Positions 1-64,000 of a stretch of DNA of 64,000 nt are shown piece by piece; within the stretch, counting starts at the first letter, position 1; the number at the start of each line of letters is the position of its first letter. Made by a program: the position numbers and the translations under genes. The notes under the pieces are model-generated. The model was not told where the DNA came from and did no database searches. It worked only from the letters and a program-made list of their open reading frames with translations. The DNA comes from Eucommia ulmoides (Eukaryota; Streptophyta; Magnoliopsida; Garryales; Eucommiaceae): positions 29,654,649 to 29,718,648 of the forward strand of contig CM028330.1 in the NCBI GenBank assembly GCA_016647705.1. Reading direction: 5' to 3'.

Positions 1-231
1 ACATATGTGAGAGCAATTAATATCTTAATAGCCATATCAGTATCCTCATTATCACAATCTTTATCGTTCTTACTAAGAGATCCTTTGATTATCAAAACAA
101 GCAGTAGATTCACTTACAACATCAAGACATGCAGAAGATTCAGATGCAACATTATCCTGAGTATACTCCATGTGATCGTGTTTCGTTAGGATGTTAAGCC
201 TTATCGAGCTAAAATCACATCTCATACCAAT
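1..231 (-). mobile_element. Ty1/copia element: primer-binding site and leader (runs off window)
   Basis: This stretch directly follows the copia LTR at 232-2352 when read on the minus strand. The reverse complement of 219-229 reads TGGTATGAGAT, close to the initiator-Met tRNA primer site (TGGTATCAGAGC) of plant copia elements. It marks the LTR boundary and shows that the interior leaves the window to the left. No gag or pol can be recognised in the short part present. The open stretch at 7-189 has no recognisable domain. Confidence 0.6.
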
Positions 232-1508
232 TGTTGGCCCAAAAATTTACCCAAGAGATGGGGTTGAATTGAGTAGTTATAAAATTTAAATAATAAATTC
301 ATATTCAAGTTATCAATTTCCCTAAATTAATTGTTATCTTGTTGAGCAGTTGAAATACGTTTAGCTAAGGGCACACCCAAACAAACGGAAAAGTAACAAT
401 GCAACACACAATAATTTATCATAGTTCGAAAAGATAATCTTATAGAAAAGTAACAATGTAACACACAAGAATTTATCCTAGTTCGAAAAGATAATCTTAC
501 CTACGTCCCGTCCCTTGAGCACCTCAAGGATTTCTCAGTCCGCTACCCTGATTCTTTTCACAGGCTCAGAATTAACTTTCTCACTCTATTAAACTTATCT
601 TTTTTTGCAGAGTTAGGAAGAACCTTTACAAATCATTCTGATTCTATTACAGGAAGAATTAAAACCTAATCTTTTTAGAGGCTTAAGAGTAACCTATTTT
701 TTTTTTTCACAAGCTAAAGATCAAACCCTAATCCTATTTCTAGCTAAAGATTAAGTCCCATTTTTTTTCTTAGGATAAATATTAAAACCTAGCTACATTG
801 ATTAAATACCAATCCAAACGTGTCTAATCCCCTCAAACTCACAAATACAAAACATTTACCAGTTTCTTCCTACAAAGAGTTTCTACCACCTCAATACAAT
901 TATACTAAATTAATTTCTCAAAATATTAGGTGATATATTCTATGTGAGGTAGAAATTTGGTTTTAAACAATTTAAAGCACAAATGTCAAATAATCAAATT
1001 TCTTAAATAAAACCCGTTTTTGAAAGATTTTCACGAAATTAGATTTGAAAATGATTTTTTTACAAACAATTTATCCAACCAATTGATCAAATTATCTAAG
1101 AAATCAAAACAAACAACTTGGAAAGATCTCACTGGAATTCATCGAAAATGATTACAATAACTCAACAAGAAAACATAAACTGATGACCAAAAACACTTAT
1201 CTTCGATCAAGAATTCTTAACAATATCACGCATGAATTTTAGCGTAAAAATCTCTCTTATAATTGTCAAAAAATGTATGTTCTTGATTGATTTTTCTTAA
1301 TCCCATAGGCCTTTATTTATAGACTATTAACTAGACCTCCAACGGCTAGTTTTCAATTTTGAGGACTTAAAAAGACCCGTTGATTCCCCATATATCATAT
1401 ACTTATAAAACAAATATGTTTAATTTAAAAATACTCGTAGAAAAGCTCAATTTGGTCCTTAAAACTTTTTGAAATCAAAATCCTTAAGAATATGAAGTAT
1501 TTTTATCA

Positions 1509-1511
<3 letters not shown>

Positions 1512-1565
<54 letters not shown>
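1512..1565. repeat. (TA)n microsatellite
   Basis: Uninterrupted alternating TA of about 54 bases inside the copia LTR. The apparent tyrosine/isoleucine reading frames across it are artefacts of the repeat. Confidence 0.95.
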
Positions 1566-1567
<2 letters not shown>

Positions 1568-1629
1568 AAAACCATTTAATTCCCTTAAAAACCTCACTTG
1601 AATTCGTCAAAATTGAGGAGAAATGATTA

Positions 1630-1935
1630 AAAACCGAGTTAGTCAAATCTCTTGATGCTGACGTCGGTTGACTGACCACTAACATTGGTTGACCGTCCTT
1701 GTACAACGGTCACAATTTTAACCATTATACTGGTCTCTTTGTTGACTGACTCTACTAGTCGATTGACCAATTGGACTAGTAGGTCCTTCATTTTTCTTTC
1801 ATTTGGCTACTAGATTCGTTAGTCGACCGACCATACCCATCGATTGACTGAATCATTCAGTAGGTTACTCATTTACTTCCTAAACCCACTATTTTGGTTA
1901 TTTGATCGATTCTTTTCATCGATTGATTGAATTAA
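1630..1935 (-). repeat. Array of GGTCGGTTGACCGA-like palindromic motifs in copia LTR
   Basis: At least eight variants of a GTCGRTTGACYGA-like word (for example GTCGGTTGACTGACC, GTCGATTGACCA, GTCGACCGACC and TCGATTGACTGA) occur within about 300 bases. The same word recurs in the related LTR at 34600-34910. They lie in the presumed U3 half, upstream of the AGGATTAGG repeats. Confidence 0.75.
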
Positions 1936-2352
1936 TTAGAAAATACACCATTATAATTGTTCAAACCACTTTTTTTAATCAGGCCCTTAACCAAAATATT
2001 TTTTTGCTTTAACACATTATAAAAACTATTATATTGTTAAATTTATCACTTCTAATAAAACACATACAAGAATGATTTATTTTAATGTGTCGTGCATGAT
2101 CGTAATTCGGGTTTCATTAAAATTATAAAAGCAATGAGTCGTTTTTACGTGATTGTCTTCAATGTATTCAATACTTTTTAAATCTTCATTGCCCTCATTT
2201 TGCATCTATTATGAATTTTTCAACAAATTTCCTTCGCACTCAAATCTTTTCTTATTTTAATATATGGAACTTAAATATGAAACCATTCAATAAAAATATT
2301 AGTTGCATAGAGTATCAACTTTTAATTGTTTATCAAAACATTAGGTTCAACA

Positions 2353-4215
2353 TCCTCGACAGTGTGCAAACCAAATCTAGGCATTCTTAGAAAAAGAAAA
2401 GGAAAGAAGTCGAACGCGTTGAGACGATGGGTAAAATTCACCTAGCACGCCTATTGAAAAAAAAAATGCACCGAATGAGATTCCTCTCCTAGCGTCTCAT
2501 TGCCTGATATGAAACGACGACGCATGCAAACGAATTGTCGGGACTAGCATGCTTTGAAAATCGCGCGGGTCATTATGAGGATATTCTTGGGAAGTCGTGT
2601 GACCATCCTAGGTGACATTTCAGCCCTAAAATACTAGGCCTACCCCCTAAAACCTATACTCATGGTATAGTGCTCCCAGGAGCCAGGTGCCCTAACCAAA
2701 GACTACTGCCTGTCTGTGTAATTAATTCGAGAGAGAATGAAGCCTCATTCTCCTGCTTGGATGAGATAGTGGAGGTATTCTATCTCCATCCGGTTCACTG
2801 CTAACCAGGCCACGGCTATGAGTCGACTTCTCCCTCGAGGAACCAAGTTGAGGAAAAACATGAGAACTATCGGTAGGATGGACAATCCCCCACTTATAGA
2901 GGCCCTACCTTTAGCTGGTCAGAGTCATCTTGCAACTCTTGGTAGGTAAGATGGATCTGACGCAACTCATCTCAAACCGAATGAAGCACTGCCCGATCTT
3001 TCTCTCATTTATAGAATAGGTGGGTCTCACCAACGCTAGAAGCGCGTAAGTCTTGGAGCTCATCTTGCATAAGGCCTTTCCTGAACCTCCATCTCTTTTA
3101 CGTGAGCCTTGGTTTGCCTCCTTGGTTTTACCTCCTTATCATGTCGAAAACATAGAAAGCTACCTCGTTGAGAAGCTGCACGACGTAAGAGACGGCGAAC
3201 CCGTTTACCACATGTAGGTCGGCTCTCCACAGGCACTTAATTTCAAGAGGCTTGAGGACCAAACGGGACATAAGTCCATGGCATTAGAGGAATCTCTACA
3301 AACAGTAGATTTGAAAGTTAGGCCGGTGTTTCTCACCTCCTATACGAGAGGTATCTCCAACTAAGGGGCCATTGGCAGCGGCAAACTCGTTGTATCGCCA
3401 TCCCCACGTGGACCAGTTCGCCTATCTCCAGCAAGCGTATATAGTGTAGGAGGGCCCAAAGCCCTCATCTTTGGTTTCACCATTTAATCTTTTTAAAAAA
3501 GGGAATGAATATAAGAAACCCAGAAACACACTTTTGAAAAAGGAGAGTCCTCGAAAATCACCCAAAGGAAAAAGAGAGACAGGTGTCACCATGGGAAAAC
3601 TTGTGCTATAAGACTCCCAGAACAAGACCACCTAGTATAGGAGTCTGGGGAATACTAATGGCAGTAGATTTGGTCATGGTCTATCTAGCGAGAAAACCTA
3701 GGGAACCTATAAAATGGGTGGGTTGCGCCTAATATATTATTTGGCCCAAGCTAATCACCATTAGTGTGCCCTAGCCCCCCGGGGAAGAGTGATGCATTTG
3801 AAGAAGCCCAGGACTTATCTGAGAATCGAGTCTGCGGGTAAAATCATAGCGCGACGCTTAGTGGCAGAGGGTAGTCACTACCAAATTAGCAGAAAATATT
3901 CTCTTGGGGGTATGACGCGCAAGTAAAATAACAATCATCACGCCATAACAGATTAGGTGACTAGGCACTCTTCTTTCTCCAATTTGGACAAAGAACTCCA
4001 TAAATACTCGAGTAAGTCATGATCATGCCTAGGTAGGCGACATTGTGTTGTCTTTCACAATTCTGGGTAAATCCTATGTAATATGTTCATTGGTCATGCA
4101 TCCTTGTGTTTGGTTTTACACATTTTTCTCTCAACAAATGTTTACTTTCATGCAGAGACTTTTTGCCAGGATCCATCCCCATGGTGTTAAGAATTTATGT
4201 AGGAACCCCCCCGAG
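2353..4215. other. Unidentified block, seemingly GC-richer; organellar transfer possible
   Basis: About 1.9 kb that reads visibly richer in G and C than its surroundings, non-repetitive, and without a long reading frame or any recognisable LTR, PBS or transposase. Its texture (mixed composition, words such as GAAGCGCGTAAG-like runs, few A/T tracts) recalls plant mitochondrial intergenic or intron DNA, so a nuclear copy of mitochondrial DNA is my first guess. An old DNA transposon is the main alternative. The 62- to 69-codon open stretches at 3422-3631 (-) and 4045-4233 (+) show no known domain. Edges are approximate. Confidence 0.35.
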
Positions 4216-4938
4216 GCAAGGAACAAAGACTAGTTGGGACAAAATCATAAATTCACTGTGTTTTTTAATAATAGACCTTGTATAATTTTTGGTTAGATGA
4301 ATTTGTGGACATTATTTTCATTTATTAATTTTTGGTTAGGTGAATTTTAATCAATAGGGTTGTTTGATTATGTTTAATTTTTTTTTTTTTTAAATAATGT
4401 GTTCGGGTTTGAAAGTCATTATTTTTCAATTTATAAGAAAAGAATTTATAGGAACGAGGTTGTACTTTAATTTTTCGAAAACAAGAGGGTCTGTACTGGA
4501 AAGTTGGTCCTCTGGGTTTAAGCCTTGAACAATTTTATAATTTTTCTAGTAAAGCATTACCCGAGGCATGCCCAATCCACGAACAAATATAGTGATGATG
4601 GTAGTTAATATTTGTTTTAAATGTATGGTAAACAATATTCATAATTTATCTGCATTTAATTATTTCAAAATATAATTAAATGATTATCAAAACTGTTTAT
4701 TTTCGTTAGTTACCAACTCTGGCCAGAACGCCTTTCTTTGAGTGGAATCCACTCGTGGTATTATTGTTTGCAATTAATATTTGATCCATAGGAACAATTG
4801 AAGTTACAGCGTTTAAATAAAATGGACTAAAGTTAAAGGACAAGTTAAAAAAATATCAAAATTTAGGGGACTGAAAGTGTAAAGCATCTTGCATTCCCAT
4901 TTCTACCCTCTCAATCCACGAAAATAACTGACCCTGCC
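4216..4938. other. AT-rich intergenic region upstream of the PYL1-like gene
   Basis: AT-rich sequence with poly-T near 4378-4392 and no coding signal or recognised repeat. It would hold the proximal promoter of the ABA-receptor gene. I saw no clear CACGTG-type ABRE. Confidence 0.6.
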
Positions 4939-4944
4939 TATAAA
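4939..4944 (+). promoter_or_regulatory. TATA box of the PYL1-like gene
   Basis: TATAAA in the context CCTATAAACA, 71 bases upstream of the chosen ATG. Transcription would then start near 4970, giving a short leader of about 45 nt rich in CT (CTCTCT, TTCCCTCTTTCCC), as is common around plant starts. Confidence 0.65.
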
Positions 4945-5015
4945 CAACGAATGCTTTCCATTTCTTGCCTCTCTCTAAATTCCCTCTTTCCCTCTTTAGA
5001 TGCCGGCGGAGTGCG

Positions 5016-5654
5016 ATGGAGAAAGGAGAGACATCAATTGCAGAAGATCCACATCAAACTGATCAAACTATCACGACACACGATTTGATTCTCCCATCCG
5101 GCCTGAGCCAAGAAGAGTTCGACGAGTTGAAGCCGCTCATTACCGAGTTCCACACGTACCGAGTCAACACGGGGCAATGCTCCTCTCTACTCGCGCAGCG
5201 CGTTCACGCGCCGATCGACACCGTCTGGTCCGTTGTCCGCCGCTTCGATAAGCCCCAGACGTACAAGCACTTCATCAAGAGCTGCTCCGTCAAGGACAAC
5301 TTCACGATGAGCGTGGGCGACACGCGTGACGTCAACGTCATCTCTGGTCTGCCGGCGGCCACCAGCACCGAAAGGCTGGAGATGATGGATGATGAACGGC
5401 ACGTAACGGGATTCAGCATCATCGGCGGAGAGCACAGGCTAAGGAATTACCGGTCGGTGACGTCGGTCCACTCTTTCGAACGCAACGGTAAGATCTGGAC
5501 TGTTGTCCTGGAATCATACGTCGTGGATGTGCCGGAGGGGAATACTGAGGAGGACACGCGTCTCTTCGCGGATACGGTTGTGAAACTGAATCTGCAGAAG
5601 CTGGCTTCCGTCACCGAGGTTATGGCCCGTGACGGCGGTGGTGACGGCTACTAA
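5016..5654 (+). CDS. PYL1: Abscisic acid receptor, PYR1/PYL1 type (RCAR, START/Bet v 1 fold)
   Basis: 212-residue intracellular ABA receptor. When it binds abscisic acid it docks on and inhibits clade A PP2C phosphatases, which frees SnRK2 kinases. Visible signatures are the helix and pocket segment YKHFIK (83-88, with the ABA-carboxylate lysine at 84), the gate SGLPA (110-114), STER (117-120), the latch GGEHRLRN (137-144), ESYVVD (166-171) and the C-terminal helix with VVKLNLQKLA (188-197). TRDVNVISGLP and the RRFDKPQTYKHF stretch match the dimeric subfamily (PYR1/PYL1) better than PYL4-6 or PYL7-10. The unconserved first 25 residues and the Gly-rich tail (206-212) are typical. The gene is intronless, as is usual for this family. 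I use ATG 5016; an in-frame TTG at 4965 would only add a non-conserved stretch lying in the leader. The sequence looks intact. The exact paralogue number is an inference from similarity. Confidence 0.95.
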   Translation: MEKGETSIAEDPHQTDQTITTHDLILPSGLSQEEFDELKPLITEFHTYRVNTGQCSSLLAQRVHAPIDTVWSVVRRFDKPQTYKHFIKSCSVKDNFTMSVGDTRDVNVISGLPAATSTERLEMMDDERHVTGFSIIGGEHRLRNYRSVTSVHSFERNGKIWTVVLESYVVDVPEGNTEEDTRLFADTVVKLNLQKLASVTEVMARDGGGDGY

Positions 5655-5850
5655 CAGGTGATGATGTGAATATTCAAAAACAGCACTTCGGATGAAAGAA
5701 AACGAAAAATAAAAGAAAATTCATCTTTTCTTTACTTTTTTTCTTCCTCTTCGTTTTCTCTTTTGGTTTATGTGTTGCTTTTGTTTTAGAAATCAAGAAA
5801 AGGGCCTTGTTTTATTATAATGAATGTGGTATGTGCCATTTGATTCCCTG
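5655..5850 (+). promoter_or_regulatory. 3' UTR and probable polyadenylation region of the PYL1-like gene
   Basis: AATAAA at 5708-5713 lies about 54 nt after the stop. A T-rich stretch follows, and an AATGAA at 5819-5824 is preceded by TTTTATTAT. Plant poly(A) signals are degenerate, so the later site may be the one used. Confidence 0.5.
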
Positions 5851-6179
5851 GTAAAGGGCATTTTGGTTACATACTTGTACACAATTGTTGAGATGAGGTG
5901 GGTGTTATTTCAGTTTTTTGCCATTTTTAAAAGCATATTTCTTGTTTTTTGCCATTTATAACTGATTTGAACGTACTGTGATTATGTGATATCCATTTTG
6001 AATCATCAGAGTTAAAGCAATCAATTATCTATTTTTGTTAATGGCTGCCGTTTTGCTAAACTGTAATTCATTTTGTATGAGTCTTATCCCATGTTTATTA
6101 TTACTGTATAAGTCAAAGGAGTTGGTCCAGTTGACACTGATGTGACAAACCACTGATTATATGTTAAATCGGTAATTGG
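5851..6179. other. AT-rich spacer downstream of the PYL1-like gene
   Basis: No reading frame, repeat or RNA gene recognised. The sequence is AT-rich and ends at the approximate edge of the copia LTR. Confidence 0.5.
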
Positions 6180-6612
6180 TCTGACACTCGATATTTACCT
6201 AGTTAGGCAATTTAACTACCTCCATGAGTGAAAAACATTTTATTGATAGAGATTAGAGAGTTACTATTTACTATACAAGCTACCCACTCAAGTTTATCTC
6301 AAACAACTCGATCCCTTAAACCCTACCCTCAATTATATTTGTTTTTTCTATCCAAAATATCTGACAAAGATTGTAAGAAAATTCTCTGTACTTCTTTATC
6401 TTAAAGAATGCTCATTATCAAGATGAGATGATTTCTTTTGGCAAAGGGTCTTCTTGTTAATAGGCATAGGCAAAAGAAGTTGTTTTCAATCACATAACTT
6501 TGACCTAACCTTATTCTTCTCACCTAATAACCTACAACTCTTATATGACATTACTATGACAAAAAATCATAGTTGCTAAGTGGGTAAGGCCACCCATGTC
6601 AATTACTCACAA
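6180..6612 (-). mobile_element. Ty1/copia 3' LTR (short), fossil
   Basis: Reading the minus strand, a purine tract ending GGTGGAGATT (6613-6622) is followed by TGTGAGTAATTGACATGG at 6612, the usual copia arrangement of PPT then 3' LTR. An AATAAAATG signal lies in its second half. The far edge near 6180 is an estimate. The LTR terminates the fossil at 6613-8720. Confidence 0.5.
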
Positions 6613-8720
6613 ATCTCCACCCTGCATAAAGCCAATGAGATCCTTTCAAGAATTATTTCAATGTCTCGGGTCTTAGTAGGACACCCATCCTTTCGCCATA
6701 GACGCTTCATTAATCTTTAGTTTGTTTGATTGATCAAGTCCAACTAATGCTTGAACGCCGCAACTTCAAGTGGTTTCGTCATCATGTCTGTTGTATGAAT
6801 TTACTTCAGTGAAATTCTTCCTTCAGACACCATATTTCTAATAAAGTGAACTCTGACTTCAATGCTTTTAGTCATTTCATAGAACATCTGGTATTTAATC
6901 AGATGTATGACATTTTCCCATATATTGTTGTTAGTTCCTGTACGAACCCCAGATCGTTAACCAAACCATTCAACCAAATGGCTTTCTTTATTACTTCTAT
7001 GGATGCCATGTATTCAACTTACGTTGTAAACAATGCAACTTGAACAAAGAGTGAAGATATACCAAGTCAAAGATCTTCTCTTACCAAGATCTCCAGTATA
7101 GTCTGAGTTGGCATATCCATCATGACTGGCAGAAGTGTCGTTGCTTTTGTCAGACTAAACCAATGTCTTCAATACAACTCAAGTATTAGAGTATCCATTT
7201 CACAACTTGCCAATGTTTCTTTCCCTGTCGATCCATGTAACGACTGAACACGCTTATGCCATGTGAAATCTCTAGCCTAGTAGAAACAATAACATTCATG
7301 AGGCTACCAACAACACAAGCATATGGAACATGTTTGTTGTGGTTTATGTCGAATTGTGCAATGTCGCACAGTTCCTTCTTTCTTGCAGAGCTTGTTGAAA
7401 GTACCTTTGTAGGATTCCAAACCATTGTCATTTCTCAAGCACTTGATTTGTTTTCCAGTCTACTTCTCGATCATATTTTCATATTGTTTAAAATCACCAA
7501 AAACTTCATTCTTGTGCTTCAATATATATACTTAGACCTTTCGAGAGTAATCATCAATAAAGATCAACAAGTAACGTCTACCACCAATTGACGGAATTTA
7601 CAAGGGACCCTAAAGATCTTAATGAATATAATCTAGTGTACCTTTGGTTCAATGAACAACTTTTCCAAATTTTTTTGACACTGTTTGCCAAATATGTAGT
7701 GCTCATAGAAATCCAATTTGTCTGTGTTCTGTCCATCCAACAAGCGTTGCTACTTAGCACCTTTTGCGCTCGCTCCTATGTATGGCCTAATTGTATATGT
7801 TGTAAAATAGTAGTATATTTCTCTGAATTTGATGAAGATGCAGTGGCAGCAACACCCGTCATAGTACTTCCTAGGAGTATGTAAAGACTATTCTTATTCA
7901 CCCTTTTCATCACGACAAAAGCTCCTTTGGAAATTCTTACAATTCTACCTCCAACTTTGTAGGTACAACAGATGTAGTTGAACATACGCACGGAAATCAT
8001 ATTCTTTCTCAATTTTGGAACGTGTCTGACATCTAATATTGTTCTCACAATGCCGTTGAACATTTTAATCAAGATGGTTCCTATTCTAACAACCTTGCGG
8101 GCTTTATTGTTTTCTTTCAGGACTTTACCATCATCGATTTGTTTGTAGGTAGTAAACCAGTCTTTATTGGGACACATATGACAAGAACAACCTGAGTCTA
8201 AAATCATTTTTTCTCCAAAGTTTTTGACTGTGCAAGTGAGAAGATCTCCATCGGAAAAGGTTTCTTCCACAATACCAGTATCTCCAGAACTTGAGTTGTC
8301 AATTTTTCCTTTTTATTTTAGTTATGGATAATATTTTTGGATGTGCCTTTCCTTGTAATAGTTATAAAACTTGATCTTTCTAGGCTTTGATTTTAACCAA
8401 TATTTCACTTTGCTGCTCGAAGCGTTTACTGATGTTCTCCCTCATTTGTTAGAGCTTTCCTCTTTATTATCGACAACTTTTTTCTTCAACTCCTTGGAGT
8501 TCATGGTTGCATTAATGTCCATTATAGCGATAATATCGTTAAACATCATTGTATTGATAAAGTGCTCGTTTGAGGGTGACCAAAAAAATAAAATAAAATT
8601 AACTGATTGATCTTCTTCATCCACCTTGACATCAATATTTTTTGAATCAACAATGACTTTATTGAATTTGTCTAGGTGGTCTTGGACCAATATACCTGCA
8701 TTCATCTACAGCGTGTATAA
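6613..8720 (-). mobile_element. Ty1/copia internal region, broken fossil (gag, protease, integrase part, RT/RNase H part)
   Basis: Minus-strand copia polyprotein remains in the expected order. Gag-like sequence with NIDVKVDEEDQ and SKELKKKV lies at about 8442-8705. Protease and gag-pre-integrase sequence with ILDSGCSCHMCP lies at about 7776-8270. Integrase-like sequence lies at about 7440-7775, and RT C-terminal sequence with VGSLMN and GKKHWQVVKWIL at 7186-7431, then RNase H-like remains to about 6620. Most of integrase and RT is absent and the rest is broken in many places, so the copy is old. Confidence 0.8.
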
Positions 8721-8759
8721 TCGTTTCTTAAGATATAAGTGATTTGTCATTTACGGTTT

Positions 8760-9110
8760 AACTTCCCCAAAGGAAGTATAACTTCTTTTTTCATCACCCT
8801 CGGCCACAAGTTGAGGCACTTTTCATGTGATTTGATTTCTACGACAGAAGACTTCCTTTGTTCTTTTATCACCCCCGGCGGAAGTTGGGCATATTTTGTA
8901 AGATTAGGCCTCCTCGAGATGAAGCCTATCTCATCTGTCCCCAACCTTGTACTAGGTCACATTTCTTCACAATTAATCATTTCTAGCACTCGTTTCATCC
9001 CCAGTCTTGGGCTGGGCACATTTCATCCTAATTAATCATTTCTACCATTTATTTCGTCTTTAGCCTTGGGCTAGGGCACATTTTATGTCCTCTAATTGTT
9101 TCGAGCCTTA
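8760..9110 (+). repeat. Degenerate 60-80 bp repeats with CCCAGyCTTGGGCTGGG hairpins
   Basis: Four to five diverged units containing CCCCAGTCTTGGGCTGGGCACATTT-like sequence followed by TAATTAATCATTTCTA. The core is self-complementary (CCCAG.../CTGGG). Related single copies follow at about 9220-9250 and 9380. Confidence 0.6.
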
Positions 9111-9429
9111 GATCGGGATGTACAAGATTCCTCTCATAGAACTTATCAAATCTTTTGTCTCAGTCATGGACTTCGACACATTTTATCATATTTGGTTTCT
9201 CTCACGAAGTCCGCGTTTTACTATGCCCCCAGCCTTGGACTAGACAATATTTAATAACTATCTCGTCCTCCTTGACATTAGGTTAAAGATACTTATCATC
9301 ATCATCGGTTTCCTCTTTAGGCTTAAACCGAAACGTCAATATATAATCTGGTCTCCATGATAACCGTCTTCTTCATCTTTAGCCAATGGCTAGGATGAAA
9401 TTATCGGTTTCTTGAATTCAGACCCTTTT

Positions 9430-9745
9430 CCAACTCTAATGGGAGTTTGAATTTAATTCATGTGTTTGACCCGTTCTTCAATATAATGTGAGAATTTGAA
9501 TTTAGTTTATGTGTTTATCCCGCACTTTAATATAAAGCAGGAATTTGAATTTAATTCATGTGTTTGTCCCATTCTTTAATATAATTCGAGAATTTGAATT
9601 TAACTTATGGTTTACCTCATTTTTTACTATAAAGCGAGGATTTGATTTTTATGCTTTGCCTCGTTCTTCACTATAAGGCGAGAGTTTGATTTTATGGTTT
9701 TTCTTGTTCTTCATTGTAAGATAGGAATTTGAATTTAATTTCTCC
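9430..9745 (+). repeat. Tandem array, unit about 55-60 bp
   Basis: Five to six units of the form TTGAATTTAATTCATGTGTTTGnCCC then TTCTTTAATATAA then GnGAGAAT. Later units are shorter and more diverged. No coding pattern. Confidence 0.75.
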
Positions 9746-10029
9746 TTAGCCTTGCATTAGGCAGGATGTTTGTTATCGAAAGTTCGTACCTCTTCCCACC
9801 TCGTAGAAGGTTGGGATGGTCAGAACTACATTGACCTGATTCTTGGTATGTCCAAGATATGTAGGAAGTGCCTAATAGGTCTGGTTGAAATTCAGGAAAT
9901 GTCAATGATCAACATTCTCTGCCCTTATGTTGTGGCATATCCTTTCTAGGACTGTTCTGTTGACCCTCCTTAGAGCCTTATTCCTAGCCTTTTGTGGCAA
10001 GAATTCATCGTTCATCCAATAGACAAGGA

Positions 10030-11225
10030 CTTTTCATTTACATGTTTATTTTCTATCCTTTGTCCCATGGACGATAACTTGTTTTCATCTACATGTTTAT
10101 TTTCCATTCTCCGTCCAATGGACGAAGAGTTGCTTACATGTTTATTTTGAGTCTTTCATCCGATGGACGAGGACCTTTTATCTACATGTTTATTTCCTAT
10201 CCTTTGTACCATGGACGGGGACATATTTTTATCTACATATTTATTTTCTGTCATTCGTCCCATGGACGAGGACCTGTTTTCTTCTACATGTTTAGTTTTT
10301 GTTTTTCGTCCCATAGACGAAGAGTTATTTACATGTTTATTTTCTATTTTATGTCCAATGGATGAGGACCTGTTTTCATCAACGTGTTTATTTTTCGTTT
10401 TTCGACCCATGGACAAGGAGTTATTTACATGTTTATTTTTCGTCATTCATCCTATAGACGAGGACCTATTTTCATCTACATATTTATTTTATGTTCGTCG
10501 TCCTATGGACAAGGACATGTTTTCATCTATATGTTTACTTTTTATTCTTTGTCTCATGGACGATGAGTTGTTTACATGTTTATTTCATGTAATTCATTTC
10601 ATGGACGAGGACCTGTTTTCATTTACATGTATATTTTTTGTCCTTCGTCCCATAGACGATGACCTATTTTTATCGACATGTTTACTTTCGTTCTTCATCC
10701 AATGGACAAGTAGTTGTTTACATGTTTATTTTTTGTCCTTTGTCCCATGGACGAGGACATGTTGTCCTCAACATGTTTACTTTCTGTTCTTCATACTATG
10801 GACGAGAAGTTATTTACATGTTTATTTTACGTCCTTCGTCCCATTGACGAAGACTTATTTTCATCTATATGTTTATTTTTTGTTATTTGTCCCATGGACG
10901 AAGACCTATTTTCATCTACATGTTTATTTTTCGTCATTCGTCCCGTAGACGGGAAGTTGTTTACATTTTTATTTTATGTTTTTCATCCCATGGACGAGAA
11001 CTTGTCTTCTACATGTTTATTTTCTGTCTTTTGTCCCATGGACAAGGACCTGCCATCTATATGTTTACTTTCTGTCTTTCGTCCCATGGACAAGGACTTG
11101 CCATCTACATGTTTATTTATGTCCTTCGTCCTATAGATGTTGACCTGTCATTCCACATGTTTATTTTCTATCGTTCATCCTATGAATGAGGACCTATTAA
11201 TTCATTCTACATATTTACTTCTCTA
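10030..11225 (+). repeat. Minisatellite, about 25 units of 45/48/51 bp
   Basis: Units carry ACATGTTTATTTT and GTCCCATGGACGAGGAC. Distances between successive ACATGTTTA words are 51, 45, 48, 51, 51, 45, 51, 45, 51, 51, 45, 51, 51, 44, 51, 45, 51, 51, 45, 48, 48, 48, 48 and 54. All but one are divisible by three. This keeps long frames open on both strands, including a 261-codon stretch at 10163-10948. It is most likely a non-coding element minisatellite. Confidence 0.9.
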
Positions 11226-12201
11226 TCTTTCATCCCATAGACAAAGACTTGTTTGAATTACAACTGACCTAATCTTTGGCACCATGTTGAGGTACATAAG
11301 CAACCATCTGATTGATACAGTCACATTTACTTTCAAGCCAATATTGTTTCAATCTCCACAAGATGATTGTAATTGGCATTTTTCACTTTCCTAAGAAAGT
11401 GATGCGTGCTTTAGTATTTCAAGGTCCATAACCCTTGACAATACCATTTTCATTTCCTTCCTTTAAATGGCCGACCTAGTCTGATCAAGTTTAGGTTCTT
11501 TATTTTTAATCATTCTAGCGAAGCAAAATGGTGTGTGTCTCCTATCTTTGTCACCACGAGTAAACTCTCATGACAAAAATGGGAACATGTAGATACAGTA
11601 TTTTGTCTCACCCATTTTTGCATTTCATAGAAGTACCGGGTCTAAAATGAAAAGTTCGACAAACTTTAAAGTGGGTTTAAAAAGACAAATTTACGCTAGA
11701 TTCTTATGTTTAATTGTTGTATAATGTTTTAATTCAGAAAAATACAAAAAAAATCGACAATTTGATTGAATTCGATAGGAAATAAAGTTTCAGGCTAAAA
11801 GTAAAATTTATAAACGTTAATTGGGGACCAAATTAAAATTGAATTTTCATAGAATATCACTTTTGGTATAGTTAATTTCGATTTTCAACCTTTAATATTA
11901 AGAAATTTCACCACTTCCAACTACTTTTAATTTTCGAAATGGAACATTCCAATAACAAATTGGATAGTATAATTTCATTTTAAGCATTTCAATTCCACAA
12001 AAAATTACATTTAATTGATAAAAAACTGTTCAAGGCACTAATTTCACCTTATGCACACCTCTCGGAAATAAGACGTAGCATTGGAATTCCAAATTGGACT
12101 GCCAATAGCCATCTTTGGAGTCCCCCAAGTCATTCCCTTTAATGGTAAGACATAAGGAAGTTGAAAATTAAAGGCAACTACTTAATCTTTGAAAAAGAGA
12201 A

Positions 12202-12224
12202 GGGGGGGGAGGGGGGGAGGGGGG
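12202..12224 (+). repeat. G-tract (G8-A-G7-A-G6) in LTR U3
   Basis: Twenty-one Gs in 23 bases on the plus strand, about 115 bases upstream of the LTR TATA box. It could form a G-quadruplex. Confidence 0.9.
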
Positions 12225-12339
12225 CACATTTACACGAAATAGGTGGTAATTGTCCATCAAAGGTCCACTACCACTGCCCTTAGAGGGTCTACGCACTCAC
12301 TAGGGTGCGCTCCCTGGTGAGTGCATGATTTGCATTGCT

Positions 12340-12347
12340 TATATATA
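12340..12347 (+). promoter_or_regulatory. TATA box of Tat-like LTR X1
   Basis: TATATATA in the context GCTTATATATAGGAG, followed by repeated AAGTGCTCATT words and CTCTCTCTCTG near the presumed transcript start. Confidence 0.6.
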
Positions 12348-12577
12348 GGAGTGGTCTCTCTACTATTTCAAGTGCTCATTTACATGTAAGTGCTCATTCT
12401 TGCTTGCATGCTCTCAAAACACTTGCAAGAACACTCTCTCTCTGTAAAAAAATATATTTTTTTTAGATTATTTAGTTTAGAAGTCTTAGAAAAAAAAAAC
12501 TAAAAAACAGAAGAAGAAGAAGAAGAAGAATGAAATACAAAAGAAGAAGAGGTGGAAGAACTTCCTCCATTAGCAAG

Positions 12578-12592
12578 GTAAGTTTCTTAAAC
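12578..12592 (+). promoter_or_regulatory. Splice-donor-like GTAAGT in LTR X1 R/U5
   Basis: CAAG followed by GTAAGTTTCTTAAA, a strong plant 5' splice-site match about 235 bases after the TATA box. The same string follows TAG at 49318 in the unrelated-looking Tat LTR at 47491, which suggests function. Tat/Ogre elements are known to use splicing. Confidence 0.4.
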
Positions 12593-12596
12593 CTCC

Positions 12597-12599
<3 letters not shown>

Positions 12600-12652
<53 letters not shown>
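12600..12652. repeat. (TA)n microsatellite
   Basis: About 53 bases of alternating AT just after the donor-like site of LTR X1. A (CA)n tract follows at about 12930-12958. Confidence 0.95.
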
Positions 12653-12656
<4 letters not shown>

Positions 12657-13349
12657 CATTTTTGACATATCTAAAGGAAGACAAATAAAACCGATCATAA
12701 CTTAAAACTCATTCCGAAGTGAAGATTAAAAACAAGTTTATTTTCCCATATTTTATTTACTGTTATTTACTTTCTGCTCTGTATCTTTTTGTACTTTTAT
12801 TTTCTCGCGTTTACTTTACAGTCATTTACTTTCTCCTCAGTGTCTTTCTGCGCTTTTACTTTTCTGCACTTCAGTTTAGTATTCTGCATCCTTCCATGCT
12901 TTAAATTTTTTGCAATTTCTTCTTCTTTTCACACACACACACACACACACATACACATATCAGTAGTCCTTCCTAGTTAAAGGTCTAATAAGGGAGGACC
13001 CCATATTCCCCATTTTGGATTTTCCGATTTTGTGAAACAAAAAAAGGCCGGAAAAGAGCAGTACTCTCCAAAAATGTTTCACCTTCCTAACTATGGTTGG
13101 GATTGATATATATATATTACGTACTCCATGACATAACCAAAAATAAAAAATGTTTAAAACAAAAAAGTAAAGAAGAAAAATCATGCCTCAACTAAAAACA
13201 AAAGATGGAGAGTTCTCTATACCTCATTTCTAAGTTTTCCAAGTATGTAAGAAACTTTAAATGAGGGTTAAGGACAATCCTTCTCTGAAATTGTTTTAGT
13301 TAAGGTTATTTTGGCAAAACATATATAAACTCTTTGCTATTTTTTACTT

Positions 13350-14100
13350 TGCTAGAAAATAAAGAAAAACTAAGCATCTTTATTTTTCTTTCAAAAACAA
13401 AAGAAACTTTCAAAAAGAATCTTCGTTTTCTACTCTAAAAAGTCCCTCCATAAAAGAGAAAATTTCACTTAAAAAAAATATTTTCCTTCATTCAAGAAAG
13501 CCAAAAGGTGTTTTTATTTTATTTTATAAAACATGTTCTTAATAAAATTTTTATGTTCTTTTATTTGTATTTTTTTATTTTTAACCCAAAAGTTTTTTTT
13601 TTAAAAAAAATATTTTTACATGATACAAATAAAACCAAAAAGGGTTTCTTCAAAATATTGGAAATATTTTTTTCAATTTAAATATTTTTTTTTATGTCAT
13701 AAAAATGTTATTTTTCTTTTTTTTTTTTTTTTTTTTTTCATTTGTTTTAAAATGAGTTTGTTCTCTTAACAAGAAAACAAACTCCACTTTTTACTTATTA
13801 AAAAAAAAAAAAAATTGTAAGAAAAGTCTGAATAAAAGTTTCCTTTATAAGAAGTTAAACCCTTTTGTTTCTTTAAAATATTTTTTTCATCAGCTAAAAC
13901 CATAAATGTTTAATTTTTTTTTTTAATCAATCTTTCTTTTTTCTCTATTTTTTTTTCCATTAAGCAAAACCAACAAAAATATTTTATTAGTCTTTAAATT
14001 GTTTTTCTTAACAAAGGAAACATCCTTCTTAAATATTTTTGTTTTCTTTTAAAAGGAAAACTTTTCTTTCTTTCTTTTCCCTACGTATGTTTTTCCATCA
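13350..14100. repeat. A/T homopolymer-rich stretch of LTR X1
   Basis: Repeated T-runs and A-runs (for example about 28 bases of mostly T at 13711-13738 and 15 A at 13800-13814). They alternate with short words such as AACAAAGGAAA. There is no coding potential. The stretch is part of the U5 side of the LTR. Confidence 0.7.
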
Positions 14101-14750
14101 TAACTTAATTGAAAATCAAATCCCACTTGGACTAAGCTTGTTCATTCACCCATAATCGATTAGTGGTTTAAAAAGGGGAAATTTTGTATTTCATTTTTAT
14201 TTATTTATTTGTTTGTTTGTTTACTAGTTTTACTTAATTTGCATGAATAAAAAGAATAAGGGAAAAACGATTATGTTAACCAACCAAATCAAACAACACT
14301 TGGAATTAGTTTAATTTAAAATATTTAGACAATAGATACAATTTTTAAACGGGTGCCTTGGGGTGCCTAACACCTTCCCCAAGCATATCCGACTCCCCAA
14401 AATGGAAAGAATAATCCGGTTAAGACCTTTATTTTGATTCAAAATTGGGCCATTTTAAAATGTAAAATGATTTTTTTTTTAATTCCTTTTAAACTAGTGA
14501 CCTAACAAACCTTTTAAAAAACATATGCTAGGTGACAACTCAAAAATTTCAAAATATTCGGCCCAAGTGAAAATTGTTCAAAATCAAAGCCTGGAAAAAT
14601 CCCTAAACTTGTTTAAAAAGAAAAAAAGAATTTTAAAAAAAAAGTTTAGCCAAAATAATTTCAAATAAAAATGATAACTTGTTATCTAAATGAACAAGAT
14701 TCGAATAACACAACATATGAGGTGTTGTTCTTGAAATTTAGGGTGTGTTA

Positions 14751-15603
14751 GCGATAGAGTCTACAATCACATTGATGTTGGGAAGAGTAAAGAAATCCTT
14801 CGAGCATGCCTTATTGGGATCGATGAAATCTGTACCTATGTTCCACTTGCGCATTTTATTCTTTACTAGGACCACGTTGGCTAACCAAGGTAAAGATTTG
14901 ACTTTCTCGATGGTCTAAGTGTCGAATAGCTTCTTTGTCTATTTCTCAATGATCTTCTACCTCGATAGTTTGAGCTTCCTCTGCATTTGACATATGGGAA
15001 AGTGGTTTAGATCAATGTGTAAGCAATAGATCAAGATGTTTGAATCAATCCTCATAAGTTCCATGTGTGACCAAGAGAATACGTCTCTATTCGCCCTAAT
15101 TAAGTCAATGAGTCTCCCCTTTAGCTCGTTGGGTGGAGCTAAGCAAATTTTTACTATTCAATACTGAATGGTCAAATAAATTCAAATCTTTATTAATTTC
15201 TCATTAGGACGAAGCCGAATCTGCTTTGGTTATTCAATCATTGGATCAATAATCTCCCAATTCATTGGGGATTCAGTCAGATCTCTGGGAAGAACATCCT
15301 TGTCCTTTTCAGGAATATGTAGTTACAATTTAGGGATATCTATTTTGGTTATGAAGTATGCCTTGGACAAACTTAGACTACCATGTACTTCTCTAACTCC
15401 ATTATTATTTGGGAATTTTATGTCCAGATGATACATCGATAGGATTACCTTTAATGTGTTTAAGCATGGTCAGCCTATGATGGTGTTGTAGGCAGAGGGG
15501 TAGTCAACCACAAGGAACCTCGCATCTACTGTAGTGTGCTTGGGCTCAATTATCGTAATGACATGTCGTGTGATCTATCCCACTAGTGTCATGGTTTTGC
15601 CAC
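14751..15603 (-). mobile_element. Ty3/gypsy Tat-like pol fragment (protease to start of RT), broken fossil
   Basis: The minus strand encodes remains of the protease-RT linker (words such as FLVVDYPSAYNTIIG and KFPNNNGVREV near 15390-15540) and the start of RT (PWLANVVLVKN and FIDPNKAC near 14790-14890). This wording is typical of Tat-lineage gypsy elements. It stops abruptly at the LTR X1 end (14750) and on the other side is interrupted by element A. Broken in several places; old. Confidence 0.75.
15599..15603 (+). repeat. Target-site duplication GCCAC (left) of element A
   Basis: GCCAC precedes the TGGTAGGTG start of element A and recurs at 20774-20778 right after its end. The 5-bp length is normal for LTR elements. 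Confidence 0.75.
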
Positions 15604-17294
15604 TGGTAGGTGTAAATTACCTACATATTTCCAATCCGAATTTGTTAGTTTTTGAGTACGTTTATAGTTATTTTTATATGTTTTAATATGTTTTTATACT
15701 TTTTATATAAATCAGGTGTGTGTAGCAAAAAAAAAAGAAACTGGAGCGAAAATGATGAGATCGAACCGAAGGTGAGTCGAAGTTACGGTGGATAAACAAG
15801 CAAGAAGGCAAAAATATGAAGGAAGTCCACCGCCTAGGCATCTAGACCTCCGCCTAGGCAGTGAAGATGCTGAGAATGACAAAAGGCTACTGACAGCCCA
15901 TTGCCTAGGTAGGAAATTACTCCACCTAGGTGGAAACCCCAGTAAAAACATTTCCAAGTCCACCGCCTACTTCTACGCCTAGGCGGTCACCAAACCTGCA
16001 AAGCCGGTACAGGTGCTGTAACTTCAAGGCTATTTTGGACTATGATGAAATCAGATTTTGGAAATTCTGAAAACATGTAAGTTGTATATATTTTTCTTAT
16101 ATTTTCATAGGTTTTTGAATCACCTTAATCGGAGTTCGGATGAAGAAGTTACAGCCAAAACAAAATTTCAAACCTGCAGTAACTTCGCCTAGGCGAATTT
16201 TTCTGTGCCTAGGCGAATTTTTGGCAGAAAGTTAACTGACTTAACTTCGCCTAGGCAAAAATCCTGCAGCACACCCTTGATATTTATTAGATATTTTGAG
16301 ATCTTTTGGGATATTTTTTAATCTCTTCTCTCCTCTTCTCTTCCCTCTCTTCAACCCTTAAGGCCGTAGGCCATATTTTAGGAGTAGGATTAGGGATTTT
16401 TGAGGGAGAGCTCTCAACCCGAGGTGGAGGATCAACGAGGAAGCGATCGATCGACGTTTCTAGCGGCAAATCTTCGGATATCGGCTAAGTCCCTCGTTTC
16501 CTCTCTTTGTTTTCTTCATTTTGGTAGTTGTTGAGCATGTTTAGCTTGTTTTACATTGTATAAACGGTTAGGGCCATGAGTTAAACATGGATTGTAATAG
16601 GGATTAACGTATTATTTATGAAAATGTAGTTTTGGTTGAATTTTTGTTTCGTTTATGGTTGTTCCTTATAATTTTGATTGTGTTGCCGTGTTTTCTATGA
16701 TTATATGCTAGTTTAGATATATTGAGAATACGGGGTTTGACACTCGGGAGAGGTAACCCCGGATTCGGACTAGGGTTAACACAACACGACAATCTAACGA
16801 CCTGGGAGGGTGTTAGAAAGTGTGCAATCGATGACGTTGGGACGAGATTCACGTGACCTAGAGTCATTAAGAAGTTGAGGGGGACTTCGGCGTTGACACG
16901 AAGTCACGTATTCCCCTGTCTTACACTCGGAAGAGGTGGTGAGGGAGTTTACGAATCGAGATTGCCGGATACGCCGAATGCCGTTAATGTTAACTAAAAC
17001 AAAATCAAATGCATTTAAGTAAATAAAGTTAATCCCTAGGCAATATACTCCCCTAAACAATCTCAAATTAGTATTTATAGTATAGTTAACTTAATTAGTA
17101 TTTTAGTTTAGTATTAGTATTAAATTAAATTCCATTTTTAGCGCCTAGATAAAATTAGTTTATGACAATCGCGATACTTGATAGTAATCTCAACCAATCC
17201 CTGTGGATACGATACCCGACCGAAAGGTCCACTATACTAAAACTTGATCCGTACGCTTGCGGTGAAAGTGGCAGCGCATTATTTGCGGCCACCA
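15604..17294 (+). repeat. 5' LTR of element A
   Basis: Begins TGGTAGGTGTAAATTACC and ends GCGGCCACCA. It carries the CGCCTAGGCG palindrome array at 15828-16256, a C/T-rich leader (16320-16350) and an ACACTCGGGAGAGG-containing segment conserved in related LTRs. Confidence 0.9.
15828..16256 (+). repeat. Array of CGCCTAGGCG palindromes in LTR U3 of element A
   Basis: Eight variants are visible: CCGCCTAGGCA (15830), CCGCCTAGGCAGTG (15850), GCCTAGGTAGG (15903), TCCACCTAGGTGGA (15921-15934, perfect), CGCCTAGGCGGT (15976-15987), TTCGCCTAGGCGAA (16184-16197, perfect), TGCCTAGGCGAA (16206) and TTCGCCTAGGC (16246). All share the CCTAGG core. The 3' LTR has the matching set at 19336-19760. Confidence 0.9.
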
Positions 17295-17300
17295 AGTTTT

Positions 17301-17321
17301 TGGCGCTGTTGCCGGGGATTG
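17301..17321 (+). promoter_or_regulatory. Primer-binding site of element A (tRNA-Asp)
   Basis: TGGCGCTGTTGCCGGGGAT, six bases after the LTR end. It is complementary to the 3' end of plant tRNA-Asp, apart from one or two changes. Confidence 0.85.
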
Positions 17322-19098
17322 GAATGAGTGTTACTATTGATATTGTGAGTAAATAACTTGATTTTAATTTAGGCATTTTTGTATATAATTTTCGTTTGTA
17401 GTTTTGTTTTTGTTTTCGGCAGGATGCTTGAAGATGTTAGATCGATAGGTGCTCTTGCGGTTCGGTCATTGAAAATCTCGCCAGTCTTGAGGGCATGTGT
17501 CGGGCCGAGGACATTAAACCAAGCGCTTCTTGGGAGGCAACCCAGGGTCACAAATAAGTTAGATACATCTCCGTCAATTTGAGTCGGAGGCGAGATCCTC
17601 TTGCCTCCCAGGTATGTGTTCTAAACCTCTGTCTTCAATATCATGCTATATTCTGTCTATTGGGATCGCTAACGGCTCGTTTTGGACATCACCTATTTTA
17701 AGTTGGTGGTGATGTGTAGTATGTTTTAGTATGTGTTTAGTTAAATTTTACTGTTTTTATTGTTTGCATGCTTGTTTAGGATTAGTTTGTTTAGTTTAGT
17801 TGTTGTTTTATACTGAGTTTTGACGTCATCTGGGCCTTTACCCGATGATGACTCTGTCCCCTGACTGTTTTAAGGTCGAGCGTAACACTCATTCATGTGT
17901 GTTCTGTATGTTTAACGTATCGTCTTAGTAAAAGTTATTGTAGACCCTAAATGCACGAGCACGTAAACTCAATATAGCACTATCTTATTGATTTGAAACT
18001 GATTATCCGTCAATCAATTTCATGACAATAGGGGTTCTAGAACCAGATTTGGGAGAAATTTGAGGCGAAATCCTAGGTGAGGTTGTTTAGGAGATATGAT
18101 TTAGGCAGTCATTTGATCGCTTGAGCCTTTTGAAGCCTACCATGTAATATCATTATCCTTAATTACCCTATCGAAGCCTAATAGCCATTTCAATTCTGAA
18201 CACTTAACAAATACCCTAGCCAATTGAACTTTTTCCAAACCTATATCGCTAAACTGAAGGCACAATTTGAGTGAATCACGTTAGCATTTCGCTACTTGAT
18301 GTGAGCGGTTGGGTTTAGGCCGAAATTCTAATTGGTTCAGTATTCGAATACTCACTTGTCCTTTGTCGTTCATATATTTTTGCACATTTCTAAAGTTGTA
18401 AGAATTCGAATACGTTTTGGGGTGTGTTACTTAATCATTTTTGCACACTCTTAAAATTGTAGAAATTCGAATGAGTTTGGGGGTGTGTTAGAAAAACATA
18501 AAAAAAAAAAAAAAAGGTTCTTTTTGACATAACAAGTGAGTACGACGTTCTTAAACAATTGTTCAGGGTTGTTTCTAAAAAAATATGGGGATTCGAGTGT
18601 GAGTGTGCCAAGCGATGTGCCTCGGGTAACGTTAAGTTAACGACATTAACCTATTTTCTATTCCAAAATACCCTTGGCCATTATTCCAAAACCAAACCAA
18701 GCCCTACTGATCTTCATGAACCTCTGAGCCTATATTAGTGGAGAATAGATTGCCTATACCTTAAAGGTTTTAGTTATGATATTTATTTAGGGATAATCCC
18801 ATCTAACCAGTGGATAGTAGTATAATTGAGTTTAATCACACACACTTAAACAGGATCTAGAATGGAACTTACTATTTTTGAACGTTAAAATTCTAGAACA
18901 CCACATGGTGTGATTTATGCCTGAACTTGATAGGATTGGGGGCCGATGAGGGAAAAATCTGTCGGCCTGTAGATGATAATAAAAACTTACACATTTTTGT
19001 TTTTAATGTTTTTCGTTTGTAGTTTTTAATTTCGTAATTAGTTTCTATACTTTCTCTATTGTGTGGATGTTTTGCTCGAGGACTAGCAAAATTCTGAG
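17322..19098 (+). other. Non-coding interior of element A
   Basis: About 1.8 kb without a convincing reading frame. Several blocks are shared with B, C and D: a CGGAGGCGAGATCCTCTTGC-like block near 17585, a CATCTGGGCC...CCCGATGATGA block near 17828, and a TTAGTGGAGA block near 18740. Conservation across copies without a frame suggests RNA-level signals such as packaging or dimerisation (inference). Confidence 0.7.
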
Positions 19099-19110
19099 TT
19101 TGGGGGTATT
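19099..19110 (+). promoter_or_regulatory. Polypurine tract of element A
   Basis: TTTGGGGGTATT immediately before the 3' LTR. The identical motif sits before the 3' LTR of D (42350-42361) and, inverted, of B (22609-22620). Confidence 0.8.
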
Positions 19111-20773
19111 TGATAGGTGTAAATTACCTACGTATTTCCAATCCGAATTTATTAGTTTTCGAGTACATTTATAGTTATTTTTATATGTTTTAATATGTTT
19201 TTATACTTTTTGTATAAATCAGGTGTGTGGAGCAAAAAGATAAAAAACTGGAGCGAAAACGATGAGATCGAACCGAAGGCGAGTCGAAGTTACGGTGGAT
19301 AAACAAGCAAGGAGACAAAAATATGAAGGAAGCCCACCGCCTACGCGTCCAGACCTCCGCCTAGGCAGTGAAGATGTTGAGAATGACAAAAGGCTACTGA
19401 CAACCCATCGCCTAGGTAGGAAATTCCTCCGCTTAGGTGGAAACCCCAGTAGAAACATTTCTAAGTCCACCGCCTACTTCTTCGCCTAGGCGGTCACCAA
19501 CCTACAAAGCCGGTACAGGTGCTGTAATTTCAAGGCTATTTTGTACTATGATGAAATCCGATTTTGGAAATTCTTAAAACATGGAAGTTGTATATATTTT
19601 TCTTATCTTTCCATAGGTTTTTGAATCACCTCAATCGGAGTTTGGATAAAGAAGTTACAGCCACAACAAAATTTCAAACCTGCAGTAACTGCGCCTAGGT
19701 GAATTTTTTTGCGCCTAGGCGAATTTCTGGCAGAAAGTTAACCGACTTAACTTCGCCTAGGTGAAAATCCTGCAGCACATCCTTGATATTTATTAGATAT
19801 TTTGAGATCTTTTGGGATATTTTTTAATCTCTTCTCTCCTCTTCTCTTCCCTCTCTTCAACCCTTAAGGCCTTAGGCCATATTTTAGGAGTAGGATTAGG
19901 GATTTTTGAGGGAGAGCTCTCAACCCGAGGTAGAGGATCAACGAGGAAGCGATCGATCGACGTTTCTAGCGGCAAATCTTTGGATATCGGCTAAGTCGCT
20001 CGTTTCCTCTCTTTGTTTTCTTCATTTTGGTAGTTGTTGAGCATGTTTAGCTTGTTTTATATTGTATAAATGGTTAGGGCCATGAGTTAAACATGGATTG
20101 TAATAAGGATTAACGTATTATTTATGAAAATGTAGTTTTGGTTGAATTTTTGTTTCGTTTATGGTTGTTCCTTATAATTTCGATTGTGTTGCCATGTCTT
20201 CTATGATTATATGCTAGTTTAGATATATTGAGAATACGGGGTTTGACACTCGGGAGAGGTAACGCCGGATTCGGACTAGGGTTAACACAACACGACAATC
20301 TAACGACCCGGGAGGGTGTTAGAAAGTGTGCAATACCTAGGGTCATTAAGACGTTGAGGGGGACTTTGGCGTTGACATGAAGTCACGTATTCCCTGGTCT
20401 TACACTCGGAAGAGGTTGCGAGGGAGTTTACGAACCGAGATTGTCGGATTCGCCGAACGCCGTTAATGTTAACTAAAACGAAGTCAAATGCATTGAAGTA
20501 AATAAAGTTAATCCCTAGGAAATCTACTCCCCTAAACAATCTCAAATTAGTATTTATAGTATAGTTAACTTAATTAGTATTTTAGTTTAGTATTAGTATT
20601 AAATTAAATTCCATTTTTAGTGCCTAGATAAAATTAGTTTATGACAATCGCGATACTCGATAGTAATGTCAACCAATCTCTGTGGATACGATACTGGACT
20701 GAAAGGTCCACTATACTAAAACTTGATCCGTACGCTTGCGGTGAAAGTGGCAGCGCATTATTTGCGGCCACTA
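19111..20773 (+). repeat. 3' LTR of element A
   Basis: Begins TGATAGGTGTAAATTACC and ends GCGGCCACTA. It is about 30 bases shorter than the 5' LTR and otherwise closely similar, with the palindrome array at 19336-19760. The GCCAC duplication follows at 20774-20778. Confidence 0.9.
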
Positions 20774-20778
20774 GCCAC

Positions 20779-21084
20779 CAAAGCTGACTAGGGGTGTCAT
20801 CAGGGGTATTAGCCTATGGTACTACCTAAGAAATGGTGAATTGGATAGTTTAAAATTTGTTATAAGTGTTCATTACATTTTTCAAATTTTTATCTAATTT
20901 TATCTTAGATTTTTAGGAGAAACGTATTAACCAAGCATACAAACACACAACCAAACCGAGAAGGGATAAAGATAGTGGCACACTAGATTTTATAATAGTT
21001 TGGAAAGCTATTCTTTCCTATGACTGCTCCTAGGGGGAATGTACGGAATTCAATCACAAAGTATTGATTATCTTCCCAGGCGCG
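20779..21084. other. Short unassigned flank between element A and LTR X2
   Basis: The first part probably continues the gypsy pol fragment interrupted by A. The rest is AT-rich and not recognised. Confidence 0.4.
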
Positions 21085-24000
21085 TGTAGACACTACATTT
21101 GTCCCATCCGTTTTGCATTCAATAAAAGTGTTGTGTCTAAAGTGCAAATATAGAAAAACTTTAAACTATGCTTAAAGAGATGAATTCACTCCTTAGATTC
21201 ATGTGTTTAATTTTTACATAATTGTTTGAATAAAATACAAAAGTTCGACAATTAAAATAAATTCGACAAAGAAATAAAATTTCAAGCTAAAAGTAATTGA
21301 AATTTGTAAAAGTTAATTGGGGACCAAATTGATTAGATTGAAAGTGTATTTTTATCGAATCTCACTTTCGATAAAATTAATTTTGATTTATTGAATATCA
21401 CTTTGGATATAGTTAATTTCGATTTCCACCATTTAATTTAAAGAAATTCACCAATTCTAGCTACTTTTCATTGTAGCCTAATTTTTTTTGCCAGTTTTGT
21501 CAAATTGACGACCAATTGAGTCTTGATTTTTGAAATTGAACATTCTAATATCAAATTGGATAGTTTAATTTCAATTTTAATATTTCAATTTCACAAGAAA
21601 CCAAAAAAATACATTTTATTAAAGAAAATTGTCCAAAACACTAATTTTACCTCATATACACCTCCCAGTAGTAAGACAAAGCATTGGGATACCAAATTGG
21701 AGGGCCCATAGCCATCTTGAGGGTTTCCCAAGTCACTTCCCTTAATGGTAAGACTTAAGGAAGTTAAAAAATAAATTCAACTACTCAATTTCAAAAATAA
21801 GGGACTAAAATGCAAAATTTCAAAAAATATGGGACGGCTGTCCATCAAAGAACAACTACCAGTGATGTCAAAGGGCATTCGACTCCCTAGGATGCGAGCG
21901 CTAGTAAGTGCACAAATTCCTACTCACAAAATCCTAAGTTAAAGAAATAAGGGAAAAAATTGAAGAATTTAGCCTTGTTCGAAGTTTAGCCACTAAGAAC
22001 TGTTCAACGTTTGCTCCACTGTCTTCCTCCACCTTGGGATGTGAGCTACCCCTCTGAAATTCCTCAATCCCCCCCTAGATATGTTCTAAGGGTGGTAGCG
22101 TGCCAAGAAAGGTCGAAAATGAGGGAGGATGAGAGCTTAAATAGGGAAAATATATAAAAAATATCCAAAAAATATTTTAAGTCTGTACAGAGGTCACCGC
22201 TGCAGCGGTGAGTAGGTCAGTTGGCTGATTGCCTTGGCGGTGAAGAAGGTGGTAGATTAGGTTGACATCTTGTATTTCCAGCACCGCGGCGGTGGGTCTC
22301 GCGCTGCTGCGGTGGATGTTCAGCAAGGATAAGTCATTCTCTACATTTTTACCGCTGTGGCGGAGGTTTGGACGCCGTGGTGGTGGGCTTCTTTCAGAAT
22401 ATTGCCGCTTTGCTCGTTTTTCCACCATTTTTTGACTGTTTTTGGTTTGATCTCATCGTTTTCGCTTCATTTTCCTATCTTTTCGCCCCACACACCTGAT
22501 TTATACAAAAATAATAAAAAGTAATTAAAACATAATAAAATAAATATAAAAACTACTCTAAAACTAACAAAACTGGTTTGGAAATATATAGGTAGATCAT
22601 ACCTATCAAATACCCCCAAACTTAGAATTTTGCTTGTTTTCGAGCAAAACAAACACACGAAAATGAAAAACACAACTAAATGAAATAACAAACAACCTAA
22701 AACAATCTAAATATAACGATATGCAAGTTTTACATTCTTCTAATGACCAAGTCATTTTTTCCTCAACAATCGCCAGTCATATCGAGTTCAGGCAGTAAAA
22801 CACATCATGTGGTTCTAGACTTTCGACATGCAATAATGGTGAACGCCATTTTAGATCCTGTAAATGTGTTAGTGCGAGACTCAATAATATAACTATACAA
22901 CAACCGAATTGGATTATCCACCAGCGAAATTCATAACTTAGACCATATAGGACTAGGATATCCATATGCCTGATTGGGGTCCACTCTCCACTAATGTAGG
23001 TTGAGTAGTTCATAAAGATTAGAAGGACTTGGTTCAGTTTTGGAATATTTGGCCAAGGGTAATTTGGAATAGAAACCGGGTTAATGTTACCTAAGGCTCA
23101 ACTCTTCCCACATTCACTCTTGTACCCCATATAAAAATTGGAAACAATTTCGAACTAACTTTTAAGACCGACGTACTCACTTATCAAAAGCAATGTAATT
23201 TTTTTTTTCAAACTACCACACCCCTAAACTTATTCGATTAATATTATTTCATGGGTATGGTTTAAATGAAAGAAAAAGGACAAGTGAGTACTCGAATACC
23301 GAACCAATTTGAAGTTTGCCCTAAACCCAACCGCTCACATCAAGAAGCATTTGCAACTGCTAACTTGATTCACTCAAATTGTGCCTTTAATTCAACGATA
23401 TAGGTTTGGAAAAAGATCAACTGGCCAGGGTATTTGTTCATGTATTTAGAATTGAAATGTCATTTTAGGTTTCGACAGGGTAATGAGGGATAAACATGTT
23501 ACAAGGTAGGCTTCAAAGGCTCAAGTGACAAAAAGAATGCCTAAATCATGTCTCCTGAACTATCTCGCCTAGGATTTTGCCTCAAGCTTCCCGTCAATCA
23601 GGTTCTAGAATCTTTAATTGGTTATGAGTTTGACTAATTGATAATCATCCTCAAATCAATTGAATAGAAATACATTGAGTATATGTGCTCGTGTAAATTA
23701 GGATCTATAATAATTTTTAGCAAAACGCATTGTCAAGCACATAGAATACACATGCATAGGTATTACCCTTGACCTAAAAAACAACCACGGGTAATCTTAT
23801 CATCGGGTAACGGCCCAGATGAACGCAAAACTCAGCATGCACACAACAACAAAAAACATAAACACATTCTAACCTAAACAAACATGACACAAGAAAATAA
23901 TAAAACATTTAACATATTATACTACACATCACTTCCGAACTTAAAACGGACAGTGTCCTCAGCGGACCCAATCATCAATCTCAACATATGAATATAAAAC

Positions 24001-26394
24001 ATGTTGACGAAGGGGGTTTAGAACACGTACCTGGGAGACGAGAGAATCTCACCTCCGAATCAAGTCAGATGTGATAGATTTAATTTATTTTTAACCTTGG
24101 GGTACCTCCCAAGAAGCCCGTGGTTTAATGTTCTCGGCTCGATATTTTCAGAACACCCTCAAGCTTGGTGAAATTTTATTTTGTTCGGCTTGATCTTTCA
24201 AAGACACATATTACTGGATTATGTGCGTGGCCACGCACCATAAAACGGCTTGGAATCCCGTTGAAAGTAATGCATCAATACCCGTTGATCTAACATCTCC
24301 AGGTAACCTGCATAAGAAACAAAAACAAAATTACAAACAAAAATTATATACAAAAGAAATGCCTAAAGTAAAATCGGGTTATTTACTTACAATATCGATA
24401 ATAACTCTATCCAATCCCTAGAAATGTCATCAAAAACTTGGTGATGATTTTCGAAAACGGAATTTGACAACAACCAATCCCTGACAATGGCGCCAAAAAC
24501 TTGTACGGCAAACGTTTGTTACGCGCTCGCGTATTGACTACTCGCAAATGTACGAGGTCAAAGTTTTAGTATAATGTGATCTTTAAGATAGGGTATCATA
24601 TCCACAGGGATTGGTGGTCATTATTATCGAGTACCGTGCTTATTATGACCTAACTTTATCTAGTATAAATAGAATGTATAAAATTTATATTAAACTAAAC
24701 CAATTAACTTAATTTAATCTATACTAAATATACTAATATGAGATAGTTACGGGATGGATTATCTAGGAATTAACTTTATTTACTTAAACGCGTTTGATTT
24801 CGGTTAGTTTATAATAATGGTGTTTGACCTATTCGACAATCTCAGCTCGTAAACTCCCCCGCCACCTCTTCCAAGTGTAAGACGAGGGATGTAACACGAC
24901 TTCGTGTCAGCGAAGAAGTCCCCCTCGATGTCTTAACGACCCTAGGTTACGTAAGTCTCACCCCAACGTCATTGATTGCACACAATCCAACTCTCGACCG
25001 GGTTATTGGATCGTCGCGTTATGTTTACCTTATCGACAATCTCAGTTTTAAAACTCTACCGCCACTTCTCCTGAGTGTAAGATAGGGGAATACATAACTT
25101 CGAGTCAACGAAGAAGTCCCCCTCAATATCTTAACGACCCTAGGTCATGTGAGTCTTGCCCCAACGTCATCGATTGCCCACAATCCAACTCCCTCACGGG
25201 TTATTGAATCGTGGTGTTTGTTTACCCTAGTCCGAATTCGGGGTTTGTCAAACCCCGTATTCTCCGAATATCATTCTAAGCATGATAAACAAACAATACG
25301 GCACACAATCAAAATAGCGAAGAACAATTACTAAAGAAACACAACTCAAACAAAACTACGTTTTTATAAATAATAATAATCCCATACATAATCCACATTT
25401 AGCCTATGGACATAGCCGTTTTATACAATTGAAACAAAACTAAACATGCTCAAACAAATATCGAAGTTAAGAAATAAAATAAAAAATGGATGAACTTAGC
25501 TGATATCCAAAGATTAGCCGCTAAAACCGTCCACCAATCGATTTTTCTTCTCCGTGTGGTAATCTTCTCCTTAGGATTTGTTTGAGCACTCCCTATACTC
25601 TCTCTCTACTATAAACTAAGCCCTAAGGACTCTAATGGCCGGAGGAGAGAAGAGAAGGGGGTATAAATTGGAAAAATATCCTAATAAATATCTAAATCTG
25701 TGCAAAGGTGACCGCTTCGGCGGTGGGTATTTCGGTTTGATTTTCACCACAGCGGTAGAGGAGGCGGTGGATTCAGGGACTTCTCCACAGTTTCACCACC
25801 TAGGCGGTGAGCTTCCAGCAGATTTAGGTTCCTCTCTATAGTTTCACCGCCTAGGCGGTGGGCTGCTGTTCTGAATATTGCCCTTATGCTTATTTTTTCA
25901 CCTTTTTTCTACCATTCTTAATCTGATATCATTGTTTAGCATTCTTTTTCATACCGTTTCACCCCACACACATGATTTAATACTAAAAGAATAAAAACAC
26001 ATTAAATTGTATTAAAACGTAATAAACGTACTAAAAAAAGGAAAAATTTCAGTTTTGAAATATATAGGGAATTTACACCTATCACATGTCAAAATCTTTC
26101 TTTATTTATTTTAATTTTATCCTTGTTTTGATTTTTATCAAAACCCGGTGACCTAGCATACCCTATTAAAACCCATGCTAGGTGGCAACTCCGAAATTTC
26201 ACAAAATTCAGCCCAAGTAAAAAATTGTTCGAAATCGATGCTTAGAAACCCCCTTGAACTTGTTTTTAAAATATTTAAAAAATAAATCTTATCCAAATCA
26301 TTTCAAATAAAAGGATAAATTTGTTTTCCAAATCAATGGGATTCGAATAACACCATCATTAGGTGTCGTTTCTCGCGAAATTCGGAGTGTGTCA
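21085..26394 (+). mobile_element. Tat/Ogre-like LTR, copy X2, split by element B, fossil
   Basis: Opens TGTAGACACTACATTTGTCC and ends GGAGTGTGTCA. The two outer parts (21085-21922 and 26085-26394) match the beginning and end of LTR X1. The middle of the LTR, including the TATA region, is absent where element B sits. No primer site or polypurine tract is seen at its edges, so it looks like a solo or truncated LTR. Confidence 0.7.
21923..26084 (-). mobile_element. Element B: non-autonomous LTR element (same group as A), incomplete
   Basis: Minus-strand relative of A: 5' LTR 24502-26084, PBS (reverse complement of 24475-24495, TGGCGCCATTGTCAGGG), non-coding interior 22621-24474, PPT 22609-22620 and a partial 3' LTR 21923-22608. 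Its U3 palindromes are of the CCGCCTAGGCGG and CCGCNGCGG kinds (25705-25860 and 22195-22400). No gag or pol is seen. A second PBS-like module lies at about 24420-24440. Loss of LTR X2 sequence and of its own 3' LTR at the same junction suggests one deletion event. Confidence 0.85.
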
Positions 26395-27974
26395 GTAGGA
26401 ATCAAACCTTACAACTAGTATGAGTGAATTATTTTTACACTCAAACAAACTCTCACTTGGACTAATTATACTTAAGTCCAACGTTCAAATACTCACAGAT
26501 ATAAAAAAAAATGTTTCATACAGAGCTTTTACCAACAGACATAAATATCAACCAAAAAGGAACTTGACTAAGTGTGATAGAAGTAAATTTAACATGATAT
26601 ACAGATAATCAAATTAATAATCTCATATTAATTTATATAGAGTTAATTAAAGTGAGCATGTAGTCAATAATTCAGATAGAGTCAATTAAATCATTTAACT
26701 CGACTATTATCAAATAGATTATGTTTTAAGCATGCGAGTTCAGATAACGATTTTCAATAACTCGGTTATAAATATATAAAATAGTCTTTGGTTGAAGAAT
26801 GATTACTAAAAAATAAAAATATTTACCCTCAATTCAAGATTGTTTCAATTCAAACTTCTGGTATTTGTTTCAAGCAAACATAAGATTATAGGTAATTGCA
26901 AATAATATTCAAGAAGATCCTATGAGATGGATAATCCAATATAGAATCAAATCTTAATGAGCAAAATGAATAAAGATCTCAATTTTGTGTGAGGAATAAT
27001 TTAAAACAACCAAGTAATTCAGCCAGGTATCAAGTAGACAATAATCAACAAAATAACTTCAAAAAAATCTTAATCTCTTTCTCACAAAAATTGATCTTAA
27101 AGAAGTATCTCAAAGAAAGTATATTCTTTGAAGTTTTTTTTTTTAGCTCTTTTCCCCCCATTATTGATATTATTATTGTGATTTTTTTTGTCTTATTTAA
27201 TAGATAAAAATCCTGAAATCTCTAACAATCACAAAATCAAATTTTCTTCCCTAAAAGCCTACACATTGATTATAGACTTTGACCCTTTAATTTGGCAAAT
27301 TCAAATTTCAAATAATCAAATGTATTTGGACATAAAATTAATCAACATTAATCAATTTAACTAACAAAAACATTCAACCACCTATTAGTGATGATGCCTG
27401 GAAAAGGATAACTTGACATGTCACTCTGAAGATTCGAGAGTAGTGGAATGTAGGGGTTATCTCATTGTTCCCTAGTTTGGGATCTTGCAAAACAATACAC
27501 TACGGGTGGGCTTCCAAGAGTTGCTCATCTGGTGTGACAATTAGTCGAGGGTACAAAGAGAAGGTTTAATAAAGTAGTAAGCATAGGAGTTTGTTTAATG
27601 CTTGTGTATTGCATAAGATTGCATGTGAGAATGCACATACCTCAGACCTCTAAGGTGCTGACCTTTATATAAGAAGGGATGAAACTCATTTGGAAAGTAT
27701 CTACTAATCCTCTATGCTCCGTTATGGTGTTTGTGCGGATCTTAGTCCCATTACTATAGAGATGGCTGTGATTGCAGGAGGAGATAATGGGGTTGTTATC
27801 GTGGGACAGTAATGGTAATTTCCTTTCTGGGGAGGCAGCTCAGACCGCTTTTGGACCAGGAGCATTGTGGCACTCACACTCAATGAAGTGCGACCTGGGT
27901 CAAATCTGGAGATTGCGCCTGACTGAGTTGGTGAATACTACAGTTCTTGGGTAAGTTACGTGTTTGAGGACATG
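26395..27974. other. Unidentified AT-rich region
   Basis: 26395-27400 is very AT-rich with no frame or recognised repeat. 27400-27974 is less AT-rich and contains CTTTATATAAGAAGG (about 27661-27675) downstream of a CTCAGACCTCTAAGG stretch, which resembles an LTR-type promoter, but no LTR ends are found. A 60-codon frame at 27772-27954 has weak RNase H-like wording (DSNGNFLSGEAA) that I do not trust. Confidence 0.35.
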
Positions 27975-28256
27975 TGACATGTAAGACCCCGACTTAGCAA
28001 GTACGTCATTTATAATTGCATTCTAGAGCATGGGAAAATTCGGGGAGAAATTGGATTAATTAAAATTCAAACCAAACATTTAGGGGTCAATTTGCAAATG
28101 TAGAAAACATTCAAGCCAAAATCGGCATTTGACTTTCGAATTAAAACTTTTTGGGTGGAATCACAATTTAAGAAACTCATAAGTGATAAATTGAAATAAA
28201 AATGAGAATGATAGGAATTAGGGGGGAGGAAAGAGAAATTAACCAAAAGTTTTGTT

Positions 28257-28281
28257 TATATATATATATATATATATATCT
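28257..28281. repeat. (TA)n microsatellite in solo LTR 1
   Basis: About 25 bases of alternating TA. It may double as the LTR's TATA region. Confidence 0.85.
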
Positions 28282-28489
28282 GAGTATAACTGTGACGATC
28301 AGCTAGCCGGCAGGAAGTGTGGCGACCTGGATTGAAGAGGAAGCATGATCGATCCACTAGATCCATGCATATAAATTGCACACATGCATGTAGTGATAGG
28401 AAAATCGGAAAGAATCGTCCAAAAACAGGAAAACCGAAGAGAGAGAAAGGAAGTTACTGGCGGTGAGTTGTGCTTATTGTCCGTCCGTC

Positions 28490-29060
28490 CGTCTGATGAC
28501 CAGGTGGGAGTGTATGTGTGTGTGCACCGCTGTGTGTGGGTATGTGTGTGTATTAGTTGTGGGTATGTGAATGGTGGTGTATATGTGGTGATCAGTGTGT
28601 GTTTATGTGTGTATGGTGGTTGCCGTCGTCGCCGGAATGGAGGGTAGAGAGAGAAAGAGAGAGATTGGGTTGGAGGAGTGGTCGATAGCTATGGTTTGGG
28701 GAATGCCGTTCACTGTTATCATTGATGGGTTGTGGGTGTGTGTTCCGTTCGGTTTAAGTAGGCGATCGTGTGTGTGGCATGTCGGCGCTGCTCGGTTGAG
28801 TTGAAGCAGAAGCAGAAACAGAGAAAGAAGAGAGAGGTGGGTCACCGGTAGTGAGGGCTGGTGGAGGTGTCGGCCGTTGAACCAGGAACACAGATGAAAA
28901 AATAGAAGAAGAAAAAGGAAAAAGAAGAGAAAATAGTGGTCGTCACCAGTGGTGCAGGCCGGCGGAAGAGAGAGAGGGGTTCAGTGAAGCGGGCGTAGAC
29001 CAGAAAACGAAGAAGAAACAGGAAGAAAAGAAGAAAAAGAAAGAAAAAGGAAAAAAAAAA
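28490..29060 (+). repeat. GT-rich then GA-rich strand-asymmetric blocks in solo LTR 1
   Basis: 28500-28620 is dominated by GTGTGT words. 28640-28680 and 28800-29060 are strongly purine-rich (GAAGAAGAAAAAGG-like). The matching positions of solo LTR 2 (44340-44860 and 45060-45175) have the same order. The apparent frames on either strand are composition artefacts. Confidence 0.7.
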
Positions 29061-29937
29061 TTGGGAAAATTCCACAAACCACCCCAACAAAAATTAAAAA
29101 TCCAATTTTGCGACCGACGGAAAAGTCAAAAGAGGTAAAATTCCTATCACTTTTAATATATGCATTTAATTGTGTTTAAATTATCTCGTGAGTGATTGTA
29201 AAACTAATCTCTAGCACCAAAATGTCGAAATGACGATAATAAATATTGAGACCATTCGCATAAATGAATTTGATATCGTAAACGGTAACGGAACCATACT
29301 CGTTAAATAGTAATACAGAATGCGGGGAATAGGAAATTACAAAAATTAGGTCCTGTATTTAATGGTTAGGTTATCTTTACATAAAATATTAATTTAGGCC
29401 TTGTCACGAATAGGTTCCCGATTTCCAGAGGATCAGTAGCAGAGAGTCGGTGGAACTTTCAGAAACGGATATTCAGGTGAGTATACTGTCTTCTTGCCAA
29501 ACTATTTTTCTATGTATATATATGATGAAATATGTGTTAACTTAAACTGTACGAATTTATAAATGATATGGATCAAGCATGATTTGGGTAAGTTGGTAAA
29601 CTGGATTTTCGGAAGATTTCGATAGTCTTCGAAAAGAAGTTGAAAATGAATTTTTGTTGGATTTGGTGAAATCAGACGGTGTTTTTAAAAGAGAATAGAA
29701 AACATCTATTTTTCTAAAAAAAAATGCCTAGTTTTCTAAAAATAAAAGGTGAAAAAGTGGTTTTGATAAAATCAGACGTTTTCTTTAAAAGAAAGTGTGA
29801 AATATGATTTTTGGATTTAAAAGTTGGTTTTGAGGAAGAGAGATAGACGTGGTGATTTGAAAATATTGAGTAGACGATATTTATTAAGTTGTGATTCGAT
29901 GATACTATATTTGATTTGACGATGCCATAGTATTTAT

Positions 29938-30020
29938 CCGCTTCGGCGGAGTGATGTTTATCTGCCTCGGCAGAGTGATGTTAGATGATTATACCGCGTA
30001 GTGATTATCCAATTCGGCAG
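29938..30020 (+). repeat. Tandem TTCG/CTCG tetraloop hairpins in solo LTR 1
   Basis: CCGCTTCGGCGG (29938-29949), CTGCCTCGGCAG (29962-29973) and a weaker CCAATTCGGCAG (30009-30020), each followed by AGTGATG. Unit length is about 24. Stem of four pairs, loop TTCG or CTCG. Confidence 0.8.
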
Positions 30021-30677
30021 AGTGATGGGTGTTCGTAGGAAGGCACATCCTACGGATGGTACGGTACCGTTGCAAACTCCCGATTATGAGGTTAAAACGA
30101 TCACTAGGGCTGGCCAGCGTGTGTGTGTTTGAGATGAGATGTTTTACTTATATTTGGTGATTTATTATTTATTATGGTGATTGGTATTATTTTACTAGAT
30201 GGGTTGGAATGAACTTATATTTATTGGTTTATTTTCACTGCTTATATTATGGAGAATTTTACTAGTTACGTGCTGTTTCTATACTCACGCTTGATCCATT
30301 TAGATGTTGTAGAATGAATTATTATTTTAAAAATATTTTTACTATGAAGGCAGTACACTCGCAGGTAAAATAGCTAGGAGTCGGTCGATCCCCTACTGGC
30401 GCTAGATAGAGTTATGCGGGTCACGCAAGGGAGTCATTTGAGAAAAATTTTGGAGACGAGATATCAAAAATAAAATCTAAGTAAGGTTCAGGGGATTTGT
30501 TTGATTGTATTTATATTCGGGATGGTGTATCCCTATAAGATGGGACTATTATATGTGTTGTATAGATTTACAATTTTGTTATTGATGTATTGAGGTTGGT
30601 TAGTCAGTTGGGCGGTGTCATGTCTATGTCACGCCGGCCCTACATGATGGGTGTCCGGTGTGGGGTGTGACATGACA

Positions 30678-31019
30678 CCCTTATACCTTCTGACTGAATT
30701 AACCCTAATTACATGGCCAGTATTCTTAGATGCGTAATGATTCACGCCCTGGGAATATTTGGATATTTCTATAAGGATCCAATTTCTGTCATTTTCTCGA
30801 GGGTTGCGCCCTATCGATATGTTGGTTTCAGCCAAACACTTACGTTTTTACTAATGTTTTTATACTTGATGTTGATGTTGTTATAATTAGAACATGGTTT
30901 TCCATATTCCAATAAAAATATTTTCTTGAATTTGTTTTACCTTTTATTTCTATTTTAAAATACATACTAGTTTGTCAAGTCAAGATTTAAACAAATAAAA
31001 ATCCTTCTCCCCCTGGCTG
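30678..31019. other. Unidentified flank between solo LTR 1 and the copia element
   Basis: 30678-30840 is moderately GC-rich and may continue the sequence at 27962-27979 that solo LTR 1 interrupted. A short minus-strand frame (30629-30835) has no known domain. 30840-31019 is AT-rich. Confidence 0.35.
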
Positions 31020-33504
31020 AACTTGTCAATTCTTCTATATTTGATAGGCAGTCTAAAAGGGAAAATAAGAATTCGATCTTGAGTCCATTTCAAGAGCTTC
31101 TTAAAATGATTTTTCATCTTTTAAAACAATCTATGGAAGTGGATATATTTCATCGTCTCATCCTTTATCACAAGCTAAAGATTGTAATATTGCTATTGTT
31201 AGAAATGATTCACGCTTTACTTCTCGTGCTATTTATAAAGATCAATCGAAGTTGAGATGTTATTATTGCAATAGGGTTTGGCCTTTTAAAATATCATGTC
31301 CTTTTAGGAATACTAAGTTTATGTCTAACAAGAATGGATCCAAAATGAAATGGATACCAAAGAGAGCTATGCAAATATCTTGTGTATGTGTTACATTCAG
31401 GACTAGACTGGAAGGATCAAACAAAGGGGTTATATCAAAGCCGAGATGGGAAGTCATAAAGAATCCCCGAGTGACACATATAAAGCGAAAAATGTACCAA
31501 AACCAGGTGTGCAGTTACAAAGAATCCACAAGTAACACGTACAAATAAAAAAGATACACGAAATCCAAGATAGGATATCACGAGAAAGCCACAAGTGACA
31601 CGTTCCAATAGAAATATCATTTAGTCAAATGGGAACAATCAAAGGCTTAGAGGATACAGACAAATCAAGAGAAATTGTGCATTCAAATCAACCGTTAGTA
31701 CAAATAAAGTAAAAAGTAAAGTTGTCTCTAAAGACGTTAGAGATACTCCTTAACCTCCGCATTTTAAATTCATTAAATTTGTTAAAGAAGGAGGTGTCCA
31801 ACTTATTAAATAGGTAAGTTGGTAATAGTTTCTAAGACCTATTTTAAATTATGCATAACTTGTTGTCTTAGAAATATTGCATGGTGATTCTGAGAATCAC
31901 ATTTAGTTAAAGTGTATTAACATGTTTTTATGATGCACTTATATTGAGTAGTGATCATGTGTTTGTTTTTGAAACATTTTACGTGATTTAGAAAATGAAT
32001 CAAGTGTTTGTGCTCTCTCTAAGTATTGTTATTGACTTATTGCATATTAGCAAGACCATTTGTATAATGTGCTCTTATTCATGAATATATATTTTATGCA
32101 TCTTGAAATGATATCCCAATTCATTATAATGCATAATATCATGATCTATTTGATATATTAACATTTTTAAAATGATTAAAGAATGATTTAATTGATGCAT
32201 TTATATGATTTAAATTGATCATGACATTAATAAAACTAGTTTGGGTTTACATTAATTTATAAATGCATAATAATATATCCTTCCATACGTTTCATGTTTC
32301 CTAATTTTTAAATGATTATTATTATGAAGGGATTTAGAATGATATGAGATAACATCTTTAATATGAAGATATGATTCATGTCACTGTGCGTCAACGATAA
32401 AATGATTTTGATATCCTATTAGTACGTAATTATGTGGATGATAATATATTTAGATCTACTAATGAGGATTTTTGCAAGAATTTGCCAAGATAATGCAGGT
32501 CGAATTTAAAATGAGTATGATGGGGGAGCTAACGTTTTTCCTTGAGTTACAAATCAAGAAAATGAAAGAATGGATCTTTATAAACCAAGCCAAATGCACC
32601 AAAGAGTTGCTGAAAAAGTATGGCTTGGATGATGCTAAAGAGTACACAATTCTCATGGCAACAACTATAAAAATAGACAAAGACGATACGGGTAAAAATG
32701 TAAATAAGAAATTGTATCGAGGTATGATTGGTAGCTTGTTGTATTTTATTGGTAGTAGATCTGAAATTATTTTAGTGTTTGCATGTGTGCTAGATTTTAG
32801 TCTTGTGCTAAAGAATCACATTGAACTGCGGTTACGCGGATCTTTCGATATTTGAAAAAGACAACTGACTTAGGATTATGGTATCTTAGAAGGACTGACT
32901 TCAAGTTAATAAGTTACTTCAATGCTGATTTTTCCAGTTGTAAAGTCGAGCAAAAATGCACAAACGGGTCATATTATTTCTTAGGACATGCCTTGGTTTC
33001 TTGGTTTAGCAAGGAACAAAACTCCATAGCCTTATCTACTACTGAGGCGGAGTATATGGCAGCTGGTAATTGTTATGCTCAAATTTTATATATCAAACAA
33101 CAATTAAATGATTTTGGAGTATGTATGGAGGAAGTATCGATCTATTGTGACAATAAAACTGCTATATGTTTAAGTAAGAATCCAACACAATACTCACAAA
33201 CTAAGCACATAGAGATTCGACATCATTTTATTCGTGATGATATTTAGAAAATTAACGTTATTATTGAATATATTGATACCTTCGATCAGCTTGCCGATAT
33301 ATTTACTAAACTTTTGGTGGAAGATTAGTTTATGAGAATTGTCCTAGGTTTAGGAATGGCTAGGCACAATGATGTTTGCCTAGAATGATGAGTTTGTTCG
33401 TCTTCCCCACTTTTTGAGATGACAAAAGGGGATAATATGTTTGATGTTTATTGAATTGAAATGACAAAGGGTAAATCATTATTGTGTCTAAAAAGAGTTA
33501 GTTA

Positions 33505-34110
33505 ATGTTTAGAATTTATTCGCCTAAGCATTGCACAAATAAAAGGGGAGAATTTTGTTGAATTGATCATATTTTGTGCCTTGTTGAATATCTGATAACT
33601 TTATTGAATTATCTTCATGATTGTGCTTTAACGAGTTAAAAAACTCGTTCTCAGATTTAAGGGGAGCGTGGTTACATTCTTATTTTGGAAAAATGTCAAA
33701 ATTAATTATTTAGGATTTGTTCACCTAAGCATTGCACTAATAAAGGGGGAGAATTTTTTTGAACTGATCATATTTTGTGCTTTGTTGAATATCTGAAAAC
33801 TTTATTGAATTATCTTCATGATTGTGCTTCTAGGAGTTAAAAAAACTCATCCTCAGATTTAGGGGGAATGTCGTTACATTATTCTTTTGAAGAAAACATC
33901 AAAGTTAATTGTTTAGGATTTGTTCACCTAAGAATTGAACTAATAAAGGGGGAGAATTTTTTTGAACTGATCATATTTTGTGCTTAATTGAATATCTGAT
34001 AACTTTATTGAATTATCTTCATGATTTTGCTTTAACGAGTTAAAAAACCCGTCCTTTGATTTAGGGGGAGCGTGGTTATATTCTTGTTTTGAAGAAAACA
34101 TCGAAGTTAA
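33505..34110 (+). repeat. Three tandem copies of a ~201-bp unit before the copia 3' LTR
   Basis: CRCCTAAG words at 33521, 33722 and 33925 give spacings of 201 and 203. Each unit contains AAAGGGGGAGAAT-like and ATTTAGGGGGAG-like purine tracts and the CTTCATGATTGTGC stretch. They are 85-90 percent alike by eye. Confidence 0.9.
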
Positions 34111-34120
34111 TTGTCATCAT

Positions 34121-34135
34121 AAAAAAGAGAGAGAT
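34121..34135 (+). promoter_or_regulatory. Polypurine tract of the copia element
   Basis: AAAAAAGAGAGAGAT directly before the TGTTGATCCC start of the 3' LTR. Confidence 0.6.
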
Positions 34136-36558
34136 TGTTGATCCCGAGGCTTTGATGGACAATTAAGAGTTGATGTTTTTTGGTGGAACTAACATGTTTA
34201 TTGAGTGTTTCAGTTTAAGAGTTACATTCAAGATCAAATCATGAAGTAATTATGAAGGATGCAGAGATCAAAATTAAAGAGACGAAGAGTATTAAAGATT
34301 CTGAAGAAATTAACTAAAAACAACCCAAATTTCTTTTACTCTTAATGTATCCCGATTAGGATCAGAAATGATACAAATTAAATAATTTATATTTATGTGT
34401 GTTTAATTTGATGAGATTAAGGTCGTAATTAGTGTTCAAGTATTTGCTCTAATGCGAAATTTAAAAATGAAAAAGCAAGATTAGTATTTAAAATTGAATA
34501 TAAGTGTCAATGGAATTAATCGAGAAAAGAAATCAGTTAAAGGGATTAAAACATCGAAGTTTGGAGTTGAAATAATTTGATAAATTGGTGTTCCAACATT
34601 GATAGGTCAACTGACCACAAAAGGATTTGTTAACCGATTGGCATCGGTTGGAAAAAGAACGAGTCTCAAAATCGATCGGTCAATCGACCAGGGGAGATCA
34701 GTTAACTGATGGACTGAAGTGAGACTCTTTGTATCAATTGGTTAATTGACTAGGGCTAAAATTAGGCCTAGAAGAGCATCTTGAATCGATCGGTTAACCG
34801 ACCTAGGAAGGATCGATTAACTGAGCGGTGTTTGAACAGGACATGGCTAGCATCCTGTATCTATTGGTTGATCGATAGTATAGAGGTCAGTTAACCGACC
34901 GTGTAGTTACAGTTTCAAGAATTTCAGTGATCTGTTAAAAAACTAGCTGTTAACTAGCCGTTTTTGGGATATCTGAGTGAGATATTTTGGTGATTTGGAT
35001 ATGTTGAAGATAATATACACTCATTTTAATATCCCTATAGATATTGTTTATAAAATTGAAGTGTTTCTCAATTTGGTTCATTTAATACTTCTTATCTATA
35101 CGATTTGAGATTGAGAAATAATTTGGGGACTAAATTGATTGTTTTAAAAGCCATATTTGAGTGAAATATACCAGGAATGAATGGTAATGATATATGGGGT
35201 CTATAGGTGCCTTTTAGAGGTTTATCTTGAGAAAATTAGCCGTTCAAGGGTCTGCTTCAATTTGCTTTAAATAGACCTACGAATTTTGATTAAAATACAT
35301 CAAATCAATCAAGAACTATCAGTTCCTGAGCTTTTATAAGAGTTATTATTCTGAGATATATTCGAGAGATCAATTGTGAGATCATTTATGAGAAGTTCTT
35401 GAGTTAAAGCGCTGATTATTTTGGCGTCACTGATTTGAGCTTTCAAGCAATTCAATTTTCAATATTTTGGTGTTTTCTTGGTGAGATCTTTCCAAGCTAT
35501 TATTCTTTATTGTGAATTCATTTTTCTATATTTGTTGGTTGATAAGATCTGAGTAAATTCGATTCTGAACTTAAAGAGCATAATAATCTTTTTGAAACAA
35601 TTTTGTGATTATCTGATTATGTGCTTACTTTTGTGCTACCCACATTTATTATAATCTAATATTGAATTCCTCACTTAAATTCTATTACGAGTAATTTTGG
35701 GACATTAATTGAGTTTAATTGTGTTGAGGTGGTAGAAGTTTTGCGTGGGAAGAAACTCATCGATTTTTGTATTTGGTAAGTTTGTGCGGATTAGATACTG
35801 TTGGGAGTATCTAGTCAAGGTAGCTTGCGTTTCAATCTTTTCCGACAAAATGATTTAGGTTTGATCTTTACCTAGAGTACAAAAAGGTTAGGTTATTATT
35901 TTTCCTTGAAAAGAATTAGGCTCGATTCTTCCTGATTACAATTAATTGTGAGTGAATTGTAATGGTTTCATCCTTACCGGTGAAAAGGATACTGGAGTAT
36001 TTTGTGAGGTTTGATTTTTAGTCAATAAAAGGATTAGGTTTGATCCTTAGCCTATGAAAGGATTAGGTTAGTCTTTAACCTGGTAAAAAGATAAGATTAT
36101 TCATGTGCCTGGGAAAAGAATTGGGGGTGATTCTTCCTATAATAGAATTAGGTTAGACTTTAGCCTTGTAAAAAGTTAAGGTTCTTTCTCAGGTTGGGAA
36201 AAGGATAATTGTAAATGTTGATTTTGAGCCTGGTAAAAGAATCATTGTAAAGGTCTGATTCCTACCTGATAAAAGGATCACGTGGTTTAGTGAGTGCGAA
36301 TCTCTGTGGGGTTCGAATGACTGGATTAGTCAAGAGTAGCTTGGGGAACCAGGATATATCTTTGTGTACTGCTTTGTTACTTTATTTATTTTTTGTTGTT
36401 TGAGTGTGCACCTAGATTTGAACATTTATCTGTTGTGTTATAAAGATAGTAATTGATTTAGGATAAATTGATTATTTAAGTGTTGAAAGATAAGAAATTT
36501 TTCTAAATTTTTATAATTACCCAATTCACCCCCTCTTGGGTAGCTTACTGGGCCGACA
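34136..36558 (+). repeat. 3' LTR of the copia element
   Basis: 2.42 kb, TGTTGATCCC to GGGCCGACA, homologous to the minus-strand LTR at 232-2352. U3 has the palindrome array at 34600-34910. The second half (35860-36270) has many degenerate copies of a GGTAAAAGGATTAGGTT word. Confidence 0.75.
34600..34910 (+). repeat. Array of ATCGGTTAACCGAC-type palindromes in copia LTR
   Basis: About ten variants within 310 bases, among them GGTCAACTGACC, GATCGGTCAATCGACC, GATCAGTTAACTGATG, GATCGGTTAACCGACC and GGTCAGTTAACCGACC. Same motif family as 1630-1935. Confidence 0.85.
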
Positions 36559-37210
36559 TGGTGTTTTATTTAATCTGTTATGAATAGAAACACAATTAAC
36601 AACAAGATAAGTAGTACTTACAATCTCTGCCCATAAGTATTTAGGTTTATTATTTTCTTTGATCATTGACCTTGCCATTTCTTGAAGTGACCTATTTTTT
36701 CTATCAACAATACCATTTTTTTGATGAGTTTTAAGAGCATAAAAATTCTGACTGTATCCATGCTCATCAAGATATTTAGAAATATCCTCATTTTCGAACT
36801 ATTTACCTCTATCACTACAAATGTTAATGATGCATGATTGTTTCTCATTCTCAACACTTGAAAAATACACATGCAACTTCACTTTTATAGTCTTGAATAG
36901 AACCCATGTATAACATTAGAAATCATCAACAACCACAATATAGAATTTACCTCATTGACTAGCAATTGGATTAGGTCCAAATAGATCATAATATTCAATT
37001 CTAATGGATTATATGTAGATCTATTCAATTTCCTTTTAAAAGAAGACTTGACCTTCTTACCAATTTGGCATGAATAATTTTTTTTTTTATATTTTACAAA
37101 TTTAATATTAGACAAGGTTCTAACGAGGTGTTTCTTACAAAGAGTTGGAAAGATCCACGCTACAAACACCCTAAATGTCTATGCCACAACCAATAGTTTT
37201 TAGATAGTTA
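36559..37210 (-). mobile_element. Ty1/copia integrase fragment, minus strand, broken fossil
   Basis: The minus strand shows pre-integrase and integrase wording: CQIGKKVKSSFK and STYNPLELN near 37000-37080, then VENEKQSCIINV, YLDEHGYSQNFYA and QKNGIVDRKNRSLQEMARSM further along. It stops exactly at the 3' LTR end of the plus-strand copia element, which presumably inserted into it. Old. Confidence 0.75.
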
Positions 37211-37214
37211 GATA

Positions 37215-38900
37215 AAATGATGAATATAGGCGGGCCCCTAAGGGTTCTAGAGAGAGAAACTTTGACATTTCCAAGCCAATGCCTTCCTCGTCGTTATGAG
37301 AGTCCCGATCCATTGCTGTTGGGTTTGGTTGGACCAATTCTTCAGTTGTATTTAGCTGTTGATCATTTTCTGTTATAGATTTGAAGACTCTCCAGTGGTG
37401 ATTTGGGCTTTCTCTGCCATTGGTTCAACTGCAGCAATTTCTTCTTAGAAAGGCTAGGAAGTAGAGCTTCTATGACGTAGGGCATTTTTCAGTTGAGGGC
37501 TTCGTCAAGGCTTATATATTAGAGTTTGAGCATTTGGATCTAGTTTATATCGATCTCGATGTCAAGTTGGTTGATTATATCTCGTTTTTCCTAAATCAAT
37601 TATAGATTTCTCGTTGGGTCAGTGTTTGGTTCGCTGGTTATTTCAAAATTTATCAGGTCGTCGATTAGGGGGGTGTTTTATTGGGTTTGTGGGTGTAAAA
37701 TAGGGTCAGTTTATTCCCAGAGATAGTTTGGTCATGGTTCAGCCAGGCCAACTGCCAGTAGATTCCTTGCCTCATGCTTCTGGGCCATTTCTATCTTTTG
37801 CACAAAAATATTTCTCATATATCCTCGCTTCAGAAGTGAATCCAATTATCGAATTAAAACCTTCTGCCACTCATAAGGGTGAACGAGCAGTTTCTTCTTT
37901 GATCAAGAAATTCAAGGTTTGGCTAAACCATTTCGATGCACTTTGGTGGGTATGTTTTCTCATAGAAAACTGCCCTTTTTAGATTTGGATTTTTTTTTAT
38001 TTTTATTTTTTTCGAAATTAGGTCTAAATAGGGGTTTTAAGATTAGTTTTCTTGATAGAAAAACATGTGCTTATATGGTTAACTAAAAATGAGATTTTTC
38101 AAAGGATTTGGTTAAAAGGAATTTGGTTTGTTCATGCTTATCCAATGCATATTTTCAAATGTTCTTTTGTATTTCCATCTCATTTAGAATCAATTGTTGC
38201 TCCAGTATGGATTTCGTTACCTAAGCATTCCATTCATTTCTATAATGCTCAAACTATCTTTTTCTATTATTCAATCATTTGCTAGTCCGTTGAGATTGGA
38301 TTCTACAATTGTGGAGTTATCAAGCCAATATTTAGCTTGCGTGTGGGATAAAATTTATCTGCTTAAGCCTAGGCCAAATAGAGTTTGGATCGGTAAAGGG
38401 GATGATAATTGTGATTTTTTGGCAACCATTTTGTTTTGAAAATATTCCTCTGTATTACAACCATTTCCTTCATCAAGGTCATGATAAGAGTTCATGTAAG
38501 ACAACATCTCCATAAAATGAATTGAAGCAAGTAATCAACGAGAAACGCCACAAAGATAGGGAGAGTAATCAAGTTCTGGTACAAGGAGAAGATAAAAATA
38601 TTGCAGACGCAGGCTTTGAAAAATCTAGTAATTTCACTCGGTCGCAAGAAATTTAGGAGGCAAAGGAAGTAGTTGGGGAAGGTTAAACGGTAACGAATAT
38701 CATCAAGTGTAGTTGATGCAAGAATTGGGCAACAAACGATTCTTTCCACTAATCAAAATTTTCTGTTTAGGGAAGATAGTAGAGGAAAAGACAATTCTTC
38801 TAGCACTCAAGAGTCAGATCTTAACAAAGAATATGTTTTTAATAAAATGATTATTAGAGATGAGGAAGTTCTTTCTGATGGTATGGGTTTGGAGGCTTAT
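37215..38900 (+). mobile_element. LINE ORF1-type relic (DUF4283 domain), left part
   Basis: Plus-strand remains of a plant L1-type ORF1 protein, an RNA-binding protein with a DUF4283 domain. The first part of the frame is ATG 37734 to 37982 (SGPFLSFAQKYF, HKGERAV). After a frame change it goes on at 38052-38439 with HVLIWLTKNEIFQRIWLKG, PMHIFKCSFVF, APVWISLPK, LRLDS and LKPRPNRVWIGKG, the classic DUF4283 order. A CCHC-like PLYYNH stretch follows. The untranslated front (37215-37730) is fairly GC-rich. No LINE reverse transcriptase is found, so this is an ORF1-only, non-autonomous or internally deleted copy. Element D splits it at 38900. Confidence 0.75.
38896..38900 (+). repeat. Target-site duplication CTTAT (left) of element D
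   Basis: CTTAT precedes TGATAGGTG at 38901 and recurs at 47076-47080 after the D 3' LTR. Confidence 0.8.
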
Positions 38901-40476
38901 TGATAGGTGTGATCTACCTACATATTTCCAAACCGGTTTTGTTAGTTTTAGAGTATTTTTATAGTTATTTTTATTATGTTTTAATTAGTTTTTGTACTTT
39001 TTGTATAAATCAGGTGTGTGAGGCAAAAATATAGGAAACTGGAGTGAAAACGATGAGATTAGACCAACAACGATCGAAGAACGGTGGAAAAACGAGTAAG
39101 GCAGCAATATTCTGAAAGAAGCCTACCACCATGGTGTCTAAACCTCTGCCGCGGCGGTGAAAATGCAGAGAATGACCTATTCTTGCTAGACACTTACTGC
39201 TTAGGTGGTGAAACTGTAGAATGTCAACCAAATCCACCATTGTCTTCACCGCCGCGATGATCAACCAATCGACCTACTCACTGCCTAAGCGGTGACCTCT
39301 GCATAATTTAGATATTTTGTTTAGATATTTTTCCTATAAATACCCTCTCCTCTCCCTTCCTCTTGGGTGTTTTGGCCGCTAGAGCCCCTTGGGCTGTAGT
39401 TAGGGTTGGATTTAGGAGTGTTAGAGGAAGAGCTCACATCCCGAAGTGGAGGAAGACGACGAAGCAATCGTTGAATAGTTCTTAGCGACAAATCTTTGGA
39501 CGAGGCTAAGTTCTTCAATTTCTTCCCGTATTTCTTTAACTTAGGATATTGTGAGTATCTTTAGCTCATTCTTTATTTGTAAATGCAGTTATGGTTGTAG
39601 TTTAACATGAATTGTATAGGGATTAACGGTATATTTATAAATATGTGATTCGGATGATTTCGGTGTTGCATTATATTTGTTCTTCAGAGTTTGATTGTCT
39701 ATATCGTATTGTTATGTTTATTATGCTTAGAATGATATTCAGAGAATCCGGGGTTTGACAAACCCCGGATTCGGACTAATGTAAACATAACGCCAATCGA
39801 TGATGTTGGGGCGAGACTTATGTGACCTAGGGTTGTTAAGATGTTGAGGGGGACTTCTTTATTGACTCGAAGTCATGTATTCCCCCGTCTTACAGTCGGG
39901 AGAGGTGGCGGTGGATTTTTAGAATTGAGATTGTCGTTAGGGTAAATACAACGCGACGATCTAATGACCCGGTCAGGAGTTGGATTGTGTGTAATCAATG
40001 ACGTTAGGGGCGAGACTCACATGACCTAGGGTCATTAAGACGTTGAGGGGGACTTATTTGTTGACACAAATTCGCGTTATATCCCTTATCTTACACTCAA
40101 GAGAGGTAGCGGGGGAGTTTACGAACTGAGATTGTCAAATAGGTCGAAGACCATAAACGTAAGTCAATCGAGATCGAACACGTATTTGTAAACCGAATTA
40201 ATCCCTAGACAATTATTTCCTCTAAAACATCTCATTAGATTAGTATAGTTAATTTAGGTTATATTAGTATTAGTATTAATTAAATTAAATACATTTGTTT
40301 TTAGCCTAGATAAAGTTAGGTAATGATAAACACAATACTCGATAGTAACGAACACCAATCCTTGTGGATACGATACCTGATCTTAAACGATCACACTATA
40401 CTAAAACTTTGACCTCGTACACTTCCGAGTAGTCAATACGCGAGCGCATAACAAACACTCCACCGTACCAAGTTTT

Positions 40477-40565
40477 TTGCGCCGTTGCCGGGGATTGGTT
40501 TGTCGAATTCGGTTTTAGGCAATTGTCACAAAGTTTTTGATGACGTTGACGGGGATTGGATAGAG
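40477..40565 (+). promoter_or_regulatory. Primer-binding site of D and a second PBS-like copy
   Basis: TTGCGCCGTTGCCGGGGATT (from 40477) matches tRNA-Asp apart from one base. About 60 bases on, AAGTTTTTGATGACGTTG and then ACGGGGATTGG repeats the same layout in degenerate form. B and C also show a second module. Confidence 0.75.
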
Positions 40566-42349
40566 TCATTGTCGATATTGTGAGTAAATGACCTGATTTT
40601 ACTTTAGGCATTTATTTTGTATATAATCTTTGTTTTGTAGTTTTGTTTTTGTTTCTTATGTAGGGTACTTGGCGATGTTAGATTGACGGGTATTGATGCA
40701 TCAATTTCGACGAGATTCCAATCCGTTTTATGGTGTGTGGTCATGCACATAAGCTGGTGAGGCGTGTCGTTGAAAGATCGGGCCATCCAGTGCAATATCT
40801 TGCCAAGCTTGAGGGCGTTCTGAATATGTTGGGTGGAGGACATTAAACCACGCGCTTTTTGGGAGGCAACCCAAGGTCAAATAAATTAAATCCATCTCCG
40901 TCGAATTTAAACGGAGGCAAGATCCTCTCGCCTCCCAGGTACGTGTTCAAAACCTCCTTCGTCAGCATGCTTAAATTTCATATGTTGAGAATGATGATTT
41001 GGTTCACTGAGGACACTATTATTTTTGAGTTCATAAGTGATGTATAGTATGTTAGTTATGTGTTATTATTTTCTCGTATTGCATGTTTGTTTAGGTTAGT
41101 TTGTGTTTGCTTGTTGTTGTTGTTGCATGTTGAGTTTTGGGTTCATCTGGGCTGTTACCCAATGATGACATTACCCCTGGTTGTTTTCGAGGTCAAGGGT
41201 AATACCCATGCATGTGTGATTTTGTGTGCTTGACATTGCGTTTTGGTAAAAATTATTGAAGATCCTAATTTGCACGAGCACATAGACTCAATGTATTTCT
41301 ATTCAATTGATTTGAGGACGATTATCGATTGGCTAAACTCATAACAAATTAAGGATTCTAGAACTTGATTGAGGGAAAACTTGAGGCGAAATCCAAGGCA
41401 AGGTAGTTTAGGAGACATGATTTAGGCATTCGTTTTGTCGCTTTAGCCTTTTTACCCTACCATGTAACATGTTTGCCCTGTCGAAGTCTTAATGCCAATT
41501 CAATTCTGAACACATAAACAAATACCCTAGCCAGTTGATCTTTTTCCAAACCTTAATCATTGAATTTAAAGGCACATTTGAGTGAATTAAGTTAGCATTT
41601 ATATATGCTACTTGATGTAAGCGGTTGGGTTTAGGGAGAACTTCGGATTGGTTTGGTATTCGATTACTCACTGGTCGTTTTTCTTTCGTTTTAACCACAC
41701 CTGTGAAATCATAATAATCGAAAAAGTTTGGGGGTGTGATTATTTAGAAAAAAAATCATTTTTTTTACAAGTGAGTATTACGTTCTTATATTGTTTATTC
41801 AAAATTGTTTCCCAATTTATCTGTGGGATTTTGAGAGTGAATGTGCCAAGCGTTTAGCCTTGGGTAACGTCAAGTTAACAACGTTAACCCATTTTCTTTT
41901 CCAAAATACCCTTGGCCAGATATACCAAAACCGAACCAAGTCATTTTGATCTCTATGAGCTTCCAATCCTACATTAGTGGAGAGTGGACCCTAATCCGGC
42001 ATATGGTAATCCTTGTCCTATACGGTCTAAGTCATGAATTTCGTTGGGGGATAATCTAATCCAGTCGTTGTATAGTTATATTATTGAGTCTCACACTAAC
42101 ACATTTATAGGATCTAGAATGGCGTTCACCATTATTGCATGTCGAAATTCTAGAACCACATGATGTGTTTTACCTCCTGAACTCAATATAACTGGCGGTT
42201 GTTGAGGGAAAAATAAATAGGTTGTTAGAAGAAGTCAAAACTCGCATGTCGTTATGTTTAGATTGTTTTTAGGATGTTTGTTATTTTATTTCGTTGTGTT
42301 TTTTCATTTTTGTGTGTGTGTTTTGCTCGAGGACTAGCAAAATTCCAAG
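40566..42349 (+). other. Non-coding interior of element D
   Basis: About 1.8 kb with the same conserved blocks as A: CGGAGGCAAGATCCTCTCG near 40912, TTCATCTGGGC near 41141, and TACATTAGTGGAGAG near 41970. No gag or pol is seen. Confidence 0.7.
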
Positions 42350-43846
42350 TTTGGGGGTATTTGATAGGTGTGATCTACCTACATATTTTCGAATCGGTTT
42401 TGTTAGTTTTAGAGTATTTTTATAGTTATTTTTATTATGTTTTAATTAGTTTTTATACTTTTTGTATAAATCAGGTGTGTGGGGACAGAAAGATAGGAAA
42501 CTAGAGCAAAAACGATGAGATCGAACTAAGAACGGTCGAAGAACGGTGAAAAAACGAGCAAGGTGGCAATATTCTGAAAGAAGCTTACCGCCGCAGCGGT
42601 AAAAATACAAAGAATAACCTATTCTTGCTGGACACTCACCGCCTAGGTAGTGAAACTGTAGAATGTCAACAAAATCCACCGATGTGTTCACCGCCGCGGC
42701 GATCAACCAACCGACCTACTCACCGCCTAGGCGGTGACCTCTGCACAGTTTAGATATTTTGTTTAGATATTTTTCCTATAAAATACCCTATGCTCTCCCT
42801 TCCTCTTGGATGTTTTGGCCACTAGACCCCCTTGGGCTATACTTAGGGTTGGATTTAGGAGTGTTAGAGGAAGAGCTCACATCCCGAATTGGAGGAAGAC
42901 GACAGAGCAATTGTTGAATGGTTCTTAGATACAAATCTTCGGACGAGGCTAAGTTATTTGATTTCTTCATTTATTTCTTTAACTTAGGATATTGTGAGCA
43001 TGCTTAGCTCGTTATTTATTTGTAAATGCGGTTATGGCCGTAGTTAAACATGGATTGTATATGGATTAACGCTATATTTATAAATATGTGATTAAGATGA
43101 TTTTGGTGTTGCGTTTATATTTGTTCTTCGTACTTTGATTGTGTTTATCATATTGTTATGTTTATTATGCTTAGAATGATATTCGGAGAATCTAGGGTTT
43201 GACAAACCCCGGATTCGGACTAATGTAATCATAATGCCAATCGATGACGTTGGGGCGAGACTTACGTGACCTAGGATCATTATGACGTTGAGAGGGACTT
43301 CTTCATTAACTCAAAGTCATGTATTCCCCCGTCTTACATTTGAGAGAGATGGCTGTGGAGTTTTAGAACTGAGATTGTCGATAGAGTAAACACAACGCGA
43401 CGATCCAAGGACTCGGTCGGGAGTTGGATTGTGTGCAATCAATGACGTTGGGGAGAGACTCACGTGACCTAGGGTCGTTAAGATGTTGAAGGGGACTTCT
43501 TCTTTGACACGAAATCACGTTATGTAAGACCCCGACCTTGGGCATACGTATAAATTAAGTCGCGTTTAAAATTACCTCGAAAATAATGGGGTTGATGGTG
43601 TTAATTATGAATTTGAGGGCTTAATTCGTAAATGTTTTCAAACATGAAGGGGATAAATTGCAATCTTCATAAATATTAAAATTTAGAATGAGTTTAAATT
43701 ACGATCCTAGCTAAAATAGCGGGGCGGATTTTGACATTTAAGTTGTGATTTAAAAGTTTAGGGGGTCAAAGTATAAATCTTCAAAAATATTAAAAATAAA
43801 AACATGAAACTTAACAAAAATGAGGGGGGCTTGGTGTAATTATTGA

Positions 43847-44012
43847 TATATATATATATGTATATATATACATATATGTATATGTATATATATATGTATA
43901 TGTATACATATATATGTATACATATACATATACATATATATGTATACATATACATATACATATATATGTATACATATACATATATATATACATATACATA
44001 TATATATATATA
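43847..44012. repeat. Compound TA/TG/CA microsatellite
   Basis: About 165 bases of TATATATG, TATACATA and similar words. It is nearly self-complementary, hence open frames on both strands that are not genes. Confidence 0.95.
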
Positions 44013-44073
44013 GCTTAAGTCGGTGGAAGTGGAGAAGGGAGAAATGGGACGCGTGGCCTGCCATCAGATCATA

Positions 44074-44112
<39 letters not shown>
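44074..44112. repeat. (CA)n microsatellite
   Basis: Nearly pure CA of about 39 bases inside solo LTR 2. Confidence 0.95.
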
Positions 44113-44113
<1 letters not shown>

Positions 44114-45912
44114 AGAGAATGAAGAAGAATGGAGAAGGATTGAGAAGAGAAGAGAAGAGGAAGAGAGAGAGAGGAGAACCGGAGAAGAGAGAGAGAAGGC
44201 AGTCGGCATCGTTATGGTCTCACCGGCGGTGGTTTGTGAGTCACCATTGATCGGCTAACAGGAAACCGAAATAGAAAAGAAAGAGAGAGAGAGAGAGAAT
44301 CGACAGTGGCATTCACTGGTAAGGGATCGATAGTCGGAAATCATGTGGGTTTGTGTGTGTATGAGTATTTTGTGTGTGTGTTCAACTGTGATCAATGTGT
44401 GTATGTGACTTGGGGTGTGTGTGTGTGTGTTCGGTTTGCTTGACGGTTGTTCAGTAATTCGGTGGTGTGGGTTTTGATCACCGGCGGTGGGTTAGAGAGA
44501 GAAAACTTGTCGGTGGCGTGTGATTGTCCTGTTCCGTCGCCGGTGGTGTTGTTGTGATTAGTGTGTGTGGGGGTGTTCGTTCAGTTGATTTCATGGGTGT
44601 CGGATTGAACGCGTATGTGTGTGTGTGGCTCGGTTGTGTGGGTGCCGTTTGCCGGTGGGCTATGTGGGTTGCTATTATGGGTGTATGTGTGATTGTAGTG
44701 CGTATGTGTGTGATTTGATGTGTGCTGTGGGTGCATGTGCTGTCCAATTGTGTGTGTGTGGGTAATCATTGTGGGTGTGGCATCGCCATCATCTGGCGAG
44801 TGTGGGCGTACGGTTCAGCGTCATTGGTGTGGGTGCGTGTGTGTTTTTGCTTCTCCAGTGGTGGGCTGAAACGAAACCGAAATAGAAATGGCCGTGGGGG
44901 TGTGTGACTGGAGGTAGCGTTGCTGGCATTGGGAGTTTTAGTGAGAGAGAGCGACAACCGACGTGTGTATTAGTCTGACTTTGTTGTGCGTGTGTGGGTG
45001 TAATCGGCCGGCGATCATGTGCGTCCGTGGGTGAATTGTGATGGGTCGGCTGAATCTATAGCGGAAACAGAAGAGAGAGAGCTGGTGGGGCGGCGAGAAT
45101 TGATTGGCAGCAGAGAACCCAACAAACAGAACCAAAGGAGAAAAAGAAAAGAAAAGGAAGGAAAAGGAAAAAGGGAAATTTGTATAAACCACGCCACTAA
45201 ACTTAATGATCCAATCTCGCAGCCGACCGAAAAATTTGGAAAAAAGGTAGAATTTCAAACTTCTATAATATATGTATTTAAATGCCTAAATTGAAAATAA
45301 CGATAGGAAATAGATCGATATAGTAATTTCATAATAAAGCGTGGGGAATAGGGAATTACGAAATTTAGGATCTACAATTCGTGATTTAGATATGTTTACG
45401 TAAAATATTAATTTAGGCCCTATCCCTATTAGGTTCGTAGGTACTGGAGTACCAGTAGATGATAATTGGCAAGAGTTTATGGAAACGGATATTCAGGTGA
45501 GTGTACTGTCTTCTTGCAAATCTATTTTTATATATGTGATGAAAAATGTGTTTACTTAAAACTGTACGATTTTATAAATGATATGGATCAAGCAGGTTTT
45601 GGGTGAGTTGGTAAATTGGATTTTCGTTGAATTATGTTGGTTTTAAAAAGAAAGATTAAAAATGATTTGTTGGATTTGGTAGTTTTAAAAGAGAGTGGAA
45701 CAATGCCTAGTTTTCTAATAACAAAGGTGGAAAAATGGTTTTTACTGAAATCAGTAGGTATTTTAGATGAAAGTGAAAAACATGGTTTTTGAATTAAATT
45801 GGTTTTGGAAATGAAGGTTGAGATTTGTGATTTGACGATGTGGATTGATGATATTGATTAGACGATTGTTATAGATTTGTGGTTTAATGATGATGTTATG
45901 GATTATATTTCT

Positions 45913-46000
45913 CCCCGTAAGGGGTGTGGATTATATTCTCCCTGTAAGGGGTGTGGATTTCTTCCCGTAAGGGATGTGGATATTTCTCCCCATAATGAGG
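45913..46000 (+). repeat. Tandem GTAA tetraloop hairpins in solo LTR 2
   Basis: CCCCGTAAGGGG (45913-45924), CCCTGTAAGGGG (45940-45951), TCCCGTAAGGGA (45963-45974) and a weaker CCCCATAATGAGG (about 45988-46000). Units are about 25 bases, separated by TGTGGAT. Stem of four pairs, GNRA-type loop. Confidence 0.85.
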
Positions 46001-47080
46001 TGTGGATTATACTATGCAGTTTGTTCCGCTAGGAAGGCATATCCTAACGGATGGTACGGTACCATTGCAACTCTCGATCGTGAGGTTAAAACGATTACTA
46101 TGGCTAGCCAGTGTGTGTTATGGTGGAGTGGTGTTTTGAGATGTGGTGTTTTATTTATATTGGGTGATTTATTATTTATTATGGTGATTGGTATTATTTT
46201 ATACTAGATGAGTTTGAATGGAACTTATACTTATTGGTTTATTTTCAATGCTTATGTTATGGAGAATTTTACTAGCTACGTGCTGTTTATATACTTACGC
46301 TTGATCCATTTCGATGTTGTAGATATGAATTATTATTATAAAATGTTTTTACTAAGAAGACACACTTGCAGGTGGAGCAAATAAGAGTCGGTTGGTCCCC
46401 TACTAGCACTAGTTAGAGTTATGCGGGTCAGGCGTTGGAGTCATACGAGAGTAATTTGAGATGAGCTATCAGAGGATGAACCTAAGGGAGGTTCATGAGT
46501 TCTATTTATTGTTTCTATTTTGGGACAGATGTAACCCTATAGTATGAAGTTATCATATATATATATGATGTGTAGATGAAAGTTTGTATATTGTCGTATT
46601 TAAATTTGGTTAGTCAGGTGATGTCATGTTGATGTCACACCGGCCCCACGGTGACGGGTACCCGGGGTGGGGTGTGACACGTTATATCCCTCATCTTACA
46701 CTCAGGAGAGGTGGCGGGGGAGTTTACGAACCGAGATTATCAAATATGTCAAATACTGTAAACATAAGTCAATCGAGATTAGACACGTATTTGTAAACCG
46801 AGTTAATCCCTAGACAATTATTTCCCCTAAAATATCGCATCATATTAATATAGTTAATTTAGGTTATATTAGTATTAGTATTAATTAAATTAAATACATT
46901 TGTTTTTAGCCTAGATAAATTTAGGTCATGATAAACACGGTACTCGATAGTAACGAACACCAATCCCTGTGGATACGATACCCGATCTTAAATGATCACA
47001 CTATAGTAAAACTTTGATGTCGTACACTTGCAAGTAGTCAATACATGAGCGCATAACAAACGCTCCGCCGTACCACTTAT

Positions 47081-47428
47081 AAAACTCCAAATTTTGATTT
47101 TGATCCCCAACTAATCTTAGCTCTAAACTTCTATCCTAGGCAGGTTGGTGAGGAAGTCAATTTTATTGAAAAGGATTTTCAGGTGGTCACTTATGAAAGT
47201 GGGAGAAACAAAAAAAAGTTGCAATTTCCAATCAGAGGAGTTACAATTAGTTCTATGTTAAGAGGTTATCACTCTGGGTTTCACTCAAGGCAGAATGAAG
47301 TTGATCTTTATTGGGATGAGTGATTCTTTTTTTTATTTTTTTATTTTCTCCTATCCATTTTGGCCTAGTCCCCTGTTAGTTTGTTTGTTTTTGCTTACTT
47401 TTTGAATTAATTTTGATTAAAAAAAAAA
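47081..47428 (+). mobile_element. LINE ORF1-type relic, right part with poly(A) tail
   Basis: Continues the relic split by element D. Frame words such as FQVVTYESGRNKKKLQFP, YHSGFHSRQN and EVDLYWDE are ORF1-like. A T-rich 3' UTR follows, then an A10 tail at about 47419-47428. The relic totals about 2.0 kb without D. I saw no convincing target duplication. Confidence 0.65.
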
Positions 47429-50400
47429 TGTTTTCAGATAATGAATTTAAACATGATAAATGTTAAGGTGTAATTTTATCCAGTGAACATTGTAGACATC
47501 GTATTTTATCCCGTCCAATCAGTATCGGATCAAGTAGAAGTTCAGATAAACATTAAACTTAGGCTTAAAAGGAATAGATTTCTACCAAATATCACTCTAT
47601 ATAATATATAAATATACTCAAAAACATGGGAAAAACACAACACTATTGAATTTGACAAATACAGTTAAGTAAACATTTCGGGGCAACCTCAAAATTTTCA
47701 TAATTTAAAGGGGTCTAAAATGATTTTATTAAAGTTTTATTTTCATTAAATCATCTTTAGTATAGATAAAAATTAGTCACTACCCTTAAATTATTGGATA
47801 TTTCGAACAATTACTTCGGTTACCTACCCTAACTATGAAACATTTACAATCACTTAATCTTGTCGGTTTAGCAGCAAAAACAATTGTTTCAATTATGCAT
47901 ATTATATCAAATAGCACAAATAAACAATCCAAGATACCTTAATCAAGGCTTCAAAATGTAGTGACAAGCCCTAAATCACAAAGATGATTAAGGAACTGGG
48001 CATGATTTGGAATTACACCAAATTTGAGTTTGTCTTGAAAAACCACCCGAGGAAAAATGAATTAGTGGACTAGACATCATTAAAGTACCACACAATAGCC
48101 CTTTAAATGACCAAGGAACCTTTCTAGATGTTCTCTATAAAAATATCTAAGAAGGTCGAAACTGAACTGATTCGGTTCATCACCTAAGTGAGGCATTTAA
48201 TGAGTATTGAATGCCTATACCATCAATAAATAAATGCTTGGGATGACATAGATAGGCTACATTCAAGGTAACTTGATATTTTGAGCAAAATATCTTAGGT
48301 GTAACCAAGAACCTTGAATCGTGACTACCTGTTGCCGAAACCAAATCAAATTGGTTTTCCATCTAGCCAATGCAGTAAATGAACATCCCATCAAGAAATA
48401 AAGGCTTGGGATGACATAGAAGGTATACATTCAAAAATATTAAGATAATGTTACCAAAATATCTTAGGGTTAACTAGGAACTTGAAAACCAACCATCAGT
48501 TACAAGGTAAATGAACCCGATTCCTTCCGAAATCAACCAGATAAGTGCTCACCAAGAAATGACTCATAGAATAGAATGAAATTTAATGGTGACATGTCTA
48601 TACTAGGTTCAATGCATTTGGAAAACATTAATGGAAACTAAACTTAAATAGTAAAACTAACCGGTACTTAGGCCCTAAACTGAACTGGATGTGTCAGATC
48701 AAGCCATTAATGCACCCATGTGCAGGCCATATGATTAGAGGGAAATGATTGCCAGTCATTAGTAATAATTGTTAATCATTACCGAATATTTGAAGATCTT
48801 GCCTTCCATCCTAAATTCATTCAATACAAAACGAGATTAGTACAAGACAACATGTCACCTTGGACAAATACCCCCCAAGGAAGAGGCTGGGTTGGCCTGT
48901 GCATTAACAAATACGCAAGCCCCCAGCCTATAAATAGAAGTGCTTGGTTCTCATTTTTTTTTCAATCCTTGAATGCCTAGTTTTTCTCTCCAAAACGCGA
49001 GCCAAGTCTCGGGTGGTAGGCATTTTAACTAAATTCTATTGAATGACATATTGTTATTCCCCTGAAATTTTGTCCTAGAGGGTGTTCTTGGAGAATGAGC
49101 TCAAGAGATCTATGATTACCGATCAACTCCAAGCCAAGATGATCAAGGAGGAAAGGGAGATAACTACTTAGGGACGACAACATCCCCTAAGTAGGGTGTT
49201 CTTGAGATTCTTGGAGCAAGAACTCAAGAGATCGTTAATCACTGACTAATTTCCAACCAAGAAGATCAAGGAGGGAAATGAGGTAATCACTTAGGAAAGA
49301 CCACATCCTCCAAGTAGGTAAGTTTCTTAAAAAAAACGTTTGATCTTAGTTTAATCTTGTGTATGTTGCATGTACATAGCATAATCATGTAGTTAGTATA
49401 GAATTTTCATGTACATAACATATAAAACCCATAGACAACTAAACAAACACTAAATTTTGTCAAAACAACCAAAAAAACACTATACTTCACAAACTGTTAA
49501 TACTAACTACAACTACTAATAACCAAATTTACTTTATGCTAAACATCAAGATCACAACCAGATTGGCTTGTGGACTAGCACCTGTATGTATACGTATATA
49601 CTACAACGAAAGACCCTTGTCACTAAGAACTCAGGATAAAAGGGAGAGACTCTATTCCTTCGGGAATATGTGTGATTCTTCTTTAGAAACCTTCTTGTTT
49701 TCCTTTGTTACGAGTAGGACTTGCATAAATATATGGTATTTCATTTCATTTCTTTACTAACAACTCACACACTAAGACTAACTCACCAAAACAAAAGAGT
49801 TTAGTCAAGGTGTTCTTAACAAAATCAAAAAGGTTGTGTACATGTTATGTTAGGATTCAGGTTGTTAACAACTTAAAAAATGATTAATAATAAACATAAT
49901 TAAGGTTGTGATTCAGGATATTCAGAATTTTAAAAATAATTAATAATAACTAGTTAAGGTTATGATTCAAGTTGTCCACAACTAAAACTAACGAATAATT
50001 AACTAAACTAAAACCAACCCAGCTTCCAATTTACCAAGTATTAACTACGTTCGACCTGATATTTGGTTGCCACCCAAAGTACATAGGCAACCCATGATAC
50101 GGGTTCGGTCACCTTAAATAATAAAAAATAGTTTTTACTTTAACCAAAATTAACTATGTTTGACCTGATCTTGGATAACCACCCGTAGTACGTAGGCAAC
50201 CTATAAGGGTTCGATCACACCTTTAATAATATAAACCATATCCTTTAACGTAACACAAAAAAAACTACATGAGGACTTGATTGTCATTAATTCGAGATAG
50301 GTAGGTAACACTAAACTAAACTAACTAACGAACTAACCAACTGAAAATGAAAAAATTAAACTAACACGAAAGAAGTATATGCATGTAAATATAAAGTTCA

Positions 50401-52152
50401 ATCGAAATAACCAATTTGTTCCTCCCTCAACATCCCTAAATCGGATCAAGTTCGAGAAGTAACCCACACCAAGTGGTGTTCTAGAATTTCAACGATCAAT
50501 ATCAATAAAAACTATTCTAGATCCATTTGAAGTGTGTGTGTGAGAACTCAATCGTTAAGCTCATAACTTAAACCATTGGAGGATTCAAGAAAATCATATA
50601 CTTGATTGGAGTCTACTATCCACTAATGTAGGCTCGGGTAATCACAGAAATCAATAGGGCTTGGTTTGGCTTTGGAGAACGACCACGGGTCTCACTGGAA
50701 TAAAAATAGAAAATCGGTTTAATTGATCGACACCCGAGGTAAAATCGCTTGTCGCTATCCTCTCTCATAACCCCCACACATTTAAAGTACAACTCTGAAT
50801 AAGAAATGATAATCCTTGTATTCACTTGTCGAAAGAGAAGAAAATAAAAAACTATATTCATGTTTTTTTTTTGTTTTTTTTAACATATTCCTAATTTAAT
50901 TCGAATTATTATAGTTTTAGGAGAGTGCAAAAAGAAATTAGAGAAATACTCACCCAAACTTATTCGAATTAATAAAATTTTAGGAATATGTAAAAAGAAA
51001 TGATAGAAACAAACCCCCAAACTTATTTTAGGAGCATGCAAAAAGAAATATGAAAGTGACAAGTGAATACACTAATACTGAAACAATAAAAATTTATCAG
51101 AAACCTTACCGCTCACTTGATTTCACTCAATTTTGAAAATTAGGCTTAGAGACATTGGGTTAGGAAATTTTTTAATTAAAAGGAGTATTTGAACGCTTTC
51201 AGAATTGATTACGTTATCGGCTTCGACAGGGGAAGTAAGGAATTAACATTTTCAGGTTAGCTACAACGGTTCAAGCGAAAAAATGACGGCCTAAATCACG
51301 TCTTCGAAATTACTTTACCTAGGATTCCGCCTCAAGTTTTCCCCAAATAAAGTTCTAGTTTCCTCATTTTCTATCATGAGCTTAATATCGAATAATCAAC
51401 GTCTAATCGTTCAGATAATTATACATTAAGTTCAAATGTTGTGCAATTTTCGGATCGAGATAATTTTTAGCCAATCGACATGTTAAGCACACAAAACACA
51501 CAAGGATAATTCTCATCATCGGGTCTTGGCCCAAATGAACTCACATCTAAACATGCAAACACAACTTTATACATACACAAATCTAAACTAAATCTAATAC
51601 TAACATACATAAATTAATCTAATACTAAACATGCAAAAACAAAAATTAAACTAAACAAAACTAAACTAAAAATTTAAAAACTAAAACATTCAAAATAAAT
51701 ACATACATAAACATAGATTTGTACATAATTTTTTTTTGCATTCTGTTCAAAAAAATAATAATTGTTCATCATTTTCTACAAAAATAAAATAAAAATGGAT
51801 GAACATCCACTAAACTATCATCTATTCCATACCATTCAGGCCTGAACATAGCAGTGTTCCAACATCAGCGAACCCAATAAACATCTAGCATGCTTGCAAA
51901 CAAAATGGGTTGAACACATACCTAGGGAATAAGACTTATTCCCTACTATTCACCTTAAGATAAATCATCACCACCATCACTTTGGGAAGGAGAATGTGGT
52001 CTCTGGAGGAGATGTGGTGGCACAGATGGCATCGGAGGGTAATCGTCCATCTCAAGGCCAAGGCCATCCCAAATCTTCCGTTGGACTCGATCTTGTTGCC
52101 TCGAAAATTGGTCCAGGAAAGAAGCGATCTCATATTGGTTCTGAAGGACAGT

Positions 52153-52590
52153 CTAAAGCTTGTTATTTATCCTCTCTTGGGAGTTTTCATCTCGGGCTCC
52201 AGAAGGTCCAGCCGTCTCGTCTGCTTGCTCTTCCCCTTCCTCAGGCTCAGGCTCGACTGCCTCTTGTGCCCCAGTCTTCCACAACCGGTTTGTCACTGAC
52301 AGATTAAGTGGAGTGATAGGGTCGCACAGGCTTCCCCCGGATACTATCACGTCAGCTAATAAAAAAATATGGGTCAATAGTAACGAAAACGGGAGCCCAG
52401 CCTTTATTGTCTTCGTAGCATGTATTATCGATGAATAGATTAGAAATCCAATGTTGATTGGTTGTCCGATCTGAATTTTATAGATCAAAAAGGCCTTGTC
52501 CTTTGAGATGTCTGACAAATATGATGTCGGTAGGAGGCTTCCGCAAATGAAATGGTGCCAGATTTTTGGAATTGGCTTGAGGCATTTCAC
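52153..52590 (-). pseudogene. Plant-transposon-protein-like frame (PF20167/Transposase_32-like) in element C
   Basis: A frame of about 145 codons. Its first half reads IWHHFICGSLLPTSYLSD, ISKDKAFLIYKIQ, QPINIGFLIYSSIIH and GLPFSLLL. This resembles the plant-specific 'putative plant transposon protein' domain (W..F....L.P, RA.L.Y.I..G..INVG..I). The second half is acidic and low-complexity (EPEPEEGEEQADE). Such proteins are common in plant genomes and often sit in retroelement contexts; their role is unknown. It looks like a fossil. It lies in the interior of element C, between the primer site and the conserved non-coding 3' half, where gag would be in a normal element. Assignment rests on remembered motif wording. 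Confidence 0.5.
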
Positions 52591-52644
52591 CGAAAAGGTA
52601 GCGATGTTCGGCCCTTGGTGTTTCCACTTTTACTTTACCAGTTT

Positions 52645-52895
52645 TAACTGCAGAAGGTCCACCGCTTAGGTGGTCGAGCCCTTTTATTTAAAATCAAACA
52701 TTCTGACGAAATTCCGTCTAGGCGGTAGTTTTTCTGCCTAAGCAAAATTACACTAGTGTGAAAACATTTTATTCCGCTGTTAATCCGCCTAGGCAGTGAT
52801 TTTTCTGCCTAAGCGGTGGAGCGTATTTTGAAAATTTTGGTGCATCTTATATTTTTACCGCCTAAGCGGTGGTTCATCGCTTGGGCGGTGGGCCT
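52645..52895 (-). repeat. Internal ACCGCCTAAGCGGT palindrome array in element C
   Basis: Six to eight variants such as CCACCGCTTAGGTGG, CCGTCTAGGCGG, TCCGCCTAGGCAG, TGCCTAAGCGGTGG, ACCGCCTAAGCGGTGG and CGCTTGGGCGGTGG. They are the same type as in the U3 regions of A, B and D, but here they sit in the interior just upstream of the frame at 52590. A second array lies in the C LTR (54737-54890). Confidence 0.85.
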
Positions 52896-55740
52896 GCAGC
52901 TCCCACTTTCATGTTTTTCTCAAATTTTCAAAATATGATTCCACCTCGTACGTTTTCACTTCGCTTGTTCAATGTTTTTCAACTTAAAATACTTCCTCAA
53001 ACGTCCACTTTCCTAAATTCACTTCCAAACACGTTCCGAAGCCATTCCAGCTTCCAAAAAGAATAAATAATCAAATAAATAGTAACAAAAATCGGGTAAT
53101 TTTATACCCTAAATTTCATTAAAAAACAAAAGCTCGAGTTACCGTCCCCAGCTGGACTTTCGTGTCACTATGTAGTTTTCACCAAAATTCCCCATAGACA
53201 AGGAATTTGGGCTTAAATGCTCAGTTGGATCAAGATCATGGCTTGAAGGCGGCTTCTCTTCTCAGTCCTTATCATTTGCAATAAGTTCAATCTCGGGATT
53301 AAGAATTAAGAATTCCAATATTCTTTATCTGTTTCTTGCACCGCTTGATCTCATTAACACAATGAAACAAAAAATAAAAATTAAAAACAAAACAAAAACA
53401 AATGTCAGGATTAACACTCGACTACTTAGTCGCAATATCCACTTAAAATTCACACTAATCCCACGTCAACAGCGCCAAAAACTTGGTGTGTTGACGGAAC
53501 TAGGGTACGATACATTTGTTTTTCCTATTTAAAACTTAAGTTCTGAGCTGTTATCGCGTTTCTTTTGCAATATTCAATTAAAATTCAAACTAATCCCCAG
53601 CAACGGCGCCAAAAACTTGGTAGGGGCGCGAAATGTGCACGCCTACTTACGCTCGCAAGTATACGAGGTCTAAAGTTTTAATATAGTGGATCTTTAAGAT
53701 TGGATATCGTTCCCACAGAGAAGAGTGTGAATAATTGAATTGAATACCGCAATTGACGCAGTCTCATGTTATCCTGACGACGAAAGACATGAATTGAAAT
53801 TAAATTAAGCTAAACTACAATTAGTGGGTTAATACTAATTACGTTGATTAATTAGCGATTGATTTTGTTCACTTAATACACGTTTGATTTCATTTAGTTA
53901 ACAATAACGGAGTTTAGGTATCCGACAATCTCAGTTCGTAAACTCCTCCGCCACCTCTTCCGAGTGTAAGACGAGGGAATACACAATTTTGTGTTGACGA
54001 AGAGGTCCCCCTCAATGTCTTAATGACTTTAGGGCACGTGAGTCTTGACCTAACGTCATCAATTGCACACTAACTAACGCCCTCCCAGGTCGTTAGGTAG
54101 TAACGATGTGTTTACCCTAGTCCGAATCTAGGGTTACCTCTCCCGAGTGTCAAACCCTAGATTCTCAAATCCAACCCTAATACCATTACAAGCATATTAA
54201 GATCTTCATGAAATGATAAACAGAATCAAACTTAAAAGCAACATCCGTTAAAGAAACATATATTAAACCAAACGAGTATTTACACAACTACACCTTTCCC
54301 TAACTAATCTCTAAATTATACTAACATGTTCTTCGCCAATACAACAATAAATCAAGAGGAGATCAATATTATGAATAATAAACATTAAATACAAAGATCA
54401 AAACAAGGGAGGAAAATCCAAATCTCAAAGTGGAGTAGTCCACTTTCGCCAAAGAACAATCCTCCCGAGCTTGTTCTTCTCCGTTGATGAACTTCCTCTT
54501 CTAGCTCTTCAAGGATTGGCCAAGAACACCTCCTAAACTAATCTAATCTACTTCCTAAATTACCTACACCTAACTAAGGTGAAAGAGAGCTCTCCAAAAT
54601 GTCAACTGGAGCCTCATCTCACGTCCCAGGTAAGGGTCCAAGAGTTCTGAGGTTTGGGGGAGAAAAGGGGTTAAATAGGTAAGGTTTGGAAATATCTTCA
54701 AAATATCTAAAAATAGATATTTTTGTACAGAGTGTAACCGCCTAAGCGGTGGACTTAAGTCGGTTAAGTTTCTGTCGGATCTTCGCCTAGGCAATAGCTG
54801 CTAGCATATCAATCTGATCTTTTCTCGCCTAGGCGGTGGTTCAACCCTTCAGCACTACAGCATTCTGCCTCTTTTCTGCCTAAGCGGTGGTCTTCATTCA
54901 CCGAACCCTATTTTGCACATTTTGTTCATCGTTTCTCCACCGTTTTCACTTGTTTCTCGCCCTTTGACGTCCTTTCCCTGTTTTACACTAAAACACACTA
55001 AAACACAATTAAACATAACTAAAACGCTTGAAAACTAATAAATTCGGTTTAGAAATAGATAGGTTTTTCACACCTATCAGTAGGCAACCTACGTGCGGGT
55101 TTTGTTGCATATCTAAATAATTTAGTCTTAGTTTGCATTTCATTTCATATAGTTTGCATATTTATATTTCTGTCTATATAAACTGTCATTGGGTGTTGCT
55201 GACTAGTATTAGGTATAGTTTTTACTTACTTATCATTACATCCAGTAAAATACCATAAGAAGAGGAAAAACTTTTACAAAGAGAATTACTTTTGTTTACG
55301 TAATCAAAGAACACTGCTTGGATATGTTTAACTATGAATATCTATTTAGACCAAGGTACCGTTTATGGATGAGATTCTTGGGGTACATAAAACCTTACCC
55401 AAGCATAACCCACTCCCAAACTTAAAGAATATCTCTGGTAAATAGACCTTTGGATGTCAAGACATGGACCATTTCAAAGTTAAAATGAATTTCTAAAACT
55501 CCGGTGACCTAGCATACCATTTAATCCTATGATAGGTGACGACTCCATTTTTAACATAAACTCCCAGCCCAAGAAATTTTTCAAAACTGATGCCTAGAAA
55601 AGCCCTTGAAAAACCATTTTAGAAAATAAACGGATTTGGACGACTTAGAGAGGAAGGGATGAAACTTGTTTTTATCCTCTTCCCAATTGTCTACTTCTTC
55701 TGCTATCAAAATCGGGCGTGGGGAGGGGGGGTGCATCAGC

Positions 55741-55759
55741 TGGAGACTCCACTGGGGAC
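55741..55759 (+). promoter_or_regulatory. Primer-binding site after LTR Y (tRNA-Arg)
   Basis: TGGAGACTCCACTGGGGAC two bases after the LTR end. It matches the complement of the tRNA-Arg(ACG) 3' end (TGGCGACTCCGCTGGGGAT) with a few changes. A tRNA-Arg primer is characteristic of Ogre/Tat elements. Confidence 0.75.
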
Positions 55760-55856
55760 TATAAAAGAGTTAGAGCTAGTTGGAGTCTAAATCCAAATTA
55801 ATTGTTTAATAATATCCAAGGATTTTGTCTTTGATTTCAAGTATAAATAACTTCCT

Positions 55857-55859
55857 ACC

Positions 55860-55908
<49 letters not shown>

Positions 55909-55909
55909 G
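55857..55909. repeat. (TAA)n microsatellite
   Basis: About 18 TAA units, followed by imperfect AACAACAAT repeats to 55951. Confidence 0.95.
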
Positions 55910-55981
55910 TAACAACAACAACAATAATAACAACAACAATAACAATAATAAGCATATCATTTAATATGTATATATCAGTGA

Positions 55982-57539
55982 TGAGTGATTTATTTACCAA
56001 GAAATCAAGTACTTTTAGGTTCAAATATTTGTGAGTTTTCAAGTGTTTTTGTTAGTTTAATATGTTTTGTGTGATTTTTGTAGGATTAATAAATAAATGA
56101 GATCCTAGTTGAAAATATGGCAAAGATACGAACTTTTTGATCATGGAAAACTAAGACAGATTCAGGAATCAAATGAGCGGGTTGCAGCCCTTACGAGTGC
56201 GCTCCAACGCACTCCCAAACTAGAGAGCATACAAATTTAGGCTATAACCCCTACATATGCACCCCAGTGCGCTTTGACACAAGGGACGCGTGTTCTAGTG
56301 CCCAAGACATGTGCTCCAGCACGCCCTCTCAGGCTAGAGATCCCCAAGTGTTCAGGCTCTAGCGTAACAAGGCGTACTCTAGCGCACCTCTAGCCGTTTC
56401 CAACACTTTGAAGAGCACACTGGAGCCTGCACCAATGATGCCCTAATTTCCAATGGTGGTGCGGGAGCAACCATAAGGCAGGCTCCAGTGTGCATGCTGG
56501 CATAGGAGGTTCTAAATGAGCTAAATTAATGATGTTTTGAGGGGGATATAAAAGGATTTTCAGGAGAGAATAAGAGAATCTTTAGGCCAAAAATCCCATC
56601 TCTTGGAGTTTATATATTACTTTCCAAAGGATTTTGGATGAGGAGAAACCTATTTTTTGAGGGATTGGAGATGCAAAGTTCAAGGATTCTTGAAGATTGA
56701 GGAATATTTGAAGACTTTTGGCTTGTGTTCGTCATCTACTTCATCCCTTTCACTATCTATTCAATTTTATTTTTAGTTTGTTGTTGAACCGTGATTTGGA
56801 TTATGGGTTTTCTCATAATCATCTACTTTCCTATGTGGAGCTAGTCATTTAATCTAGGGCTTAATGTAATTTTATTTGAACTATGTTTTGAATATTTTGT
56901 TAATTGCTAGTTTTAATTCCATTTTCAATTCATTTGTGATTTCTCTATGTTTAATGCTTGTAATTTATTGGGAAATGAATTAGTTGAATTTGGATTTGTG
57001 GATTGATGCTCGAGAAAGATTAGTTCATATTTCAGAATTGAGAAAACACAATCTCGGTTGTTATGAGACCGAGAGGAGATGAACTATTAGATAATCTTAA
57101 TATCATGATTGTTGTGAGACGAGAGGTAATCAACGTTTTGATATTTTAGGGTTAGGCTTAATGAATGTTTGAGTAAATGGGTTAGATAGAGATATCAATT
57201 AATATATTCGCACATATTATCTTGAGAGGCACTCGAGAAAGGTTACAAAATTAATTAGGACCCTTGATTAGTGAATTGAGTATAATTGGCTGGCAAGTGC
57301 TTAATAGAATAAATTAAGGAATAATAAAGTGTAATCAAGTCCCTAGAACTATTATAGATAGAAATTTATTTCTATTATTTGTTTTTACTTTATTTTAAGT
57401 CTTATTTAATTTGGTTGCCTAGATAAAATTGGGTTACAATAATTGTGGTACTTAGCTCAATTCTAACAAACAATCGTAGTGGATACAACACTCTACTCAC
57501 CCTATACTATCAAAATTTAACCTATACACTTGCAGTTCA
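55982..57539 (+). mobile_element. LTR E (tRNA-Asp-group relative), probable solo LTR
   Basis: Starts near TGAGTGATTTATTTACC and ends near CACTTGCAGTTCA. It is homologous to the minus-strand LTR F: both share AAGTA.TTTTAGGTTCAAATATTTGTG at one end and GGATACRACAC, TATACTAT and AAAATTT at the other. U3 has a GC-rich array (56195-56400). A TATA-like GATATAAAAGG lies at about 56546-56556. No interior or certain target duplication is seen. It sits in the leader of the Tat element. Confidence 0.65.
56195..56520 (+). repeat. GTGCGCTCCAGCGCAC-like motif array in LTR E
   Basis: Variants include GTGCGCTCCAACGCACT, CACCCCAGTGCGCTT, TGTGCTCCAGCACGC, GCTCTAGCG, CTCTAGCGCACC and CTCCAGTGTGC. They are GC-rich and partly self-complementary, within about 320 bases. 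Confidence 0.7.
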
Positions 57540-58814
57540 ATAGTTAGTATGTATGTATATTTACTGTCTTTATTCACTGCATTTACATTACTATCTTTAA
57601 ATATCGCATTTAAATACTGTCTTTACATTTTTGCATTTACATTACTATATACTCTCTCCAACATACGAGCATTCACTTTACATTGCATATCATTGATGTA
57701 AAATCCAAGCAGTAACCCTCTTAGGGATAGATAGGCCGGCAGTAGAGGCCGATTTATGCTCTGAAAACCCTTAAGTTAGAAAAAAAAGTTAGTAGAAGCA
57801 AGGTCAGGTGGGTCCTACCCCCGAGATCCAGCTACGAACCTCTTTTTACTTGGACCACCAACCAAAGATGGATGTTCCCCTAGGGAGGATGCCAGATGTT
57901 TGAAGGTCTGGGAACTAATATTTTTAGGATTCACTATAAAAAAAGCCAAAACGACGTATAGTGAGCTTAGGATAGAGTATAATCAAAACCCTGTTCTAGT
58001 TAGGACACTATCTTGGATAGAGATGTCATTTTTAATTTTTGTACAACTATTTATATTACTATTATACAAGGTATATCGATTAACCTTATAGGAAAACTAG
58101 GAGAATAATAATCAATATAATAGTTCTTTTTCTATCCCGTGCATTATTAGATTGCTTAGCACCGAAAAACATTTTAAAAAATTTGAATATGGAGCAAACT
58201 GTAGGAGAGAACAAGAATCCTTATTTCACTTAACCCAATAAATCCTCAAATATAAACATTAAATTAATAGTGCCCATTTCATCCATAATAATTCATTTGA
58301 AAAATTACTCTAATAATCACAACTACTTTCGCCTTCAAATAAAAGCAAAAACATCCATATCTAATAAACAAATAATCATATCCTTTGCTAAACAAAGTTG
58401 CGTAAGGTTCGTCCACTAAGACAACACGAAGTAATCTACTTCGATCGTGCGAAATCACGTTAAACTACCAAAATATACGAAAGTGTCGTCACACAGTCGA
58501 ATCATGACTTTGTGATACAAATAGTAATCATATATCGGGTTACTGTTCCCTAGGAGATGCATGTTATGTCCTGAGCATAATGTCCTTTCTCATAAATCCT
58601 GTACAGTAAGAATTATGTGACATAAGAAAGACATTTAGTTTAGGCTCAAAATGCCTTAAGCAGGTCAAAATCTTTTTTGATAGGAAGCCGGTTAAGGTCC
58701 ACTGGACAAATCGTCAAATTTACCCTCAGTAGATATCGTGAACTCAAAGGTGTCTTAGACTCTTCCTAAATCCTTATGATTGATGATCTATCTATTGATA
58801 AAGAAAAAGATAGT

Positions 58815-59270
58815 TTTACCTTTAGTTCCTAGGGAAACAATAATCCATTTCTGAGGAAGAAAGACGTGTCTGTCATCAACTCCTAGAAGAAAATATCTCT
58901 ACTTTGAAAAGAAAAAATGGGGATAATTATGTCATTAATTCCTAGGAGCCATGATCTATATTTGAGGAGAAAAACAGGACAATCCTATCATTAAGTCCTA
59001 AGAGAAATGATCCACAAGAAAAATCTAGGATGATTTTGACACTAGGTCTTAAGAATTGTGATAAATTTGTAGGAAAAGATGAGTTTGTCACCAATTTCTA
59101 AGTGCAAATATTCTTACTTTGAAAATAAAAAAGAAAGGATATTTCTTTCATTAATTCCTAGGAGTCACGATCCTTATCTTGAGGAAGAAAATGACGTTTG
59201 TACCCTAGAGTCCTAGGAAGAATGCTCTATACCTTGAGGATAAAAGGTCAATCATTCCCTAGTACTAGGA
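58815..59270 (+). repeat. Degenerate tandem array, 45-63 bp unit
   Basis: Eight TTAATTCCTAGGAG-like words at about 58815, 58878, 58932, 58995, 59040, 59092, 59152 and 59209, each followed by a TTGAGGAgAAAA-like stretch. Confidence 0.75.
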
Positions 59271-61075
59271 TGATAGTAAGTTTAAACTTTAGGATAAACA
59301 AAAAACTACAAGTTACCCTGGTCTTATGGAAACGAAGTTTGAGCCAAGGTCTGTCCTGAATATATCTGAGAATTGCCTACTAGAGCTACTAGTCAAGAAT
59401 ATAACAACACATAAATATAGAATAATTTGCATCCTTAAAGTTCATAAGTAGAGGTCTAGGTTATTAATCACTTAATAAATCAAGAAATATCTGCCTTAGG
59501 TAACTTTTGCTAAAACCCATCCGATATTTGTCCGATTGTTCGAAGAAGAGTTCCCGATTAGAATTCCAATTGAAATAGAAAAATGAGCAAAGGAGCAAGA
59601 AGCCTATCAAAAAAATCGGTCAACTTTTTGTTTCAGAAACGACATGGAAATGACCAGGGGAGATGGCTAATAGCAAAATGGTACATAGGGCAAACATTCT
59701 AGTAAACATTCTTAGAGAAAACTAGCATATCTAGATAGATGATACATTCCCGAAGAAAACATTCTAGATTAGGCGTCATAAAATTATACAATGCATAAGC
59801 TAGTATCAAAGTACTATATAGGCACTATGCATCACAAATTACTTAGGCATGCGCAACTTTCATACACATAAGGAAACTTAGGCATCATACTCCAAACAAA
59901 AAAAAACCTATGACATCTTGCATATCTTGTTGTATCAATAGGTCTTTATCAGTATAACACTTGCACCTATACATCTCATTCGGGAGATCTAGTAAGCTAG
60001 CAGGTAATCCTTGGACAGGTAATTTGGTAAAGTAACCTCTCCATGTCACCATACCTTCCGTTCGTCTCTAATAGTGGTGTCTACCAATGAGGATTTAGCC
60101 AAGAAGTCAACCCCCTACAAGGTGTGTCTTGATAATAGGCCATGCCCATTATTGTGAAACATCGGGGGTGTATTTGAGTGTCTTTAGAAAATTAACCTTT
60201 CTAGAATCCAATTGGATTTTCTTAGAACTGAATAATTTCTAGCACTATTTAAGCACTCTAAGTGCCAAACCTCTAGTATACCCAATCAAAACAACATAAT
60301 TTAAAGACTTAAGCAAACTACCAATCAAAGATAGCAATTAATCTCAATTAGATAATACTTAGGTAGGAAACTCTATCCTTTAGGCTAGAACAAATTGCTA
60401 CCCTCCGTAGGTGTGACTCTTAGAATCACTAGTTTGGAACTACATTTGACTTGATTATTGGTAGATTACCAAGGTATGTAGGAAACCTAAGTGGGTTAGG
60501 TTGAAATGAAAAAGAAAAAGAGGTATCGGCTTCATGCTTTCATTACTATCCAAACAAATAGGGAATACCTAAACCAGAACTACGTTTGACCTGATCTTTG
60601 GCAATACTGCCAAGGTACATAAGAAACTTATTAAGGTTTGGACGTCCAACTGTAAGATCCCCCAACCATCGGCTAGAGTGTGTCCTTACAGTTTCCATCA
60701 TCGTACATTGATTGGAACTATGATCTCAGTCTAAGTTTACATTATAACTCCATATTAAGGTATACTAGGGGGGTAAAAGTGACAAGCAAATATAGAAAAA
60801 AAAATAGTCCTTTAATTTTCAGTTGCTAAGGAAGGTCTTAGGTTCTCCTAAAGACAATAATTCCAAAATCGGGTTGGAAAATCCGGAATTTGACTTGTCA
60901 TTCAGAGTTATTCATGATTAGAAGGAATGTAGGTAAAAAAAATACTAGAAATCTAGCAAACCTACATAGCAAGCTATGACTTCCGATTGTCTACGTTCTT
61001 CTTTCATCTCTAGGTAGATAGTAGAGAGAACAAATGACATAAGAATGAATAAAAGGTAAGAGAAATACTGTCCGA

Positions 61076-61270
61076 CCCTAAATGGTCTAAAAATTTATCT
61101 GCTTCTTAATCTTCAGTGGTTAGAAAGCCAACTTTCTTACCTACCTCAAGTGATCGGAAAAGAATACCAACTGACTTACCTTAAGTAGTTGGAGAATTTA
61201 CATACTCTCATAGTGGGAGATGCCAACATACTGTCCAACCTTAAGTAGTTGGAGATGGACATCCTTGCCC
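61076..61270 (+). repeat. Degenerate repeats with CCTTAAGTAGTTGGAGA
   Basis: Four to five units of about 40-60 bases sharing CCAAC...TTACCTTAAGTAGTTGGAGA, diverged. Confidence 0.6.
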
Positions 61271-61553
61271 ACCTCAGTTGGTACACCTATAGTTATTACT
61301 AAACCAGCTATGCACAACACCTCTAATTCCCAGGATTCCCACCACCAATAATGCAGCCTTATCGGATACTATCCTGTGATCCAAATTCATTAAGAGGCCA
61401 TAAAACCAGAAAAATCATTGTGCACCATAGAGTATTTAGTTTTCGATTGTGAGATAAGTGTGGTACACTTTGGGGCTACCTTAAGGATGGCTTTTCGAAC
61501 AAGAAAAAAAGACCATCCGCCGGTAAAGATTTGCCAACTTCAGATAAATAAGG

Positions 61554-62945
61554 TGGTAGCGGAATTTATTCATCGCTAGGTTACCACAAGTGTATGGGTC
61601 AAATTTTAATAGTATAAGAAGAGTAGGGTTGTCGTATCCACAGGGATTGGATTAAATTGTAGCTAAGTACCATGATTATCGTAATCGAACTTTATCCAAT
61701 TTTGGGTTTTTGTTTAAAGATAAACTAAACTAAAATACTAACTAATTAAACTATAATACAAGGAATAACGTCTATGGGATTAAATTATCTAGGGATTAAA
61801 TTCGTTCACTTAAACGTGTTTGATTTAGTCTAGTTTACATTAATGGTCATTAATCAATCCGACAATCTAGGTGTCTAAAACTCGCTCGCTACCTCTCCCA
61901 AGTGTAAAGTGAATGAATATGCAATTCGTGTCAACACCGATATCCCTATCTAGTGTCTAAACAATTACATGAGTCTTGCCCCAACCTTACGGATGGCACA
62001 CTTTCTAACAATCTCCTGAAACATTAGAACATCGCATTTTGTTTAAACCCTAGTCCGAATCCGGGATCACCTCTCTCGAGTGTCAAACCCCGTATTCTCA
62101 AATCAACCAAAATATCGTAACAAGCATATAATGGAAGTAAAAGAACGGAAAACACAATTGAATAGGAATAAACAACCGATAATGAAACAACGATTTACTT
62201 AAATATATATATTAGTGAACTACATTAATCCCTAAACAAATAACGTTTAGCTCAAGGCCATAACCAAATATTCAACTAAAAACGATATATACATGCTCAA
62301 TCAACCAACGAGAACTTATAATGAAAGAGAGCAACAAGGGGGAATAATCGTTATCTGAAGAATGAATGATTGCAAGTCCATAAAACCCGCTTCGATCTTA
62401 TTCCCTCTTCTCCAAATGTGTTCTCCTCTTGTTGGTATGATCTTGAGCTCTCCAAAATGTCCCAAAAATGTTCTTGGTTGGAGTGGGAATGAGTGGGAAT
62501 GCAAAATATCTAAACAATATCTCAAAATATCAATGTCAGTTGGTGCCGAGTTGCTGCAATGGTGGAAAGGAAGAAACTTACTGGCAGATCACCGCTGTAG
62601 CGACGGAAAAGTTCTCTGCAGTGATGCACAAGGCAGTGTCAACACCAGGTTCTTCTTTTGGCCGTAACTTTCTTGTCCAAACTCTAATTGAGGTGATTCA
62701 ACAACCTATAGAAAACTAATACATCGATTTACAACTTACATGTTTTGATATTTCCCAAAATAGAATTTAATCATTGTCATAAATAGCCTCAAATTTACTG
62801 CACCTTAGCCAATTTTGCATCTTGTTTCCCATTTATTTATAAACCTACAAAACAATACAAAAAACATATTCAACTAACAAAAATGCTTGAAAACACAAAT
62901 ATTTGAACCTAAAAATACTTGATTTGTTGGTAAATAAACCATTCA
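61554..62945 (-). mobile_element. LTR F (tRNA-Asp-group relative), minus strand, probable solo LTR
   Basis: 1.39 kb. On the minus strand it starts TGAATGGTTTATTTACC and ends CCGCTACCA. It is related to LTR E at both ends and to A in the middle (GACACTCGAGAGAGG, AATACGGGGTTTGACAC). Neither primer site nor PPT is seen beside it. Confidence 0.65.
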
Positions 62946-64000
62946 TCTGAAGGCATGGAAGTTCCACTGAATAATAGAAGCAATAGGACACGATAGCACT
63001 AATCCCTCAACTCTGGGTCCTCTGGAGTTAAAAGGGTGAAGATCGAATCGAGCACTAAGATGCTCTATAGAATACAACCTCTTCTCTTCGCCTCTGCTGG
63101 TATAGTATCCAGGAGTGCCTCCACCTCTTCCCATGATGTCTCCCTCAAAGGAATAGCTTGACCACAAAATATAACTCCTGTGATTATCACCTAATTGAGG
63201 GGCGTCAACATCAACTTTTCACAAACTATGTGAAGAGAATTCATTGTAAAAAACTATTGCTTGATCCGAGCATTGAGATACCCATGATTTATGTGAGAGG
63301 TCTGAATGGTGAGAAAATCCTTGAACCCGCATCCCTAGAGGAATAGGCGATATTCGAGGGTGCATCCTCCTCCAGTTTAGGGTGTAAAAGGTTGGCCATG
63401 ACATCCTGAAATTCCCATTACAACAAGGGTCGACTTATACAAATTCAAACCATGAAGTAATAAGACATTTGTTCTTTTAGAAAAAAAATATTAAGAAAAG
63501 GTTTTAGTAGTAAACCTAAGCAAAATGAAGGTAAAGGATGATCATGAAGATCTCCTACAATGGATTGATCCTCTATCACTATGGACTAATGCCATGTTGT
63601 ATAAAAGGTAAGGGATCTACCCTGAAATAGTCTTGGAATAGGATCTCCAGGCTTGAAGTCATCTTTTGAGAAAACATCAGGACCCCACTCGGGCATCTCA
63701 TCTTCTGGAGAGACGCAGTCGGGATTGGCTGCTATCTCAACTGTGATAGAAGGGCTAGCAAAATACTGATCCATAGGAGTATCCAACGGACTATCCATCA
63801 TCTAGTCATAAAATCTATATGCTCTAAAAGTATCCTAAATAATAGAAGTAGAAAATGTGGGCACATCATCAGAAATCCTGAGTATCGACGCCCTAGGTCG
63901 ACCTTAGGAGCGCTCTGAAGCACTCCGTTTGATCAAGGTCTTAGGGGTTTTTATTTTCCCATGAGAGTAGGAAGGACAAGGACCACCATCATCCGAATGA
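62946..64000. other. Unresolved end region with coding-like wording on the minus strand
   Basis: Open stretches at 62943-63167, 63219-63404 and 63586-63801 (all minus) have protein-like composition (for example PEDEMPEWGPDVFSKDDF and KPGDPIPRLFQ) but no domain I recognise. The sequence could be a gag or ORF1 remnant of the surrounding Tat-type element or an unknown gene exon. The region runs off the window. Confidence 0.3.

What the first reader, a model, noticed from the sequence alone, without database searches (positions are those of the whole stretch)
29938..30020. Tandem tetraloop hairpins at one place in an LTR, TTCG type
Solo LTR 1 carries CCGCTTCGGCGG, CTGCCTCGGCAG and a weaker third copy in about 24-base units. 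A 4-bp stem closing a UUCG loop is among the most stable RNA hairpins. The homologous place in solo LTR 2 (45913-46000) also has tandem 4-bp-stem hairpins, but with quite different sequence. Keeping structure while changing sequence suggests selection on RNA structure, for example in packaging, dimerisation or transcript end formation.
Basis: partly seen in the sequence, partly recalled or inferred. Interest (0 to 1): 0.72.

Follow-up and report, generated by a model that had tools for sequence, protein, structure and literature searches.

The report
Swappable RNA hairpins in plant retrotransposon
A jumping element in a tree genome carries, at one fixed place in its long terminal repeat, rows of small hairpins whose letters differ between lineages while the hairpin shape is mostly kept, inside what looks like an intron; this suggests a swappable RNA signal, though its job has not been shown.

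Summary
Both solo LTRs are exact (TG..CA, 5-bp target duplications) and belong to a Ty3/gypsy family with 2117 exact anchor hits in its genome. I examined 162 copies. The array just upstream of GGATGGTACGGTACC comes in at least five sequence types: UNCG-loop hairpins (A), GNRA-loop hairpins (B) and longer hairpins (C, D, E). In A, 75 of 80 copies keep two or more pairable units; in B, 28 of 32. Joint complementary transitions fall on true stem pairs 1.48 times as often as expected, against 0.96 at mispaired positions. Type C shows none of this. Array types switch repeatedly on the tree of the neighbouring LTR sequence (31 changes, minimum 6), like exchangeable cassettes. The array lies in a probable 0.9-kb intron of the LTR leader ([CG]AG|GTGAGT exactly in 65 of 81 copies). 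I read it as a structure-selected RNA signal on unspliced RNA, packaging or export being likeliest (inferred). Against: ordinary folding energy; CpG decay can explain the change within LTR 1; another hairpin-bearing tandem array lies elsewhere in the window. No RNA data.

The parts
27980..30672 (+). Solo LTR 1, 2693 bp, TGTAAGACCCCGAC...GGGGTGTGACA
   Evidence: termini and 5-bp TSD TGACA at 27975-27979 and 30673-30677
43523..46679 (+). Solo LTR 2, 3157 bp, same family
   Evidence: TSD CGTTA at 43518-43522 and 46680-46684; lies inside the 3' LTR of another element, whose uninterrupted sister copy (38887-40470) shows the empty site
29477..30364 (+). Probable intron in LTR 1 (ATTCAG|GTGAGT ... 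CTCGCAG|GT), enclosing the array
   Evidence: sequence; donor-like region in 81 of 82 copies, exactly [CG]AG|GTGAGT in 65 of those 81; T 0.37 against 0.24-0.32 in flanks (which set the donor one base late). Splicing itself not shown
45497..46371 (+). Probable intron in LTR 2 (ATTCAG|GTGAGT ... CTTGCAG|GT)
29937..29950 (+). Hairpin unit 1, TCCGC-TTCG-GCGGA (UNCG)
29961..29974 (+). Hairpin unit 2, TCTGC-CTCG-GCAGA
30009..30020 (+). Fourth unit of LTR 1, stem broken here (commonest form of that slot: CCGC-TTCG-GCGG, 25 of 71)
45913..45924 (+). LTR 2 unit CCCC-GTAA-GGGG (GNRA)
45940..45951 (+). LTR 2 unit CCCT-GTAA-GGGG (one G-U pair)
45963..45974 (+). LTR 2 unit TCCC-GTAA-GGGA (compensatory outer pair)
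45988..46000 (+). LTR 2 unit CCCC-ATAAT-GAGG, broken here
30033..30055 (+). Conserved last hairpin TCG-TAGGA-AGGCACA-TCCTA-CGG
   Evidence: all 8 pairs pairable in 136 of 162 copies (best of several parses per copy); its lower stem and bulge vary with array type
46026..46050 (+). Conserved last hairpin of LTR 2, CCG-C-TAGGA-AGGCATA-TCCTA-A-CGG
30054..30068 (+). Anchor block GGATGGTACGGTACC
   Evidence: 2117 exact copies in the genome, 0 of the reversed control
46049..46063 (+). Anchor block of LTR 2

Best explanation
The array is a tandem set of RNA hairpins in the LTR of a Ty3/gypsy family. It is kept mainly for its shape: the hairpin letters turn over by tandem duplication and paired changes, and whole arrays are exchanged between element lineages as cassettes. 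It sits in a probable intron of the LTR leader, so it would be present only on unspliced, genome-length RNA. The likeliest job is a cis-acting RNA signal that marks unspliced RNA for replication: packaging by Gag first, nuclear export or splicing control second. Shown here: hairpins in most sampled copies of A and B, several unlike hairpin types at one place, complementary changes in excess on true pairs (clear in A and E, small samples in D, weak in B, absent in C), repeated exchange relative to the downstream flank, and splice-site motifs kept around it in most sampled copies. Inferred: transcription, splicing, function in RNA, and packaging.
For: Hairpins in most sampled copies of types A and B. 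Strong hairpins per 156 nt against shuffles: A 2.29 v 0.55, B 2.31 v 0.82, D 2.33 v 0.47, E 1.53 v 0.53. Joint complementary transitions: true pairs 81 observed v 54.9 expected, mispaired positions 78 v 81.6 (P 0.007 taken as independent events). Eight units chosen from D, E and the last hairpin vary by WC-preserving double changes at 7 of 8 pairs. Loops vary mostly at the free position: genome-wide CCCC-NNNN-GGGG-TGTGGATT 3993 exact, 3055 of them GNAA, all four N seen in the first 100 listed; type A has TTCG 239 and TACG 15 of 376. G-T pairs exceed A-C on the sense strand in B 48:20 (closing pair left out) and E 91:47. Array type needs 31 changes on the downstream tree (minimum 6; starred branches force 4-7 each for A, B, C, E), and one clade of 19 copies (support 94/82, not starred) holds A, B, C and E. 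Donor G 78, T 80, then GAGT 80-81 of 81; acceptor AG|GT in 71 of 82 best matches; two divergent relatives carry a different acceptor ending TTTCAG|GT.
Against: Type C (19 copies): fewer strong hairpins than shuffles (0.47 v 0.89) and no covariation (true 3 v 4.71). Mean array fold z is only -0.88 on the sense strand, against -0.59 and -0.38 in control windows, and -1.08 on the antisense strand, so the energy does not point to sense RNA. Covariation leans on single pairs: 18 of 18 joint changes in B, 20 of 31 in A, 9 of 21 in E; it may be a few old events inherited many times, and in B arm permutation is not significant (1385 of 20000). Type A's slots E and C show more broken pairs than G-U, 51 v 31; C and D units have more A-C than G-T, 66:41 and 8:4. 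Some recurrent loops are neither UNCG nor GNRA (ATCA, GTAT, ATAAT). The upstream-flank tree forces few exchanges (A 4, B 1, E 1, C 2). Sequence stays near-invariant beyond the donor, not only in it. No spliced genomic copy was found, though none is expected. No RNA data. Another tandem array in the window (10031-11217) also bears a hairpin in its unit.
Confidence: 0.5

Rival explanations
1. Neutral minisatellite: a short palindromic unit expands and contracts by slippage or template switching during reverse transcription. Quasi-palindrome correction and CpG decay produce paired changes; there is no selection on structure.
For: The array is the most diverged stretch between donor and acceptor, about 30-47% identity per column against 82-92% in the best flanks (the 5' half of the LTR is as diverged). 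The LTR 1 compensatory change is two CpG transitions. Type C shows no covariation. Fold energy is ordinary. Another hairpin-bearing tandem array exists in the window.
Against: Summed over types, paired changes exceed expectation only at true pairs. Several hairpin architectures recur at one place. Loop changes keep GNRA/UNCG form more often than not. Array types are exchanged as if equivalent.
Confidence: 0.27
2. Nuclear export or splicing-control element: the hairpins keep part of the transcript unspliced or carry intron-bearing RNA out of the nucleus, like the transport elements of IAP and MusD.
For: Position inside the probable intron. Such elements in mouse LTR elements are described in PMC12786077 (passages read).
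Against: No direct test. Cannot be told from packaging by sequence.
Confidence: 0.15
3. DNA-level repeats: tandem palindromic protein-binding sites (enhancer repeats in U3, as in tobacco Tnt1; recalled), or DNA hairpins acting as recombination sites.
For: Short tandem dyads in an LTR. Array types exchange relative to the flank just beyond the anchor block.
Against: Hairpin parts of different types share no detectable sequence except C with E (1 of 10 comparisons), which fits a sequence-specific DNA-binding protein poorly. GNRA/UNCG loop form appears on the sense strand. Splice-like signals on both sides suggest the place is transcribed.
Confidence: 0.08

Closest known systems
Retroviral packaging signals (psi) lying downstream of the major splice donor
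   Same: Several stem-loops downstream of a donor-like site, so only on unspliced RNA; works-like comparison only
   Different: Here the hairpins are tandem copies, interchangeable between unlike types, and lie inside the LTR itself; Gag binding unknown. Psi features recalled; only a listing with titles and starts of abstracts seen
BARE1/BARE2 Ty1/copia elements of barley (PMC3735527)
   Same: Plant LTR element with separate RNA pools for translation and packaging and with splicing; avoidance of packaging spliced RNA is discussed there (passages read)
   Different: Copia; 104 nt spliced out near the end of gag; no hairpin array in the passages seen
Ogre and EVADE intron-containing plant LTR elements (PMC12786077, PMC6317226)
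   Same: Introns in plant LTR-element RNA; named as notable exceptions to intronless elements (passages read)
   Different: Their introns, in the passages seen, lie in or between coding regions; here the probable intron lies inside the LTR leader
Tandem repeats in plant Ty3/gypsy non-coding regions (non-chromovirus elements, PMC6317226)
   Same: Arrays of tandem repeats in expanded non-coding regions of gypsy elements with large LTRs (passage read)
   Different: No hairpin-forming, interchangeable units in the passages I saw

Membership tests
Ty3/gypsy LTR retrotransposon | TG...CA ends and 5-bp target duplication | tested here: met
   both LTRs of the window
Ty3/gypsy LTR retrotransposon | Initiator-tRNA-type primer binding site after the LTR | tested here: met
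   TGGTATCAGA after one LTR end in L090 and TGGTATCAGAGCC in L177; no LTR end was found by the pattern in L089, L091, L092; tRNA assignment recalled
Ty3/gypsy LTR retrotransposon | Pol domains of gypsy type in relatives with two LTRs | tested here: met
   RT_RNaseH (L090) and SH3_Tf2-1 (L091) by Pfam, 2 of 5 ORF fragments matched; the other three gave no Pfam hit, and L089 had no pol-like frame of 120 aa or more
Ty3/gypsy LTR retrotransposon | Lineage (Tekay/Del chromovirus) by RT tree or chromodomain | not tested
   no RT tree made
GNRA / UNCG RNA tetraloops | Loop letters GNRA or UNCG | tested here: met
   B 134 of 187 units GNRA, A 255 of 376 UNCG; CpG-decay forms make up 28 of 53 others in B and 75 of 121 in A
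GNRA / UNCG RNA tetraloops | Present in RNA and folded | not testable with these tools
   no transcript or probing data
Spliceosomal intron | Donor and acceptor consensus kept across copies | tested here: met
   GT at the donor in 77 of 81 and 66 of 72 found regions, AG|GT at the acceptor in 71 of 82; regions were picked by likeness to references that contain the sites, so biased upward
Spliceosomal intron | Spliced RNA exists | not testable with these tools
   two genome patterns for spliced copies gave none
Retroviral-type packaging signal | Binds Gag; removal lowers encapsidation | not testable with these tools
   bench only
Retroviral-type packaging signal | Stem-loops conserved by covariation | tested here: inconclusive
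   excess in A and E, small samples in D and E0, weak in B, none in C
Rfam family | Match at gathering score | tested here: not met
   0 matches in the window

The most novel reading that the evidence does not exclude
A plant Ty3/gypsy family carries an intron inside its LTR leader that holds an interchangeable hairpin cassette acting as the packaging mark of unspliced genomic RNA. Lineages swap unlike cassettes (UNCG, GNRA, bulged long hairpins) by recombination at the neighbouring invariant block without loss of function, because Gag reads the shape or number of hairpins and not the letters.
Probability: 0.22. Interest if true: 0.8.

Novelty: new variant of a known kind. Interest (0 to 1): 0.55.

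Why it matters
How plant LTR retrotransposon RNA is chosen for packaging rather than translation seems little known (PMC3735527 says so for elements other than BARE, passage). A place in a family with thousands of copies where RNA shape is apparently kept while sequence is replaced and exchanged would give a natural experiment with many variants, testable with ordinary RNA-seq, probing and binding assays. If instead the arrays are neutral, this is a clean caution on how CpG decay and tandem repeats imitate covariation.

Tried and rejected
Long-range stem ATGGATCAAGC / GCTTGATCCAT enclosing the array (29568-29582 with 30285-30299): found in both LTRs, but no covariation in 46 distinct arm pairs from 81 of 82 copies (382 of 506 WC cells v 377.1 permuted; 275 of 2000 permutations as high). 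Dropped.

Strand-polarised wobble test on type A slots E and C was against selection (31 G-U v 51 broken). On all template-matched A units it is 167:85 for G-T, but one template (CTGT/GTAG) has built-in wobbles, so I do not lean on it.

Spliced-copy search: 6 hits of the first pattern; the four that I could read (L175-L178) are another place near the LTR end, and the two others match the same letters. The 2 hits of the second pattern are divergent LTRs with another acceptor. No spliced copy.

First tables for C and E slots had wrong offsets and were replaced. Slot 'B' was mis-framed and is not used. One search read wrong file names; repeated.

Viral and bacterial contig scans for the last hairpin gave 0. 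Literature (listings only unless said): no listed title or abstract start named hairpin arrays in plant LTRs in searches, nor an intron inside a plant LTR in searches. LORE1, a plant chromovirus (PMC2832683, passages): 'splic' does not occur. The held library misses most subscription journals.

Never answered: whole-genome loop and pair counts (CCGCNNNNGCGGAGTGATG, CTNCCCGTAAGGGNTGTGGAT, TATCCNCTTCGGNGGAGTGATG).

Full report
What is there. The two LTRs are real solo LTRs of one family. LTR 1 is 27980-30672 with target duplication TGACA; LTR 2 is 43523-46679 with CGTTA. LTR 2 sits in the 3' LTR of another retroelement, whose uninterrupted sister copy shows the empty site. They are about 72% identical over the best-aligned 1.4 kb. 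Within that part identity is highest around a donor-like site (29449-29590) and between the array and an acceptor-like site (30124-30336); between donor and acceptor it is lowest at the array. The 5' half of the LTR is as diverged as the array.

Hairpins in the window. LTR 1 has two intact units with UNCG-like loops (TTCG, CTCG) and two degraded slots. LTR 2 has three pairable units with GNRA loops (one closed by a G-U pair) and one broken. The whole stretch does not fold better than shuffles (windows). Within LTR 1 the one compensatory difference (CCGC/GCGG to CTGC/GCAG) is two CpG transitions: P 0.027 with flat rates, 0.10-0.14 with CpG weighting. Within LTR 2 the one compensatory difference has P 0.007-0.015. 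From two copies alone the case would be weak.

Family. The genome tool gave the window's genome: 946.7 Mb in 391 contigs, 2117 exact anchor blocks, 0 reversed controls. The host is very probably that tree (inference). Relatives with two anchor blocks carry RNase H (L090) and an SH3 domain of gypsy type (L091), and the LTR is followed by TGGTATCAGA in L090 and L177.

Sample. The anchor search listed 100 places, all on contig 1; I fetched 80 of them. A second search for another form of the last hairpin (CGYTAGG) had 100 hits in all; I fetched 80, six more were already in hand, 14 were not fetched. With LTR 1 and 2 that makes 162 copies (82 + 80). Sampling needs an exact anchor block, and the second half was chosen to enrich rare types: the classifier gives A 80, B 32, C 19, E 19, D 3, F 2, unclassified 7 overall, but A 74 of 82 in the first set and 6 of 80 in the second. 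Type B units alone have 3993 exact hits with CCCC/GGGG stems, so many B arrays must lie beside changed anchor blocks and were not sampled.

Array types. A: 4-bp stems with TTCG or TACG. B: slots TCCC-GAAA-GGGA, CCCC-G(T/C)AA-GGGG, CCCC-GTAA-GGGG, TCCY-GTAA-GGGA and CCCC-ATAAT-GGGG (commonest forms). C: CCTGCCG-10 nt-CGGCAGG. D: CTCG-T-TAGGT-7 nt-ACCTA-CGAG. E: CCTG-T-CCGGA-6 nt-TCCGG-CAGG, plus CCT-CCGGA-GACG-TCCGG-T-AGG. D, E and the conserved last hairpin share a lower stem, a bulge (5' side, or 3' side in the last E unit) and a 5-bp upper stem. Eight chosen units are fully paired and differ by double changes at 7 of 8 pairs (chosen because paired, so illustrative). Spacers resemble each other in 11 of 28 comparisons (at most 7 of 300 shuffles as high; two of the 11 are within B or C, and A with B does not, 212 of 300), hairpin parts in 1 of 10.

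Tests for structure. Strong hairpins exceed shuffles in A, B, D and E, not in C (0.47 v 0.89) and hardly in the unclassified (0.71 v 0.55); in A and D the upstream control window also has many (1.25 and 1.33 per 156 nt). Arm permutation on distinct units gives double-changed WC cells: E 27 v 14.8 (5 of 20000 as high), A 32 v 21.3 (16), D 4 v 0.9 (546), E0 9 v 5.1 (627; includes false matches), B 18 v 13.8 (1385), C 4 v 5.9 (17764), C1 0 v 1.0 (20000). Relatedness and uneven decay can inflate these. The better control asks whether complementary transitions co-occur at true pairs more than at mispaired positions of the same letters: 81 v 54.9 expected at true pairs, 78 v 81.6 at mispaired; by type (true ratio, mispaired ratio) E 1.56, 0.94; A 1.51, 0.29; B 1.36, 1.09; D 4.5, 0 (2 events); E0 2.4, 1.29; C 0.64, 0.81. 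P is 0.007 if counts were independent, which they are not. G-T against A-C on the sense strand: B 48:20, E 91:47, A 167:85, but C 41:66, D 4:8, and A slots E and C 31:51. Mean fold z of the array is -0.88 sense and -1.08 antisense, controls -0.59 and -0.38.

Loops. Genome-wide, CCCC-NNNN-GGGG-TGTGGATT has 3993 exact hits and the GNAA subset 3055. Among the 100 listed, by my count 68 are GNAA, 24 ANAA (CpG decay) and 8 others. So the second loop position varies and the A-A end is mostly kept. The matching count for type A did not complete.

Cassette exchange. On a tree of 185 nt downstream of the anchor (162 rows; bootstrap not settled), array type needs 31 changes (minimum 6, shuffled mean 75.3); starred branches force at least 5 (A), 4 (B), 5 (C), 7 (E); D is one clade. 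LTR 1 (A) and LTR 2 (B) fall in one clade of 19 (support 94/82, not starred) that also holds C and E. A quick tree from 155 nt at the donor (137 of 162 rows) needs 23 changes but forces few. So arrays and downstream LTR have been reshuffled. Recombination at or near the anchor block is the simplest cause (inference). Errors of the rough classifier would add changes.

Setting. A donor-like region lies upstream of the array in 81 of 82 first-set copies and 72 of 80 second-set copies; it reads exactly [CG]AG|GTGAGT in 65 of 81 and 37 of 72, and has GT in 77 and 66. The exon side varies except for AG; the intron side stays near-invariant even beyond +6, so conservation is not purely donor-like. 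TTTTTACTAAG-like sequence and an AG|GT acceptor (71 of 82 best matches) follow 275-437 nt after the anchor start; two divergent relatives have TTTCAG|GT instead. The interval is T-rich, 0.37-0.39 against 0.24-0.32 in the flanks tabulated. ATG is depleted before the donor in LTR 2 (33 v 64.7 shuffled) and less in LTR 1 (24 v 31.4), not after the acceptor. Review text says plant LTR elements generally lack introns, with Ogre and EVADE among notable exceptions (PMC12786077, passages).

Mechanism. Best reading: an RNA hairpin array on unspliced RNA, kept for shape and number, exchanged between lineages; packaging mark likeliest, export or splicing control next. BARE gives a precedent for separate RNA pools in plants (PMC3735527, passages including one from the abstract). 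The neutral minisatellite reading remains a serious rival, because type C fails, fold energies are ordinary, and another hairpin-bearing tandem array is in the window (10031-11217).

Verdict. Observation confirmed and extended. The structure-kept claim is moderately supported; the job is unproven.

Noticed in passing
10031-11254: Tandem array of about 24 units of 51 bp whose unit contains CGTCC-CAT-GGACG, another hairpin-bearing array in the same window; relation to the LTR array not tested. A base-rate warning for the finding.
   Followed up: no
25711-25860: G+C-rich palindromes ACCGCTTCGGCGGT and CACCGCCTAGGCGGTG near each other in another sequence.
   Followed up: no
38887-40470 and 42349-43522 + 46680-47075: LTR pair of another retroelement; solo LTR 2 is inserted in its 3' copy.
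   Followed up: partly
28257-28279 and 43846-44012: (TA)n-rich tract about 0.3 kb inside both LTRs, before GA- and GT-rich stretches; possible promoter side, not tested.
   Followed up: no
4944-5654: Open frame that looks like a PYR/PYL abscisic-acid receptor (recalled from its protein sequence, not searched).
   Followed up: no
L175-L180 (contigs C90, C149): Divergent LTR relatives on two contigs, some of them about 6.4 kb apart; L177 keeps an LTR end plus TGGTATCAGAGCC; arrays of L175 and L177 look like type C.
   Followed up: partly
L070, L096 and other type E copies: The last E hairpin often carries a GACG tetraloop (17 of 48 template-matched units), the loop recalled from gammaretroviral packaging hairpins; L124 has TTCG there instead.
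   Followed up: no
29568-29582 with 30285-30299; 45580-45593 with 46299-46312: Long-range 14-15-nt inverted repeat (93% complementary) enclosing the array in both LTRs; no covariation.
   Followed up: yes
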